Below, piece by piece: positions 1 to 64,000 of a DNA stretch of 64,000 nucleotides (its first letter is position 1; every line of letters starts with the position of its first letter). The stretch is from Paenibacillus puerhi (GTDB taxonomy: Bacteria; Bacillota; Bacilli; Paenibacillales; NBRC-103111): positions 1 to 64,000 of the forward strand of contig NZ_WUWM01000015.1 of NCBI RefSeq assembly GCF_009846885.1, given 5' to 3'. The notes below the pieces were generated by a model that saw only the letters and a program-made list of their open reading frames with translations, was not told where the DNA came from and ran no database searches. A program made the position numbers and the translations under genes.

Positions 1-204
1 TGTACCAGTTGTCTCGCCAGAGGCACGGCTGGATAGCCAAGTACGGCAGGGATAAGCGCTGAAAGCATCTAAGCGTGAAGCCCCCCTCAAGATGAGATTT
101 CCCAGTATGTAAGACCCCTTGTAGACGACGAGGTTGATAGGTTCGGGGTGGAAGCGCGGCAACGCGTGTAGCTGACGAATACTAATCGGTCGAGGGCTTA
201 TCCA
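1..204 (+). rRNA. 23S ribosomal RNA, 3' end (partial)
   Basis: The first two hundred bases match the conserved 3' terminus of bacterial 23S rRNA, ending in the typical stretch GCTGACGAATACTAATCGG followed by TCGAGGGCTTATCCA. The gene starts before the window. A 5S rRNA follows after about 130 bases, which is the normal rRNA operon order. The exact 3' end was placed by memory of the conserved end and may be off by a few bases. Confidence 0.95.
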
Positions 205-334
205 AATAAGCTAAAAGCATTCAGCATGCTTAGTTTCGCATCCAGTTTTCAAGGTGCAAGCCTTGAATCTTCGAGGAGCAATCCTCCGAGGAAAGCCCAA
301 GCTTTGCGGAGATCAGCTTCGTGAAACTTGCAGG

Positions 335-451
335 TTTGGTGATGATGGCGGAAGGGAACCACGCGTACCCATCCCGAACACGAACGTTAAGCCTTCCAGC
401 GTCGATGGTACTTGGACCGAAGGGTCCTGGGAGAGTAGAACGTCGCCAAGC
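335..451 (+). rRNA. 5S ribosomal RNA
   Basis: A 117-base stretch begins TTTGGTGATGATGGCG and ends AGTAGAACGTCGCCAAGC. It carries the conserved internal block CCATCCCGAACACG and the closing helix between the two ends. It lies directly after the 23S 3' end and before a strong terminator, so it is the last gene of this rRNA operon. No tRNA genes lie between 5S and the terminator. Confidence 0.97.
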
Positions 452-456
452 CGACT

Positions 457-497
457 AAAGCCTTTTTGGAACTTTTTCCAGAAGGGCTTTTTTTATT
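457..497 (+). terminator. rRNA operon terminator
   Basis: AAAGCCTTTTTGG pairs, with G-U pairs, with CCAGAAGGGCTTT around a short A/T loop, and the stem runs into a T-rich tail. It sits six bases after the 5S rRNA. Confidence 0.9.
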
Positions 498-608
498 TAT
501 TCCCATAATAGTTGTGATGTGAATCAAGCAAAAAAATGAAATTCAAATTGTTTCCCGTGGAACGTTCTGGAATGTAAGCGCAGTCCTTGATTTGCCATGA
601 GTTTATGC

Positions 609-638
609 TTGACACCAAAATTGGGCTTTTGGTAAGAT
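609..638 (+). promoter_or_regulatory. sigma-A-type promoter of guaB
   Basis: TTGACA at 609-614 and TAAGAT at 633-638 are separated by 18 bases, 48 bases ahead of the guaB start. No purine (guanine) riboswitch or other known RNA motif was recognised between the rRNA terminator and guaB. Confidence 0.6.
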
Positions 639-667
639 TGCAATAATATATTTCGGCAAGTATCTAA

Positions 668-2143
<1,476 letters not shown>

Positions 2144-2179
2144 AAAGCAGCTCATCGCATGGGCTAAGCCCGATCAACG

Positions 2180-2210
2180 AACGGAAGCTTCGGCTTCCGT
2201 TTATTTTTTT
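2180..2210 (+). terminator. guaB terminator
   Basis: A perfect 9-bp stem AACGGAAGC/GCTTCCGTT is closed by a TTCG tetraloop and followed by TATTTTTTT. It ends 70 bases before dacA. Confidence 0.95.
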
Positions 2211-2309
2211 AACTCACGGTCACGGGCAAGCTTTTTTTACGGGGGCATGCAGCTTATGGTACAATTACAGTTGTTTCTTTTTTGATACTAAGGAATAGGA
2301 GTGAGATGT

Positions 2310-3620
2310 TTGTTTGTTAAAGCCAAACGTGTTTGTGCCCTCTTAGCCGTCGTACTTTTGTTGAACACATCCCTTGTTCTGGTGCAGCCACCGCTTGCTA
2401 GCGCCGCGGAAACCCAGCCGGCCGAGCTGGAGTTGCAAGCGTCTTCGGCCATTCTAATGGAAGCTAGTACCGGACAAATCCTATATGAGTACAATGCCGA
2501 CAAAGCCCTTCCCCCGGCCAGTATGGCTAAGATGATGACCGAGTATTTAGTCATGGAAGCCATTGAAAGCGGCAAGCTTCAGATGGATCAGATGATCAAT
2601 ACCTCTCAGGCTGCTGCGGATGCGATCGGTTCGGGGCAACTGCTTGCATTGAATGAACAGGCATCCGTCGATAATATGTTCGCGGCTATGTCCATATACT
2701 CGGCTAACGATGCTACCATCGCGCTGGCTGAAGCGGTATCCGGAGGCTCGGAAGAAAGCTTCGCCAAATTGATGAATGAAAAAGCGAAAGAATTCGGTTT
2801 ATCGCCTGAAGCTCGTTTCATTAACTCGACCGGTCTGGGACGAGCCGATATGGGCAAACATGCGCCCAAGGAGCTGGAGGGGGAGACCCTGCTAACGGCC
2901 AAGGATGCCGCGACTATAGCGTTCCATCTGATCAACGATCATAAAAACGTACTGGAGTATACGAAAACCCCTTCCCGCAAGTTCCGGGAGAGAGATAAAG
3001 ATCCGATGATTAACTGGAACTGGATGCTTGCAGCTAATAAGAGCACCCGTAACTTTGCCAAGTATGCGTTTGAAGGATTGGATGGTCTGAAGACCGGACA
3101 TACCAAAGAGGCAGGGTATTGCTTTACCGGAACAGCGGAACGGAACGGCATGCGGTTGATCAGCGTGGTGATGGGCACCGGTATGGGTCCTAAGGGCAAG
3201 GAAGAAGCCAGGTTCATCGAGACGGCCAAGCTTCTCAATTACGGATTCAATAATTTCGAGCCCAAATCGATCTTGACGGCCAAATCCGAAATAGATTCAT
3301 TGAAAACGGTCAATATTAAAAAAGGCGTGGCGTTAGAAATCCCTGTCGTTACCCAAACCGGATTGAATTTGGTCGCGAAAAAAGGAACGCCTGCCGATCA
3401 ATTTCAAGTGACGACCGAAATCGTAGAGGAGAGCAAGCGGATCGCTCCTATCGAGAAGGGACAAGTTCTCGGAACCGCCAAGGTGACCTATCAAGACAAA
3501 GAATACAAAGTAAATCTGATTGCTACGGAGGCCGTCGAAAAGGCAGGCTGGTTCCGATTATTTTTCCGGGCGATCAAGGAGTTTTTCGTGGATACCTTCA
3601 CAGGCGCCAAGAAGTCTTAA
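2310..3620 (+). CDS. dacA: D-alanyl-D-alanine carboxypeptidase (PBP5 type)
   Basis: This penicillin-binding protein trims the terminal D-Ala from peptidoglycan stem peptides at the outer face of the membrane. An N-terminal signal peptide ends near ASA-AE. The serine-peptidase S11 motifs are all present: SxxK as Ser71-M-A-Lys74, SxN as Ser131-A-Asn133 and KTG at Lys261. A beta-rich PBP5 C-terminal domain and an amphipathic anchor (FFRAIKEFFVDTF) complete the protein. I place the start at TTG 2310, eight bases after AGGAG; an in-frame GTG at 2301 overlaps that ribosome binding site and is less likely. Confidence 0.95.
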   Translation: MFVKAKRVCALLAVVLLLNTSLVLVQPPLASAAETQPAELELQASSAILMEASTGQILYEYNADKALPPASMAKMMTEYLVMEAIESGKLQMDQMINTSQAAADAIGSGQLLALNEQASVDNMFAAMSIYSANDATIALAEAVSGGSEESFAKLMNEKAKEFGLSPEARFINSTGLGRADMGKHAPKELEGETLLTAKDAATIAFHLINDHKNVLEYTKTPSRKFRERDKDPMINWNWMLAANKSTRNFAKYAFEGLDGLKTGHTKEAGYCFTGTAERNGMRLISVVMGTGMGPKGKEEARFIETAKLLNYGFNNFEPKSILTAKSEIDSLKTVNIKKGVALEIPVVTQTGLNLVAKKGTPADQFQVTTEIVEESKRIAPIEKGQVLGTAKVTYQDKEYKVNLIATEAVEKAGWFRLFFRAIKEFFVDTFTGAKKS

Positions 3621-3746
3621 TATCCACTAAAACCCGAGCAAATGGGTTGTATATTTAGGGGCGTTCATGTAAAATATTTCTTTAGTTAGTTTGTCCTATA
3701 AAGGAATGGTACGGACATTATGTAGAAGTTCTGGGAGGAATCGGAT

Positions 3747-4628
3747 ATGGAAACTGGTACATCTCGCGTAAAAAAAGGTATGGCTGAAATGCAAAAGGGC
3801 GGCGTCATTATGGACGTCATGAACGCAGAACAAGCAAAGATTGCAGAGGCTGCAGGAGCGGTAGCCGTTATGGCACTTGAGCGTGTGCCTTCAGATATAC
3901 GTGCTGCGGGCGGAGTGGCTCGGATGGCCGATCCAACCGTCGTGGAAGAAGTTGTGAAGGTTGTCTCCATCCCTGTCATGGCCAAAGCGCGGATCGGTCA
4001 TTATGTAGAAGCGAAAGTGCTTGAATCTATGGGTGTAGACTATATTGATGAGAGTGAAGTACTGACTCCTGCCGATGAAGTATTCCATATCAATAAGCAT
4101 GAGTTCACCGTGCCATTCGTATGCGGAGCCCGAGATCTCGGAGAAGCGCTGCGCCGTATCGGGGAAGGCGCTTCGATGCTTCGTACGAAGGGCGAGCCGG
4201 GTACAGGCAATATCGTAGAAGCGGTCCGTCATATGCGGATGATTACCGGGCAAATCCGGAAGGTTCAAAGCTTGTCTAAGGATGAGCTGATGGCTGAAGC
4301 TAAAAATCTGGGTGCTCCTTATGAGCTTTTGCTTCAAGTCCATGAATCCGGACGTCTTCCTGTCGTAAACTTCGCGGCAGGCGGTGTGGCTACCCCGGCA
4401 GATGCGGCTCTTATGATGCATTTGGGCTCGGATGGCGTGTTTGTAGGCTCCGGTATTTTCAAATCCGAAAATCCTGAGAAATTCGCCAAGGCGATCGTTG
4501 AAGCTACGACACACTTTACCGACTATGAACTGATTGCACGCGTATCGAAAAACCTCGGTACTCCGATGAAGGGGATCGAAATTTCCAAGCTGCAGGTGTC
4601 GGAGCGTATGCAGGAGCGCGGCTGGTAA
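3747..4628 (+). CDS. pdxS: Pyridoxal 5'-phosphate synthase, synthase subunit PdxS
   Basis: PdxS condenses ribose 5-phosphate, glyceraldehyde 3-phosphate and ammonia to pyridoxal 5'-phosphate in the ribose-5-phosphate (DXP-independent) pathway. The 293-residue protein is a (beta/alpha)8 barrel with the two active-site lysines at Lys80 (MAKARIGH) and Lys148 ([10 protein letters not shown]). The start is ATG with GGGAGGA upstream. It is followed after 40 bases by its glutaminase partner pdxT; the two proteins form a 12+12 complex in which ammonia passes from PdxT to PdxS. The upstream 126 bases show no promoter I could assign with confidence. Confidence 0.98.
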
Positions 4629-4668
4629 TCTCCAGCCTGCGTGTCTGCTGACGAAAGAGGTTGAGGGC

Positions 4669-5241
4669 ATGAAAATAGGGGTACTGGCTCTACAAGGTGC
4701 TGTAGCCGAGCATATCGCGCTGCTTCAAAAAGCAGGGGCTGAGGGCGTAGCTATCAAGCGTACGGACCAGCTTAGTGAAATCGACGGCATCATCATACCG
4801 GGCGGAGAAAGCACAACAATCGGCAAGCTGATGAGAACCTATGACTTTATCGAGGCCCTACGCGAGTTTTCGCGGCAGGGCAAGGCGATTTTCGGGACTT
4901 GTGCCGGTATGATTGTGTTGGCTAAAGAAATCAAAGGGCAGGATGAGCCGCATCTGGCTCTGATGGACATTCAGGTAGCGCGCAATGCATTTGGCCGTCA
5001 AAGGGAAAGCTTCGAGACCGACCTGGACATCAAAGGAATCGATAAAGACGTTCGTGCCGTATTTATTCGGGCTCCGCTGATCGAGCAAGTAGGCGATGAT
5101 GTTGAGGTATTGGCTACTTATCGGGACAACATCGTCGCCGCGAGACAGGGGCACTTGCTGGCAGCCTCGTTTCATCCGGAATTAACCGACGACGAGCGGA
5201 TGCACGCCTATTTTCTAGATATGGTACGTGAGACGAAGTAG
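4669..5241 (+). CDS. pdxT: Pyridoxal 5'-phosphate synthase, glutaminase subunit PdxT
   Basis: PdxT hydrolyses glutamine and channels the ammonia to PdxS. The class I glutaminase signature is complete: oxyanion region GGESTTIGK, nucleophile Cys78 in GTCAGM, and the His169-x-Glu171 pair in HPELTDD. The length of 190 residues is normal. GAGG precedes the ATG. Only 12 bases separate it from serS, so pdxS-pdxT-serS is probably one transcript, as in B. subtilis. Confidence 0.97.
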   Translation: MKIGVLALQGAVAEHIALLQKAGAEGVAIKRTDQLSEIDGIIIPGGESTTIGKLMRTYDFIEALREFSRQGKAIFGTCAGMIVLAKEIKGQDEPHLALMDIQVARNAFGRQRESFETDLDIKGIDKDVRAVFIRAPLIEQVGDDVEVLATYRDNIVAARQGHLLAASFHPELTDDERMHAYFLDMVRETK

Positions 5242-5253
5242 GAGGGATCTGGC

Positions 5254-6534
5254 TTGTTGGATGTAAAGTTGCTGCGAAGCGATTTGGATAGAGTAAAGCA
5301 AGCGTTGGCGAAGCGGGGCAAGCCCCTCGAAGAGCTGGATCGCTTTATGGACCTGGATACTAGAAGAAGAGAGCTGCTGCAAGAAACGGAGCAATTGAAA
5401 AACCGCCGTAACGTCGTGTCCCAGGAAGTGGCGCAGCTTAAGAAGGCCAAGGAGAACGCGGATCACCTGATCGAAGAAATGAAGACCGTAGGCGATCGTA
5501 TAAAAGTGCTGGATGAGGAAATTCGGGAGCTGGAGACGCAACTGGATGCTATTCTGCTGGCGCTGCCGAATCTACCGCAGGAGGATGTACCCGTGGGTAC
5601 CAGCGAGGAAGAGAATATAGAGATTCGTCGCATCGGCGATGTTCCCTCGTTCTCTTATGAGTCTAAACCCCATTGGGAAGTCGCTCAGCAGCTCGGAATT
5701 CTCGATTTCGAAGCGGCTGCCAAGGTGACGGGCTCTCGGTTTGTATTCTACAAAGGGCTGGGAGCACGGCTGGAGAGGGCCTTGTACAACTTCATGATGG
5801 ATTTGCATGCGGACCAGCATGGGTATCAGGAGATGCTGCCTCCTATGATTGTCAATGGGGACAGCCTGCTGGGTACCGGCCAACTTCCCAAATTTGCAGA
5901 AGACGTGTTCAAGCTCGAAGGAATGGATTACTACCTGATACCGACAGCTGAAGTTCCGGTGACCAATTATTACCGTGAGGACATATTAGCGGTTGAAGAC
6001 CTGCCAAAGAAGTTTGTGGCGCTTAGCGCTTGCTTCCGGTCGGAAGCGGGCTCGGCCGGACGTGATACGCGCGGCTTGATCCGTCAGCATCAGTTTAATA
6101 AGGTAGAGCTGGTCAAGCTGACGACGCCTGAGAGCTCCAATGAAGAGCTGGAGAAGCTTACGGCTGATGCGGAGAAGGTGCTGCAGCTGCTCAAGCTTCC
6201 TTATCGGGTCATTACGCTCTGTACAGGCGATCTTGGCTTCACCTCGACCAAGACGTACGATCTGGAGGTATGGCTGCCGAGCAGCAATACTTATCGTGAG
6301 ATTTCTTCCTGCAGCAACATTCAGGACTTTCAGGCGCGTCGAGCGAATATTCGCTTCCGCCGGGACTCCAAGGCCAAACCAGAGTTCGTACATACGTTAA
6401 ATGGCTCGGGCTTGGCGGTGGGTCGGACGGTAGCTGCGATTCTGGAGAACTACCAGCAGGAAGACGGCACGGTGCTGATTCCCGATGTACTGAGACCCTA
6501 CATGGGTGGCCTTGAACGGATCAGCAAAATTTAG
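5254..6534 (+). CDS. serS: Seryl-tRNA synthetase
   Basis: This class II synthetase charges tRNA-Ser with serine. Residues about 27-105 form the long antiparallel coiled-coil arm that contacts the tRNA-Ser variable arm. The class II motif 2 region ([14 protein letters not shown]) and motif 3 ([13 protein letters not shown]) are intact. The start is TTG at 5254, seven to eight bases after GGAGGG; a second TTG follows at once. There is no room for a T-box leader between pdxT and serS, unlike many Firmicutes serS genes. A tRNA-Ser gene follows 47 bases downstream. Confidence 0.97.
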
Positions 6535-6537
6535 AAC

Positions 6538-6567
6538 TTGAACATGTTTCGCGACTTATGATACAAT
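6538..6567 (+). promoter_or_regulatory. promoter of tRNA-Ser
   Basis: TTGAAC at 6538-6543 and TACAAT at 6562-6567 are 18 bases apart, and TG-A precedes the -10 box (extended -10). The tRNA starts 14 bases later. The -35 box overlaps the serS stop region. Confidence 0.6.
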
Positions 6568-6581
6568 GCAAGATGTCACCC

Positions 6582-6735
<154 letters not shown>

Positions 6736-6770
6736 AGGATGACATCGCAGTCCGGCTCGAAGAGACGGTA

Positions 6771-6851
6771 TCCCACCCTCTCCGCCATTTATATATGGCG
6801 CTAATAGCGGGATGAGAACCCACCAGGGTTCGTCGGAGCTTCAGCTTCGTT
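6771..6851 (+). repeat. 81-bp direct repeat, copy 2
   Basis: This is the second copy of the tRNA-Ser 3' segment, offset by exactly 116 bp from copy 1 and separated from it by a 35-bp spacer. It holds the acceptor 3' strand and CCA but no 5' half, so it is not a functional tRNA gene. The hairpin GAACCC-ACCA-GGGTTC recurs at 6816-6831. Confidence 0.95.
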
Positions 6852-6923
6852 CCTGAGACAACTTAACTTAATTCATAAATCGAAGGAGGCGGGTTTCCGC
6901 TTCCTTTTTCTGTACAGTAAGGA

Positions 6924-6945
6924 CCTAGCCGCAGGCTGGGTTTTT
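6924..6945 (+). terminator. terminator after the tRNA-Ser region
   Basis: CCTAGCC and GGCTGGG form a 7-bp stem (one G-U pair) with loop GCA, followed by TTTTTC. It separates the serS/tRNA-Ser unit from the next genes. Confidence 0.75.
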
Positions 6946-7022
6946 CTTGTTTTCCCCATTGTCTGCGGAGTATACGATAAGGGGCACAGATGCATGTTAT
7001 AGACAGGGAGGTGTGTGATGAG

Positions 7023-7370
7023 ATGAGCAAATCCGACCAACTGCGGATAGATCAAGAGGAACTCGTACAAGCCTGGTCACGAACGCTGCCAACCGTGCTG
7101 GACGCATCGGACCAGGCCAAGGTATGGGCCGATGGAGTTCATTCCAATGCGCTGCGCGTGCATATTACGACCGCAGGGAGGAGTCTATACAGCTTTGACT
7201 TCAAGTGTACGTATGTAGACTCGCGCGAGGTACAAGTAGAGCTGGTGGATGTAGAGCGCGACGGACGTAATGTCGATGAGCGCACGGACATTATCCAAAC
7301 CCTTGTCGATGATTATGTGAGGCATCTCCATGAATGTGCCCAGCAGCTTCACGCCCTGACTACCCAATAG
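7023..7370 (+). CDS. Conserved-looking protein of unknown function (115 aa)
   Basis: I do not recognise this protein. It is small, acidic and soluble, with no signal peptide or membrane segment, and its composition (MSKSDQLRID start, central beta-like segment, helical C-terminus YVRHLHECAQQLHAL) is that of a globular alpha/beta protein. The start ATG 7023 is preceded by GGGAGG at 7006-7011; an in-frame ATG at 6990 lies upstream of that site and is unlikely. It is followed after 14 bases by another small gene and then by an SspP-like spore protein, so the three may be co-transcribed. Confidence 0.7.
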   Translation: MSKSDQLRIDQEELVQAWSRTLPTVLDASDQAKVWADGVHSNALRVHITTAGRSLYSFDFKCTYVDSREVQVELVDVERDGRNVDERTDIIQTLVDDYVRHLHECAQQLHALTTQ

Positions 7371-7384
7371 GGAGGATAAAAGCC

Positions 7385-7570
7385 ATGACTAGGAATAAAA
7401 GCAATGTGGATAAAAACCTGCAAAATGTGGTAGAGGATCTTGAACAGATTGCGGTTAACAGTCATCAAGCCCAGCAGCTTGAGCAGCAGACTAACGATCG
7501 GCGTCATCAGGACGCGCTGAACCACGACAAGAATCATGCGCATCCAACTGAGCTTTTAAATAAAGAATAG
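7385..7570 (+). CDS. Small hydrophilic protein of unknown function (61 aa)
   Basis: This 61-residue protein starts at ATG 7385 with GGAGG at 7371-7375. It is very rich in Gln, Asn, Asp and His and is predicted to be mostly helical (DLEQIAVNSHQAQQLEQQTN), with no hydrophobic segment. This composition resembles small spore or stress proteins, but I cannot assign a family. Its place between an unknown gene and an SspP-like gene, with good ribosome binding sites throughout, suggests a small operon that may be expressed late in sporulation; that is an inference. Confidence 0.65.
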   Translation: MTRNKSNVDKNLQNVVEDLEQIAVNSHQAQQLEQQTNDRRHQDALNHDKNHAHPTELLNKE

Positions 7571-7616
7571 CAAGCGCAGATTGGTCAACATTTCGAAATC
7601 AAAGGAGGAACCCGAG

Positions 7617-7760
7617 ATGCCCAAGGATATTCCACAGCCTGTCAACCCGCCAAGCGGGCAGCAAAACCAAGATGAGCAGCGTCAGCGCACGGGACCAAAG
7701 CCCGGTTCCAAGCGAGTCAAAAATGAAAACCACAGCCGCCATAATAACGGAGAGGGCTAG
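7617..7760 (+). CDS. sspP: Small acid-soluble spore protein P-like (47 aa)
   Basis: This 47-residue protein begins MPKDIPQPVNPP and ends with GPKPGSKRVKNENHSRHNN, which closely follows the C-terminal GSKKVKNRNHTRQKH of B. subtilis SspP. SspP is a minor SASP found only in the spore core. It lacks hydrophobic segments and is rich in Lys, Asn, Gln and Pro, as expected. AAAGGAGG lies nine to ten bases ahead of the ATG. The assignment rests on the motif and length as I remember them. It is the last gene before a bidirectional terminator. Confidence 0.75.
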   Translation: MPKDIPQPVNPPSGQQNQDEQRQRTGPKPGSKRVKNENHSRHNNGEG

Positions 7761-7781
7761 TGACTCTGAAGATAAAAAATC

Positions 7782-7807
7782 AGCCTCTTACCGAAAGGTA
7801 AGAGGCT
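7782..7807. terminator. bidirectional terminator
   Basis: AGCCTCTTACC and GGTAAGAGGCT form a perfect 11-bp stem with a GAAA loop. The plus-strand tail is only moderately T-rich, but the minus-strand reading runs into six T residues, so it should stop both the sspP transcript and the converging gene at 7854-8033. Confidence 0.85.
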
Positions 7808-7853
7808 GTTATTGATCATGTAGGAGTAGGAATTTTGCGGTAAAGGGCTTGTC

Positions 7854-8033
7854 TCAACTGTTTTTCTCTACAATTTGAAAACATTCATTCAGCATAAGCC
7901 GGGCCATTGTCTCGTTGTCGGTGTATCCGTACAACAGAGCGCCAGCTGATATTGCATCGCAAACATCATCAAGCAACGTGCAGATGGAGATCGAAAACTC
8001 ATCATAAACGATGTAGTAAGTGGTTGCCGGCAT
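7854..8033 (-). CDS. Unknown small protein (59 aa)
   Basis: I do not recognise this protein. It starts MPATTYYIVYDEFSI and is acidic, with helical segments (CTLLDDVCDAISAGALL, TMARLMLNECFQIVEK) and two or three cysteines. It has no signal or membrane segment. I chose the ATG at 8033 because GAGG lies about nine bases before it; longer in-frame versions have no such site. It converges on the sspP gene through a shared terminator. Confidence 0.6.
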   Translation of the reverse strand: MPATTYYIVYDEFSISICTLLDDVCDAISAGALLYGYTDNETMARLMLNECFQIVEKNS

Positions 8034-8235
8034 CCATATCCACCTCGGATTTGTATTTTCACGATTAGCCCTTATTCTATCATGCAACCTGACAAATGAG
8101 AACGCAGTCTGACTTTTCTAAGCATTTTTTTAGCATTTCGTAAGAGATTTTGACGTTTCGTGAAAACATGGGCATTTTATGCGTTAACGCGTACAATAGA
8201 AATAGAAACAAACGTATTCGAGGAGGAACTGGGTT

Positions 8236-8985
8236 ATGATTATTTTGAAAACGAAAGAAGAAATGAGCATGATGAGAGAAGCCGGTCTTATATTGGCCCG
8301 CTGTCATAAAGAAATCGCGAAGATGATAAAGCCGGGCATAACCACCATGCAAATCAACGATTTTGCCGAAGCGTTTATTACCCGGCACGGCGCCGAGCAG
8401 GTGACCAAAGGCTTTCACGGTTTTCCGGCTGCCACCTGCGCTTCCGTCAACGATGTGATCGCGCACGGATTCCCGGATAACAAACCGCTGCAAGAGGGCG
8501 ATATTGTAAAGATGGATATCGTTTGCCGTTATAAGGGCTGGTGCGCGGATACGTGCCAAACGTATGCCGTAGGAAAAATTTCGCCGGAGGCCGAGCGGCT
8601 GATCCGTGTGGCGAAGGAATGCTTGGAGCTTGCTATCCCTCATGCCAGAGCGGGTAACCGGATCGGGGATGTAGTGAGTGTCATTCAACGTCACGCCGAG
8701 CAGGCCGGCTTCTCGGTGGTACGGGATTTAAACGCTCATGGAATTGGCCAGTCTATGCATGAAGAGCCTTCCTATGTGCACGCTGGAAAGGCAGGACGGG
8801 GCTTCCGTCTCCAGGAAGGAATGGTCTTCACGATTGAGCCTATGATTAATGCAGGGAAATTGGATATGTTCGTTGACTTTGACGGATGGACTGCACGTAC
8901 GGTAGATGGCAGCTTATCGGCCCAATTCGAGCATACAGTCGCCATAACCAATGAAGGTCCTTGGGTATTGACAGAAGAAGCTTGA
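8236..8985 (+). CDS. map: Methionine aminopeptidase, type I
   Basis: This metallo-enzyme removes the initiator methionine from nascent proteins. The 249-residue protein keeps all five metal ligands: Asp94, Asp105, His168, Glu201 and Glu232, and the substrate-contact region HGIGQSMHEEP. AGGAGG precedes the ATG by nine bases. It stands alone between unknown genes and a tRNA and is not in the ribosomal-protein/adk operon where the main map gene normally sits, so it is probably the second, stand-alone paralogue (like B. subtilis YflG). The other copy would lie outside this window. Confidence 0.95.
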   Translation: MIILKTKEEMSMMREAGLILARCHKEIAKMIKPGITTMQINDFAEAFITRHGAEQVTKGFHGFPAATCASVNDVIAHGFPDNKPLQEGDIVKMDIVCRYKGWCADTCQTYAVGKISPEAERLIRVAKECLELAIPHARAGNRIGDVVSVIQRHAEQAGFSVVRDLNAHGIGQSMHEEPSYVHAGKAGRGFRLQEGMVFTIEPMINAGKLDMFVDFDGWTARTVDGSLSAQFEHTVAITNEGPWVLTEEA

Positions 8986-9017
8986 ATGAGCGCAGCCGTT
9001 CCGCTAAGCGAATAAAC

Positions 9018-9068
9018 ATGCAAAAAGCCTGCAGCGCGAAGGTTCTTCGGCAATCAGGCTTTTTGCAT
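9018..9068. terminator. terminator after map
   Basis: ATGCAAAAAGCCTG (9018-9031) pairs with CAGGCTTTTTGCAT (9055-9068), giving a long stem with T residues on the plus strand and A/T symmetry that can also act on the minus strand. The inner loop includes a GAAGGTTCTTC mini-hairpin. It separates map from the converging tRNA-Arg gene. Confidence 0.85.
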
Positions 9069-9091
9069 ATAAGCATCTACATCATGAAGTA

Positions 9092-9164
9092 CGTCCCCGA
9101 GAGGACTCGAACCTCTATCTGTCCTTTAGGAGAGGACTGCTCTATCCTGTTGAGCTACGGAAAC
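9092..9164 (-). tRNA. tRNA-Arg(CCU)
   Basis: Read on the minus strand, GTTTCCG pairs with CGGGGAC as acceptor stem. The anticodon arm GTCCT-CTCCTAA-AGGAC gives anticodon CCT, and the T-arm GAGGTTCGAGTCCTC is intact. The discriminator is G and CCA is not encoded. It is a single tRNA gene with no neighbouring tRNAs. Confidence 0.93.
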
Positions 9165-9285
9165 TTAAAAGCAACGTTATTATATCATACGATACGCGGG
9201 GAATAAAGCTGTTAAATAATTCTCAACGACTTGCGCAGGGTTTGGCAGGGCAGCAAGCGTCTATTGATACAGAGAGGAGGGGGAG

Positions 9286-9840
9286 ATGATTACAGAGGAA
9301 GCTTGGATTGCACGCATGAAGGCGGGCGACCGTGATGCATTCAGCGAGCTTGTAAGCCGTTATGGTCGATACTTATACCAGACGGTGTACGGCGTGCTGC
9401 ATTCGGCCAAGGATGCCGAGGATGTGACACAGGAAGCGCTCATAAACATTTATGCGTCTCTCCCCCAATACCGGTATCAAGGTTTTAAGTCTTGGATCAC
9501 TAGGATCGCTATTAATAAAGCCATCGATCATAGACGATCGAGGGAGCGCAAAAAGGAAGAGCTTACAGCAGAGTGGGGAGAGCTGGAGCCGGTCGCTGCC
9601 GCAAGGAGCAATATCGTGGAGGAAGCGGTGCTTGACCGTGAACAACGTGAGAAGCTGCGCAACTATGTGGATCAGCTGCCGGAGCATTATCGACAAGTGG
9701 TCTATGCATTTTATATGGAGGAAAAGTCGTACCAGCAAATTGCCCAAGAGCAGCAAATTGCATTGAAGACGGTTGAGTCGAAGCTGTATCGAGCCAAACA
9801 ATATTTGCGCAATGCCTGGAAGGAGGAGGATCGGGAATGA
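9286..9840 (+). CDS. ECF-family RNA polymerase sigma factor (SigW-like)
   Basis: This 184-residue protein has only the two ECF domains. Sigma-2 lies at about residues 20-90 (DAEDVTQEALINIY, FKSWITRIAINKAIDH) and sigma-4 with its helix-turn-helix at about 125-178 (YQQIAQEQQIALKTVESKLYRAKQ). It would direct RNA polymerase to a stress regulon, probably envelope-related. The start ATG follows GAGGAGGGGG. Its stop overlaps the next gene's ATG by four bases (ATGA), so it is translationally coupled to its anti-sigma factor. I could not find a clear ECF-type (AAC/CGTC) promoter upstream to prove autoregulation. Confidence 0.93.
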   Translation: MITEEAWIARMKAGDRDAFSELVSRYGRYLYQTVYGVLHSAKDAEDVTQEALINIYASLPQYRYQGFKSWITRIAINKAIDHRRSRERKKEELTAEWGELEPVAAARSNIVEEAVLDREQREKLRNYVDQLPEHYRQVVYAFYMEEKSYQQIAQEQQIALKTVESKLYRAKQYLRNAWKEEDRE

Positions 9841-10352
9841 CACATGTACCGGAGGAACAGTGGCTGTTATTTGCGAGCGGTCAGCTTGAGTCGGACGAAC
9901 GGCAACGCTGTGAGGATCATTTGGAGCAATGCGATGAATGTCTGGCGCTCTACGCTCATGCTGTAGAGAGGCTAGCTTATAGTTTGCCGGAGCCTGATAT
10001 GGACCAATTGGCTGAAGGAGCTATGCAGCGATGGGAAGAACGCTATGGAGCAGCTGCCGTTAACGCCAGGTGCAGCCTAGAGGAGAAACATGACCGGCGC
10101 CGAAATTGGATGCGCCATCCGATCTTCCACTATACCGTGGCGGCGGCAATTACTTTGATCTTAATGGGATCGGGCGTGTTTCAGGTATTCACGCAAAATG
10201 CGAGTGCATGGGTCGATACGAACCTTCCAGCCGAGTCGGAGGAGCTCCCCCCGTCATGGTCAGAGCAGGTCATGGAACGCACCGTCGGATTGCTTGCTAC
10301 GATTCAACCCAAAGAGAAACTAGAAGAAAGAAGAGGGAAGCACGATGAATAA
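9837..10352 (+). CDS. Anti-sigma factor with zinc-binding ZAS motif and one membrane segment
   Basis: The N-terminus carries the zinc-binding anti-sigma signature His28-xxx-Cys32-xx-Cys35 (EDHLEQCDEC), with a further Cys25. A single membrane helix spans about residues 98-118, leaving a roughly 50-residue external C-terminus. This RsiW-type layout holds the cognate ECF sigma factor inactive at the membrane until the protein is cleaved. The ATG overlaps the sigma gene by four bases and its own end overlaps the next gene by eight, so the three genes form one operon. Confidence 0.88.
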   Translation: MTHVPEEQWLLFASGQLESDERQRCEDHLEQCDECLALYAHAVERLAYSLPEPDMDQLAEGAMQRWEERYGAAAVNARCSLEEKHDRRRNWMRHPIFHYTVAAAITLILMGSGVFQVFTQNASAWVDTNLPAESEELPPSWSEQVMERTVGLLATIQPKEKLEERRGKHDE

Positions 10353-11505
10353 CCACAAAAACCCAACCGTTGCTTTCATATTGTCGATGATTCCCGGATT
10401 AGGCCAGATGTATATCGGCCGTATATGGAGAGGTCTCTTCGCGGGCGGAGCCTTTGCCGGAGCTGTGCTGCTGGGATTGTTCCTGGCTTTTGTCCCGAGG
10501 GAGCCGGAGCTTGCGCTTGGCATGCTGGGTATCACTTTCCTAATCTGGGTAATCAACGTCTTCGATATGGTAAGAACCTTGTCCCGCTTTTCCTTCGCAA
10601 GGCGGGGGTACGGCGAACCGCCCTATCAAGCTGACTATCCGGGTGCGAGAGAAGCAGGAAGGTCCCACGGGGGACCCAACGAACCGCCCCTAAGAGGAGA
10701 TCACTATTATCAGGCGCCTTCCTACCAGGGTAGCGATCGGTCCTTCACGATATTTCTGTCCATTCTGCCGGGCCTGGGGCATTTCCATCTGGGTTTGATG
10801 CAGCGTGGTTTGGCCTTCCTGGCTCTTTTCTTTGGTCTGGGTATCGTTACGGTGTTCATGACGGCTATGACCAGGCAGGACAATTTTCTGGTCTTGCTGG
10901 GCGCCCTGCCCATTATCTGGTTGTATGCCATGTTTGATTGCGTACAGCAGCTGAATAAGAGAGAGAGGGGGGAGACGCTGATCGACCGTACATTTTTCGA
11001 GGACTTTCAAGAGGGACGGGAATCCGGCAAAAAGAACAAAACGATTGCTCTGTTGCTATCCATCTTTCCGGGAGCGGGACATATGTACCTGGGGCTTCAG
11101 AAGCGCGGATTGCAATTTATGGCGACCTTTCTCTTCAGCGTCTATTTTCTGGATGCGCTGCGACTTTCTCTGTTTTTGTTTGTCATCCCGATTCTTTGGT
11201 TCTACAGCTTCTTCGATGCGCTTCAGCAGATATCCCGATCGGGCCGGGAACCATTAGTCGATACTCCGCTCGTAGAGTGGCTTGCGCAGAGGCAAAGATG
11301 GATCGGGTTCGGGCTTTTGGCACTGGGTCTTTACTACGTGGTCGATCAGGTTCTGTTGAATACGCTGGATTTATGGTTATCCCGGGAGAATCAATTGCGG
11401 GTACTGAACTGGTACCGCAATTATTTTCAAACGTTCGTCGTTTCCTTGCTTCTGATCGGAGGCGGCTTCCGGCTCTTGTGGGGCAACAAAAAGCCGAATA
11501 GATAA
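10345..11505 (+). CDS. Polytopic membrane protein with three internal repeats
   Basis: The 386-residue protein contains three copies of a unit built on FxLSxxPGxGxxYxGxxxRG followed by hydrophobic helices and an FD...Q motif. The PG motifs fall at Pro17, Pro142 and Pro242. A hydrophilic Tyr/Pro/Gly-rich linker separates the first and second units, and a fourth hydrophobic segment closes the protein. The PGxGxxYxG motif resembles small TM2-type membrane domains, but I do not know its function. Overlap with the anti-sigma gene makes it part of the ECF sigma operon, so it could be a sensor, a third regulator or an envelope-protection effector. Confidence 0.8.
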   Translation: MNNHKNPTVAFILSMIPGLGQMYIGRIWRGLFAGGAFAGAVLLGLFLAFVPREPELALGMLGITFLIWVINVFDMVRTLSRFSFARRGYGEPPYQADYPGAREAGRSHGGPNEPPLRGDHYYQAPSYQGSDRSFTIFLSILPGLGHFHLGLMQRGLAFLALFFGLGIVTVFMTAMTRQDNFLVLLGALPIIWLYAMFDCVQQLNKRERGETLIDRTFFEDFQEGRESGKKNKTIALLLSIFPGAGHMYLGLQKRGLQFMATFLFSVYFLDALRLSLFLFVIPILWFYSFFDALQQISRSGREPLVDTPLVEWLAQRQRWIGFGLLALGLYYVVDQVLLNTLDLWLSRENQLRVLNWYRNYFQTFVVSLLLIGGGFRLLWGNKKPNR

Positions 11506-11532
11506 GCTTCCTTTCTATGACAGGGCAGCGGG

Positions 11533-12633
11533 TCACATCCCGCCCAGCTTTCGACGCCGGGGTATGATCCGTAGGAGCAAAGGGAGTAAAATGAACATGA
11601 TCCCGACGATCATCGGATAAATGGTCCCGGTAAATTGGTTGTAGGCAATAATGTTGGGGGCCAAAAGCTGTGCCAGGATAATCGTAATCAGTCCAAAGGG
11701 GAGCAGCAGCGGTCGGTAATCACGAATGTTGAACAGATAGGCGGTCCCGGTAACCAATGCATACATGGTTAGGGCTATCTTGAAATAAATGGTGAGCATC
11801 CACATGATCGCCATCAGTACCTCAAGCCGCTCCAGAAAATTACCGATGCTGATTTTTTTAGCCATGATATAGCTGGGATAGTTGCTGCGCTGGACGATAT
11901 CCGCGCCGAGTACGAGCGTGCAGGTCAAGATTACGATGAGCAGTACTATGCCTCCCAGAATCACTCCGGAATAAAGGTATTTACCCAGCGGCCGGGTTTT
12001 GGTGACAGAGGGAAACACCGCAAACAAAATGCTCAGCTCGCAAAAAGGAAACGCTAGGATAGGGAGGCTGCCCCTCAAAAGACTGGATGCATCATGGTTC
12101 AGATAGGGCTGCAGTCTGCGGAAGTCGATTTCCGTAGACACGAAACATACCAGCATCAAAAATAAGACAAGAACCCAAGGAAAAAAAATTTCTGCGGTTC
12201 TGGCTACCGGCTCCAGTCCAAGTCGTAATCCGCATATCATGACGATAATAACGACGACGTAGATAGCTTGAACCGGAGTTTCCGGCATGATCTGGGTTGT
12301 CAGGAAATCGCCGATCTCGCGTAGAAGCATGGAGACGACAATCAGCCATAATAGCAGGAAGCAGACGACGGCTATGATACGTCCGCCCCACCGGCCAAAC
12401 ACGCTTTCACAGATTTCTATTAGGTGCTGCTGCGGATATCGATTGGTTAACGAGAGGTACAGGGTGATGAGCAGCAGACCCAAGATATTGCCGATGATGA
12501 CCGAGAACCAGGCATCCTGACCTGCTATGGACGAGATGATGCCTGGCGAGATCAGAATGGAATCTCCCATGGTGAGCAGGGAGGCGAGAATCGTGAGCTG
12601 CCGGCTGCCGATTGTCGTTATTCTAGGGGTCAT
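11533..12633 (-). CDS. gerB: Spore germination receptor B subunit (GerAB/GerKB family permease)
   Basis: This 366-residue integral membrane protein has about ten hydrophobic helices and the endospore germination permease pattern (an APC-superfamily fold; ITTIGSRQLTILASLLTMGDSIL at the start shortened here is typical). The B subunit binds the germinant in the spore inner membrane. It is the last gene of the A-C-D-B operon, 23 bases after the D gene. The C-terminus ends with a basic stretch (RIIPRRRKLGGM). The substrate cannot be deduced from sequence. Confidence 0.93.
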   Translation of the reverse strand: MTPRITTIGSRQLTILASLLTMGDSILISPGIISSIAGQDAWFSVIIGNILGLLLITLYLSLTNRYPQQHLIEICESVFGRWGGRIIAVVCFLLLWLIVVSMLLREIGDFLTTQIMPETPVQAIYVVVIIVMICGLRLGLEPVARTAEIFFPWVLVLFLMLVCFVSTEIDFRRLQPYLNHDASSLLRGSLPILAFPFCELSILFAVFPSVTKTRPLGKYLYSGVILGGIVLLIVILTCTLVLGADIVQRSNYPSYIMAKKISIGNFLERLEVLMAIMWMLTIYFKIALTMYALVTGTAYLFNIRDYRPLLLPFGLITIILAQLLAPNIIAYNQFTGTIYPMIVGIMFILLPLLLRIIPRRRKLGGM

Positions 12634-12656
12634 GTCTGGCCTCTTTTCTGAATGAC

Positions 12657-12878
12657 TTAAAACAACAGAGCTTGTATCGGACGAGAAACGAAGGTTAGCA
12701 TGTCAAAAACGCTGGGAACGGGTACACGCAGCGATTGGATCAGAAGGAGCGCAATCCCCACTGCAAATAATCCCAAAGTGACGGCACACTCCTTGTATTG
12801 TTTATTGCCGAGCAGCCATAACGCTTGAACGGCCGCGATCATAACAATTACAAAAAGAGCCAAGCCTGCTTTCCACAT
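12657..12878 (-). CDS. Small two-helix membrane protein, candidate germinant-receptor D subunit
   Basis: The 73-residue protein has two hydrophobic helices (AGLALFVIVMIAAVQALWLL and CAVTLGLFAVGIALLLI) joined by a short polar loop. Small two-helix proteins of 55-75 residues encoded inside ger operons are known as D subunits and modulate receptor function. This gene fits in size, topology and position, lying three bases after gerC with its own AAGGAG. Identification is by context, not by a recognised domain. Confidence 0.8.
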   Translation of the reverse strand: MWKAGLALFVIVMIAAVQALWLLGNKQYKECAVTLGLFAVGIALLLIQSLRVPVPSVFDMLTFVSRPIQALLF

Positions 12879-12881
12879 GTG

Positions 12882-14090
12882 TTACTCCTTAACTTCGTTG
12901 ATAAACGATTGGGATACGGTTCCAGTCCGTCGAATGCGGATATCCGCTTTCACCCTAGAGGGGAACTCGGGATATTTATCTCTCCAATGATCGCTCAGGG
13001 TCAGCCAAAGCTTCGGCTTCTGTTGGTAAATGGCATTACCAAAGCCAAAGATATCGGAATTTATTTTCTGAGAGTTCTTTATAGCTTGTTTCATTAGAGT
13101 CGTTATTCGCATGTCCAGCGCCTTCTCCAGGTTTGTAATCGTTTGAGGGTCGCTGAGATCCAAGCTGCACTCAACATCCCCTATGTTGGCCTCGCCGGAT
13201 ACTTCGATGTTTATAGCCGGTTGGCCCTGATGAGACGCTATCTTCATGCGGCTTTGGGTGCGCATAAGCTCCAGCGTGACACTGCCTTTACTCTCGGGGC
13301 AGGCAACTCGTATAACGGTGCTTTTCACTTTATTGGTGATAAAGTTGGCGCCCACTCCCTCTGACCGGGACATCCATCCGATCAAGCGATCCCCGCGGAA
13401 TACCGCCAAACCCGTAATCGTCAGACGGGCAGGAGAACTGATGTGCTCAACGTTTTCCTTCTTTTCCCCGAGCTTGGCATCCCCCACAATGGAGATGCCG
13501 GGCAAAAGGGGATTAAGCCCTTCCGTCACAAGGGAGTAGATCAGATATTCCAGATTGGTTCCGAAGACAGGAGCCCAATTCTCCTCCGCCACCTTCAAAG
13601 AGTTGTAAATTTTATTGGCCGGAATCTTCTCTATCGTCGTAAAGGTATTCAAAATTTCGCGGGCTGTCGAGTTTTTGGCAACCAGTATATAAAAATCACG
13701 TCGCAATTCGTGATCGCGGGATAAGAAATCAATGATACTCCGAATGCCGTTTTTCGCCAATTGCTCGTTGATAATAACGATGCGCAGGTGGGACAAATAA
13801 ATTTTACGCGGCGACTTTGTTGTGAGGGACCGGAGGGCTTCCATGACGCTTCCAGCCGTTTCTTCATACAAGGTAACGGGAGCCCTCCCGCTGGAGCTTC
13901 CCCCTGAACGGTTAGAAATCTCCCCCGGATCCATGACTTGTGCGGTGACTTGAATGCGTCCGTTCTGATAATCGAAGCCGAGCGCTGAAGTAATGCCAAG
14001 CTCGTTCAATTCTTTACGGTTCCAGCATCCGGACATCAACGGTACAGATATACTAAGCAGCAGAACGATGAGCCTGAATCTCCCCGCCAT
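12882..14090 (-). CDS. gerC: Spore germination lipoprotein C subunit (Ger(x)C family)
   Basis: The protein begins with a lipoprotein signal: a hydrophobic stretch ending in the lipobox LMSGC with lipidated Cys22, followed by WNRKELNELGI, which is highly characteristic of Ger(x)C proteins. The 402-residue length is normal. The C subunit sits on the outer face of the spore inner membrane and is required for receptor function. AAAGGAG lies ten bases ahead of the ATG. It is the second gene of the operon. Confidence 0.94.
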   Translation of the reverse strand: MAGRFRLIVLLLSISVPLMSGCWNRKELNELGITSALGFDYQNGRIQVTAQVMDPGEISNRSGGSSSGRAPVTLYEETAGSVMEALRSLTTKSPRKIYLSHLRIVIINEQLAKNGIRSIIDFLSRDHELRRDFYILVAKNSTAREILNTFTTIEKIPANKIYNSLKVAEENWAPVFGTNLEYLIYSLVTEGLNPLLPGISIVGDAKLGEKKENVEHISSPARLTITGLAVFRGDRLIGWMSRSEGVGANFITNKVKSTVIRVACPESKGSVTLELMRTQSRMKIASHQGQPAINIEVSGEANIGDVECSLDLSDPQTITNLEKALDMRITTLMKQAIKNSQKINSDIFGFGNAIYQQKPKLWLTLSDHWRDKYPEFPSRVKADIRIRRTGTVSQSFINEVKE

Positions 14091-14115
14091 GGCTTACGGA
14101 CTCCTTTCCTATCCC

Positions 14116-15666
14116 TCACTTGCGGCTTCTGGAAGCTCCCGCCTTCAGCATCCTCCAAGGCACTCTGATCAACAGGGAATCTTTTAATTTTGCTATCGAC
14201 AAAGGGGCATACGGCGCCATATAAGGCGTCCCCAGCGAACGCAGGCTGCACAGATGCTGGACAAGGAATATGACCCCGAACAAGATGCCGAATAGTCCGA
14301 ATACAGCGGATAATCCCATGAAAAAAAAACGTAAGAGGCGAATAGAAGTCGCCATGCTGTAGGAGGGAATGACAAAGTTGGTGATCGCCGTAATGGCGAC
14401 CACGATGACCATGGCCGGCGAAACAAGTCCGGCCTGGATGGACGCTTGACCTAATACAAGCGCTCCTACAATGGACATGGTGGGCCCCACAATACGAGGC
14501 ATCCGAACACTGGCTTCCCGCAGAATTTCGAATATGATTTCCATAATCAGCGCCTCGACGAAAGCAGGGAAAGGAATGCCTTCTCGTGAGGAAGCAAGAC
14601 TGATCAGCAGCTCGGTCGGCAGCATCTCCTGATGAAAAGTGGTGATGGCGATATAGGCTGAAGGACCAATCAGGGCAATGAAGAAGCTCAACAGCCGCAA
14701 AAGACGAATCATAGAAGCGCTGTCCGCGCGCTGGCTATAGTCTTCGGCCGACTGATAGAAGTCTTGAAACAGACAGGGCACCAGCAGAACGAAAGGCGTC
14801 CCGTCGACGATAATGGCGATGCGCCCGGTTAGTATGCCCGAAGCGATATTATCCGGCCGTTCGGTATTATACACGGTCGGGAAGGGAGTAAATTGCTCGT
14901 CTTGAATGAATTCCTCGATAACGCCGCTTTCCAGAATCCCTTCGATTTGAATACGCTGGATCCGGGTACGCAGCTCTTGAAGAATCTGATCGTCGCACAC
15001 GCCTTCCAAATACACGAGCGCCACGTCCGTTTGGGTAACTTGACCGACCGACATCATTTGAATCCGTAGCCGGGGTGATTTTATACGGCGGCGAATCAGA
15101 GCCGTATTGGTCAGCAGCGTCTCCGTGAAGCCGTCGCGAGGACCGCGGATGACGGATTCGGTGACAGGCTCCGCGATGGAGCGATCCTTCCAGCTCCGGG
15201 TGCCTACGATTAGGGCCACTTGGGCGGTATCCAGCAGCAGAACCGTATCGCCAGACAAGACGGCCTTGCAAGCTTCTTTCAGATCGGTGGTCTGGCGTAA
15301 TTCGGAGACGGCCAGCAGCCGCTCGGTTACGAAGGTCAGCGTATCCGGGACTTGGGCGGGATCGGGAATGACCGTTGCCTCGGCAGATTCAAGCATCAGA
15401 GCATTAAGGATATACTGCTGGATGATCTGTTTATCTGCCAGACCATCCGAGTAGACCAAGCCGGCCCGTAAGGAAGGCCGGCTGCCGATCGAGAAGGAGC
15501 GGGTCAAGATATCGGGATTCTGCCCGAGCATAGTCTCCAGCAGCTTCAGGTCGGCTTGAGCATCGCCGGAAAGAGACGAGACGGGCTGGGCGGAGTTCGA
15601 TCCTTTCCGCTGGGCGGAAGCGGGCTTAGGGATCATCATTTGAATTAAACGGTGTAGTAGGTTCAT
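14116..15666 (-). CDS. gerA: Spore germination receptor A subunit (GerA family)
   Basis: This 516-residue protein has the GerA layout: an N-terminal soluble domain of about 280 residues (LVYSDGLADKQIIQ, VYLEGVCDDQILQELR) and a C-terminal membrane domain with four to six helices including the conserved MLPTELLISLASSREGIPFPAF-type segment. It is the first gene of the A-C-D-B operon and is needed for germinant sensing. The annotated ATG is directly preceded by GAGG with almost no spacer, so the translation start could be a little further in (for example the MM at codon 10-11). Confidence 0.94.
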   Translation of the reverse strand: MNLLHRLIQMMIPKPASAQRKGSNSAQPVSSLSGDAQADLKLLETMLGQNPDILTRSFSIGSRPSLRAGLVYSDGLADKQIIQQYILNALMLESAEATVIPDPAQVPDTLTFVTERLLAVSELRQTTDLKEACKAVLSGDTVLLLDTAQVALIVGTRSWKDRSIAEPVTESVIRGPRDGFTETLLTNTALIRRRIKSPRLRIQMMSVGQVTQTDVALVYLEGVCDDQILQELRTRIQRIQIEGILESGVIEEFIQDEQFTPFPTVYNTERPDNIASGILTGRIAIIVDGTPFVLLVPCLFQDFYQSAEDYSQRADSASMIRLLRLLSFFIALIGPSAYIAITTFHQEMLPTELLISLASSREGIPFPAFVEALIMEIIFEILREASVRMPRIVGPTMSIVGALVLGQASIQAGLVSPAMVIVVAITAITNFVIPSYSMATSIRLLRFFFMGLSAVFGLFGILFGVIFLVQHLCSLRSLGTPYMAPYAPLSIAKLKDSLLIRVPWRMLKAGASRSRK

Positions 15667-15702
15667 CCTCGGTTACCACTCTTTAGCATATAATCGTATG
15701 CC

Positions 15703-15732
15703 TAGCATTTCCGAATTCGCACGTTGGCATGC
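15703..15732 (-). promoter_or_regulatory. possible sigma-G promoter of the ger operon
   Basis: On the minus strand GCATG (-35, consensus GYATR) and AATGCTA (-10, consensus CATNNTA, one mismatch) are separated by 18 bases, about 37 bases before the gerA start. ger operons are known to be transcribed by sigma-G in the forespore, which supports the reading, but the match is imperfect. Confidence 0.4.
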
Positions 15733-15790
15733 ATCAGGAGAATAAACTCGGCAGGAGGTATAGTTCTTTACTTTATCCTTCTATTTCTAT

Positions 15791-17086
15791 ATGCTTAGGT
15801 GTATGATCCTCGGAGAGGAGGGGCTTACCCTGAGAACAGACAGCGTTGACGTGCTCTCGGTTATTTCTTCGAACATTTACGATTGCGCCACCCGGATCAT
15901 GAATATGGTCGCCCGGATGATGGATGCTAATACATTCTGTATCGCCAGCAATGACAGGTTGACAACCACCGTTCTTTCTTCCTTTAACCGCGAACTCGTG
16001 ATGCTTGAAGAGGGGCTGGTTGTCGATAACGAAGAATCTTACTGCCATCTGGTCATTCAAAAGTCGGAAGGTCCTCTAATTATTGCCGATAATCTGACCC
16101 ATCCGCTTACCAAAGATATGGATGCTACGAAATTCGTCGGAGGCTGCTCTTTCTTGGGCGTCCCCATTGTGACCTTGAAAGGCGAAGTATTCGGCTCTTT
16201 ATGTGCCTTTGACCATAAGTACTATGCGTATAGCGAGCAGGATGTAGAGCTTCTGGAGTCGTTGGCGGTTTTCTTTGCCAATGTCCTGGAGCTGGAAGAT
16301 ACGATGCGAAGCTTGAAGGCAGCACAGGAAGAGAATATGAGAATAGTAGAGGAAAAATCGAATTTATTGGCTGTCATGAGCCATGAGATCCGGACACCCA
16401 TGAATGGCGTGATCGGGATGACGGACCTGCTGCAGACGACGGATTTGACCTCCGAGCAAAAAGACTATGTAGGTGTTATCAAAACGAGCGGACATTCGCT
16501 TCTTTCCATGGTAGACCGGATTCTGGAGTATGCTAAGGTGGAATCCGAGCAATTGGAGCTGAGCAGGTCTGCTTTCTCCATACGCTATGAGGTCAAGCAG
16601 GTCATAGACTTATTCGCCTTCGAAGCTGCCCGGAAGGGGATTCGGATCCATAGCGTGATTGCCCCTCACGTACCGGAGCTGCTCTTAGGAGATGCGGAGA
16701 AGATCCGACAGATTCTGATCAATCTGGTGAGCAATGCAGCCAAGTTCACGGAGCACGGTGAAGTGATTCTGCAAGTGAACAGGAATGCCGCGCACACAAA
16801 GTCGGCATTCACGGAGTTGTTTTTTTCCGTAAAGGATACCGGAATCGGCATTCCCGCCGACCGTAGGGAGCGGCTGTTCCGGACCTTCTCCCAAGTGTAC
16901 GATCCTGCCCAGCGCAGGGAATATGGGGGCACAGGGCTGGGATTATCCATCTGCAAGATGCTGGTAGAACGTATGGAGGGGCGTATCTGGCTGGAGGAGT
17001 CCGTGGATTCGGGAGCATGCTTTTCCTTCATTCTTCCCTTGGAAGTGCCGAGCGACCAGGCCGAGCCTGCGAGCTTGCTCGGATAA
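15791..17086 (+). CDS. Sensor histidine kinase with N-terminal GAF domain
   Basis: Residues about 20-170 form a GAF domain (FLGVPIVTLKGEVFGSLCAFD), followed by a short coiled coil. The dimerisation domain has the H-box with phospho-acceptor His198 (MSHEIRTPMNG). The ATPase domain has the N-box LINLVSNAAKF, G1 DTGIGIP and G2 GGTGLGLSI. There is no membrane segment, so it is a cytosolic kinase. No response regulator lies next to it and there is no receiver domain. Start is uncertain: ATG 15791, ATG 15803 and CTG 15830 (behind GAGGAGGGG) are all in frame. Confidence 0.9.
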   Translation: MLRCMILGEEGLTLRTDSVDVLSVISSNIYDCATRIMNMVARMMDANTFCIASNDRLTTTVLSSFNRELVMLEEGLVVDNEESYCHLVIQKSEGPLIIADNLTHPLTKDMDATKFVGGCSFLGVPIVTLKGEVFGSLCAFDHKYYAYSEQDVELLESLAVFFANVLELEDTMRSLKAAQEENMRIVEEKSNLLAVMSHEIRTPMNGVIGMTDLLQTTDLTSEQKDYVGVIKTSGHSLLSMVDRILEYAKVESEQLELSRSAFSIRYEVKQVIDLFAFEAARKGIRIHSVIAPHVPELLLGDAEKIRQILINLVSNAAKFTEHGEVILQVNRNAAHTKSAFTELFFSVKDTGIGIPADRRERLFRTFSQVYDPAQRREYGGTGLGLSICKMLVERMEGRIWLEESVDSGACFSFILPLEVPSDQAEPASLLG

Positions 17087-17105
17087 TCGCACGATTACTA
17101 TCTAG

Positions 17106-17154
17106 AAAAGCCCGATTAGATCGCCTGCAGAAGCAGGAGTCTGATCGGGCTTTT
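17106..17154 (+). terminator. terminator after the histidine kinase gene
   Basis: AAAAGCCCGAT (17106-17116) pairs with ATCGGGCTTTT (17144-17154), with a second hairpin CCTGC-AGAA-GCAGG inside the loop. It may work on both strands, since tadA converges from the right. Confidence 0.85.
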
Positions 17155-17186
17155 GAGCGTTTACCGGGGATTATCCCGTCAGAGGG

Positions 17187-17654
17187 TCACGCCTTCCCTC
17201 TTAGCTTGCGAAAAAATTGAGTGAGCAGACCCGCGCAATCCTCCTGAAGAACGCCGGGAATGATCTCTACCCTGTGATTAAATCGCTCTTCCTGCAACAA
17301 ATTCATCAGGGTACCCGCGCAGCCTGCCTTAGGATCGGTAGTCCCGAAGACGACAAGGGGAATGCGGGACTGGACGATTGCACCTGCACACATCGGACAT
17401 GGCTCAAGCGTGACATAGAGCTGGCATTCAAGCAGACGCCAGGCGTCCAGGTGCTGACTGGCTTCCTTAATGGCAATCAGCTCGGCATGGCCAAGCGGAT
17501 TCTTAGCCGTCTCGCGTATGTTATAACCCCGGCCGATGATCTCACCCTCACGTACGATAACCGCCCCGATCGGAACCTCATGGATCGCTTCGGCCTTCCT
17601 TGCTTCTTCCAAAGCGGCCCGCATAAATGTTTGGTGAAGCTCTAAAGAATCCAC
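17187..17654 (-). CDS. tadA: tRNA-specific adenosine deaminase
   Basis: TadA converts adenosine 34 of tRNA-Arg(ACG) to inosine. The zinc-binding deaminase motifs are complete: His56-Ala-Glu58 and Pro85-Cys86-xx-Cys89. Length is 155 residues with the normal C-terminus (TQFFRKLRGKA). I place the start at GTG 17654, eight bases after AGGAGGTGA; a longer in-frame version starting at 17780 reads through non-conserved sequence. In B. subtilis tadA is followed by the SRP RNA and dnaX; here the neighbour is a riboswitch-controlled PilZ gene on the other strand. Confidence 0.94.
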   Translation of the reverse strand: MDSLELHQTFMRAALEEARKAEAIHEVPIGAVIVREGEIIGRGYNIRETAKNPLGHAELIAIKEASQHLDAWRLLECQLYVTLEPCPMCAGAIVQSRIPLVVFGTTDPKAGCAGTLMNLLQEERFNHRVEIIPGVLQEDCAGLLTQFFRKLRGKA

Positions 17655-17861
17655 GAATGTCACCTCCTCATCAGTTAGTAAAAACGAACAAATATTCGTT
17701 ACACACAAGCTGTGGATAAGTTTGTGGATAAGAACAAGGAAATCCTTATCCATTGTAGATAAAATGGGCATTTTCAGCAAGTTGTAGGAAAATGAATGGA
17801 GTTATCCACAGACCTTTGAATATGTGAATAAATTCTTAATGAAAATAAAATGAAGTTAACG

Positions 17862-17890
17862 TTGTCAGTTAACTGGGAACCTCCTATAAT
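17862..17890 (+). promoter_or_regulatory. sigma-A promoter of the PilZ riboswitch transcript
   Basis: TTGTCA at 17862-17867 and a perfect TATAAT at 17885-17890 are separated by 17 bases. Transcription should begin near 17897, about 60 bases before the riboswitch aptamer. Confidence 0.8.
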
Positions 17891-17956
17891 GAAAGTAATG
17901 AATTAGGCACATATACCCATATACTTGATGATGGATCATAGTCACGAAGTCTATCT

Positions 17957-18113
17957 CATTCGTTTTAAACTGGCAAACCTGCCGAAAGGCAGGGACGCAA
18001 AGCTTAGGGTCTAAGGTCCTCCCCGCGGAGAGGCTAAGACAGCCTGGCCGCCGAATGTACGTCTCGTATCGGTGAACAGGCTGTTATCTCGGCATTCGAG
18101 AAACGGCTTTTTT
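17957..18113 (+). promoter_or_regulatory. Cyclic-di-GMP-I (GEMM) riboswitch with terminator
   Basis: The aptamer (about 17957-18060) has the GEMM-I conserved parts in order: GGCAAACC, the P2 hairpin CTGCC-GAAA-GGCAG, GGGACGCAAAGC, the GGTCTAAGG region, GCTAAGAC and GCCTGGCCGCCGA. CATTCG (17957-17962) can pair with CGAATG (18052-18057) to close the aptamer. The same CGAATG and the preceding GCCG (18047-18050) can instead pair with CATTCG (18093-18098) and CGGC (18104-18107), which runs into six T residues. These two folds exclude each other, which suggests that ligand binding prevents termination (an ON switch); that direction is inferred. Confidence 0.88.
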
Positions 18114-18152
18114 CATTTGTCGACGAACATGGAGAAGGAGAGGCGCGCAGTT

Positions 18153-18866
18153 ATGCCTAACGCAGCAAAGGAAGTAAAGCGGATATCCTATGAATCCCCT
18201 CAAGAAATGTACCGGAGCACCAGCGGGATTCTACTGAACAGTCGGACGGTCGTCGAGAAACAGGAGTTTGTATCGACAGGCATTCTTACTTATGCCGAAG
18301 GCGATATTCTGGAAATCGAAATATCCGACTATAAAGCGTTCGATCTGGGGGATTCCGTGAAGATGACGGTGTATTCGCCGGGAGGAGTCTATACGTTCCA
18401 GTCGACCGTTGTCGCTAAGGATCATGGCGCTCTGATGGTGATCAACCCTCCGCAGAATCAAAAACGGTTTGCCGAGAAACGTGAAAATCCGCGGGTGGAA
18501 GTGGAGCAAAGCGGACAATTGCTCGCGATCGCATACGAGAGCGGAGGCGAAGAGGAGCTCCCAGCTACCGTACCGCTCGATATTCGGAATGTCAGCGTAA
18601 GCGGGGTCGGATTCATTCTTCAGTCTGACTTAAGTCTCGCTAAACATATGACGGCGGAAGTCAAGCTGGACCTTGGCTTCGAAATGGCATGCCGTCTAGA
18701 AATCATCAGATCGGAGCCGGGAGATGCAGGTACGTATTACGGTGCCCGCTACGTAGAGATGCCGTTCGAAAAAGCGAATACCCTTCGAGCCTTTGTACTG
18801 AAAAAACAGGTCGAGCAGCATTTTAGCTCCAAGCAATCGACGAAACTGAAACGGGTATTTAAGTAA
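18153..18866 (+). CDS. PilZ-domain c-di-GMP receptor (YcgR/YpfA-like)
   Basis: The 237-residue cytosolic protein has an N-terminal YcgR-like beta domain (about residues 20-105) and a C-terminal PilZ domain. Both ligand motifs are present: Arg110-ENP-Arg114 (RxxxR) and Asn146-x-Ser148-xx-Gly151 (NxSxxG, preceded by Asp143). This layout matches flagellar-brake proteins that slow motility when c-di-GMP is high. Start is ATG 18153, nine bases after GGAGAGG. It lies behind a c-di-GMP riboswitch, so the same second messenger probably controls both its synthesis and its activity. It appears monocistronic. Confidence 0.92.
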   Translation: MPNAAKEVKRISYESPQEMYRSTSGILLNSRTVVEKQEFVSTGILTYAEGDILEIEISDYKAFDLGDSVKMTVYSPGGVYTFQSTVVAKDHGALMVINPPQNQKRFAEKRENPRVEVEQSGQLLAIAYESGGEEELPATVPLDIRNVSVSGVGFILQSDLSLAKHMTAEVKLDLGFEMACRLEIIRSEPGDAGTYYGARYVEMPFEKANTLRAFVLKKQVEQHFSSKQSTKLKRVFK

Positions 18867-18908
18867 TCGGCTGCGAAGCCGTCTTTCGCTGATATAGAGA
18901 ACAAAGAC

Positions 18909-18941
18909 AGGTGACAAACCCTCCCTCACCTGAAGGAGGGT
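18909..18941 (+). terminator. probable terminator after the PilZ gene
   Basis: ACCCTCC (18918-18924) pairs with GGAGGGT (18935-18941), followed by a weak T-rich tail. An overlapping alternative hairpin CAGGTGA (18909-18915)/TCACCTG (18926-18932) competes with it. The next promoter starts 17 bases later. Confidence 0.55.
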
Positions 18942-18957
18942 ATTTATCATGCAAAGG

Positions 18958-18987
18958 ATGACATGGAGCCTGGTTTTAGGATATAAT
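18958..18987 (+). promoter_or_regulatory. sigma-A promoter of ychF
   Basis: ATGACA at 18958-18963 and a perfect TATAAT at 18982-18987 are 18 bases apart; the ychF start lies 52 bases downstream. Confidence 0.65.
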
Positions 18988-19038
18988 ATAATGTCAGGAA
19001 TGAAATATCGTTTGAGTCTATTAAGGAGTTGTCCATAC

Positions 19039-20139
19039 ATGGGTCTTTCTTGTGGAATCGTCGGTTTGCCGAACGTCGGCAAGTCTACGCTGTTCAACGC
19101 TATTACGCAGGCTGGGGCGGAATCGGCCAATTATCCGTTTTGTACGATAGATCCGAATGTCGGCGTGGTGGAGGTGCCGGATGAGCGTCTCGCGCGCCTG
19201 GCGGAGATTGTTCAGCCGAAGAACATCGTTCCGACGGCTTTTGAGTTCGTCGATATAGCGGGACTCGTGAAGGGCGCAAGCCAAGGAGAGGGACTTGGAA
19301 ACAAGTTTCTTGCCCACATCCGTGAAGTGGATGCGATCGTTCACGTCGTTCGCTGCTTCCAGGACGAGAATATTACCCACGTATCCGGTACCGTGGATCC
19401 GATCAGCGATATCGAGACGATCAATCTGGAGCTGATCTTGGCTGACGTGGATTCGGTAGACAAGCGCATTGACCGCTCGCGTAAAAATATGAAGGGCGGC
19501 GACAAGAAGTACGCGCAGGAAGTGGAGTGTCTGGAGCGTATCAAGGAAGCGTTATATAACGACAAGCCGGCGCGCAGCGTAGAGCTGAGCGAGGATGAGC
19601 GCCTGCTTATCCGCGATCTGCACCTGCTCACGATGAAGCCGGTTCTTTATGCGGCCAATGTCAGCGAAGCGGAAGTGGCGGACACGGAAGGAAACCCTTA
19701 CGTGCAGAAGGTTCGCGAGTACGCCGCACTTGAAGGGGCGGAGGTTGTCCCGATCAGCGCGAAGGTGGAATCCGAAATCGCTGAGCTGGAAGGCGAAGAC
19801 AAGCAGATGTTCCTCGATGAGCTGGGCTTGACGGAATCGGGTCTGAACCGGCTGATTCGCGGCGCTTATAAGCTGCTTGGTTTGTATACGTATTTTACAG
19901 CTGGTGTGCAGGAGGTTCGCGCTTGGACCATCCGCAAGGGGATGAAGGCTCCTCAGGCTGCCGGCGTTATTCATACGGACTTCGAACGGGGATTCATCCG
20001 GGCCGAGGTGGTCGGGTACGAGGATCTGACCGGCTCAGGCTCGATGAATGCGGCCAAGGAGAAGGGCTTGATGAGACTCGAGGGCAAGGAGTATGTCGTA
20101 CAGGACGGCGACGTCATGCATTTCCGTTTCAACGTTTAG
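19039..20139 (+). CDS. ychF: Redox-regulated ATPase YchF (Obg-like family)
   Basis: YchF is a ribosome-associated P-loop ATPase of the Obg family that prefers ATP to GTP. The 366-residue length is typical. The Walker A motif GLPNVGKST is at residues 8-16, the switch region [10 protein letters not shown] follows, a coiled-coil arm lies in the middle, and a C-terminal TGS-like domain ends with [11 protein letters not shown]. The start is ATG 19039 behind AAGGAG; in-frame ATGs further upstream overlap the promoter and are not starts. Confidence 0.96.
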
Positions 20140-20236
20140 CCGGGCAAGCAGCCGCTTGTGCAGCGATGGGGTAGGGAAGACAAGGGCGGTCGCTTGATTC
20201 GAGATAAACGTGAGGAAACGAAAGGATGGATGACAA

Positions 20237-21316
20237 ATGCTGGACCGTTTACAGGCATTGGCGGATCGTTACGATAAGCTGAGCGAGCTTCTGTGCGACC
20301 CGGATGTAGCGGGCGACTCCAAGAAGCTTAGGGAGTATTCCAAGGAACAGTCGGACCTGCAGGAAACCTACGATACGTTCATGGAATATAAGGGCGTCAT
20401 GGAGCAATACGAAGCGGCGCGCGCCATGCAGAACGAGAAGCTGGATGACGAGATGAAGGACCTTGTGAAGATGGAGCTCGATGAGCTGTCGGAGCGCAAG
20501 GAAGCGCTCGAAGAGCGCATCAAGCTATTGATGATGCCGAAGGATCCGAATGATGACAAGAACGTCATCGTAGAGATTCGGGGGGCGGCCGGAGGCGACG
20601 AGGCAGCGCTGTTCGCGGCGGATCTTTACCGGATGTATACGAAGTTCGCGGATGCACAAGGCTGGCGTACCGAGGTGCTGGACGTGAATATGAACGATCT
20701 CGGGGGCTTTAAAGAGATTATTTTCATGATCAACGGCAAAGGCGCCTACAGCAAGCTGAAGTTCGAAAGCGGCGCACATCGCGTGCAGCGCATCCCGGCG
20801 ACGGAGTCGGGAGGCCGTATTCACACGTCGACCTCGACGGTAGGGGTTATGCCGGAGATGGAAGAATTCGATATTGAGATCCATGACAACGATATCCGTG
20901 TCGATACGTTCTGCTCCAGCGGCGCAGGCGGTCAATCCGTCAATACGACGAAATCGGCTGTGCGGGTAACGCATGTGCCGACCGGTATCGTAGCGACGTG
21001 CCAGGACGGCAAGTCGCAGAACTCCAATAAAGAAAAAGCTTTGCAGGTTCTTCGTGCCCGGATCTTCGATAAGATGCAGCAGGAAGAAATGGAGAAGTAC
21101 GGTGCGGAACGGAAGAGCAAGGTCGGGACTGGCGACCGTTCCGAACGGATTCGTACGTATAACTATCCCCAAAGCCGGGTAACGGATCACCGGATCGGAT
21201 TGACGCTTCACCGGCTCGATGCCATCCTCAATGGCGACATGGATGAAATCATCTCGGCGCTGACGATTGCAACGCAGGCCGATCAGATGGAAAAGGGAGA
21301 ATATGCCGGTGCTTGA
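20237..21316 (+). CDS. prfA: Peptide chain release factor 1
   Basis: RF1 recognises UAA and UAG stop codons and triggers peptide release. The 359-residue protein has the GGQ motif at Gly231-Gly232-Gln233 and the stop-codon recognition tripeptide Pro187-Ala-Thr189 (PxT, as in RF1 rather than the SPF of RF2). The C-terminus extends across the beginning of the prmC reading frame, whose product methylates this very Gln233. Gene order prfA-prmC-spoIIR follows B. subtilis. Confidence 0.97.
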
Positions 21317-21332
21317 GCGTGAGGAACGGCGC

Positions 21333-22259
21333 ATGACAATCAGAGAAGCCTACGCGGAGGCTTCTTCTTTTTTGCAGCGGAGCGGTGTGCGCGAGCCCCA
21401 GGCCAATGCGGAGCGGCTGCTGGAGCATGTGCTGGGCGAATCGCGGAGCGGTATGCTGCTGCGCTGGGCCGAGCCTTTTCCTGCGGAACAGGAGGCCGAG
21501 TGGCATAGACTGCTCGCGCGCAAGGCCGGGGGGGAGCCGGTACAGTATATCATCGGCGAGCAGGAATTTTACGGCCTGCCGTTTCTGGTCGGACCCGCGG
21601 TGCTGATTCCGCGGCCGGAGACGGAGCTGCTCGTGGAGGAGGTCATTCGCCTCGGACGGTTGTTCTGGCCGGAAGGCGGTGTCAGGGCGATAGAGGCGGA
21701 AGCCTCTCCGGCAGGCGAGCCTTCAAGGAATGCCGCAGGCAGTCCTGTCGTGTGCGACGTCGGGACGGGCAGCGGCGCAATCGCCGTCACGCTGGCTTCG
21801 CAGTGCCCGTTGTGGCGGGTGCTGGCATCGGATCTTTCCGCCGAGGCGCTGGAGATGGCTCGGCGCAACGCAGAGCGTCTTGGAGCTGCAAGCCGTATCG
21901 ACTGGGCACAAGGCGATTTGTTGCAGCCTTGGATCGAGTCGGGTGAGCTTATTGACATACTGGTTTCGAACCCTCCCTATATTCCGGAGGAGGACGAAGC
22001 GGGGCTTCAGGCGGAGGTTCGCCTGTTCGAACCGCGTACCGCTTTATACGGGGGAACGGACGGACTCGTTCTGTATCGAAGGATGGTAGCGCAGCTGGCC
22101 GAGCTCCCAGGGCTTCCCCGGATCGTCGCTTTCGAAGTGGGGATGGGGCAGGCGGATGCCGTCAGCGGCTTGCTTCGGCAAGCGGCAGAATGGGATGAGG
22201 TACGGGTGATCCGAGATCTGGGCGGCATCGATCGGCATGTGGTAGCCTCGCGCGCCTAA
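21333..22259 (+). CDS. prmC: Release factor glutamine methyltransferase
   Basis: PrmC (HemK) methylates the glutamine of the GGQ motif in RF1 and RF2 using S-adenosylmethionine. The N-terminal helical domain (TIREAYAEASSFLQRSGV) is followed by the SAM-binding GTGSGAIAV motif and the catalytic Asn213-Pro-Pro-Tyr216. I chose ATG 21333, seven bases after TGAGGA, because the family normally begins at this helix; an ATG at 21303 inside the end of prfA is also possible. A Gly/Ala/Pro-rich insertion (about residues 113-136) lies between conserved blocks. Confidence 0.95.
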   Translation: MTIREAYAEASSFLQRSGVREPQANAERLLEHVLGESRSGMLLRWAEPFPAEQEAEWHRLLARKAGGEPVQYIIGEQEFYGLPFLVGPAVLIPRPETELLVEEVIRLGRLFWPEGGVRAIEAEASPAGEPSRNAAGSPVVCDVGTGSGAIAVTLASQCPLWRVLASDLSAEALEMARRNAERLGAASRIDWAQGDLLQPWIESGELIDILVSNPPYIPEEDEAGLQAEVRLFEPRTALYGGTDGLVLYRRMVAQLAELPGLPRIVAFEVGMGQADAVSGLLRQAAEWDEVRVIRDLGGIDRHVVASRA

Positions 22260-22287
22260 ATCATTGGCGGCGGCCTTGCCAGACCAC

Positions 22288-22316
22288 GTATAACTCTCTT
22301 ATTTTCGGACACAATG
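22288..22316 (+). promoter_or_regulatory. sigma-F-type promoter of spoIIR
   Basis: GTATA at 22288-22292 (consensus GYATA) and GGACACAATG at 22307-22316 (matches GGNNANANTR at every fixed position) are separated by 14 bases. spoIIR is a known sigma-F gene of the forespore. The start codon lies 75 bases downstream. Confidence 0.65.
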
Positions 22317-22390
22317 AGAACTAGAGTCGCTAGAATGCAAGATTTGCCTGGCGGCGAACGTACTCAGGGTTCGAGGGGGCTGCGATCGAT

Positions 22391-23269
22391 ATGGTCAAAC
22401 GTTTTGGTTGGAAAAGGTATGCATACTTAGGGTTCGCACTGTTGATGCTGCTTGTCTCCTGGGAATCCAGCCGAGCCAATGCGATGCTGTTTGCCGGCGA
22501 GGCGCGAGCGGACTCGGCAAGCGGGATTCCGGCAGAGTCGATCCGGCTGCGTATCTTGGCCAATTCCGATACGGCCGCCGATCAATGGATCAAGCGCGAG
22601 GTCCGAGATGCGATCATTGAGCAAATGAATGGCTGGGTCACCGCTCCGGATGGCATCGAGGCGGCCCGTGCCGTCGTTCGCCAGCATCTGCCCGAGCTGG
22701 AGGCGACTGTGGGCCAGACGCTTCGGGAGCATGGCTTCGACTATGCCTATACGGTGGAGCTGGGCATAGTCCCGTTCCCGACGAAGATGTACGGCAATCA
22801 AGTGTATCCGGCCGGGGATTACGAGGCGTTGCGGGTTTCGATCGGAGCTGCCGAAGGACAGAATTGGTGGTGCGTCCTGTTTCCTCCCCTTTGTTTCGTA
22901 GATTCGGAAATGGTTGTAAAAAAGAAGAATAAGGCCGAGGCCGCTTCGCCGGAGGAAGAAGAACGGACGGAGAAGGACGGGTCTTCCTCTTCCGATAAGA
23001 AGCAAGCAGAAGCCCCTGCCAAGAAGATGGCTGTAGCTAAGGACAACACTAAGACGGCAAAAGCGGAAGGCAGCGCCGTAAAAGCGGCTTCGGGAACCGA
23101 GAAGTCGGGTAAGAACAACGTGCAAGCCGATATCGTTAAAGCTGGTGGTGTAGCTTCAGCTGATGAACCGGGAGCCGCCAAGAAGGTCCAGGCCGAGAGC
23201 CCGGAGAAGCCGGAGGTCCGCTTCTTCCTCTGGGAGCTGATCACGCAGGTTGTCTCATGGTTTGCTTAG
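22391..23269 (+). CDS. spoIIR: Stage II sporulation protein R
   Basis: SpoIIR is made in the forespore and secreted into the intermembrane space, where it triggers SpoIIGA to process pro-sigma-E in the mother cell. An N-terminal signal/anchor helix (residues about 10-30) is followed by the conserved block starting RLRILANSDTAADQWIKREVRD and a Trp/Cys-rich motif WWCVLFPPLCFVD. The protein is 292 residues, longer than the usual 200-230, because a Lys/Ala/Glu-rich charged stretch (residues about 176-268) lies between the conserved part and the C-terminal VRFFLWELI. A sigma-F-type promoter stands upstream. Confidence 0.93.
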   Translation: MVKRFGWKRYAYLGFALLMLLVSWESSRANAMLFAGEARADSASGIPAESIRLRILANSDTAADQWIKREVRDAIIEQMNGWVTAPDGIEAARAVVRQHLPELEATVGQTLREHGFDYAYTVELGIVPFPTKMYGNQVYPAGDYEALRVSIGAAEGQNWWCVLFPPLCFVDSEMVVKKKNKAEAASPEEEERTEKDGSSSSDKKQAEAPAKKMAVAKDNTKTAKAEGSAVKAASGTEKSGKNNVQADIVKAGGVASADEPGAAKKVQAESPEKPEVRFFLWELITQVVSWFA

Positions 23270-23422
23270 GAGGCTGGACATGGGAAGTGCATGGCGAGAT
23301 CGGGCTGACCTTCCCAAGATAAAATAAGAATTGCCGAACATGATTAGGTCGGAAAACCAGAGGGTTATGCGGACCGGCTGTACCGGGACGGCCGCTCGCT
23401 CTGGCAGGAAAGGAAGAACCGC

Positions 23423-24526
23423 ATGGGGGAAATGCATACGAATATATGGCGCGTGGATGCCGAGCATCCGATGCCGGAAGATCTTCAGGAAGCGGCGGAG
23501 GGCCTGCGACGCGGCGACACGATTGCCTTTCCGACCGAAACCGTCTACGGCCTCGGCGCCGATGCGCGAAACACCGAAGCGGTAGCCGCCGTGTTTACGG
23601 CTAAGGGCCGACCGTCCGATAATCCGCTTATCGTCCATATCGCCGACAGGTCTCAGTTGTCGGAGCTGACCGCTCCGCCGGAGGAGGCCGTTTCGCGTCT
23701 GATGGATGCTTTCTGGCCGGGGCCCCTGACCCTCGTACTGCCAGTGCGTCAAGGCGCTCTGTCCCCGCTCGTGACCGCAGGTTTGCCGACCGTCGGCATC
23801 CGGATACCGGACCATCCGGTCGCCCGGTCGCTGATCGCTGCGGCGGGCTGCCCGGTGGCTGCTCCGAGCGCGAACCGCTCCGGCCGCCCGAGCCCGACGG
23901 AGGCTGCCCATGTACTGGGCGATCTCGCAGGGCGGATCGCCGGCGTGGTCGACGGCGGCCCCGCCGGCGTCGGGCTGGAATCGACCGTGGTCGAGCTGCG
24001 CGGCGACACGCTGTACGTGCTGCGCCCCGGCGGCGTCACCGGGGCCGAGCTGCGCCGCGCGCTGCCTGCGGGCGTGCGGGTGCAGGATGCGGTGGAAGCG
24101 CCCACCGCCACAGAGACGCCGCGGGCGCCGGGCATGAAATATGCCCACTACGCCCCGCGGGGCAGCCTTACGATCGTGCTGGGCGCCGATCGGGCCGCTG
24201 TGCTCGCGTATATGCGCCGCGAGCTGGAGATGGCACGCGCCCGCGGCGAGCGGACGGGCGCGCTTCTCTTCGGCGCAGCCGGGGGCCGGCAGGCTGCGGA
24301 GGAGCAGGCAGCCGGCATGCTGGCCGCGGCTGCAGATCATATCGCGCGCTGCGGCAGCCAGGGCGACCTCAGCTCGGCGGCGCGCGAGCTTTACGGGGCG
24401 CTTCGCTCGTTCGACGAAGCGGAGGCCGCGTTCATCGTCGCAGAAGGCTGCGGCGAGGAGGGGATCGGCGCGGCGATCATGAATCGCCTGCGCAAGGCTG
24501 CGGCCGGGCGCGTCGTTACCTTGTAG
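23423..24526 (+). CDS. ywlC: Threonylcarbamoyl-AMP synthase (Sua5/YwlC)
   Basis: This enzyme makes threonylcarbamoyl-AMP from threonine, bicarbonate and ATP, the first step toward t6A at position 37 of ANN-decoding tRNAs. The YrdC domain (residues about 15-210) carries the KGR motif Lys61-Gly-Arg63-PSDNPL and SANRSG. A linker and a C-terminal Sua5 domain (residues about 250-350) make it the long form of 367 residues. The second half of the gene is extremely GC-rich compared with its neighbours. Position between spoIIR and mntP matches B. subtilis ywlC. Confidence 0.94.
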   Translation: MGEMHTNIWRVDAEHPMPEDLQEAAEGLRRGDTIAFPTETVYGLGADARNTEAVAAVFTAKGRPSDNPLIVHIADRSQLSELTAPPEEAVSRLMDAFWPGPLTLVLPVRQGALSPLVTAGLPTVGIRIPDHPVARSLIAAAGCPVAAPSANRSGRPSPTEAAHVLGDLAGRIAGVVDGGPAGVGLESTVVELRGDTLYVLRPGGVTGAELRRALPAGVRVQDAVEAPTATETPRAPGMKYAHYAPRGSLTIVLGADRAAVLAYMRRELEMARARGERTGALLFGAAGGRQAAEEQAAGMLAAAADHIARCGSQGDLSSAARELYGALRSFDEAEAAFIVAEGCGEEGIGAAIMNRLRKAAAGRVVTL

Positions 24527-24652
24527 CGCCTGTCAGACCCCGGCCTCGTCCTTCTCGCCTGCTCTCCTGCTCGGGAGTGCTTGCAGCTAGAGACATGTTT
24601 CTATCTTGTCCCGCATAGGTTGGTTAAGAGTGGGACAGGGAGGTAGAGAGGC

Positions 24653-25216
24653 ATGGATGGAGCGGGGCCGATGATGTGGGGGCAGGTGATTTCGATCGGG
24701 CTGCTGGCCCTGGCTCTCGGATTGGATGCTATGTCGCTCGGTCTTGGCATGGGGATGAGAGGCATCCGCAAGCTCGATATTTTGAAGATCAGCTTGATCA
24801 TCGCTTTGTTTCATGGCGCGATGCCGCTTGCGGGCATTTGGATCGGTGGATATATCAGCCTGCTGCTGGGGAAAGTAGCGACGATCTGTGGAGGAATATT
24901 GCTATTGCTGCTCGGCGGACATATGGTATATGCGACGCTACGGAAGACGGAAACCGGCGGATACGACCATCGTTCCTTATGGGGGATGCTGCTGTTCGCC
25001 TTCAGCGTCAGCGTCGATTCTTTCTCGGTAGGCGTATCGCTAGGCATGTTCGCAGGCGATGTGTGGCTGACGGTTCTGCTGTTTGGGGCGGCGGGAGGCC
25101 TCATGTCGGTAATCGGCTTGCTGCTAGGACGGCGTGTAGGCAGTTGGATCGGAGAATATGGAGAGGCGCTCGGCGGTGTCATTCTGGTTGCCTTTGGCCT
25201 TCATTTTTTGTTATAG
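24653..25216 (+). CDS. mntP: Manganese efflux pump MntP
   Basis: MntP is a six-helix inner-membrane exporter of Mn2+. The 187-residue protein shows the internal pseudo-repeat of the family, with conserved Asp25 in LGLDAMSLGLGMG and Asp122 in SVDSFSVGVSLG. GGGAGG lies ahead of the ATG. It corresponds to B. subtilis ywlD in the same neighbourhood. I saw no yybP-ykoY manganese riboswitch in the 126 bases upstream. Confidence 0.93.
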   Translation: MDGAGPMMWGQVISIGLLALALGLDAMSLGLGMGMRGIRKLDILKISLIIALFHGAMPLAGIWIGGYISLLLGKVATICGGILLLLLGGHMVYATLRKTETGGYDHRSLWGMLLFAFSVSVDSFSVGVSLGMFAGDVWLTVLLFGAAGGLMSVIGLLLGRRVGSWIGEYGEALGGVILVAFGLHFLL

Positions 25217-25302
25217 AGCGGACAGCACACCATATTTGCTCCAGATTTGAGGTAAAATAGAAGCAGGATCGAATTTCTGTGTAATGAAAGCGGGGAGAGA
25301 CG

Positions 25303-25899
25303 ATGAAACGGATTTTGTTCGTGTGTACAGGCAATACTTGCCGCAGTCCCATGGCCGAAGGCATGATGCGCAGCATTGCAGACCGGATCGGTCTGACGGG
25401 TCTTGAGGTACGCTCGGCCGGTGTAGCGGCCTATCAAGGAACGCCGATATCGGATCATGCCGCCTCCGTGCTCCAGGATAAAGGCTGCCAGCCCTCTGCC
25501 GGCTCCAATCTGCTGTCGCAGCATCTGATCGAGTGGTCGGACCTTGTGCTGACCATGACTTCGAGCCATAAACGACATACGATTCAGCTGTATCCCGCTG
25601 CGGTGGACAAAGTATATACCCTCAAGGAATACGTCAATGCCGATCCGGAGGGAGAGCAGCGGCTTGCCGAAATGGAAAGTCTGCTCAGCGAGCTGCAGCT
25701 TAAGCAGGCGCTTGGAGAGCCGGTATCCGACGAGGAACGCCGCCGCTTGTCTACCTTGCAGCAGCAGCAGGCTTCCCCCGACATCGCCGATCCGTACGGC
25801 GGTTCGATCCGGCAGTACCAGAGCTGCGCGGAGGAGATTGAGCGCTGCCTGCTTCTGCTGGCGGACAAGCTGAAGCACGGGACGGAACATCTGGGATGA
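25303..25899 (+). CDS. ywlE: Protein-arginine-phosphatase YwlE (low-molecular-weight phosphatase family)
   Basis: The phosphatase loop Cys8-TGNTC-Arg14 is intact and the general acid is Asp163 in ADPYGGS. Thr12 in the loop (CTGNTCR) is the residue that distinguishes arginine phosphatases from tyrosine phosphatases, which have Ile there, so the likely substrate is phospho-arginine made by McsB. The protein is 198 residues against about 150 in B. subtilis: an extra Glu/Gln/Leu-rich segment of roughly 40-45 residues (about 110-155) precedes the Asp loop. It follows mntP, as in B. subtilis. Confidence 0.92.
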   Translation: MKRILFVCTGNTCRSPMAEGMMRSIADRIGLTGLEVRSAGVAAYQGTPISDHAASVLQDKGCQPSAGSNLLSQHLIEWSDLVLTMTSSHKRHTIQLYPAAVDKVYTLKEYVNADPEGEQRLAEMESLLSELQLKQALGEPVSDEERRRLSTLQQQQASPDIADPYGGSIRQYQSCAEEIERCLLLLADKLKHGTEHLG

Positions 25900-25936
25900 C
25901 CGGCGCGCGGGTGCGGGTATAGCGGAAAACTGGGGC

Positions 25937-25965
25937 TTTACACGTATCATAGAATCGGATATGAT
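25937..25965 (+). promoter_or_regulatory. sigma-A promoter of the rpiB-ywlG-glyA unit
   Basis: TTTACA at 25937-25942 and TATGAT at 25960-25965 are separated by exactly 17 bases. The start site would be near 25972, about ten bases before the ZTP aptamer. Confidence 0.75.
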
Positions 25966-25980
25966 GAGCTTAATGAACAA

Positions 25981-26100
25981 GACCCGATGTAACTGGCGAC
26001 AAGTGGAACCAACCACAATGGAGCATCGGGACATACGGCCGGTCGCCTGGGCAAAGAGCAGCATTTCGCGGAGTCTTTCGCGTGTGTCATGCTCTTTTTT
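25981..26100 (+). promoter_or_regulatory. ZTP (pfl) riboswitch with terminator
   Basis: The aptamer has all pfl-motif parts: P1 CCCGATG/CATCGGG (25983-25989 and 26024-26030), ACTGGCGAC, the P2 hairpin GTGG-AACCAA-CCAC, GGAGC, and the 3' element TCGCCTGGGCA (26043-26053), whose CGCC can form the pseudoknot with GGCG. A terminator follows: AAGAGCA (26054-26060) with TGCTCTT (26090-26096) and T residues to 26100. The motif senses the folate-stress signal ZMP/ZTP and normally raises expression of one-carbon genes. Here the third downstream gene is glyA. Confidence 0.9.
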
Positions 26101-26165
26101 CGTTTTTTGCCGTCGCGGTTTTAGGTTATAATGAAATCGACAATAGCGAGGAGGCGAAAGAAATT

Positions 26166-26624
26166 ATGAAAATAGCAATGGGTGCAGATCATGCGGGATA
26201 TCGGCTGAAGGACGAGCTGAAGCCATTCATCGAATCGCTCGGTCATGAGGTTGTGGACTATGGCTGCAGCTGTACGGATTCCGTCGACTATCCGGATTAT
26301 GCCCTGAAGGTCTGTGAAGAGGTTGTCTCCGGCGGGGCCGACAAAGGGATCCTCATCTGCGGAACGGGGATCGGGATGACGATCGCAGCGAACAAGGTTC
26401 CGGGCATTCGCTGTGCGCTCGTGCACGACTTGTTCTCGGCTAAAGCGACGCGTGAGCATAACGATTCGAATGTGCTGTCGCTGGGCGAGCGTGTCGTGGG
26501 ACCGGGAGTTGCCCAGGAGATTGTGAAAATCTGGCTGGAAACCGAATTTTCGAATGGAGAGCGGCACCTTAACCGTGTTGGTAAAGTGAAGGCGCTTGAA
26601 GATAAATACGCGATTCATCCGTAA
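26166..26624 (+). CDS. rpiB: Ribose-5-phosphate isomerase B
   Basis: RpiB interconverts ribose 5-phosphate and ribulose 5-phosphate. The 152-residue protein starts MKIAMGADHAGY with Asp8-His9, and has the active-site Cys65 in CGTGIGM with Thr67, and the HDLFSA/REHNDSN motifs. GAGGAGG precedes the ATG by about ten bases. It is the first gene behind the ZTP riboswitch and runs with ywlG and glyA. Supply of ribose 5-phosphate for purine synthesis fits a ZTP-responsive unit. Confidence 0.95.
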   Translation: MKIAMGADHAGYRLKDELKPFIESLGHEVVDYGCSCTDSVDYPDYALKVCEEVVSGGADKGILICGTGIGMTIAANKVPGIRCALVHDLFSAKATREHNDSNVLSLGERVVGPGVAQEIVKIWLETEFSNGERHLNRVGKVKALEDKYAIHP

Positions 26625-26659
26625 CGGGCCGCAAGCGGCTAAGTGAAGGAGGAGAGCCT

Positions 26660-27283
26660 ATGATGGATTCACCTTTGCCAAAGACGCCGGGCGGCGACTT
26701 GACGCTCGCGCAGGCGCAGGAAATCGGCGAACGGACGCGGACGGTACTGAGCGAGCTGGCCGCGGTCGGCAAGCTGGAGCCGGGGCAGCTGGTCGTCATC
26801 GGTACGAGCACAAGCGAGGTGCTGGGACGACATATCGGCACCTCCGGCAGCGCAGCCGTAGCGGAGCATATATTCGCTGCGGTGGAGCAGGTGCGCCGGG
26901 AGATAGGCTTTTATCCGGTGTACCAATGCTGTGAGCACTTGAATCGGGCTCTCGTGCTGGAGCGCGAAGCGATGCGGCTCTATGGCTTGGAGCAGGTTAG
27001 TGTCGTGCCGGTGCCTAAGGCCGGCGGTTCGATGGCTGCCTACGCCTACAAGCATCTGCCGGAAGCGGTGGTCGTGGAGACGGTGCAGGCGCATGCCGGC
27101 ATCGATATAGGCGGCACGCTGATCGGCATGCATCTCAAGCGGGTAGCCGTGCCGTTCAAGCCTTCTATACGACAGATCGGCGAAGCCTACGTACAGGCTG
27201 CTATGACCCGGCCCAAGCTGATCGGCGGGGCCCGTGCCGTGTATGTGGCGGAGCAGCAGCAGCCCGAAGGCAGCTGCGATTAG
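26660..27283 (+). CDS. ywlG: UPF0340 family protein YwlG
   Basis: This 207-residue protein belongs to the uncharacterised UPF0340 (TIGR01440) family. Family-typical stretches are [26 protein letters not shown] and [12 protein letters not shown], followed by [17 protein letters not shown]. Its biochemical role is unknown to me. GGAGGAG precedes the ATG. It sits between rpiB and glyA in the same order as in B. subtilis, and so falls under the ZTP riboswitch. Confidence 0.9.
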
Positions 27284-27326
27284 TGACTACAACGATATAA
27301 ATCTATATTACGGGAGGAATTGTATC

Positions 27327-28574
27327 ATGGACTTTTTGCGCAAACAGGATCCGAAAATCGTGGAGGCGATGAACCTCGAGCTAGGCCGCCAACGTGATAA
27401 CATTGAGCTGATCGCATCCGAGAACTTTGTCAGCCAGGCTGTACTGGAGGCGATGGGTACCGTCTTAACGAACAAATATGCGGAAGGCTATCCGGGCAGA
27501 CGTTACTATGGCGGCTGCGAGCATGTCGATATCGTCGAGGATATCGCACGCGACCGGGCGAAGGAGCTGTTCGGAGCGGAGCATGCCAACGTGCAGCCCC
27601 ACTCTGGCGCCCAAGCTAACATGGCCGTATATTTGGCCGCGCTCAAACCAGGCGATACCGTGCTTGGGATGAACCTGGCCCATGGCGGACACTTGTCCCA
27701 CGGAAGCCCGGTCAACGCTTCCGGGATTCTTTACAACTTCGTCGCTTACGGCGTAACGGAAAACGAAGGCGTGATCGATTACGAAGATCTGCGCAAAGCG
27801 GCCTTCAAGCATAGACCGCGTCTGATCGTTGCCGGCGCCAGCGCTTATTCCCGTACGATCGACTTTGAAGCGATCGGAAAAATCGCTAACGATGTAGGCG
27901 CTTTGTTCATGGTTGACATGGCGCATATCGCGGGTCTCGTTGCCGCAGGCTTGCATCCGAATCCGGTGCCGCATGCGCATTTCGTTACGACCACGACGCA
28001 TAAGACGCTTCGCGGTCCTCGCGGAGGGATGATTCTGTGCCGCAAGCCATGGGCAGCCGCCATCGACAAAGCCGTATTCCCAGGCACGCAAGGCGGCCCG
28101 CTGATGCATATCATCGCAGCCAAAGCCGTCGCCTTCGGCGAAGCTCTCCAGCCTGAGTTCAAAACCTATGCTCAGAACGTGGTGAAGAACGCCAAGGCGT
28201 TGTCTGAAGGGCTGATTGCGGAAGGCATCAATATCGTCTCCGGCGGAACGGATAACCACTTGATGCTGATCGATCTTCGCAGCCTCAATATCACGGGGAA
28301 AGATGCCGAGCATCTGCTGGATCAAGTCGGCGTAACGGTTAACAAAAATGCGATCCCTTACGATCCGGCCAAGCCGATGGTTACGAGCGGCATCCGTGTC
28401 GGTACGCCGGCGGCAACGGCTCGCGGCATGAACGAGGAAGCGATGAAAACGATCGCTCAGATTATTGCGTTAACACTTAAAAATCCGTCCGATGAAGCAG
28501 TACTGGAGAAAGTGCGCGGCATGGTTAAGGAACTGACGTCGCAGTACCCGCTGTATCCAGGCCTCGGTTATTAA
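27327..28574 (+). CDS. glyA: Serine hydroxymethyltransferase
   Basis: GlyA converts serine and tetrahydrofolate to glycine and 5,10-methylene-tetrahydrofolate, the main one-carbon source for purines and thymidylate. The 415-residue protein is full length. The PLP-binding Lys226 lies in [12 protein letters not shown], and the N-terminal substrate region has [15 protein letters not shown]. The start ATG 27327 follows GGGAGGA. It ends a transcript that begins at the ZTP riboswitch, which gives that switch a clear folate-related target. Confidence 0.97.
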
Positions 28575-28592
28575 TTCATACGGCTAGATGAG

Positions 28593-28631
28593 GCACCGGC
28601 GTTCGCAATTTGCGATCGGCCGGTGCTTTTT
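28593..28631 (+). terminator. glyA terminator
   Basis: GCACCGGC (28593-28600) pairs with GCCGGTGC (28619-28626) around a CGCAAATTGCG-like inner hairpin, and TTTTT follows. Confidence 0.92.
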
Positions 28632-28727
28632 CATCATGCGCGTGTCGCAGGAATGGTTTCACGTGAAGCAGAAGGAATCTAAGATATGTATATTTTTTGA
28701 CCCGGCTGGGATAAGTCGATTCAGTTG

Positions 28728-28736
28728 TGGTATAAT
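28728..28736 (+). promoter_or_regulatory. extended -10 promoter of upp
   Basis: TGG directly precedes a perfect TATAAT (28731-28736), the extended -10 form; no good -35 lies at 17 bases. The resulting leader of about 210 bases before upp (28743-28953) contains GC-rich short hairpins, but I could not match it to PyrR-binding or any riboswitch class. Confidence 0.6.
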
Positions 28737-28953
28737 AGACAAGATTTGGCGTAAAACGCGCTTGTCGCGCAGTCACCCGGCTGCCGAGGCGCTTATACGG
28801 GACTTGCAGGTGCGGTCGCAGCACGGACGCAAGGCCTATTAATGTCTGCTTCCAGAGCCGGCACGCACGAATGGCTCCGTCATAATCGACTAGCCCGACA
28901 ACGGGAGCCCGGGCGAGACAAGTCTATATTTACCGTTACAGGGGGAGCCAGGC

Positions 28954-29583
28954 ATGGGAAAAGTGTTCGTTTGCGATCATCCGCTCATACAACACAAATT
29001 GACGTACATAAGAGATGAACATACAAATACAAAAGATTTTCGCGAGCTCGTAGACGAAGTAGCCACGCTCATGGCCTACGAAATTACACGCGATATTCCG
29101 CTGCAGAAGGTCGAGGTCCGGACGCCGGTCACAACGGCGGAATGCCGGGTCATCTCGGGCCGTATGCTTGGACTGATTCCTATTCTTCGGGCGGGGCTCG
29201 GAATGGTAGACGGCATTCTGAAGCTGGTGCCGGCAGCCAAGGTAGGCCATATCGGCCTGTATCGCGACCCGGAAACGCTCGAGCCTGTCGAATATTACGC
29301 CAAATTGCCGACTGACGTCCTGGAGCGGGAGCTGATCGTCATCGATCCGATGCTGGCAACGGGCGGCTCAGCCAATGCGGCGATTGCGGCGCTTAAGAGC
29401 CGCGGCTGCACGCAGATGAAGCTGATGTGCCTGATCGCCGCGCCGGAGGGCGTGCAAGCGGTTCAGGAAGCTCATCCGGACGTAGACATCTATGTGGCTG
29501 CGATCGATGATTACCTGGACGATCATGGCTACATCGTGCCTGGACTAGGAGATGCGGGAGACCGTTTATTCGGTACCAAATAA
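28954..29583 (+). CDS. upp: Uracil phosphoribosyltransferase
   Basis: Upp salvages uracil to UMP with PRPP. The 209-residue length is standard. The N-terminus [15 protein letters not shown], the PRPP-binding loop [15 protein letters not shown] and the C-terminal uracil-binding [13 protein letters not shown] are all present. GGGGGAG precedes the ATG. It lies between glyA and mnaA as in B. subtilis, with its own promoter. Confidence 0.97.
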
Positions 29584-29618
29584 TAAGAGGGCAGTGAAGG
29601 GAGGCTTCATTAATCAAC

Positions 29619-30761
29619 ATGAAGAAGACCAAAATCATGACGATTTTCGGGACAAGACCCGAGGCGATCAAAATGGCTCCTTTGGTGAAGGAGCTGGAGA
29701 AGCATCCGAACGAGATCCAGTCCCTGGTATGCGTGACTGCACAACATAGACAGATGCTCGACCAAGTGCTGGATATTTTTCAAATCAAACCGGATTACGA
29801 TCTGGATGTCATGAAGGACCGCCAGACGTTAAACGAGATAACGATTCGTGTCCTGCAAGGCCTGGATCCGATCTTCCGGGAAGAGAAGCCGGATATGATT
29901 CTTGTTCACGGGGATACCTTGACGACCTTCCTGGCCAGCTACGCGGCTTTTATGCAGCAGATTCAGGTAGGGCATGTCGAGGCAGGCCTGCGCACCTGGA
30001 ACAAGCTGTCGCCGTTCCCTGAAGAGATGAACCGTCAGTTGACGGGCGTGCTGGCGGATCTGCACTTTGCACCGACTCAGTGGTCGGCAGGGAATTTGCG
30101 CAAGGAAAGCAAGCCGGAGGAACGTATATTCGTAACGGGCAATACGGTAACGGATGTGTTCGATTATACCGTGCGCGAGGATTTCCAGCATCCGGTTCTG
30201 GATTGGGCGAAGGGCAAGCGTCTCGTGTTGATGACGGCTCATCGGCGCGAATCCCAGGGCGAGCCTCACCGTCAGGTGTTCCGCGCGGTTCGCAAGATCG
30301 CGGATGAGTTCGAGGATATCGCCATCGTCTACCCGGTCCATCTGAGCCCGGCCGTGAAGGAGCCCGCTTATGAACTGCTTGGCGGTCATGACCGGATCAA
30401 GCTGGTCGAGCCGTTCGATGTGTTTGAATTCCATAATTTTTACCCGCACGCTCATCTGATTCTGACGGATTCCGGCGGCTTGCAGGAGGAGGCGCCTTCA
30501 TTCGGCGTTCCCGTGCTGGTGCTGCGCGAGACGACAGAACGCCCGGAAGGGATCGAAGCGGGGACGCTGGAGCTTGTCGGTACGGACGAGGACAAGGTTT
30601 ATGAACGGGCCCGGGCGCTGCTCAGCGACAGCGCGTTGCACGAGCGAATGAGCCATTCTGCCAATCCGTACGGCGACGGCCAAGCGTCCCGCAGGATTGT
30701 CGAGGCCATACTTTACCACTTTGGACACCGTTCGGAAAGCCCTCCATCTTTCCAACCGTGA
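29619..30761 (+). CDS. mnaA: UDP-N-acetylglucosamine 2-epimerase (non-hydrolysing)
   Basis: This enzyme interconverts UDP-GlcNAc and UDP-ManNAc, the precursor for wall teichoic acid linkage units and other surface polymers. The 380-residue protein begins with FGTRPEAIKMAPL and carries VHGDTLTTF, HVEAGLRT, the TAHRRES motif and the C-terminal TDSGGLQEEAP, all typical of the WecB/MnaA family. GGGAGG stands about 13 bases ahead of the ATG. No promoter of its own is evident after upp (gap 35 bases), so it is probably co-transcribed. Confidence 0.96.
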   Translation: MKKTKIMTIFGTRPEAIKMAPLVKELEKHPNEIQSLVCVTAQHRQMLDQVLDIFQIKPDYDLDVMKDRQTLNEITIRVLQGLDPIFREEKPDMILVHGDTLTTFLASYAAFMQQIQVGHVEAGLRTWNKLSPFPEEMNRQLTGVLADLHFAPTQWSAGNLRKESKPEERIFVTGNTVTDVFDYTVREDFQHPVLDWAKGKRLVLMTAHRRESQGEPHRQVFRAVRKIADEFEDIAIVYPVHLSPAVKEPAYELLGGHDRIKLVEPFDVFEFHNFYPHAHLILTDSGGLQEEAPSFGVPVLVLRETTERPEGIEAGTLELVGTDEDKVYERARALLSDSALHERMSHSANPYGDGQASRRIVEAILYHFGHRSESPPSFQP

Positions 30762-30880
30762 CAATCTGATGACAAACGATACAGCATACAGTTGCACTGT
30801 TGGGTTTGAGAAGGCGAAAAGTCCTTATTCTGACTAGGTTTTTGTAATTTTTGTCACAGAAAAAATGCCAGCTTATACAA

Positions 30881-30910
30881 TTGACAAAGAACACATGGCT
30901 TAGATAAAAT
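30881..30910 (+). promoter_or_regulatory. sigma-A promoter of the ATP synthase operon
   Basis: A perfect TTGACA at 30881-30886 and TAAAAT at 30905-30910 are 18 bases apart. The first gene of the operon starts 25 bases downstream. Confidence 0.8.
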
Positions 30911-30934
30911 ATATGAGGATTGTAAGGGTGTCCT

Positions 30935-31165
30935 ATGAAATTGGATCCGAATAATCAGCCGTGGCATGCCGCCGCTTTAGTCGGTGCATTAGGAATAGAA
31001 GTCGCGGTCTGTACGGTAGCAGGCTATCTGGTGGGTGGCTGGGCAGGCAACTATTTCGGCAATGAAAAGGCATGGTTGCTTGGAGGCTTGCTGACTGGTC
31101 TTTCGCTTGGGATCGTGACTGCCATCCTGGTCATCAAAAAAGTATTGGAGGACCAAGAGGGATAA
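30935..31165 (+). CDS. atpZ: AtpZ/AtpI family small membrane protein
   Basis: The 76-residue protein has two hydrophobic helices (AALVGALGIEVAVCTVAGYLVGGWAG and LLGGLLTGLSLGIVTAILVIKKVL) and matches the AtpZ family found at the head of many ATP synthase operons. AtpZ proteins are thought to work with AtpI in Mg2+/Ca2+ supply or c-ring assembly; this is family knowledge, not shown here. It is the first gene of the operon, one base ahead of atpI. Confidence 0.85.
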   Translation: MKLDPNNQPWHAAALVGALGIEVAVCTVAGYLVGGWAGNYFGNEKAWLLGGLLTGLSLGIVTAILVIKKVLEDQEG

Positions 31166-31166
31166 T

Positions 31167-31547
31167 ATGCGAGACCAGATGAAGTCGGTCATTCGAGCCG
31201 CATGGTTGTTGGTTGCTGCATTATTGCTTGCTGGAGCGTTTGCCCCGGCTTATCGTACTTACTTCAACGGTCTTATGCTTGGTACATTGGTCAGCGTGGT
31301 CAATGGATGGATGCTTATGGTCAAGATCGAAGCGCTCACTGCAAGGATTCTGAACGAAGGACTTGCAGCCAAGCCGAATAAGCGTGTCAATATGGGGTTT
31401 ATCTCCCGTATCAGCATGGCTATTCTTGGAGTTATGGTTGCCGTAAAGATGCCTCATTTCTTTCATGCGGCAAGTACGATCGCTGGAATATCCTTTGTGC
31501 CAGCGGCACTCTTCCTCACGGGCTTCTTGTCTAGAGGGAGAAAATGA
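31167..31547 (+). CDS. atpI: ATP synthase subunit I
   Basis: The 126-residue protein has four hydrophobic helices and the pattern of the ATP-synthase I family. AtpI is a chaperone for c-ring assembly and is not part of the finished enzyme. It starts one base after atpZ and precedes atpB by 32 bases. A basic loop (KPNKRVNMGF) separates the two helix pairs. Confidence 0.88.
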   Translation: MRDQMKSVIRAAWLLVAALLLAGAFAPAYRTYFNGLMLGTLVSVVNGWMLMVKIEALTARILNEGLAAKPNKRVNMGFISRISMAILGVMVAVKMPHFFHAASTIAGISFVPAALFLTGFLSRGRK

Positions 31548-31579
31548 AAGTTCATTTCGGGGAAAGGAGGAGATAGCAA

Positions 31580-32383
31580 GTGCATGATTTTGCGATACTT
31601 CAATTAGGTGGTTTGAAGATCGACATCTCAACCTTTTTGTCGATCATCGTCTCTTGTGTAATCGTGTTCATTATAGCTCGCTTGGCAGTCAGGAACCTAT
31701 CGGTCACCAACCCGTCCAAGATGCAGAACTTTTTGGAATGGGTTATCGAATTCGTTCACAACACCATTGCAAGCACAATGCCGCTTCACAGAGCGAAACA
31801 CTTTGTTACACTCGGTATGACCTTGATTCTGTTCATCTTCGTATCGAACCTGCTGGGCTTGCCTTTCGGGGTGGTTACCGAGCATGAAAAGCCGCTGTCC
31901 CTATTCGGACAAACGATCGTTTCGCAAGAAATGATTGATGCAGCGAGTGCTAAAGCAGGGGGCGAGAAGGAAGGGCATCATGGGGTTGTGCTCGGCTGGT
32001 GGAAGTCGCCTACCGCAGACGTTGGTGTTACTTTCGGGCTGGCTACCATCGTATTTGTGCTGATTCACGTTCTCGGTCTTACTATGAATCGAAAGCACTA
32101 CTTGAAGCATTACTTTGAACCGTACTGGTTTTTCTTTCCGTTGAATGTGATCAAGGAGCTTTCCAAGCCGCTTACTCTCGGTTTGCGTCTCTATGCGAAT
32201 ATTTTTGCCGGAGAAGTCTTGATCGGAACTATTCTGATGGCTGGGGTGTTCGGAACTCCGCTGCTTGCCGCATGGCAAGGGTTTAGTATTTTCGTCGGTG
32301 CCATCCAGGCCTTCCTGTTCACGGTTCTGACGATGGTCTACATTTCCCAAGCGACCGTTCATCACGGCGATGACCACCATTAG
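31580..32383 (+). CDS. atpB: ATP synthase subunit a (Fo)
   Basis: Subunit a forms the proton half-channels next to the c-ring. The 267-residue protein has the conserved helix LTLGLRLYANIFAGEVL with the essential Arg203, and ends with a C-terminal helix followed by a His-rich tail (HHGDDHH). The start is GTG 31580 behind AAAGGAGGAG. A hydrophilic loop (about residues 95-130) lies between the first helices, as in other Bacillales. Confidence 0.97.
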   Translation: MHDFAILQLGGLKIDISTFLSIIVSCVIVFIIARLAVRNLSVTNPSKMQNFLEWVIEFVHNTIASTMPLHRAKHFVTLGMTLILFIFVSNLLGLPFGVVTEHEKPLSLFGQTIVSQEMIDAASAKAGGEKEGHHGVVLGWWKSPTADVGVTFGLATIVFVLIHVLGLTMNRKHYLKHYFEPYWFFFPLNVIKELSKPLTLGLRLYANIFAGEVLIGTILMAGVFGTPLLAAWQGFSIFVGAIQAFLFTVLTMVYISQATVHHGDDHH

Positions 32384-32418
32384 CAAGTGTTTAACACATT
32401 AGCTTATATATCGAATAA

Positions 32419-32661
<243 letters not shown>

Positions 32662-32746
32662 TCTCAAACGACAAGGTTTGGCGCGGCAGGTAATCCTACC
32701 TTCCACGCCTTCATTTTGCTTAGTAACAGCGAAAGGAGTGGCTTAG

Positions 32747-33232
32747 GTGAGTTTACATTGGGAAAACTTTGTGTTTGCGATCGTCGCTTTCACGATTCTA
32801 TACTTGCTTTTGAACAAGTATGCCGTAGGTCCATTGATGGGCGTCATGGAGCAAAGAAGAAAGCTGGTCGCCGACCAAATCGAATCTTCCGAGAAAAACC
32901 GTCTTGAGGCGGAAAGATTGCTTGCAGAGCAGCAAAAAGCGCTGCAGGAAGTTCGCAGCGAAGCGAGCAACATCATCGAGCTGGCCAAGGCTTCCAGCAA
33001 GAAGCAAAGCGAAAGCATTATCGAACAAGCTAAAGAAGAAGCTACTCGTCTGAAGGATGGAGCTCTTCGCGATATTGAAGATGAGAAGAACAAAGCGATT
33101 TCGGCCCTTCGCAGCCAAGTCAGCGCTATGTCTGTGATGATCGCTTCGAAGATTATCGAGAAGCAAGTCGATGAACAATCGCAATCGCAGTTGGTTGAGC
33201 AATACCTCAAAGAGGTAGGAGGCAAACAATGA
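32747..33232 (+). CDS. atpF: ATP synthase subunit b (Fo)
   Basis: Subunit b is the peripheral stalk. One N-terminal membrane helix (about residues 7-27) is followed by a long charged coiled coil of more than 120 residues. The start is GTG 32747 behind GAAAGGAG. The 3' end overlaps atpH by four bases, coupling their translation. Confidence 0.96.
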   Translation: MSLHWENFVFAIVAFTILYLLLNKYAVGPLMGVMEQRRKLVADQIESSEKNRLEAERLLAEQQKALQEVRSEASNIIELAKASSKKQSESIIEQAKEEATRLKDGALRDIEDEKNKAISALRSQVSAMSVMIASKIIEKQVDEQSQSQLVEQYLKEVGGKQ

Positions 33233-33780
33233 GCAAGGACACCGTTGTAGCCAAAAGGTACGCGAAGGCCTTGTTTGAAATTGCCAAGGAGCAGAACGCT
33301 GTGGAGAAGGTTGGGCAGGATCTGAGGTTTGTCTTAGGCTCCCTTCAAGAACACGGCGATTTCGATAATCTCCTGTTCCATCCCGGCTTGGATATCGAAG
33401 CCAAGAAATCACTGGTGGATGAAGTTTTCGGCAAGTCCGTGTCCGAGACGGTTCTGAATACGATCAAGCTGCTCTTCGACAAGGGCCGCGAGTCGCTTCT
33501 CCAACCACTGGTCAACTATTATATTGCGATCTCTGATGAGGCCACCGGGAAGGCCGAGGCTATCGTTTATACGCCGAATGCCCTCTCCGATTTGGAAATC
33601 AAACAAATTGAGGCAGCTTTCGGCGAAATCGCGCAGAAACAAATCCGTGTACAATCGGTTATCGATAAAAGCTTGCTCGGCGGCATTCAAATCCGCATCG
33701 GCGACCGTCTGTACGACGGAAGCTTATCCGGCAAGCTGAAGCGTTTGGAAAAAGCCTTGAATCAATCACAAGCACTGTAG
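33229..33780 (+). CDS. atpH: ATP synthase subunit delta (F1)
   Basis: Delta (OSCP) joins the peripheral stalk to the alpha subunits. The 183-residue protein begins VVAKRYAKALFEIAKE, and its C-terminal part has the family signature DKSLLGGIQIRIGDRLYDGS. It overlaps atpF by four bases and precedes atpA by 15 bases. Confidence 0.96.
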   Translation: MSKDTVVAKRYAKALFEIAKEQNAVEKVGQDLRFVLGSLQEHGDFDNLLFHPGLDIEAKKSLVDEVFGKSVSETVLNTIKLLFDKGRESLLQPLVNYYIAISDEATGKAEAIVYTPNALSDLEIKQIEAAFGEIAQKQIRVQSVIDKSLLGGIQIRIGDRLYDGSLSGKLKRLEKALNQSQAL

Positions 33781-35310
<1,530 letters not shown>

Positions 35311-35464
35311 GGCAAGGTAAGCCGGGCTTCTTACACCAGAAGAAGCTCGGGTCGTTTCACTTTTAGCTTGGGGAACAGGCTTTTCCCTCCGTACGCGGAC
35401 AGAGGCGACAACGCCATGCGGCCGGCCGGGCAGGCGGGAAGCCTCGAAAGAGAGGTGAGCAAGT

Positions 35465-36322
35465 ATGGCAAAAGGGATGCGCGAGATTAAGCGTCAAATC
35501 AAGTCCACTCAGAACACGAAGCAAATTACGAAGGCGATGGAAATGGTTTCGGCAGCGAAGCTCCGCCGCTCTCAGTTAGCCGCCGAGGCTGCACGGCCTT
35601 ATGCGGATAAGCTGAAGGAAGTGGTGGCCAGCATCGCAGCAGGCACCAAGGGTGTGAAGCATCCTATGCTGCAGAACCGCGAGGTGAAGAAGACCGGGTA
35701 TCTGGTTATCACTTCGGATCGCGGTCTTGCAGGCGGCTACAACGCTAACGTACTGCGTAAAGTGGTCAACGAAATTAACGAGAAGCATAAATCGAAGGAC
35801 GAGTATACGATTTTTGTTATCGGCCGCAAGGGACGGGATTTCTTCAGCAAACGGAATATGCCGATTTCCGAAGAAGTTACCGGTCTGCCTGATTCGGTCC
35901 AATTCTCTGATATTAAGTCGATCGCGGCCAAGGCTGTGCAGTATTTCGAGGAGGGTTTGTACGACCAGCTGTTCCTGGTCTACAACCAGTTCAAGAATGC
36001 GATTACTCAGATCCCGACAGTCAAGCGTCTTCTGCCACTGGAGGATGTGACCGGAAAGACTGCCGCGGCATATGAATACGAGCCGTCTCCGGAAGGCGTG
36101 CTGGAAGTTCTGCTTCCTAAGTATGCGGAGACCCTGATCTACAGCGCTGTGCTGGAAGGCAAAGCGAGTGAGTTCGGCGCGAGAATGACGGCGATGAACA
36201 GCGCGACCAAAAATGCGACGAAGATGATCAGCACCTACACGCTCGCCTACAACCGGGCGCGTCAAGCATCGATCACGCAGGAAATTTCCGAAATCGTCGC
36301 AGGTGCGAACGCAAGCAGTTAA
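35465..36322 (+). CDS. atpG: ATP synthase subunit gamma (F1)
   Basis: Gamma is the central rotor shaft. The 285-residue protein has the conserved N-terminal helix (GMREIKRQIKSTQNTKQITKAM is longer; key part QNTKQITKAMEMVSAAK) and the C-terminal helix with MTAMNSATKNA. AGAGAGGTG precedes the ATG. The 154 bases between atpA and atpG contain a GC-rich stretch without a gene. Confidence 0.97.
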   Translation: MAKGMREIKRQIKSTQNTKQITKAMEMVSAAKLRRSQLAAEAARPYADKLKEVVASIAAGTKGVKHPMLQNREVKKTGYLVITSDRGLAGGYNANVLRKVVNEINEKHKSKDEYTIFVIGRKGRDFFSKRNMPISEEVTGLPDSVQFSDIKSIAAKAVQYFEEGLYDQLFLVYNQFKNAITQIPTVKRLLPLEDVTGKTAAAYEYEPSPEGVLEVLLPKYAETLIYSAVLEGKASEFGARMTAMNSATKNATKMISTYTLAYNRARQASITQEISEIVAGANASS

Positions 36323-36342
36323 GCAATGCTAGGGATGATAAG

Positions 36343-37820
<1,478 letters not shown>

Positions 37821-37898
37821 TCGGGCTTGACCGTTACACCCTTGCCTACCCCCGTTACCGGGGGCGGGCATCATTAGGTACACAGGAGGGGAATCCAA

Positions 37899-38306
37899 GT
37901 GAGCACATTCCTGCTGGAAATCGTAACCCCGGAGCGCAAGGTGTATGCCGAACAGGCGAGCATGATCGTCGCCAGGGGCGTTGAAGGGGAGCTTGGAATT
38001 CTGCCGAATCACATTCCGCTTGTGACTCCGCTTAAAATCGCACCGATTACTGTGAAAAATCAAGGCAGCAAAGATATCAATATCGCGGTGAACGGCGGTT
38101 TTATGGAAGTGCGCAAGGATAAGGTGGTTATATTGGCGGAAAGCGCCGAGCTGCCGGAGCAAATTGACGTTGATCGTGCGAAGGCTTCTAAAGACCGCGC
38201 CGAACAACGGCTTAAAAACGCCAAGCAGGACAAAATCGATTTTCATCGCGCCGAAATGGCTTTGCAGCGCGCCTTGAATCGGCTTGACGTTTCCGGTAGA
38301 AGATAG
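37899..38306 (+). CDS. atpC: ATP synthase subunit epsilon (F1)
   Basis: Epsilon is the rotor-associated regulatory subunit. The 135-residue protein has the N-terminal beta-sandwich (LLEIVTPERKVY, GELGILPNHIPLVTPL) and a C-terminal two-helix domain. The start is GTG with GGAGGGG upstream. It is the last gene of the operon. Confidence 0.96.
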   Translation: MSTFLLEIVTPERKVYAEQASMIVARGVEGELGILPNHIPLVTPLKIAPITVKNQGSKDINIAVNGGFMEVRKDKVVILAESAELPEQIDVDRAKASKDRAEQRLKNAKQDKIDFHRAEMALQRALNRLDVSGRR

Positions 38307-38321
38307 ATCGTTATCTAGGAG

Positions 38322-38349
38322 AACGGGGGAGTCTTTCCCTCGTTTTTTG
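38322..38349 (+). terminator. terminator of the ATP synthase operon
   Basis: ACGGGGGA pairs with TTCCCTCGT around GTCT, followed by TTTTTT. It ends 25 bases before the oppositely oriented terminator of the telA operon. Confidence 0.8.
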
Positions 38350-38373
38350 CGTTTCATGCCACGGAATTCATAG

Positions 38374-38400
38374 AAAAAAGAGTGCGCCTGTTCGCGCACC
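38374..38400 (-). terminator. terminator of the telA operon
   Basis: On the minus strand GTGCGC-GAACAG-GCGCAC forms a stem followed by TC and six T residues. It stops the transcript from the 42031-38421 operon and faces the atp operon terminator. Confidence 0.85.
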
Positions 38401-38420
38401 CTTGACCTATCAGTTCTTGA

Positions 38421-39560
38421 CTACAAGCCAAGCTTCTTGCCTTTCTCCAAACGTTGAATCTGTTGTTCCCCGTCATCCGCCAGTTCTCTAAATTGGTTAA
38501 TCGTTTCACGCATCCGAGGGAGCGCCTCCTGCTTATACGTGCTAATGGAATCGAGGGCCGAAAGCACGTCTGTAAATGCTTGTTTTAACGTGTCTACGGA
38601 AATACTCGTTTCGAGGGATTGCTTTTGAATCGCGGCGCCTTGGTTTTTGAGCATTTTGGACGTGCTGCTTATCAGATTATCCGTAGTTTGGTTGAGCAGC
38701 TCAATCTTCTTGAGGACGATGCTTTGATTATAGAGCGCACTAGCCACCGTAACCGAGATTTTTAGCGCAGAAACCGTAACATTCCTTGCCCGGTCTACTC
38801 CTCGGATCAGCTCTTTGTTATTTCGTATAACGACCTCGATGGCCATGATTCCTTGCTGATTGACCACTAACATTTGTTGCAGATCCATCACACGCTGGCG
38901 CAGCGGAAACAACACTTCTTCCGTAATGAACCGGATCTTTTCCTCGGGCTCTTGGCGTAATTTGGCTGCTTCCAGACGCGACTCAATCTCTTCATCCATC
39001 AGCACGCCAAGCTGGATCTCCTTCTGTAGCTTTTTAGTTAGCTCCCTCAGCGCGTGTTGTTCAAACTCCAGCGTGGTGTTGTCATTCTTCAGGATGGACT
39101 TGCCCTTGTCCAGCGACATGATGATATCCGCAATAACAGCATCCGCCTTTTGGTACTTGGCAAAGTAACTGCGCAAGGGGTTAAAGAACTTGCCTAGAAT
39201 ACCGCTTTTGGCAAAGTCCACGACACTCGGGTCCAGATCCTTCAGCTGGAGATGCAATTCAGTCAAGCCCTTAGCCACCTGGCCGCCTTCATCGCCGGTC
39301 TTGGATAAATTCCCTACGGAAACTTGCAAGAGAGAGTTTTTCTCCGCGGAGGATGTCATCGTGCTCATGCCGAAGCGATCCATGGACTGCAGGATCTCTT
39401 TGCGTTTTTCTAACGAATCGATATCTAACTCCAATATAGTCGAGACATTGGTCAGGGCTAGCTCCTTGAGCTGAGCAACCTCCTCGGGTACTGGCTTAAC
39501 CTGCTCCTCGATCGCCGTTTTAAGCTGCTCGGGGCTTACGATTTCCATTGTAAAAGACAT
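38421..39560 (-). CDS. TelA family protein (toxic-anion-resistance family)
   Basis: The 379-residue protein is almost entirely helical and matches the TelA/YaaN/YceH family (LDPSVVDFAKSGILGKFFNPLRSYFAKYQKADAVI; here quoted only as the region around residues 110-145, key part FFNPLRSYFAKYQ). Family members are linked to tellurite and cell-envelope stress resistance, but the biochemical role is not established. It has no signal or membrane segment. It is the last gene of a three-gene minus-strand operon, 24 bases after the VWA gene. Confidence 0.88.
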   Translation of the reverse strand: MSFTMEIVSPEQLKTAIEEQVKPVPEEVAQLKELALTNVSTILELDIDSLEKRKEILQSMDRFGMSTMTSSAEKNSLLQVSVGNLSKTGDEGGQVAKGLTELHLQLKDLDPSVVDFAKSGILGKFFNPLRSYFAKYQKADAVIADIIMSLDKGKSILKNDNTTLEFEQHALRELTKKLQKEIQLGVLMDEEIESRLEAAKLRQEPEEKIRFITEEVLFPLRQRVMDLQQMLVVNQQGIMAIEVVIRNNKELIRGVDRARNVTVSALKISVTVASALYNQSIVLKKIELLNQTTDNLISSTSKMLKNQGAAIQKQSLETSISVDTLKQAFTDVLSALDSISTYKQEALPRMRETINQFRELADDGEQQIQRLEKGKKLGL

Positions 39561-39584
39561 GGTAACCCTCCTCTTGGATTAAAG

Positions 39585-41273
39585 TTACATTTGAACGTTA
39601 AGCAGATTACCTATTTTATACACCACATCGTCCGTGTCTGCGTTGATGTTAGCGGCCTCATTAATACTTGATATGCTTTCAAGCGCCTTGATATTTGCGT
39701 TATAGCCTATCGTATAGATAGGAATCTTGAAGGATTCAACCAACCCCTTGATATCCTTAAGCGAATGTCCTTCATTCGTCTCTCCATCGCTTAGAACAAA
39801 GATCAGCGGCTTCACATCGGGATTAAGAGCCAGCTCGTCTTGAAGCATCTTCATAGCGACCACGATGCCGTCGAAGGTAGCGGTCCCTCCATTGGCTTGA
39901 AGGCTGTTTACGGCCCCGACAAACATCGACTGCTGATTCGTATCGTATTTCCCGATGGGGAGATTGATAGCTACTTTACTGGAATACGAGACAAAGCCTA
40001 TACTGTTTTCTTTCCCTAAAAACTTCTGTCCCTTGAGAAGGGATTCCTTCAACCGATTCAAGGGCTCGCCCGCCATGCTGCCGGATACATCGGCTACAAA
40101 CACCGCGGCAATTGGTTTATTTGCGTTTTTCTTCTCTTTCCATAGCTTCTGCGCGGACGATAGGAGATTGCCCTCAACGACAGCGACTTCGGATTTGTAC
40201 TCATTCAGACTGTTGAAGCCTTTTTCCTGTGCGATTTTTTGATACTTCTCCTGTTCAACAAATTCCGAAAATTTCTTAATAATGTCCAGCTTAGCTTGGG
40301 GCAAGTCGCCCAAAGCGTACAGCGGGCTGTCATGCCTTACGCCGAATGGGGTAAATACATATCCCGTCTTTAGGTCAGGAGCGTTGATGTACGTTTGGTA
40401 TTCCAGAACAAACCCGTCGAGCATACCGGACTTGGCGGCATCACGCATCTGGATCGTGGTAGACGCAATAAAGGGAACGTTCGTCTGGAACTTTTCAAAA
40501 CCTTGAACCGCTTTATCTCCAAGCAGATTCGAGCTGTCAAACGTTCCAAGGGCAGTCACTAGAAAGTTTAGACCCGTAGAGCTTGCGAAAGGATCGGTAT
40601 ATCCCATAGCCAGTTCATTATTGGCAATAGCATCTGTAACCGTCTTAACGTTTAAAGACCCGTACTTAGCTACCAGCTCATCGTATTTTGTCTTGGAGGA
40701 GATAATACCGGCGACATTACCGACCAGACGCTTGGAGACAAGCTCAGTCCGAACCCCTTGTGCCTTAACCATCTCGCCCCATAGCTCGTTGGAAGGGGTG
40801 AAAGCATCCGGTACATATTTGCCCGACCTTATGTAATCGGTAGCCGTTCCCGAAGCGATATTACGGATCTTGACGGAAACCGGCTTCCCGTTCAGGACGA
40901 TATTGGACTTATTGAAATCATTCGCTACCTCATTCAACCATCCGTCAATCCCCGTTCCTGATTTTTCTGTGGAAGAAAAAATTTCTACGAAATTTTCCGT
41001 TGTATTGGGTACCGATATAGGAAACTTAGAAATATCAGGCAACGATTCGCCGACATTCACCGGGTCGAGGTCGATCTGTCCCTTGATTGGTTTGGCCGTC
41101 GTAACCGATATGTCCTGGTACAGTTTATCCAGCTGCTTGGTCGCATCCTCCAGCGTTACCTGGGTCTGGGTTTTCCCTAAGTTGGATGTCAGACTGATTC
41201 CCGCATACACAAGAACAAAAACGATGACGGCAATTGCCCCCAATATACCAAACGCTTTTCCTTTGCTAGCCAT
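39585..41273 (-). CDS. Membrane-anchored protein with extracellular binding-protein-like and VWA domains
   Basis: An N-terminal helix (residues about 8-28, GILGAIAVIVFVLVYAGISL) anchors the protein. Residues about 70-340 resemble a bacterial type 2 substrate-binding fold (IFSSTEKSGTGIDGWLNEV, NELAMGYTDPFASSTGLNFL). Residues about 385-560 are a von Willebrand A domain with a complete metal-ion site: Asp395-V-Ser397-G-Ser399, a later Thr, and SDGETNE. The start ATG 41273 lies six bases after AGGGAGG; other ATGs overlap that site. It would display a metal-dependent adhesion domain outside the cell, while its operon partner TelA is cytosolic. Confidence 0.85.
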   Translation of the reverse strand: MASKGKAFGILGAIAVIVFVLVYAGISLTSNLGKTQTQVTLEDATKQLDKLYQDISVTTAKPIKGQIDLDPVNVGESLPDISKFPISVPNTTENFVEIFSSTEKSGTGIDGWLNEVANDFNKSNIVLNGKPVSVKIRNIASGTATDYIRSGKYVPDAFTPSNELWGEMVKAQGVRTELVSKRLVGNVAGIISSKTKYDELVAKYGSLNVKTVTDAIANNELAMGYTDPFASSTGLNFLVTALGTFDSSNLLGDKAVQGFEKFQTNVPFIASTTIQMRDAAKSGMLDGFVLEYQTYINAPDLKTGYVFTPFGVRHDSPLYALGDLPQAKLDIIKKFSEFVEQEKYQKIAQEKGFNSLNEYKSEVAVVEGNLLSSAQKLWKEKKNANKPIAAVFVADVSGSMAGEPLNRLKESLLKGQKFLGKENSIGFVSYSSKVAINLPIGKYDTNQQSMFVGAVNSLQANGGTATFDGIVVAMKMLQDELALNPDVKPLIFVLSDGETNEGHSLKDIKGLVESFKIPIYTIGYNANIKALESISSINEAANINADTDDVVYKIGNLLNVQM

Positions 41274-41287
41274 CCTCATCCTCCCTC

Positions 41288-42031
41288 TCATTGCTTATAA
41301 TATTTCGTTTGCTTGATCAAGGAATCGATTTCCTTCATGCAGGGCATCTCCTCGACATCCTTATAATCGGAGCTGCTTAATAGAGATATTTCCAACACCA
41401 ACTTGTCTAGCTTCAGCAGGATTTCTTCATTGGCAGCCAAATACCCGGTCACATAGTCTAAATACTCCTTGTACAGACCCGCCTTTTCCTGCATAAGCTT
41501 GTTGGGAAATGGAGCCGATTTTTGCTGATGGGTGAACGCTTCGAATTCCGAGGCGTCAAAAACGTTCAGCTTATTGAGGGTGCTCCTGATATTCAGGTAA
41601 AACAGCTTTTCGACTTCAAGAATAACCGTAACGAACTTCTTGTAGCTGAGCTCCGTCGGATCAAATCTTTGACTAAGGACATCCAGCAGCGTGCCTTTCT
41701 TCTTTTCGATGCGATCTAGCTGGTCGAGAGCCAGCCGGACATCCTTCTTCAAGGCGTTGACATGCCGGAAACGATGCAGCGCCTCAACATAGTCTTCATG
41801 GGTCTTCAGATTTTTTACTGGCGTCACGGCAGGAGGCTTGAACAGAAGAGCATAACTGCCGTAAAGCAGTACAAGGAGACTTATGAACAATAAGGTTACG
41901 CCTGCAGCCGTTTCAAGTGCGCTGTCCCCTCCGATGTCTAGCCCTACTATTCCTGGGGACAACATCATAATATTAAGGAGGACCACCCCCGCAATAAGTC
42001 CAACAAGCTTTAAGGCATTCGAGCCATTCAA
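41288..42031 (-). CDS. XpaC-like membrane protein with cytosolic helical domain
   Basis: The 247-residue protein has two N-terminal membrane helices (residues about 8-30 and 44-66) and a charged, helical cytosolic domain of about 180 residues. This layout is that of XpaC-type proteins, which often precede telA-like genes (xpaC-yaaN in B. subtilis), but I cannot confirm the family by sequence alone. The start is TTG 42031, about seven bases after AGGAGGTG. It is the first gene of the minus-strand operon and ends 14 bases before the VWA gene. Confidence 0.7.
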   Translation of the reverse strand: MNGSNALKLVGLIAGVVLLNIMMLSPGIVGLDIGGDSALETAAGVTLLFISLLVLLYGSYALLFKPPAVTPVKNLKTHEDYVEALHRFRHVNALKKDVRLALDQLDRIEKKKGTLLDVLSQRFDPTELSYKKFVTVILEVEKLFYLNIRSTLNKLNVFDASEFEAFTHQQKSAPFPNKLMQEKAGLYKEYLDYVTGYLAANEEILLKLDKLVLEISLLSSSDYKDVEEMPCMKEIDSLIKQTKYYKQ

Positions 42032-42430
42032 AAGCTACACCTCCTCTACGAATGCTGTACCAGGCTAATTTTAACAGAGAATGACCCTGAAGCTCCATTT
42101 ATTTTCCTAAATATATGCCATTTCTTTTATTGAGCTTCCTGTCTAGCCTCTTCTATACAAGGTACCCGGCTGCTTTACGCTTACTTTACGCTAATGTAAG
42201 GGATTGGTTGCAATTCCAACCTACCGAGCTCTGCACGCCGAAAAGTTAAGCGTTTTCCAAAAGCAAATTGCGGGCGGAAAAGGTTAGACACTCCTTAGGC
42301 CTTTTGTTATAATTGGAATGGCGTGTACGAAGCATTCTTCATGAAAACTATTGAAAAAGCATGGATTTCAAAGCAGTTTGAGACACGGGGTACGTCCAAC
42401 AATGTTACATAAGGAGGCGGTTCGTTCGCG
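42032..42430. other. divergent intergenic region between the telA operon and the nuo operon
   Basis: These 399 bases hold the ribosome binding site of the minus-strand operon, the nuo promoter (42285-42313), and a palindromic TTACGCTTACTTTACGC/TAATGTAAG area near 42175-42200. No gene longer than a few codons with a ribosome binding site was seen. A clear minus-strand promoter could not be assigned; TTAAAAT near 42075 is the best -10 candidate. Confidence 0.6.
42285..42313 (+). promoter_or_regulatory. sigma-A promoter of the nuo operon
   Basis: TAGACA at 42285-42290 and a perfect TATAAT at 42308-42313 are separated by 17 bases, 118 bases before nuoA. Confidence 0.75.
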
Positions 42431-42796
42431 ATGTACATGAACAACTACGTAGTCGTAACGATTTTTCTCTTCTTGGCGGTGTTGCTTCCAATTGCAGCGC
42501 TTACAATCGGGCGGTGGTTGCGTCCGCACAAACCGGTCGAAGAAAAATATACGACTTATGAAAGCGGTAACGAACCGGTGGGAGAAGGACAAGTTCGCTT
42601 TAACATCCGGTATTACCTGTTTGCGCTGATGTTTGTTATTTTCGATGTAGAAACGGTGTTCTTGTATCCATGGGCCGTTGCATACAAGCAACTAGGCTTG
42701 TTTGCGCTTGTGGAGATGTGTATATTCATAACGCTGCTGATCATAGGCTTACTGTATGCCTGGAAGAAGAAGGTGCTGAAGTGGACCTCAATCTAG
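42431..42796 (+). CDS. nuoA: NADH-quinone oxidoreductase subunit A
   Basis: NuoA is a three-helix membrane subunit of complex I. The 121-residue protein has the conserved loop [20 protein letters not shown] with the cavity-lining acidic residues and [20 protein letters not shown] lies upstream of the ATG. Its last 16 bases overlap nuoB. Confidence 0.96.
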
Positions 42797-43299
42797 AGAA
42801 TATCACGCCGGAAGAACGCCAGGAAATGGAACGCACGGTGTTTATGACCACCTTGGAACAGATCAAGGCTTGGGCGAGAAGCAACTCCCTATGGCCGCTT
42901 ACCTTCGGCCTGGCCTGTTGCGCGATCGAAATGATGGGTACGGGCGGATCGCACTATGACCTTGACCGGTTCGGAGTTATCTTCCGTACGTCTCCGCGGC
43001 AGTCGGACGTCATGATTGTCGCAGGTACGGTTACCAAGAAGATGGCTCCGCTGCTGCGCCGTCTGTATGAGCAGATGCCCGAGCCCAAATGGGTGATCGC
43101 TATGGGTTCCTGTGCCACCGCCGGCGGTCCGTATGTGAAATCATACGCCGTCGTGAAGGGAGTCGACCAGATCGTACCGGTGGATGTTTACATTCCGGGC
43201 TGTCCTCCCAATCCTGCGGCTCTGATCTACGGCATTAACAAGCTGCAGGAGAAAATCCGATATGAAGCGAAAACCGGTAAGCAGGTGACCAATCCATGA
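42781..43299 (+). CDS. nuoB: NADH-quinone oxidoreductase subunit B
   Basis: NuoB carries iron-sulfur cluster N2, which hands electrons to the quinone. The ligands Cys46, Cys47, Cys111 and Cys141 are present in [17 protein letters not shown] and PGCPPNP. I place the start at GTG 42781 ([12 protein letters not shown]); longer readings run back inside nuoA. The stop overlaps nuoC by four bases. Confidence 0.95.
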
Positions 43300-44075
43300 C
43301 CGATGATCCGAAGCTGGACAAAACCGCGGGTGCGGCTGCACCTGACGATACACAAACGCCCGATACAGGCTCCAAGAAGGAAGCAGGGGCCCCGGCCGAG
43401 CCGGACAAGGGCGCTTCCGTGAAGCTGGAGCCGGGCGAGGCCAATGCTCCGGAAGCGGCTGCAGCGGTACCTGCTCCGTCCGACGAGGAGAAGGAAGCGA
43501 AGGCCAAGGCGGCTGCCGAGGCGCGTGCCGCCCGTGCCAAAGAGCGTGCGGCCGAGGCGGAGGCCGCGGAAGCGGAAGCGGAAGCTCCGAAGGAGCCGTC
43601 GCCCAGCCAGCCCTTGCTGGATCGGCTTGTAGCGCTGCTGCAGGAAATACCGGGCGAGGTTATTCAAGAGGCCTATATCAACGAAAAGGGCGGACATATT
43701 CCTTTTCTGGTCCTTAGCCCGGAGGCCTGGCCTGCTGCGGCCGAGATGCTCAAGACGCATCCCGAGCTTCGGCTAAACTATCTGCGGAATGTGTCCGGCG
43801 TTGATATGGAGACGCATATGGAAGTTGTCTACCATCTGATCTCGCTGGAATCTAAACGCGAATATGGCGTTAGGGTCAAGACGGACCGCGAAGCGCCGTC
43901 CGTTCCATCCGTCACATCCGTTTGGCCGACGGCCAACTGGAATGAGCGGGAAATATACGATTTATTCGGTATCGATTTTCCGGGACATCCCGACTTGCGC
44001 CGCATTATGATGGCAGACGACTGGGTAGGACATCCGCTGCGCAAAGATTACGAGCCGCTCGACCCGGAGGTGTAG
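43296..44075 (+). CDS. nuoC: NADH-quinone oxidoreductase subunit C with long Ala/Glu-rich N-terminal extension
   Basis: Residues from about 106 onward are the NuoC fold ([55 protein letters not shown] and the C-terminal [12 protein letters not shown]). Residues 1-105 are low-complexity, rich in Ala, Glu, Lys and Pro, with many repeats of AEA and KA, and look disordered or helical and highly charged. Standalone NuoC proteins in many bacteria lack such an extension. It overlaps nuoB by four bases, so the ATG is well supported. Confidence 0.95.
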
Positions 44076-44078
44076 GAT

Positions 44079-45182
44079 TTGGCCATTAGAACGGAAGAAT
44101 TGCTTTTGAACGTAGGACCGCAGCATCCGAGTACGCACGGCGTATTCCGCATTATCGTCAAGCTCGACGGCGAAGTCATCAAGGAAGCTATCCCGGTAAT
44201 GGGATACTTGCACCGGGGAACGGAGAAGCTGGCCGAGAATCTGACTTATACGCAGATTATTCCTTATACGGACCGGATGGACTATGTGTCAGCGATGACC
44301 AACAACTATGTGCTGGTCCATGCGGTCGAGAAGCTGATGCAGCTGGAAATACCCGAGCGGGCCGAATATTTAAGGCTGATCGTGATGGAGCTGCAGCGGG
44401 TAGCCAGTCATCTCGTATGGTGGGGTACCTATCTGCTGGATATTGGCGCAATGAGCCCCTTTCTCTACGCATTCCGGGACCGGGAGATCATTATCGACCT
44501 GTTCAACGAGCTTTGCGGCGCCCGGCTCACCTATAATTACATGCGTGTGGGCGGTGTGAAATGGGATGCCCCCGAAGGGTGGATTCAGAAGGTACGCGAA
44601 TTCGTTCCTTATATGAGAAACAAGCTGGAGGAATACGAAAGGCTCGTTAGCGGCAATGAAATTTTCCTGGCGCGGATCAAAGGGGTAGGCAAGTACGATG
44701 CCGAGACAGCGATCGCTTATGGACTCAGCGGAGCCAATCTGAGGTGTACAGGCGTAAACTGGGATCTGCGCAAGGACCAGCCATACAGTCTGTATGACCG
44801 GTTCGACTTCGAGGTGCCCGTCCTTGATGGGGGCGACTGCTATGCGCGGTATCTGCTTCGGATGGAGGAGGTCCGGCAATCGCTTCGCATTCTCGAGCAG
44901 GCGGTCGAGCAATTCCCGGGTGACGGAGAAATTATGGGTAAGGTGCCTCGGGTAATCCGCCCGGCGGAGGGAGAGGTATATGTGGCTATCGAATCGCCGC
45001 GAGGCGAAATCGGCTGCCATATTATATCCAAAGGGAAAGACAAGCCGTACCGCTTGAAATTCCGCAGACCTTCATTTGTCAACCTGCAGATTCTGCCGAA
45101 GTTGCTGGTCGGGGAGACGATGACCAACCTGATCACGATACTCGGAGGCATTGATATTGTCGTCGGGGAGGTCGATTGCTGA
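44079..45182 (+). CDS. nuoD: NADH-quinone oxidoreductase subunit D
   Basis: NuoD (49-kDa subunit) forms most of the quinone-binding pocket with NuoB. The 367-residue protein begins LLLNVGPQHPSTHGVFR with the pocket histidines and ends LGGIDIVVGEVDC, both typical. The start is TTG 44079, with GGAGG seven bases upstream at the end of nuoC. Its stop overlaps the nuoH start (TGATG). Confidence 0.96.
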   Translation: MAIRTEELLLNVGPQHPSTHGVFRIIVKLDGEVIKEAIPVMGYLHRGTEKLAENLTYTQIIPYTDRMDYVSAMTNNYVLVHAVEKLMQLEIPERAEYLRLIVMELQRVASHLVWWGTYLLDIGAMSPFLYAFRDREIIIDLFNELCGARLTYNYMRVGGVKWDAPEGWIQKVREFVPYMRNKLEEYERLVSGNEIFLARIKGVGKYDAETAIAYGLSGANLRCTGVNWDLRKDQPYSLYDRFDFEVPVLDGGDCYARYLLRMEEVRQSLRILEQAVEQFPGDGEIMGKVPRVIRPAEGEVYVAIESPRGEIGCHIISKGKDKPYRLKFRRPSFVNLQILPKLLVGETMTNLITILGGIDIVVGEVDC

Positions 45183-46189
45183 TGTCCGAACTTTTACATC
45201 AGCCGCTGTCGCTTACCAGCGTCGCGATTTTTTTCGCTTGGGCGGTAGTGCTGCTGCTCATTATTCTGGGCTTCGTGACCTACGCGATTTACTTCGAGCG
45301 TAAGGTGCTCGGCTGGATGCAGCTCCGGATCGGACCGAACCGGACGGGGCCGCTTGGTCTGCTGCAGACGGTAGCCGACGTGTTCAAGCTGCTGATTAAA
45401 GAAGATACCATTCCGCGCAAAGCGGATCGCGGATTATTTATTCTGGCGCCGATTATTACGTTTATCCCTGCTTTCCTTGTTACGGCGGTCATTCCTTATA
45501 CAAGCAATCTCATCAGCAGCGACATGAATGTCGGCGTTCTGTACTATGTGGCCTTGTCCGGAATTTCCACCATCGGCGTTGTGCTGGGAGGATGGGCCTC
45601 CAATAATAAGTACGCGCTGCTCGGGGGGATGCGTTCCGCTGCACAGATGATCAGTTATGAGATTCCGCTCGTGATCTCCGTCGTCGGCGTCGTCATGATG
45701 ACCGGCAGCATGAATTTAAACCGGATCGTCGAGGCGCAGGGCGGAGGCTTCTGGCACTGGAACTTTTTGCCGCAGATTATCGGCTTTGTCGTATTCGCCA
45801 TAGCGGCCGTATCGGAGCTGAATCGTACGCCCTTTGACTTGCCGGAGGCGGAGTCGGAGCTGGTCGCGGGCTATCACGTCGAATATAGCGGTTTCCGCTT
45901 TGCCTTCTTCATGCTGGCGGAGTATGTGTATGTGTTCGCCATCTCAGGCTTAACGACGACATTATTCCTTGGAGGCTGGCATGCGCCGTTTGCGTTTCTT
46001 AGCTTTATCCCGGGAATCGTCTGGTTCCTGTTGAAATTCTCGCTGATCGTATTCGTGCTGATCTGGATAAGGGGAACCTTGCCTCGCGTCCGCGTGGATC
46101 AGTTGATGGGACTGGGCTGGAGAGTGCTGCTGCCGCTTGCTTTGGTTAATATTTTTGTTACGGCAATCTATATGGCCATTGTCATGTAA
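45182..46189 (+). CDS. nuoH: NADH-quinone oxidoreductase subunit H
   Basis: NuoH is the membrane subunit that links the quinone chamber to the antiporter-like arm. The 335-residue protein has eight hydrophobic helices, with ERKVLGWMQLRIGPNRTGP and ELNRTPFDLPEAESELVAGYH, which are family hallmarks. ATG 45182 overlaps the nuoD stop and lies ten bases after GGGGAGG; an in-frame TTG at 45176 is too close to that site. Confidence 0.95.
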   Translation: MSELLHQPLSLTSVAIFFAWAVVLLLIILGFVTYAIYFERKVLGWMQLRIGPNRTGPLGLLQTVADVFKLLIKEDTIPRKADRGLFILAPIITFIPAFLVTAVIPYTSNLISSDMNVGVLYYVALSGISTIGVVLGGWASNNKYALLGGMRSAAQMISYEIPLVISVVGVVMMTGSMNLNRIVEAQGGGFWHWNFLPQIIGFVVFAIAAVSELNRTPFDLPEAESELVAGYHVEYSGFRFAFFMLAEYVYVFAISGLTTTLFLGGWHAPFAFLSFIPGIVWFLLKFSLIVFVLIWIRGTLPRVRVDQLMGLGWRVLLPLALVNIFVTAIYMAIVM

Positions 46190-46231
46190 GGATTGCGGCC
46201 TCCGCATGCCTACGACGAAAGGGTGAACGAA

Positions 46232-46675
46232 ATGAAAGGTATCGTGAAGGGACTTGGCGTAACGCTCAAAAGCTTAACAGCCAAGAAAATCACGTATGCA
46301 TATCCAGATGTACCGCTGGAGCTGCCGGACCGGTTCCGAGGCATACAGCACTTTGACCCGGAGAAATGCATCGTCTGCAACCAATGTGCGAGAATTTGCC
46401 CGACGGAGTGCATCACGCTTGTAGGCAAGCCTAATCCGGACCCGGAGAAAAAAGGAAAGGTCATCGATACCTACGACATCAATTTCGAGATCTGTATTCT
46501 TTGCGATCTGTGTACGGAGGTTTGCCCGACGGAGGCGATCGTCATGACGAGCAACTTCGAGCTGAGCACGTACAGCCGCGATGATCTGTTCAAAAACCTC
46601 GAATGGTTGAATGACAACAACTCGAATGTACGCAAAGAGAACAACTCGGCTATGCCGAAAGGCGGTGCCAAGTAA
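46232..46675 (+). CDS. nuoI: NADH-quinone oxidoreductase subunit I
   Basis: NuoI holds two [4Fe-4S] clusters (N6a, N6b). Both CxxCxxCxxxCP motifs are intact (CIVCNQCARICPTE and CILCDLCTEVCPTE). The 147-residue form starts at ATG 46232 behind AAAGGGTGA. The stop overlaps the nuoJ ATG by one base. The C-terminus is Asn/Lys-rich and not conserved. Confidence 0.95.
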   Translation: MKGIVKGLGVTLKSLTAKKITYAYPDVPLELPDRFRGIQHFDPEKCIVCNQCARICPTECITLVGKPNPDPEKKGKVIDTYDINFEICILCDLCTEVCPTEAIVMTSNFELSTYSRDDLFKNLEWLNDNNSNVRKENNSAMPKGGAK

Positions 46676-47202
46676 TGCTCTCGAATATTGTCTCATTTCT
46701 ATCCAGCGGCGAAAATCTCGTATTCTTCGTGTGCGCCCTGCTGGCCATAGGCGGAGCTATATTTATGATCAGCTACACGCAGGTTGTCCATATGGTACTC
46801 GCTTTGGCGCTGACCTTTATCAGTCTGGCGGGCCTGTACATTGTGCTGCAGGCGGAGTTCGTCGCTGTGGTGCAGATTCTGATCTACGCCGGGGCTATTT
46901 CCATTCTGATGATCTTCGGCATTATGATGACTAAGCATCATCAGAGCGACGAAGAGGAGCCGAAGCGTCCTTGGCATAACGGTTTGTTGTTTGTAGGCGC
47001 GGCCGGCCTGTTCGGCATCATCTTCTACGTCATTCAGAAAACGGAGCTGCCGACCGGGGAATACCCCAAGATCGAGGATAACACGCTGGAGATTGGCAAG
47101 CTGCTCTTCGGCCAATATGTGATTCCTTTTGAGCTGATGTCGGTGCTGCTCACAGTCGCTTTCATCGGCGCCATTATCGTAGCGAAACGGGAGGAGGATT
47201 AG
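46675..47202 (+). CDS. nuoJ: NADH-quinone oxidoreductase subunit J
   Basis: The 175-residue membrane protein has five hydrophobic helices and the typical [26 protein letters not shown] segment (key part [12 protein letters not shown]). It begins at an ATG overlapping the nuoI stop and is followed by nuoK after one base. Confidence 0.95.
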
Positions 47203-47203
47203 C

Positions 47204-47521
47204 ATGGGAGCCGGAGGACTTGCAACTCCATACTTGACGCTCGCGGCGATTCTGTTTTGCATCGGCATGTATGGCGCCCTTTCCAAGAAAAGCGCGGTTA
47301 TCGTGCTGTTGTCCATCGAGCTGATGCTGAATGCCGTAAACTTGAATTTGGTGGCATTCTCCAGATTCGGCTTGCAGCCCGGGCTAACGGGACAAATTTT
47401 CTCCTTGTTCAATATTACGGTTGCTGCGGCCGAGGTCGCGTTAGGTATCGCTATACTGATCGCCTTTTATCGGAACAAGGGAACAACGGATGTCGGAGAC
47501 ATGGATTCGATGAAGCGATAG
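47204..47521 (+). CDS. nuoK: NADH-quinone oxidoreductase subunit K
   Basis: The 105-residue protein has three helices with the conserved glutamates in [13 protein letters not shown] and [11 protein letters not shown] that take part in proton translocation. It starts two bases after nuoJ. A gap of 99 bases follows before nuoL. Confidence 0.95.
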
Positions 47522-47620
47522 CGAAGTGCTGCGGTCGAGCGGGCTTTCGCCAGATCCCGGTCATACCGGGCTGGAGACGGCGCTGGCTCCCGGCATTCGC
47601 GTAGAGGAGGATTTAAGCTC

Positions 47621-49513
47621 ATGGTATCGGCTTTCTCGCAATACGCTTGGCTCATCCCGTTGTTCCCGCTGCTGTCGTTTTTGATTTTAACGGCGGCGGG
47701 ACGCTCGTTACGGGAAGCGGGCGCTTATATCAGCATAGCGGCCGGGTTCGTTTCTTTCCTGCTCGCCATCCTGATCTTTTGGGAGCGAATCGGCGGAGGC
47801 ACGGAAGATTATACATGGAACAATATGCAGTGGCTGAAGCTTGGCGACTTCACGCTGAAAATGGGCTTTGAGGTTACGAACTTGAATGCTTTGATGCTGG
47901 TGATCGTGACACTCATCAGCCTGCTCGTCAATATTTATTCCAAGGGCTATATGCATGGAGATGAACGGATCAACGTGTTCTTCGCTTATATCGCGCTGTT
48001 TACGTTCTCGATGCTCGGGCTTGTCATCTCCGTGAATCTGGTGCAGCTGTACATATTTTGGGAGCTGGTCGGCGTGTGCTCGTTCCTGCTCGTCGGGTTC
48101 TGGTATTTCAAGCCCGAGGCACGCGCCGCGGCGAAAAAAGCGTTCATCGTCACGCGTGTCGGTGACGTAGGACTTTTCATCGGCATCCTGTTGTTGTTCT
48201 GGGTGATGCCCGATCATGCGCTTGATTTTACATCGATCAGCAATGCATTCGAGGGCGGTAAAATTTCCGAGGAAATGGCTACCTGGATCGCCATTTTGAT
48301 TTTCATAGGCGCGATGGGTAAATCCGGCCAGTTCCCGCTTCATACCTGGCTGCCGGATGCGATGGAAGGACCGACGCCGATCAGTGCGTTGATCCATGCC
48401 GCTACCATGGTCGCCGCAGGCGTGTATTTGGTCGCCCGCACCTTTGATATCTTTACGGCGGCCCCTGCCGCATTAACCGTAGTAGCCGTTGTCGGTGCGG
48501 TCACAGCGCTCTTCGCTGCGACGATCGGGACGGCCCAGAACGATATTAAACGTATTCTGGCCTACTCGACCGTCAGCCAACTGGGCTACATGATGATGGC
48601 GCTCGGCATCGGGACGACGGCCGCTTATACCGCGGGCATCTTTCATTTATTCACGCATGCGTTCTTCAAGGCTTTGCTCTTCCTTGGAGCGGGCAGCGTC
48701 ATTCATGCCGTACATACGCAGAACATCCACGAGATGGGCGGCGTCGGCAGTAAGATGAAGATCACGGCCTGGACGTTTGCGATCGGAGCGCTTGCGCTCA
48801 GCGGGATCGTGCCGCTGTCCGGCTTCTGGTCCAAGGACGCCATCCTGACGGAGGCTTACAATACGGGCCATTACGGCTTGATGCTCGTCGGGCTTATCGC
48901 AGCATTTTTTACGGCATTCTATATGTCCCGTCTGTACTTCCTGGTGTTCTTCGGCAAGCCGCGGGGCGAGCATCAAGGGAAGGTTCATGAATCTCCAGGC
49001 TCTATGACAATGCCGCTTATCGTGCTGGCTGTATTGGCTGTCGTGGCCGGCTTCGTCTTTACTCCGTTCAGCCCGTGGCTTGGAACTTGGCTGACCGGTC
49101 ATGAAGAGGCGGAGCATGCATCGGTGCTGGTGATGGTACTCTCGACGCTCGTAGGGTTGCTGGGTATCGGGGCCGGATATATGGTCTACGTGAAGCGGAC
49201 GATTTCTGCGGAGGGCTTCGTAGCCTCAGCTCCATGGCTGTACAGGCTGCTGAACCGCAAATATTATATCGATGAGCTGTACCAGGCCGTATGGGTGCGT
49301 TCGCTGCAATCGATCGGGCAGGTGCTTCATCTGTTTGACGTCTATGTCGTGGACGGTGTGGTACGGTTATCGTCTTACGCTGTGACAGGCGTGGGACGCC
49401 TCGGTTCCCGCTTGCAAAATGGGCAGGTGCAGACGTATGGTCTGGCTACGCTGATCGGCTTGCTCATTCTGATGCTGGCTATCGCGGGAAGGAGGTTCAT
49501 CAGCCTTGGATAA
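47621..49513 (+). CDS. nuoL: NADH-quinone oxidoreductase subunit L
   Basis: NuoL is the distal antiporter-like proton pump subunit. The 630-residue protein has about 16 helices, including FWELVGVCSFLLVGFWY, the LPDAMEGPTPISALIHAATMV region (key part PDAMEGPTPISALIHA) and a C-terminal lateral helix segment. GAGGAGG precedes the ATG. It overlaps nuoM by eight bases. Confidence 0.96.
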   Translation: MVSAFSQYAWLIPLFPLLSFLILTAAGRSLREAGAYISIAAGFVSFLLAILIFWERIGGGTEDYTWNNMQWLKLGDFTLKMGFEVTNLNALMLVIVTLISLLVNIYSKGYMHGDERINVFFAYIALFTFSMLGLVISVNLVQLYIFWELVGVCSFLLVGFWYFKPEARAAAKKAFIVTRVGDVGLFIGILLLFWVMPDHALDFTSISNAFEGGKISEEMATWIAILIFIGAMGKSGQFPLHTWLPDAMEGPTPISALIHAATMVAAGVYLVARTFDIFTAAPAALTVVAVVGAVTALFAATIGTAQNDIKRILAYSTVSQLGYMMMALGIGTTAAYTAGIFHLFTHAFFKALLFLGAGSVIHAVHTQNIHEMGGVGSKMKITAWTFAIGALALSGIVPLSGFWSKDAILTEAYNTGHYGLMLVGLIAAFFTAFYMSRLYFLVFFGKPRGEHQGKVHESPGSMTMPLIVLAVLAVVAGFVFTPFSPWLGTWLTGHEEAEHASVLVMVLSTLVGLLGIGAGYMVYVKRTISAEGFVASAPWLYRLLNRKYYIDELYQAVWVRSLQSIGQVLHLFDVYVVDGVVRLSSYAVTGVGRLGSRLQNGQVQTYGLATLIGLLILMLAIAGRRFISLG

Positions 49514-51125
49514 GATTCCGATTCTATCGCTCATTACATTCTCGCCGCTGCTCGGCGTGCTTGTGCTGATGTTTCTGCCAAAGTCACAGGGACAGTGGAT
49601 TAAGACGACTGCGATTCTCACCACGCTGATCCCTCTTGGATTGTCGGTGTGGCTGTATGCTCAGTTCAATTCGAATGTCGCGGGCATGCAGTTCAAGGAG
49701 TCCGTCCCCTGGATCTCCATCCCGCTTGACCGGGAAACGCAGGTACTCAGCCAGACCTCGTTCTTCGTGGAGTTTAAGTACGCTCTGGCGGTAGACGGCT
49801 TGTCGCTGCCGCTGGTGTTTCTGACGGCGCTTGTAGCTACGATGGCCGCTCTTGCTTCGGTCTACATTAAAAAACGTTGGAAATCGTACTTTATCTGGTT
49901 TTTACTGCTTGAAGTCGGAATGTTCGGCGTGTTTATGGCCCAGGACCTGTTTCTGTTCTTCGTCTTCTTCGAAGTCACCCTTGTGCCGATGTTTTTCCTT
50001 ATCGGGATCTGGGGATATATGGACCGCGAGCGTGCGGCGAACAAGTTCTTGATCTATAACGGGCTCGGGTCGGCGATTATGCTGATCGCCTTCCTGATAC
50101 TGGTCAGCACCGCGGGCTTCACGCAAACTGTGGTCGGCAATGCGGTAACGATTCATTACACGGGCGATCTGAATGTCATCACCGAAAATCTGTTTCAAAG
50201 TGTGGATTCCTATGTGAATCAAAACGAGGAAGGCAATGTGTTTTTCTTAAGCGCAACGATGAAATGGGTACTGTTCATCATGCTGCTGGTGGCCTTCGGG
50301 ATCAAGCTGCCGCTGTTCCCCTTCCATACGTGGATGCTGAAGGTTCATACGGAGGCGCCGCCTTCCGTGGTCATGATTCACTCCGGTATTTTGCTGAAAA
50401 TGGGAGCTTATGGCTTGATTCGCTTCGGCATCCTGCTGTTTCCCCAGCAGGCGGTCGGCTGGGCGACCGTGCTTGCCGTGCTCGGTGTGATCAACATTTT
50501 GTACGGTGCGATATTGGCCTTCGTCCAGAAGGAATTCAAGCTTGTTCTGGCTTATTCCAGTATCAGCCATATGGGCATCGTACTTCTGGGGATTGCGGCC
50601 TTCAACACGATCGGCCTGGAGGGAGCGGTGTTCCAGCTGGTATCGCACGGCCTGATCTCGGCCTTGCTGTTCTTGATCGTAGGCAGTATCTATGAGCGGA
50701 CGCATACGACCCGGCTCGAAGAGCTTGGAGGCCTGGCCAAGTCGATTCCGTTCATATCCGGCATCCTGCTGCTCGCAGGCATGGCTTCGCTTGGGCTGCC
50801 CGGCTTATCTGGATTCGTCAGCGAGTTTCTCGCTTTCGTAGGCTTGTTCGAATCGCATAAGATCGTGACGGCCGTAGGAGCGCTCGGAATTATACTGGCC
50901 GCGGTATACGTACTGCGGGGGGTGCTCGGCATCACATACGGGCCGCTGCGCAGTGAGCTGCCCGCGATGCGGGACGCACGGTTTATCGAAGCGGTGCCGA
51001 TGATTACACTGGCTGCTTTTATCATCGTGCTTGGGGTCTACCCAAGCATTCTGACCGAGCCGCTGCATCAGACGGTCAGCGGGTTTGATCAATTCATTCG
51101 CAGCGTAACGAAGATGGGGGGTTAG
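49506..51125 (+). CDS. nuoM: NADH-quinone oxidoreductase subunit M
   Basis: NuoM is the second antiporter-like subunit. The 539-residue protein has about 14 helices with FFEVTLVPMFFLIGIWGY and LPLFPFHTWMLKVHTEAP. The start is TTG 49506 inside the end of nuoL, with AAGGAGG upstream (GGAAGGAGG). The stop lies four bases before nuoN. Confidence 0.96.
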   Translation: MDKIPILSLITFSPLLGVLVLMFLPKSQGQWIKTTAILTTLIPLGLSVWLYAQFNSNVAGMQFKESVPWISIPLDRETQVLSQTSFFVEFKYALAVDGLSLPLVFLTALVATMAALASVYIKKRWKSYFIWFLLLEVGMFGVFMAQDLFLFFVFFEVTLVPMFFLIGIWGYMDRERAANKFLIYNGLGSAIMLIAFLILVSTAGFTQTVVGNAVTIHYTGDLNVITENLFQSVDSYVNQNEEGNVFFLSATMKWVLFIMLLVAFGIKLPLFPFHTWMLKVHTEAPPSVVMIHSGILLKMGAYGLIRFGILLFPQQAVGWATVLAVLGVINILYGAILAFVQKEFKLVLAYSSISHMGIVLLGIAAFNTIGLEGAVFQLVSHGLISALLFLIVGSIYERTHTTRLEELGGLAKSIPFISGILLLAGMASLGLPGLSGFVSEFLAFVGLFESHKIVTAVGALGIILAAVYVLRGVLGITYGPLRSELPAMRDARFIEAVPMITLAAFIIVLGVYPSILTEPLHQTVSGFDQFIRSVTKMGG

Positions 51126-51129
51126 ACCG

Positions 51130-52656
51130 GTGGCATCAATGGAACCAATACGTCTGCAATTCCACGATCTTGGACTGCTTGCACCGGAACTCACACTGGT
51201 TGCCGCTGCCGTCATTCTGTCGCTGCTGGACCTGCTGCTGCCGCGCCAGAGCAGCCGCGCATGGCTAGGGTGGCTGTCCCTGGTCAGCCTCGCTGTTTCG
51301 GCCATGTTTGTAGTTCTGTATCAATTGAATCCGGTAGAGCCAAAGCAGCTGCTTGAATTCAGCTACCGCATTGATGATTTCGCCAGTGTTCTTAAGCTGA
51401 TTCTGCTGGCGGGGGCGGGACTTATAACCTTCATGAGCATCGGATCGGTGAACGAGGAGGAAATCCCGCATGTCGGCGAGTTTTATTATCTGCTTCTGCC
51501 GGCTACCCTGGGCGGTATGATCATGGCGTCGTCCGGCGACCTGATCACGTTGTTTGTCGGACTGGAGCTGCTCAGCATCACCTCCTATATTCTGGTCGCG
51601 ATGCGAAAGAAGCGGCTGCAATCCAACGAAGGAGCGTTCAAGTATCTTGTGCTTGGCGGCATGTCCTCGGCATTAATTCTATATGGGATGTCCTTCCTTT
51701 ACGGCATGACAGGGACTACGATCATTCCGCAAATCTCCGCTATGCTGGAGCAGAGCGGAGACGGGATGCAGCCGATGATTTACTTGAGCTTCTTCCTGAT
51801 CCTGGCCGGGTTCGGCTTCAAGGTGGCGGCATCGCCATTCCATACCTGGGCGCCTGATGTATATCAGGGGGCGCCTACGCAGGTGACCGCCTTTCTGGCC
51901 GTCGTATCGAAGGCGGCTGCATTCGCTATTCTGTTCCGTGTCATGTACACGGTATTCGCTTCGCCAGGCATTATGGGCACGGCCATTCATGATGATTTTC
52001 TCACGGCCTTGATGGTCGTAGCGGCTGCGGCGATGATCGTCGGCAACTTCACGGCGCTGCGTCAGACGAATATGAAAAGGCTCCTGGCTTACTCCGGGAT
52101 TGCCAACACCGGTTATCTGCTTGTTCCGATCGCCATTCAGTTTACGATCGTGCACTTTTCGAACTTTGCCGAGTTCACCTTTTATCTGATTGCGTATCTG
52201 TTTATGAATGTGGGCATTTTCGCTATGCTGATGATTGTCGAGCGGTCGACGGGCGGGCAAGAGCTGAAGGCTTTCGCCGGGCTGTATTACCGTGCTCCCG
52301 GCCTCGCCATAGCGACCGTGCTGCTTGTCTTGTCCTTGGCGGGCTTGCCGATATCCGGCGGTTTCTTCGGCAAGCTGTATATCATGCTCGGTACGATGCA
52401 AACCCAGCACTACTGGCTGGGTGCGATTATGATCGTGACGAGTGTCGTGTCCTTCTATTATTACTTCGGACTGATCCGCCAAATGTTTATGCGCAGTGAC
52501 GATGAAGCCGGGCCTCTCCGTCCTACGCTTCCTCTCAGCATCACGGTATGGCTGTGCGCCGGCATAGGGGTCCTGCTGGGCCTTTATCCGCAGGGCGTGC
52601 TTGCGTACCTGGAGCGGATCTTTTCGCTCAGCCAAGATTTGTTTATGTTCGGTTAA
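51130..52656 (+). CDS. nuoN: NADH-quinone oxidoreductase subunit N
   Basis: NuoN is the third antiporter-like subunit, adjacent to NuoK. The 508-residue protein has about 14 helices with GLELLSITSYILVA and ASPFHTWAPDVYQGAPT. The start is GTG 51130 or, nine bases later, ATG 51139. It is the last gene of the operon; a strong terminator follows. Confidence 0.95.
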   Translation: MASMEPIRLQFHDLGLLAPELTLVAAAVILSLLDLLLPRQSSRAWLGWLSLVSLAVSAMFVVLYQLNPVEPKQLLEFSYRIDDFASVLKLILLAGAGLITFMSIGSVNEEEIPHVGEFYYLLLPATLGGMIMASSGDLITLFVGLELLSITSYILVAMRKKRLQSNEGAFKYLVLGGMSSALILYGMSFLYGMTGTTIIPQISAMLEQSGDGMQPMIYLSFFLILAGFGFKVAASPFHTWAPDVYQGAPTQVTAFLAVVSKAAAFAILFRVMYTVFASPGIMGTAIHDDFLTALMVVAAAAMIVGNFTALRQTNMKRLLAYSGIANTGYLLVPIAIQFTIVHFSNFAEFTFYLIAYLFMNVGIFAMLMIVERSTGGQELKAFAGLYYRAPGLAIATVLLVLSLAGLPISGGFFGKLYIMLGTMQTQHYWLGAIMIVTSVVSFYYYFGLIRQMFMRSDDEAGPLRPTLPLSITVWLCAGIGVLLGLYPQGVLAYLERIFSLSQDLFMFG

Positions 52657-52671
52657 TCAAGCTTATGCGAA

Positions 52672-52713
52672 AACCCGTTGCCGGTCCCTTGGGGCTGGCG
52701 ACGGGTTATTTTA
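52672..52713 (+). terminator. nuo operon terminator
   Basis: AACCCGTTGCC (52672-52682) pairs with GGCGACGGGTT (52697-52707) apart from one mismatch, with ATTTT following. Confidence 0.85.
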
Positions 52714-52788
52714 GTTGACACTGCCGGTCTACACTCAGAGCGGACAGCCTGCGGCATCCTCCTCTTACCGGGTTAAGGAGTTAACATA

Positions 52789-52911
52789 ATGCCGGCGGTT
52801 GGGGCCAAAATCCATCCCGAAAATCTCCGAAAACAGAAAGAGATTGACGAATTCAAAATGAAGCGTTTTCGAAAAAAGATTCCAGTTGCAGCCACTTGCT
52901 ATAAAGCTTAG
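52789..52911 (+). CDS. Putative small basic protein (40 aa), uncertain
   Basis: A 40-codon reading frame begins MPAVGAKIHPENLRKQ and ends in PVAATCYKA. AAGGAG lies nine bases before the ATG. It is rich in Lys and Arg (KMKRFRKK) and shows no hydrophobic segment. It lies alone between the nuo terminator and the protease gene. I recognise no family, and the stretch may simply be leader sequence of the protease gene. Confidence 0.3.
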   Translation: MPAVGAKIHPENLRKQKEIDEFKMKRFRKKIPVAATCYKA

Positions 52912-52961
52912 AATGGGATAATGGAGTTATGGGCAGGGAGAATTCAGGAAAAAGGGTTTTG

Positions 52962-55487
52962 ATGGCGATGAATACTCGAATGCTGAAACGTAACATGTTC
53001 GCATCGTTCACAGGTCTGGCACTATTCCTGATATGCTGCGGGGCGGTGTACGCCGCGGATGCGGATGATCCGTTCTACACGAAGCAGACGAATCTACAAC
53101 TTATTCATATGAATGAAGCCTGGGACGTTTCTCAAGGCAATACAGGCATGATCATTGCCATCGTGGATACGGGAGTTCAGTTGTCCCACTCTGACTTGAA
53201 GGGGAATTTGGTGAAGGGGGTCAACCTGCTTGCCCCGTCGCTTCCTCCTGAGGATGATAACGGACACGGGACGAATGTGGCCGGCGTGATCGGCGCCATG
53301 GGCAACAACGACCGTGGAATCGCCGGCATGTTGTGGAACGCGAGAATGATGCCGATCAAAGCCTTGAAAGCGGATGGCTCCGGAGACGAGCAGATGCTCG
53401 GCGAAGCGATTCGCTATGCCGTCGACCACGGGGCGCGTATCGTCGTTCTTTCGCTCGGCTTGAATAAATATTCAGCCTATCTCAGCGATATTATCCGATA
53501 TGCGGAAGAGAGGGATGTATTGCTCGTAGCAGCGACCGGCAACGAGGGCAACAGTGTCAAATATCCGGCGGCGTATCCGACGGTGCTCGCTGTTGGCGGC
53601 GTTGGTCCGAATGGTAAAGTGGACAGCAGATCCAATACGGGCATGGAAATTGACGTCGTGGCTCCGTGGAATGTGTTCACTACGGCAATCGGAGATTCCT
53701 ATGAGGCCAAGGACGGCACCTCGATGGCAGCTCCTCAGGTAGCCGCTGCAGCTGCTCTCGCATGGGGCCAGCGGCCTGATCTGAAGGCATACCAGATTAG
53801 GCAGTGGATTCGCCAAACGGCAGAGGATCTGGGTACGAAGGGGTGGGATACGTCCACCGGGTATGGGCTTTTACGTGTGGACCGTTTATTGAAGGAGCCT
53901 TATCGGGACGACATGTATGAGCCCAATGATCGCAAGGATCAAGCGGCCCCGATTTCCCCAAGCAAAAGAGTAGCGGCTTCATTCGAGGGAGGTACGGATG
54001 TCGACTGGTTTAGGACGGATGCTCCCTATGATGGAACGATCAATCTGACGTTCGATATCGATGCGGGACAAACGGTGAACGTTCAGCATACGGATGCCTC
54101 GGGTGTGCTTGTCAGCAAATCCGTTCAGAATGGACAGACCATTCCTTTTAAAGTGACTAAGGGCCGCAGCTATTTCCAACTGCAGCTTAAAGACCGCAAT
54201 CATTCCGGAGCCGTGCCTTATCAGCTCACGACTTTTTTCGAAATCTATCGCGATCCTTTCGAGGATAATGATAAGCAATACAAGGCTTTTGTACTGCCGG
54301 CCCGCAGCCAGACGATTAAAGGAACCTTCCATCAATATCGTGATATGGATTGGTTTGAGTTCCCCGTGGAACAATCGGGATCGCTGAAGCTTTCGCTGTC
54401 GGTCGATACGGCCCGGATCGATCCTGTACTGCTGGTGCAGCGGCAAGCCGAGAAATCAATCACGATCGACAATGGAGATGATGGGGAGCCGGAGAGCTAC
54501 GAGATTCCCGAGGTTTTCCCGGGAAGCTATTACTTCCGCGTCTCCAACGTCAAGGAGTATGAGAATCCGATTGTCGGGGAGTATACGCTGCGCATTGATT
54601 ATGATGCCAGGCTGATCGATCCCAATGAACCCAATGACCGTTCCTATCAGGCTACGTTCATGTCGCTCAATACGCCTTATAACGGGTTGCTGGACCGGGT
54701 AGGCGATACGGACTGGTACCAGTTCCGAATAGCCGAGGAAAGCTATGTGCAGATCGGTCTCAAGGATATTCCTTCGCCGGTCAGTATATATATGACGCTC
54801 TATGACGGCACGCTAAAATCGATAGCGAGCTCCATGAATGGCGCCTATGAGGATGCTCAGAACTTGTCGGGCCGCTTCTCGCCGGGAACTTACTATCTGA
54901 AGCTATCGTCCAACCAGACGTTCAATAACCGAATGTACCAGTTGGAGGTGGATGCCAAGCCTCTTACAGGAGGATATACGGATATCCGAAACCACTGGGC
55001 GGTCCAATCGATCCTGGAATTATCCGGGAAACGGATTATTGACGGATATGACAACTATACGTTCCAGCCTGACCGTCCGATAACCCGTGCGGAGGCTACA
55101 GCCGTGCTGTCCCGGGCCTTCGGCTGGGAGAAACAGCGCACCTTGGCATATTCCGATCTGAATTCTACGCACTGGGCTTATTCCTACATTGCCAAAGCAG
55201 CGCAGGCCGGTATCGTCGACGGCTATCCCGACCGCACGTTTGCTCCGGACCAGCCGGTCACCCGCATGGAGATGACGGCTATGCTGGCCCGCAGTATGAA
55301 CAAGACCGGCAAGCTTCGGGGGCAGCTTCCTTTTACGGATATTGACGAGAACTATTGGGGAGCGGGACTGTTAAAGCAGATGAAGGCTGAAGGACTGATC
55401 GGAGGCTATAATGATGGCTCGTTCCGTCCCGATCAGCAGGCTACCCGGGCTGAGTTTGTCCGCCTGTTAGCCCAGGCGCTTTCGTAG
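52962..55487 (+). CDS. Subtilisin-family (S8) serine protease with three SLH domains, cell-wall anchored
   Basis: A signal peptide (LALFLICCGAVYA-AD) directs export. The S8 triad is complete: Asp69 (IVDTG), His102 (NGHGT) and Ser254 (GTSMAAP), with oxyanion Asn194. Residues about 310-665 form three pre-peptidase C-terminal-like beta domains, each introduced by EPNDR/EDND and containing DWFxF. Residues about 668-841 are three SLH repeats (DIRNHWAVQSI, DLNSTHWAYSYI, DIDENYWGAGL, each with ITRAE/VTRME/ATRAE), which bind pyruvylated secondary wall polymer. ATG 52962 fits AAAGGG; an ATG at 52929 gives an 11-residue longer form. Confidence 0.93.
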   Translation: MAMNTRMLKRNMFASFTGLALFLICCGAVYAADADDPFYTKQTNLQLIHMNEAWDVSQGNTGMIIAIVDTGVQLSHSDLKGNLVKGVNLLAPSLPPEDDNGHGTNVAGVIGAMGNNDRGIAGMLWNARMMPIKALKADGSGDEQMLGEAIRYAVDHGARIVVLSLGLNKYSAYLSDIIRYAEERDVLLVAATGNEGNSVKYPAAYPTVLAVGGVGPNGKVDSRSNTGMEIDVVAPWNVFTTAIGDSYEAKDGTSMAAPQVAAAAALAWGQRPDLKAYQIRQWIRQTAEDLGTKGWDTSTGYGLLRVDRLLKEPYRDDMYEPNDRKDQAAPISPSKRVAASFEGGTDVDWFRTDAPYDGTINLTFDIDAGQTVNVQHTDASGVLVSKSVQNGQTIPFKVTKGRSYFQLQLKDRNHSGAVPYQLTTFFEIYRDPFEDNDKQYKAFVLPARSQTIKGTFHQYRDMDWFEFPVEQSGSLKLSLSVDTARIDPVLLVQRQAEKSITIDNGDDGEPESYEIPEVFPGSYYFRVSNVKEYENPIVGEYTLRIDYDARLIDPNEPNDRSYQATFMSLNTPYNGLLDRVGDTDWYQFRIAEESYVQIGLKDIPSPVSIYMTLYDGTLKSIASSMNGAYEDAQNLSGRFSPGTYYLKLSSNQTFNNRMYQLEVDAKPLTGGYTDIRNHWAVQSILELSGKRIIDGYDNYTFQPDRPITRAEATAVLSRAFGWEKQRTLAYSDLNSTHWAYSYIAKAAQAGIVDGYPDRTFAPDQPVTRMEMTAMLARSMNKTGKLRGQLPFTDIDENYWGAGLLKQMKAEGLIGGYNDGSFRPDQQATRAEFVRLLAQALS

Positions 55488-55641
55488 GCGGAGGATGGCT
55501 TTCAGAAAAATTTAGTTCCTAAAGACCGATTAACCGGGCGGACCGCAGGGTAAAGATGCATAATAAGACAGCGGTTTCCCGGCCGGCTGATTACCCAGTC
55601 AGCATAGCCGATTGGAATAAGAGGGGAAGCAGGATAAACTT

Positions 55642-55893
55642 ATGGAGTATGTGGATCAAGTGAACGCTTCGCTCGGTATGAAAGGCGTTCTGAACATTGT
55701 GCTGGTTCTTGTCTTTATCGGGTTTTCCTGGTGGGCCCTGCAGGAGCTGAAGTGGGAGAGCTTGTTTCGGAGGCCGAGAAGCCCGCAAGCCAAATTACTG
55801 CAAATCCTGATTTCCATTGCTCTCGGTTATCAGGTAGCGCGTTTCATTATCGATTACTTGGCCTGGTCGACCTGGTTCTCCGGAATCTTCTAA
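55642..55893 (+). CDS. ywzB: DUF1146 family small membrane protein (YwzB-like)
   Basis: The 83-residue protein has two hydrophobic helices (VLNIVLVLVFIGFSWWALQ and LLQILISIALGYQVARFII) separated by a basic loop (FRRPRSPQAK). This matches the DUF1146/YwzB family, encoded next to murA in Bacillus. Function unknown. The ATG is 128 bases before murA; GAGGGGAAG stands upstream. Confidence 0.8.
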   Translation: MEYVDQVNASLGMKGVLNIVLVLVFIGFSWWALQELKWESLFRRPRSPQAKLLQILISIALGYQVARFIIDYLAWSTWFSGIF

Positions 55894-56020
55894 CAATGAG
55901 CTTGATCCCGAATAACTGAGGGGAATCCTGTCAACAATGGATAGTACAACCGTTATGAAAATAGGCGTGCTTCACGAATGCTATGTAAATACACGATACT
56001 GATACGCGGAGGGGATCCAG

Positions 56021-57343
56021 ATGAGCAAAATTATCGTCCGCGGCGGCAAAAAGTTGTCCGGCAGGGTTCGTATTCACGGAGCGAAAAATGCCGTGCTGCC
56101 GATTATCGCAGCCTCTCTACTAGGAATGGAGGGAGAAAGCGTTATTCATGACGCACCTCCTTTGGACGACGTAATGGTTATTAATAAAGTGCTTGAAAGC
56201 TTGGGCGTCGAAGTGGAGTATAAGCATGAATCGATCCGGGTCAATGCGACACGCATCCAGACTTGCGAGGCATCTTATGAATTGGTTCGCAAGATGCGGG
56301 CCTCCTTCCTGGTGATGGGACCGCTGCTTGCCCGTATGGGGCAGGCGCGCATCTCGCTGCCGGGCGGCTGTGCCATCGGAACAAGACCGATTGACCAGCA
56401 TCTGAAGGGCTTCGAGGCGATGGGCGCTGAGATTGAACTCGGCCAGGGCTATATTGAAGCGCGTATTCAAGGACGATTGAAGGGCGCTAAGATCTATCTG
56501 GATGTGGCAAGTGTAGGCGCTACCGAAAATATTATGATGGCGGCCACCTTGGCAGAAGGTACGACGTTGATCGAGAATGCGGCCAAGGAACCCGAAATCG
56601 TAGATTTAGCCAATTATTTGAATGCGATGGGAGCCCGAATTCGTGGGGCCGGTACGGGAATGATCCGTATCGATGGGGTCGAGCGATTGGGCGGTGCGGT
56701 ACATACGGTCATACCTGACCGGATTGAAGCAGGAACATACATGATGGCGGCGGCCATTACGAACAGCGACCTTTATATTGAAGGCGCCATCGGCGACCAT
56801 CTGCGGCCTGTTATCTCCAAACTGCAGGAAATGGGTGTTCAAATTGATGAGGATGAGAACGGGATTCGTGTTTTCGCCAGCCGTCCTTTACGCTCAGTCG
56901 ATGTGAAAACCTTGCCTTACCCGGGCTTTCCTACCGATATGCAGTCGCAGATGATGGCCCTGCTCCTTACGGCCGATGGAACGAGTATTGTGACGGAAAC
57001 TGTGTTCGAAAACCGCTTCATGCATGTGGAGCAGATGACGAACATGAACGCCCAGATTAAAGTCGAGGGACGTACGGCCGTTATTAGCGGGGGTGCCCGG
57101 CTGAAGGGGGCCAAGGTATGCGCGACGGATCTCCGGGCAGGGGCGGCGTTGATATTGGCTGCGCTGGTTGCGGACGGCGATACGGAGATTACGGGCATTC
57201 ATCATATCGATCGCGGGTATGTGGAAATCACGGAAAAACTGTCGCGTCTTGGTGCGGATATCCGTCGTCTGTCCGTTGAGCCAGAGCTTCAGCTGGAGCC
57301 GGAAACGATGCCTTTGTTTGCCGTACAGCCTACGTTAGCCTAA
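56021..57343 (+). CDS. murA: UDP-N-acetylglucosamine 1-carboxyvinyltransferase
   Basis: MurA transfers enolpyruvate from PEP to UDP-GlcNAc, the first step of peptidoglycan precursor synthesis, and is the fosfomycin target. The catalytic Cys117 lies in [19 protein letters not shown] (fosfomycin-sensitive form with Cys, not Asp). The 440-residue protein starts [22 protein letters not shown] precedes the ATG. Its place ahead of spoIID matches murAA of B. subtilis. Confidence 0.97.
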
Positions 57344-57367
57344 TAGAGATTATACGAAAGCAACAGC

Positions 57368-57397
57368 GGTCGCTCCTTCAGGAGTGGCCTTTTTTTG
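57368..57397 (+). terminator. murA terminator
   Basis: GGTCGCTCC pairs with GGAGTGGCC (two G-U pairs) around a TTCA loop, followed by seven T residues. Confidence 0.9.
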
Positions 57398-57538
57398 TTT
57401 AGAACCCAACTCTTTCTCCAGTACTATTCTATCTTTTTGACACATAAGCTAATGTTACCCGCGCCGCTCCGGTAGATAGTAATCTTAGGTCTGCGAGGGG
57501 CAAGTCAGATAGAATGGAAGAGGAGAGGGAAGAAGCGC

Positions 57539-58591
57539 ATGATGAAGTACAAGCTTTCACGCACACAGTCGGCCTGGATCCGATGGCTCTCGTTTTGGCT
57601 TCTTGGCTTTCTGGCCGTTGTTATTCTGGTTCCTTGGTTGCTTGTGCGCTCTCCCTCCGGAATACCCGATAAGAAGGGAACCGACGGGCATGCGGCCCGA
57701 GCCCCGGACGGAGAGGCTATCCTGGTCCAAGTTTACCTAAGCGGGACTCAATCCACCGAGCCGATCGAGCTGGAAAACTATGTGCTGGGCGTGGTCGCGG
57801 CGGAGATGCCGATCGAGTTCGAACCGGAAGCCCTAAAAGCGCAGGCGCTCGCTGCACGCACTTATATAGTGCGGCGGCTGCTAAGCGGCGAAGTGGCAGG
57901 CATAGCGGGATCTTCCGCAACCGTGACGGATACGACGGCGCATCAGGCGTATGCGGGGAATGAGGAGCTGCGTCGCCGCTGGGGACCGGATCGATATGAA
58001 TCCAATCTGAATAAGCTTAAACGGGCAGTAGAGGCGACTAAGGATGGCGTCATCACGTACGCAGGCCAGCCCATTGAGGCCAGTTATTTTTCGACAAGCA
58101 ACGGATATACGGAAAACTCGGAGGACTATTGGAATGTGTCGCTCCCCTATCTCCGCAGTGTGCCAAGCCCTTGGGACGAGGGGCTTTCTCCAAGGTATAG
58201 GGACAGCATCACGCTTTCGGCCAAGGAGCTTCAGCAGAAGCTGGGACTCCCTGCAGCCGTCTCCGCAGTCGCTGGCAGCAAAAACGGGCTGCATATCGTG
58301 GAGCGCAGCGAAGGACATCGGATCAAACAGCTAACGGCGGGGGGACGGACTTTTACGGGGCGTGAGTTCCGGGAGAGATTGGGGCTGCCGTCCAGTCAAT
58401 TTCAGTGGAGCTATAGCAGCGGCAAATGGACATTTACGACGACGGGCTACGGGCATGGGGTCGGGATGAGTCAGTGGGGGGCCAATGGAATGGCCAAGGA
58501 AGGAAGAACGGCGGAGGAAATTATCAAATATTATTATACCGGTGTTACGCTTGAGAAGGCGGCTAATCTACGAGAAGGAAAAAGTTTCTAA
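57539..58591 (+). CDS. spoIID: Stage II sporulation protein D
   Basis: SpoIID is a lytic transglycosylase that acts with SpoIIM and SpoIIP during engulfment. A single N-terminal membrane helix (residues about 16-37) is followed by the SpoIID domain with LENYVLGVVAAEMP, ALKAQALAARTY and the C-terminal TGYGHGVGMSQWGANGMA motif. The 350-residue length is normal. GAGAGGGAAG precedes the ATG pair at 57539/57542. In B. subtilis it is a sigma-E gene; I could not fix a sigma-E promoter here. Confidence 0.95.
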   Translation: MMKYKLSRTQSAWIRWLSFWLLGFLAVVILVPWLLVRSPSGIPDKKGTDGHAARAPDGEAILVQVYLSGTQSTEPIELENYVLGVVAAEMPIEFEPEALKAQALAARTYIVRRLLSGEVAGIAGSSATVTDTTAHQAYAGNEELRRRWGPDRYESNLNKLKRAVEATKDGVITYAGQPIEASYFSTSNGYTENSEDYWNVSLPYLRSVPSPWDEGLSPRYRDSITLSAKELQQKLGLPAAVSAVAGSKNGLHIVERSEGHRIKQLTAGGRTFTGREFRERLGLPSSQFQWSYSSGKWTFTTTGYGHGVGMSQWGANGMAKEGRTAEEIIKYYYTGVTLEKAANLREGKSF

Positions 58592-58606
58592 ACGTCGTAA
58601 CCGTGC

Positions 58607-58635
58607 GTATAAATCTCGCAAATCCGGCAAGACTG
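58607..58635 (+). promoter_or_regulatory. sigma-F-type promoter of spoIIQ
   Basis: GTATA at 58607-58611 and GGCAAGACTG at 58626-58635 (fits GGNNANANTR) are separated by 14 bases, the same spacer as in front of spoIIR. spoIIQ is a known sigma-F gene. The start codon is 20 bases downstream. Confidence 0.65.
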
Positions 58636-58654
58636 GTTAGCGAGGTGATAATAG

Positions 58655-59389
58655 ATGAATGAACAAAAGAAAGATTTCAAAGTCCAAGAAGAAGCTCCCA
58701 AATCGATCGAGGGAGTGAAAGACGGCAATGCCTCATCCTGGAAAAGATTGCTCGGTAAGAAGTGGGTTTTCCCGGCGACGTACATGGCAGCAGCGGCAAT
58801 CATCTTAACGTTAATGTGGGTGTATCAGGGAGCGGGAACGTTCAATACGAACAAGACCGCCGTCTCGGACTCCACCAAGACGGGAACGGTGACGGAAAGC
58901 GTGTCAGGGCCGGATGCCGTCGCTACCAGCGTCAAGCAAGAAACGATGCAATGGCCTTTCGCAAACCGAGCTGAGCTCGAGGAGATTCTGCCGTTCTTCG
59001 ACAATAAAGCGTCTAGCGAAGTCCGGCAGGCCGCCATGGTCGAGTACGGGGATACGTTCACTCCGCATATCGGGATGGACTTTGCCAAAGCGGATAATCA
59101 AACCTTTGATGTGCTGGCGGTAGCCAGCGGCAAGGTAACCGCCGTTCAAAAAGATCCGCTCGTCGGGAATTTGGTGGAAATTACGCACAGCAGCGGGCTA
59201 GTATCCGTGTATCAAAGCTTGGCCGATGTGAAGGTAGTCAAGGATGCCGAGGTCAAGAAGGGCGATGTGCTCGCCAAAGCAGGCCGCAATGAGCTGGAGA
59301 AAGACCAAGGCGTGCATCTGCACTTCGAGCTTCGCCAGGGACAGGGCGGGCCGGCCCTCAATCCGGAGCAGTATATCTCGGAGCAATAA
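58655..59389 (+). CDS. spoIIQ: SpoIIQ-like M23 (LytM) peptidase-domain protein
   Basis: SpoIIQ, made in the forespore, forms with SpoIIIAH the channel and engulfment ratchet between forespore and mother cell. The 244-residue protein has one membrane helix (residues about 41-58) and an outer LytM domain. Both zinc motifs are intact: His138-xxx-Asp142 (HIGMD) and His221-x-His223 (HLHFE). The B. subtilis protein has lost one ligand, so this one may still be an active endopeptidase. The gene lies between spoIID and spoIIID and behind a sigma-F-type promoter, which supports the assignment. Confidence 0.9.
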   Translation: MNEQKKDFKVQEEAPKSIEGVKDGNASSWKRLLGKKWVFPATYMAAAAIILTLMWVYQGAGTFNTNKTAVSDSTKTGTVTESVSGPDAVATSVKQETMQWPFANRAELEEILPFFDNKASSEVRQAAMVEYGDTFTPHIGMDFAKADNQTFDVLAVASGKVTAVQKDPLVGNLVEITHSSGLVSVYQSLADVKVVKDAEVKKGDVLAKAGRNELEKDQGVHLHFELRQGQGGPALNPEQYISEQ

Positions 59390-59407
59390 ACGTTAAGCGC
59401 ATCAGCA

Positions 59408-59437
59408 AGCAGGGGAGCATCACTCCTCTGCTTTTTC
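59408..59437 (+). terminator. spoIIQ terminator
   Basis: AGCAGGGGAG pairs with CTCCTCTGCT (one G-U pair) around a five-base loop, followed by TTTTTC. Confidence 0.9.
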
Positions 59438-59533
59438 TTCCGTTGGGGAGAGCATTCCGGGGTTTTCGGCTTACTTCCGGCTTGTCTCCCGAAAATAATT
59501 GTACATTCCAAGCTTGTCACACCAAGGAAACAA

Positions 59534-59562
59534 AGAATATAAGCGTGTGCCCCTCATATACT
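59534..59562 (+). promoter_or_regulatory. sigma-E-type promoter of spoIIID
   Basis: AGAATAT/GAATATA (about 59534-59541) and CATATACT (59555-59562) are separated by about 14 bases and resemble the sigma-E -35 and -10 boxes. spoIIID is a known sigma-E gene. The start codon lies 35 bases downstream. Confidence 0.5.
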
Positions 59563-59596
59563 GTACCAAACTAACTCGAGTAGGGAGGCGAGGGGA

Positions 59597-59884
59597 TTGC
59601 ACGATTACATCAAGGAGCGAACCATCAAGATCGGGCGTTGTTTGGTGGAAACCAAGCATACGGTCCGCACCATAGCCAAAGAATTCGGTGTCTCCAAGAG
59701 CACGGTGCATAAGGATCTCACGGAGCGTCTGCCGGAGATAAATCCGGAGCTTGCCAATCAGGTCAAGCACATCCTGGAATACCACAAGTCCATCCGTCAC
59801 CTGCGGGGGGGAGAAGCGACCAAGATCAAGTACCGCAAGACGCGGAATCCGAAAACGCAGGAAAAGCTGGTTACCGTCAAGTAG
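59597..59884 (+). CDS. spoIIID: Sporulation transcriptional regulator SpoIIID
   Basis: SpoIIID is a small DNA-binding protein that activates and represses mother-cell genes after engulfment. The 95-residue protein has the helix-turn-helix TVRTIAKEFGVSKSTVHKDL (residues about 22-41) and a basic C-terminal tail (KIKYRKTRNPKTQEK) that also contacts DNA. The start is TTG 59597 behind GAGGCGAGGGG. It precedes mbl as in B. subtilis. Confidence 0.96.
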   Translation: MHDYIKERTIKIGRCLVETKHTVRTIAKEFGVSKSTVHKDLTERLPEINPELANQVKHILEYHKSIRHLRGGEATKIKYRKTRNPKTQEKLVTVK

Positions 59885-60186
59885 CTCGAATCGGCAGTAT
59901 GCTGCGGATAACCTGGCTGACCTCCTTACTAAGACCGGAGAGTAGTGAGCGGAGATGCTACCAGAAGCGGGGATAGGGCAGCGACAGGAGGACCGGCTGG
60001 GCGCTGCAGCGGTTTTATGGACCTAACTTCGCAAGGTTCTGGGCACAAGCGAGATTTGTCGAAAAATCAGTCGTAAAAAAGAGGAATTTCCAATTCGATG
60101 GCGAATTTACCTACATAACGTATATCACTCGTAGTGCCGCTTCTTCACCTGAAGGCTGGACGGTTGGTTAGGGAGGATTATTGAGA
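59885..60186. other. intergenic region between spoIIID and mbl
   Basis: These 302 bases hold several imperfect inverted repeats (for example around GACCTCC...GGAG near 59919-59942) but no clear terminator, no RNA motif I recognise, and no convincing gene. The mbl ribosome binding site GGGAGG is at 60171-60176. Confidence 0.6.
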
Positions 60187-61185
60187 ATGTTAAGCAAGGA
60201 TATCGGAATAGATCTGGGGACCGCAAACGTCCTGATTCATGTCAAAAGTCGGGGCGTGGTCCTGGATGAGCCCTCAGTCGTCGCTATTGAAAGCGATACG
60301 AAGCGGGTGCTTGCCGTGGGGGAAGAAGCCCGTCGTATGGTTGGGCGAACACCGGGCAATATTGTGGCAATTCGTCCGTTGAAGGACGGCGTGATTGCCG
60401 ACTTCGAAATTACGGAAATGATGCTGAAATACTTCATTAATAAAGTAGGCGGGAAGAACTGGTACAGTCATCCCCGTATTCTTATCTGCGCTCCGACAAA
60501 CATCACGTCGGTAGAACAGAAGGCGATCCGCGAGGCTGCAGAGCGTAGCGGGGCAAGGGAAGTGTTTCTGGAGGAAGAGCCGAAGGCAGCCGCTATAGGC
60601 GCCGGTATGGACATCTTCGAGCCAAGCGGCAATATGGTTGTAGATATCGGTGGCGGAACGACGGATGTGGCGGTATTGTCGATGGGCGATATCGTCACGT
60701 CTTCTTCGGTTAAAAACGCCGGGGACAAGTTCGACTCGTCCATCATGAAATATATCAAGAGCAAGTACAAGCTGTTGATCGGCGAGCGGACAAGCGAGGA
60801 TATTAAGATCAAGATCGGAACCGTTCACCCGGATGGAAAACGCGAGACGATGGATATCCGCGGACGTGATATGGTCAGCGGTCTTCCCCTGACGCTGACC
60901 ATCAATGCCCAGGAGATCAAGGAAGCTCTCTGGGAGCCGGTATCCACGATCGTGACGGCAGCCAAGACCGTGCTGGAAAGAACGCCGCCCGAGCTGTCGG
61001 CCGATATCATCGACCGCGGCGTTATCCTGACCGGCGGGGGCGCTTTGCTGCACGGAATCGATCAGCTGCTGGCGGACGAGCTTAAGGTTCCGATCTTGAT
61101 CGCAGAAGATCCTATGCACTGCGTCGTCAAAGGGACGGGCATTATGTTGGACAATCTGGACAAGGTTTCGAAACGCAAATTTTAG
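60187..61185 (+). CDS. mbl: MreB-family rod-shape protein Mbl
   Basis: Mbl is an actin-like filament protein that guides cylindrical wall synthesis. The 332-residue protein has the actin-type phosphate loops: DIGIDLGTANVLIHV at the N-terminus, VVDIGGGTTDVAVLS and VILTGGGALLHGID. I chose ATG 60187, ten bases after GGGAGG; an in-frame TTG at 60181 is too close. Position after spoIIID and before flhO-flhP identifies it as Mbl rather than MreB. Confidence 0.94.
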   Translation: MLSKDIGIDLGTANVLIHVKSRGVVLDEPSVVAIESDTKRVLAVGEEARRMVGRTPGNIVAIRPLKDGVIADFEITEMMLKYFINKVGGKNWYSHPRILICAPTNITSVEQKAIREAAERSGAREVFLEEEPKAAAIGAGMDIFEPSGNMVVDIGGGTTDVAVLSMGDIVTSSSVKNAGDKFDSSIMKYIKSKYKLLIGERTSEDIKIKIGTVHPDGKRETMDIRGRDMVSGLPLTLTINAQEIKEALWEPVSTIVTAAKTVLERTPPELSADIIDRGVILTGGGALLHGIDQLLADELKVPILIAEDPMHCVVKGTGIMLDNLDKVSKRKF

Positions 61186-61200
61186 GGAGGCACGCCATCC

Positions 61201-62100
61201 ATGTTAAGAGGCCTGTATACTGCCGCTTCCGGTATGATCGCTCAGCAGCGCAAGCATGATATTGTGACGAATAATATATCAAATATCAATACACCGGGCT
61301 TTAAGGGCGGAAATGGGATCAATCGATCCTTCCCGGAGATGCTGATCTCGCGCGTACGGGGCGGTCAGGACGAGCCGGGTTCAACCTCTATCGGCCGTAT
61401 TCATACAGGGGTTATGGCGGAGGAGAACGTTTCGCTGCATGCGCAGGGAGATATTCAGGAAACCAATAATCCGTTTGATTTTGCGCTCATCTCCAACATC
61501 CAAGTGCCCGGCGCTCTATTCGACAGCTCAGGCAAATACGTAGATGAAAATGGACAGCGGGTTATTCAGCCCCAAGCTTTCTTTACCGTGACCAATGCCG
61601 AGGGACAGGAGCGTTATTCCCTGAACGGGAAGTTCTCGCTGGATGCCACCGGCCAACTGATCGACTCGGACGGCCATCAGGTTATCGGTCGTGATGGACA
61701 ACCTATCGTGCTGGTGGAGCCGGGAACGAGAATTCCGATTACGAATTTTCGAATCACACGCTCGGGCATGTTCACCAATGTTGACGGACAAGCTATCCCG
61801 GGTGCGGATGGCGAGCCCATGGCGATGAGAATAACGCGCGTCGAGGACCCTAATGAGCTGGTGCGCGAAGGAAATGGCTTGTACCGGCTGGCTGCCCCTG
61901 ACCAGGGAGGCATCCGGCTGATCGACGATCAGGACCAGGTTGAGGTCCGTCAAGGGTACATGGAGCGCTCGAACGTGGATGCAGGCCAGTCCATGGTCGA
62001 TATGATGTCCGCGCTACGCGCCTACGAAGCCAACCAGAAAATGGTGCAGTATTACGATAAAAGCATGGAGAAAGCGGTAAATGAAATCGGGCGCGTCTAA
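61201..62100 (+). CDS. flhO: Flagellar rod/hook-basal body protein (FlhO, FlgF/FlgG family)
   Basis: The 299-residue protein begins MLRGLYTAASGMIAQQRKHD and contains NNISNINTPGFK, the flagellar rod N-terminal signature; the C-terminus RQGYMERSNVDAGQSMVDMMSALRAYEANQK is the matching C-terminal helix pair (key part SNVDAGQSMVDMM). It forms part of the distal rod. GGGAGG precedes the ATG, 15 bases after mbl. It pairs with flhP, as in B. subtilis. Confidence 0.93.
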   Translation: MLRGLYTAASGMIAQQRKHDIVTNNISNINTPGFKGGNGINRSFPEMLISRVRGGQDEPGSTSIGRIHTGVMAEENVSLHAQGDIQETNNPFDFALISNIQVPGALFDSSGKYVDENGQRVIQPQAFFTVTNAEGQERYSLNGKFSLDATGQLIDSDGHQVIGRDGQPIVLVEPGTRIPITNFRITRSGMFTNVDGQAIPGADGEPMAMRITRVEDPNELVREGNGLYRLAAPDQGGIRLIDDQDQVEVRQGYMERSNVDAGQSMVDMMSALRAYEANQKMVQYYDKSMEKAVNEIGRV

Positions 62101-62151
62101 GCCTGCTGCAGGTGCCGTCCCTCAAGTTTGGCGATTAGGAGGAATGCTTGA

Positions 62152-63024
62152 ATGAACAACTCGATGATTAACTCTTCGGTAAGCATGAAAGCCCTGCAGC
62201 AAAAGCTCGATTTGCTGGCTAATAATATATCCAACGTCAACACGACCGGGTATAAGCGGAAGGAAGCTTCGTTCCAGGATGTGTTGACCAGTGTGAAGCA
62301 GCAGCCGCAAAACTTCCAGAAGGAAGGGCGCCTGACTCCGCTTGGCTACAATCAGGGATGGGGCAGCAAGCTGGTAGAGGCACAGCTTAATATGGAGCAG
62401 GGATCGCTTCAAAACACCGCGAATCCTCTTGATTTTGCCATAGAGGGCAATGGATTGTTCGAGATTGCCACGGTGACGCTGAATGCGAATAATGAACCGG
62501 TGCAGACGATCCGCTGGACTCGCAACGGGGCGTTCGATGTCTCGCCATCCGTCGATCCGGGCGACCCGGACGGATATCTGACTACCAAGGACGGTCATTA
62601 TATCGTGGGGGCGGACAACAATCCGATCCGCGTACCGGTTAATCATCGGTTAACGGTACAGCCGGATGGAACGGTCATCGCCTACAATGAAGTTGACCGG
62701 TCTGCTCCGTCGACCGAGCTCGGTCAAATCAAGACCGTGCGCGTTGTTCGTCCGCAGCTGCTCCAGCAAGTAGGGGACAACCTGTATGCGCTGGCCGCCG
62801 ACATCACGCCGGAACAGAGGGAAGAGATCCTTCAGACGGTGACGGCGGGTAATAACACCGTTGATCCGATTACGGTACGGCAAGGCTTTATCGAACAGTC
62901 GAACGTTAATTTGTCGGAAGAGATGACAGAGCTTGTCATGGTACAGCGGGCGTTTCAGTTAAATTCGCGGGCCATCTCCTCTGCCGACCAATTGATGAAT
63001 CTGGCCAATAATTTGCGCGTGTAA
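62152..63024 (+). CDS. flhP: Flagellar rod/hook-basal body protein (FlhP, FlgG family)
   Basis: The 290-residue protein has NNISNVNTTGYKRKEASF at its N-terminus and RQGFIEQSNVNLSEEMTELV at its C-terminus, both rod-protein signatures. Its central region is more divergent than in FlgG. TAGGAGGAATG provides the start. It lies 51 bases after flhO and the two are probably co-translated as rod components. Confidence 0.93.
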   Translation: MNNSMINSSVSMKALQQKLDLLANNISNVNTTGYKRKEASFQDVLTSVKQQPQNFQKEGRLTPLGYNQGWGSKLVEAQLNMEQGSLQNTANPLDFAIEGNGLFEIATVTLNANNEPVQTIRWTRNGAFDVSPSVDPGDPDGYLTTKDGHYIVGADNNPIRVPVNHRLTVQPDGTVIAYNEVDRSAPSTELGQIKTVRVVRPQLLQQVGDNLYALAADITPEQREEILQTVTAGNNTVDPITVRQGFIEQSNVNLSEEMTELVMVQRAFQLNSRAISSADQLMNLANNLRV

Positions 63025-63052
63025 TGGCCGTACGCAAAGCGAGGTAGGAAGT

Positions 63053-63271
63053 TTGAGCGACAACCGAAAGAAAGCGAAGCCCGCAACGAAGACATGGGTC
63101 AAAGTGATCAAGGCGATCATACGCTGGACGTGGATCCCGATTGCGAGTTTGGCGGCGCTTTTCATAGGACTTTCGATAGGGTATGTGTATATTGGAAAGC
63201 AGCCGTTGGATGAGGTTTTTGAACTCAACACCTGGCGTCATTTATTCGATCTTATATTTGCCAATACATGA
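63053..63271 (+). CDS. EpuA-family small membrane protein (so-called RNA polymerase subunit beta)
   Basis: The 72-residue protein has a basic N-terminus (DNRKKAKPATK), one hydrophobic helix with IPIASLAALFIGLSIGYVYIG, and the C-terminal motif LNTWRHLFDLIF. This is the EpuA family, annotated in databases as DNA-directed RNA polymerase subunit beta without good reason. The start is TTG 63053 behind GAGGTAGG. It follows flhP after 28 bases. Confidence 0.75.
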   Translation: MSDNRKKAKPATKTWVKVIKAIIRWTWIPIASLAALFIGLSIGYVYIGKQPLDEVFELNTWRHLFDLIFANT

Positions 63272-63289
63272 GTGATCGAGACCAACGAG

Positions 63290-63319
63290 ACTCCCTTGCA
63301 GGGAGTTTTATTTTTTTTG
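63290..63319 (+). terminator. terminator after the flhO-flhP-EpuA unit
   Basis: ACTCCC-TTGCA-GGGAGT forms a six-base-pair stem followed by TTTATTTTTTTT. Confidence 0.9.
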
Positions 63320-63361
63320 TGATAAAGGTATAATGAATGGATGTAGGGGGGAACAACTGCT

Positions 63362-63889
63362 GTGTGGAATTTGCCCAATGCATTAACGCTATGCCGGCTT
63401 CTCCTGATTCCCATCTATGGGGTCGTTTTTGCATCAGGCTACGTCAAGAGCGCTTTTTTTGTGCTGCTTGCAGCAGGGCTTACCGATGTGCTGGACGGCT
63501 ATCTGGCACGTAAACATAATCAAGTGACGGCTATGGGGAGTATGCTGGACCCGCTTGCGGATAAGCTGATGATGCTGACGGTTATCTTGTCGCTCGTATT
63601 TTCGAGCATGATTTCATGGGCAGCCGCCGCCGCCATCTTTTTGCGGGATGCGGGGATGATTGTAGGCTCGGCCATTTTTCACTTTCGAGGAAAGAAGACC
63701 GTCCCGGCCAATGCGCTAGGCAAGCTTACAACGGTGCTTTATTATGTCGCGATCCTGCTGATTGTGTTTCAGCTCCCGTTCGCGGATGCCTATCTCTGGT
63801 TCGTCATAGCGGTTTCCTTTCTTGCATCTGTTATTTATATTCTTCAATTTAAGTTGTTAAATAAGGGCAGCGCCGGCCACCAGCGTTAA
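63362..63889 (+). CDS. CDP-alcohol phosphatidyltransferase (PgsA-like)
   Basis: This is a membrane enzyme of about five helices that joins CDP-diacylglycerol to an alcohol, most likely glycerol 3-phosphate to give phosphatidylglycerol phosphate. The signature D(x2)DG(x2)AR(x8)G(x3)D(x3)D is complete: Asp42, Asp45, Gly46, Ala49-Arg50, Gly59, Asp63, Asp67. Length is 175 residues. The start is GTG 63362, with GGGGGG about 11 bases upstream. The main pgsA usually lies with cinA/recA, so this could be a paralogue. Confidence 0.85.
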   Translation: MWNLPNALTLCRLLLIPIYGVVFASGYVKSAFFVLLAAGLTDVLDGYLARKHNQVTAMGSMLDPLADKLMMLTVILSLVFSSMISWAAAAAIFLRDAGMIVGSAIFHFRGKKTVPANALGKLTTVLYYVAILLIVFQLPFADAYLWFVIAVSFLASVIYILQFKLLNKGSAGHQR

Positions 63890-63945
63890 AAAAGAGCCCA
63901 TGCCGAGGCTTTGCAGCCGATCGCTGCACTCTGTGGCATAAGCTC
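63885..63945 (-). terminator. terminator reading on the minus strand at the right end
   Basis: GAGC/GCTC and ATGCC/GGCAT (63894-63904 with 63935-63945) enclose an inner hairpin TGCAGC-CGATC-GCTGCA. On the minus strand the stem is followed by six T residues, so it would stop a gene coming from beyond the right end of the window; it may also stop the pgsA-like transcript. Confidence 0.65.
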
Positions 63946-64000
63946 CCTTATATCAACCTTCATTTACTGCAGCTCATGAAGGGACAAGCGTTATTTTTTG

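Follow-up and report, generated by a model that had tools for sequence, protein, structure and literature searches.

A predicted c-di-GMP OFF riboswitch before the gene of a probable c-di-GMP receptor in Paenibacillus puerhi

When an RNA that should sense cyclic-di-GMP (c-di-GMP) stands before the gene of a protein that probably senses it too, does the signal raise or lower its own receptor? This question is posed by a PilZ gene and its leader in the window, by which we mean the whole 64,000-nt stretch analysed here, part of a 6.7 Mb draft genome (G000) of Paenibacillus puerhi. An earlier note on this DNA had answered that ligand binding prevents termination, so that high c-di-GMP raises its own receptor in a feed-forward loop that brakes motility. 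In this study, the folding models led us to believe that a transcriptional c-di-GMP OFF switch very likely controls the gene of the probable receptor. The aptamer class, the structures, the pairing in relatives and the conservation were computed, and from them we infer the ligand, the direction of the switch in the cell and its dynamics.

All the features described here are on the + strand. The sigma-A-type promoter TTGTCA-17-TATAAT at 17862-17890 agrees with the consensus at 11 of 12 positions, as the near-perfect promoter described by the earlier note should, and transcription probably starts near 17897. With cmscan, the covariance model RF01051 was placed at 17962-18055, where its 74.6 bits (E 8.6e-13 for the window) exceed the gathering score of 35; this confirmed the GEMM-I aptamer that had been proposed from the letters. 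With P1, read from the sequence as a perfect 6-bp helix of CATTCG 17957-17962 and CGAATG 18052-18057, the c-di-GMP-I (GEMM-I) aptamer occupies 17957-18057. The motif GGCAAA at 17972-17977 has a G at the position of c-di-GMP specificity; we take the first G of this motif as the position that decides between c-di-GMP and c-AMP-GMP, the variants presumably having A there. Farther downstream, AAGGAG at 18135-18140 is likely the ribosome-binding site. By its sequence, the leader of the PilZ gene is a genuine c-di-GMP-I riboswitch, with c-di-GMP as the predicted ligand.

The gene itself, at 18153-18866, encodes a protein of 237 aa with a PilZ domain (Pfam PF07238, 36.3 bits against a cut-off of 22.5, 7.3e-9); the match of its YcgR-like N domain to PilZNR, 18.6 bits, is below the cut-off of 23. 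RxxxR and [DN]xSxxG are the ligand motifs of PilZ domains, and both were found intact, as had been claimed, in the form of RENPR (residues 110-114) and NVSVSG (residues 146-151). Among the 76 homologues of the family described below, the pattern RxxxR was present in 74, [DN]xSxxG in 75 and both in 73, and the failures were a gene with two internal stops (L088), a protein of 31% identity (L089) and one whose front part is missing (L091). RxxxR was sought only beyond residue 60, a search that puts the front-truncated L091 at a disadvantage, so the counts by alignment column are better: of the 76, R110 is conserved in 75, R114 in 76, N146 in 73, S148 in 75 and G151 in 76. Searches with the window protein gave no match among PDB sequences at E 0.01 and none in NCBIfam at E 0.1. 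Judged by its domain and motifs, the protein is a putative, and we think probable, c-di-GMP receptor. An aptamer that senses 3',3'-cGAMP and not c-di-GMP would have a precedent, as GEMM-I variants for c-AMP-GMP are known (PMC7266159). The target protein, however, carries c-di-GMP motifs, and with the G of the window in GGCAAA we consider this other ligand extremely unlikely.

Before the PilZ gene there is an intrinsic terminator at 18078-18113, in agreement with the earlier note. The sequence AGGCUGUU-A-UCUCG-GCAUU-CGAGA-AACGGCUU (18078-18109) folds into a 13-bp stem with one bulged base, in which 18078-18091 pairs with 18097-18109, and the T run is at 18108-18113. A consensus terminator scan of the window did not list this hairpin, perhaps because of the bulged base. 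The free leader was folded over 17940-18120 (z -3.69, from 200 shuffles), and in its minimum-energy structure the main switching helix joins two strands. The A strand, GACAGCCUG (18038-18046), belongs to the aptamer as its 3' strand, and the T strand, CAGGCUGUU (18077-18085), shares bases with the terminator 5' arm. This antiterminator helix continues in an inner helix of 18049-18054 with 18069-18074, which holds a small hairpin. The partition function of the free transcript (~17897-18113) gave the antiterminator a mean pair probability of 0.98 and the terminator 0.37, which corresponds roughly to the top 5 of its 13 pairs; when the aptamer and P1 were forced, the terminator had 0.967 and the antiterminator 0.000. 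The terminator starts at 18078, 20 nt past the end of the aptamer at 18057. Because these two share no base, while the antiterminator uses the aptamer 3' strand, the ligand should promote termination. The same arrangement characterizes the Cd1 type, namely a T and H terminator free of aptamer strands and an antiterminator that pairs A with the terminator 5' arm.

The earlier note had placed its three hexamers correctly, and of these CGAATG 18052-18057 and CATTCG 18093-18098 had been taken as the switching helix. This helix had a probability of 0.00, also at four transcript lengths containing both strands, and we rejected it. The second CATTCG was likewise rejected as a switching strand, with the competing hexamer found in 1 of 63 loci, that of the window itself. 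Nor does the window hold more copies of CATTCG than expected (42 found against 53.2). If the pairing is nevertheless taken as it was proposed, formation of P1 would leave the second CATTCG available to the terminator hairpin. An ON switch, in which ligand binding to the aptamer would suppress termination and the receptor would increase at high c-di-GMP, has a GEMM-type precedent in the c-GAMP-sensing pilM riboswitch (PMC9262584). However, the pilM terminator includes the aptamer 3' strand (PMC9262584), whereas that of the window begins at 18078 and survives the forced aptamer. With the proposed hexamer helix lost as well, we regard the ON switch as improbable. The sign proposed by the earlier note is most likely inverted, and high c-di-GMP is predicted to lower the receptor, not to raise it, since the ligand should terminate.

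During transcription, the OFF switch would work as follows. Transcription would start at ~17897, and the aptamer (17957-18057) would emerge first. In the folds of growing transcripts, the antiterminator started to win at a transcript end of 18080 (0.42) and had won by 18085 (0.97), which suggests that the ligand would have to bind while about the next 23-28 nt past 18057 are being transcribed. If c-di-GMP is bound within this time, 18038-18057 would be held in the aptamer, 18078-18091 would then be free for 18097-18109, and the transcript would end at 18108-18113. With no ligand, 18038-18046 would pair with 18077-18085, the lower terminator stem would be blocked, and the PilZ gene would be read. 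In the free RNA that ends with the aptamer just made, the outer helix of the aptamer reached only 0.11 and P1 likewise 0.11; from the shorter 5' end at 17948 these values became 0.07 and 0.97. In the full-length transcript, the aptamer cost 5.8-6.3 kcal/mol, or 10.5-11.7 kcal/mol with P1, in the free-energy model. This low probability and the folding cost mean that the ligand, tertiary contacts and timing, which lie outside the model, must compensate.

The conservation of the locus was evaluated in 104 genomes of the family. A scan of contigs gave 3 relatives, its named PilZ-protein matches being in Paenibacillus sp. cl123, P. cremeus and P. validus, and most homologues came instead from a protein search of the genomes, which found one in 76 of the 104 genomes, the window's own included, and in 21 of 25 within the genus. 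One of the 3 relatives of the contig scan (L010) was scanned, was without an aptamer, and is not counted among the 76, as its contig is exactly as long as that of L019. At the Rfam gathering score, a c-di-GMP-I aptamer was present at 65 of the 76 loci (63 with RF01051 and 2 with RF03167), always before the gene except at L091, where it is cut into the gene. The best promoter-like site in the 150 nt scanned before the aptamer had at least 9 of 12 consensus positions and lay 35-110 nt from the aptamer at 56 of the 65 loci, a raw count. The structure counts were made on 64 loci including that of the window, L091 with its cut aptamer having been left out beforehand. A terminator-like hairpin ended within 76 nt of the aptamer in 63 of these 64, some of the 63 hairpins being weak (L043 -6.7 and L032 -8.4 kcal/mol). 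With the aptamer forced, the terminator formed in 59 of the 63 loci, the exceptions being L014, L016, L018 and L044. In transcripts ending in the terminator loop, at least 5 antiterminator pairs formed in 56 of the 63 loci and fewer in the other seven; taken as single duplexes, the antiterminators were less distinctive, and for only 16 of the 63 did no more than 2 of 200 shuffles of the linker do as well. The free full-length RNA was also predicted to form the terminator in 39 of the 63 loci, the window not among them, so switching there must be kinetic.

These counts bear on whether the regulation still matters in this strain. It could have been lost or become minor, with the terminator acting as a constitutive attenuator and the PilZ gene placed under other signals. 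Aptamers are missing at 11 of the 76 homologues (L019, L020, L022, L031, L046, L050 and L086-L090), where a looser Rfam scan returned only tRNAs; L015 has a weak aptamer (39.5 bits) and no near terminator, and the near relative L014 forms no terminator when the aptamer is forced. In the window, however, all the elements are intact and the antiterminator of the free RNA reaches 0.98, and in L013, the nearest relative, the aptamer, the terminator and the antiterminator are all retained. We consider such a loss very improbable, and the OFF switch remains our reading of this strain. Two loci of the family are observations in their own right. At L091:397-456 (G097) the cut aptamer is followed immediately by the latter half of the PilZ gene, which looks like the result of a deletion that took the platform and the N domain together. 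At L088 (G073) two TGA stops interrupt the PilZ match, and the scans found no aptamer; gene and switch seem to be decaying together.

The pairing was also evaluated in an alignment of the 63 loci (63 rows, 62 distinct). In the register proposed here, 81.3% of the antiterminator cells were paired against 26.6-49.5% when the strands were slid (62 distinct rows), and 91.4% of the terminator cells against 43.3-56.9%, comparisons biased toward the unslid register because both helices were derived from the same sequences that were tested. The terminator covaries: 7 of its 10 pairs were changed on both sides, and 2 of 500 shuffles scored as high. For the antiterminator, 6 of 14 pairs were changed on both sides, which is not far above the shuffles, as 21 of 500 were as high. 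Its doubly changed cells numbered 25 against a shuffle mean of 15.5, and the slide of +3 has 28, so this measure alone is not register-specific.

At the level of the order, 296 genomes were drawn, and 111 of them, counting the 76 of the family, had a homologue at E 1e-15. Scanning of the 35 further loci revealed an aptamer at 16 (14 with RF01051 and 2 with RF03167), which gives 81 of 111 homologues in total. A terminator-like hairpin within 75 nt followed 15 of the 16 aptamers; in these 15 loci, at least 5 antiterminator pairs formed in 12 and the terminator formed with the aptamer forced in 9, which indicates that the platform is less uniform outside the family. The remaining aptamer, L116:1061-1147, was found with no terminator, and AGGAGG begins 10 nt past it; control may be translational there. 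On a quick protein tree (unrooted, with long branches flagged), the presence of the aptamer requires at least 11 changes against 26.7 in shuffles. The well-supported branches force at least 6 aptamer changes, and the same tree fits gain or loss.

Other c-di-GMP components are present in the genome. It has 22 GGDEF matches, so c-di-GMP is probably made in this bacterium, and at least 8 c-di-GMP-I sites are over the cut-off (150 of 480 candidates scored). In four aptamers an A replaces the first G of GGCAAA, which we take to mark c-AMP-GMP specificity: L037 and L044, before PilZ homologues, and L034:2456-2538 and L036:8533-8625, elsewhere in the genome of the window. Tandem c-di-GMP-I pairs at L033:1442-1648 and L035:5026-5236 each stand before a protein that looks secreted and transglutaminase-like by eye, a class listed as a target of tandem c-di-GMP-I riboswitches in Bacillota (PMC12452182). 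One more site of the genome stands before a protein that looks chemoreceptor-like by eye. Two other parts of the window were also noted. A ZMP/ZTP riboswitch (25979-26059, 59.9 bits) stands before an rpiB-like and, further on, a glyA-like frame, both named by eye, and the open frame 15791-17086, with parts that by eye are GAF-like and histidine-kinase-like, is upstream of a deaminase-like gene.

The genome has three further PilZ matches, namely a PilZNR+PilZ protein, a dehydrogenase-PilZ fusion and a small PilZ protein. The fusion (L092:559-1836, contig C9 of G000) is unusual, being a 3-hydroxyisobutyrate-dehydrogenase-like enzyme (PF03446, PF14833) with a C-terminal PilZ domain (1.1e-11). The PilZNR+PilZ gene lies between frames that are YpeB-like and cytidylate-kinase-like by eye, and we take this to be the gene order of DgrA/YpfA; the separate protein looks like the DgrA/YpfA counterpart. 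BLASTP of the window protein against this DgrA-like protein showed no similarity (best E 0.45), and with PilZNR below the cut-off the motility brake named by the earlier note is no more than a candidate role. FliG is in 101 of the 104 family genomes, so nearly universal that co-occurrence with flagella argues neither for nor against a role in motility. By analogy with Cd1, which represses a flagellar operon, expression at low c-di-GMP would suit a brake that is produced along with the flagella.

Under the OFF switch, high c-di-GMP would load the existing PilZ protein yet stop its synthesis, an incoherent loop; the receptor would be a product of the low-c-di-GMP state, and the response would fade under a lasting signal. 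More broadly, we put forward as a tentative idea, to which we give somewhat less than an even chance, that this order has for the most part (81 of 111 homologues) retained control of negative sign by an RNA receptor over a family of PilZ receptors separate from DgrA. The RNA and the protein would sense the same messenger and form an incoherent loop of two receptors by which the cell adapts to sustained c-di-GMP. If c-di-GMP does turn off its own protein receptor, the abundance of the receptor and its occupancy by the ligand would move in opposite directions, and a transient or band-limited response would be predicted. The RNA sensor would set the gain of the protein sensor for the same signal, and overexpression of a diguanylate cyclase in these bacteria would have to be read differently. 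The OFF reading thus corrects the sign that is naturally assumed and makes a named wiring diagram testable.

Among the papers listed as matches, none described a PilZ gene under a c-di-GMP riboswitch, which is weak evidence of novelty. Some related systems are known. Bc1 and Bc2 of Bacillus thuringiensis are, like the window switch, c-di-GMP-I riboswitches, in a host of the same phylum, and the platform of Bc1 (class I) includes rho-independent terminators (PMC11218506). The target of Bc2 is a collagen adhesion protein (PMC4933901), unlike the PilZ gene of the window, and no PilZ target was seen for either riboswitch. With the YcgR and DgrA (YpfA) motility brakes, the window protein shares the PilZ domain, the c-di-GMP motifs and, below the cut-off, the match to PilZNR, but it differs in having no BLASTP similarity to the DgrA-like protein of its own genome. 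The pilM riboswitch of Geobacter metallireducens, a c-GAMP ON switch, resembles the window switch in its GEMM-type aptamer and its control by a terminator; the A strand is inside the terminator of pilM and outside that of the window (PMC9262584). The closest likeness in sign is to Cd1, the c-di-GMP-I OFF switch before the flgB operon of Clostridioides difficile, which has the same aptamer class, the strand order P-A-T-H, a T+H terminator and an A+T antiterminator, with the ligand expected to terminate (PMC9262584, PMC6366702). The antiterminator of Cd1 is described as being stable only transiently, with refolding to the terminator over time (PMC9262584). In contrast to Cd1, whose target is a flagellar operon, the window switch stands before a PilZ gene, and its sign is a computed one. 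The aptamer and the PilZ receptor are both of known kinds, and their coupling is the point.
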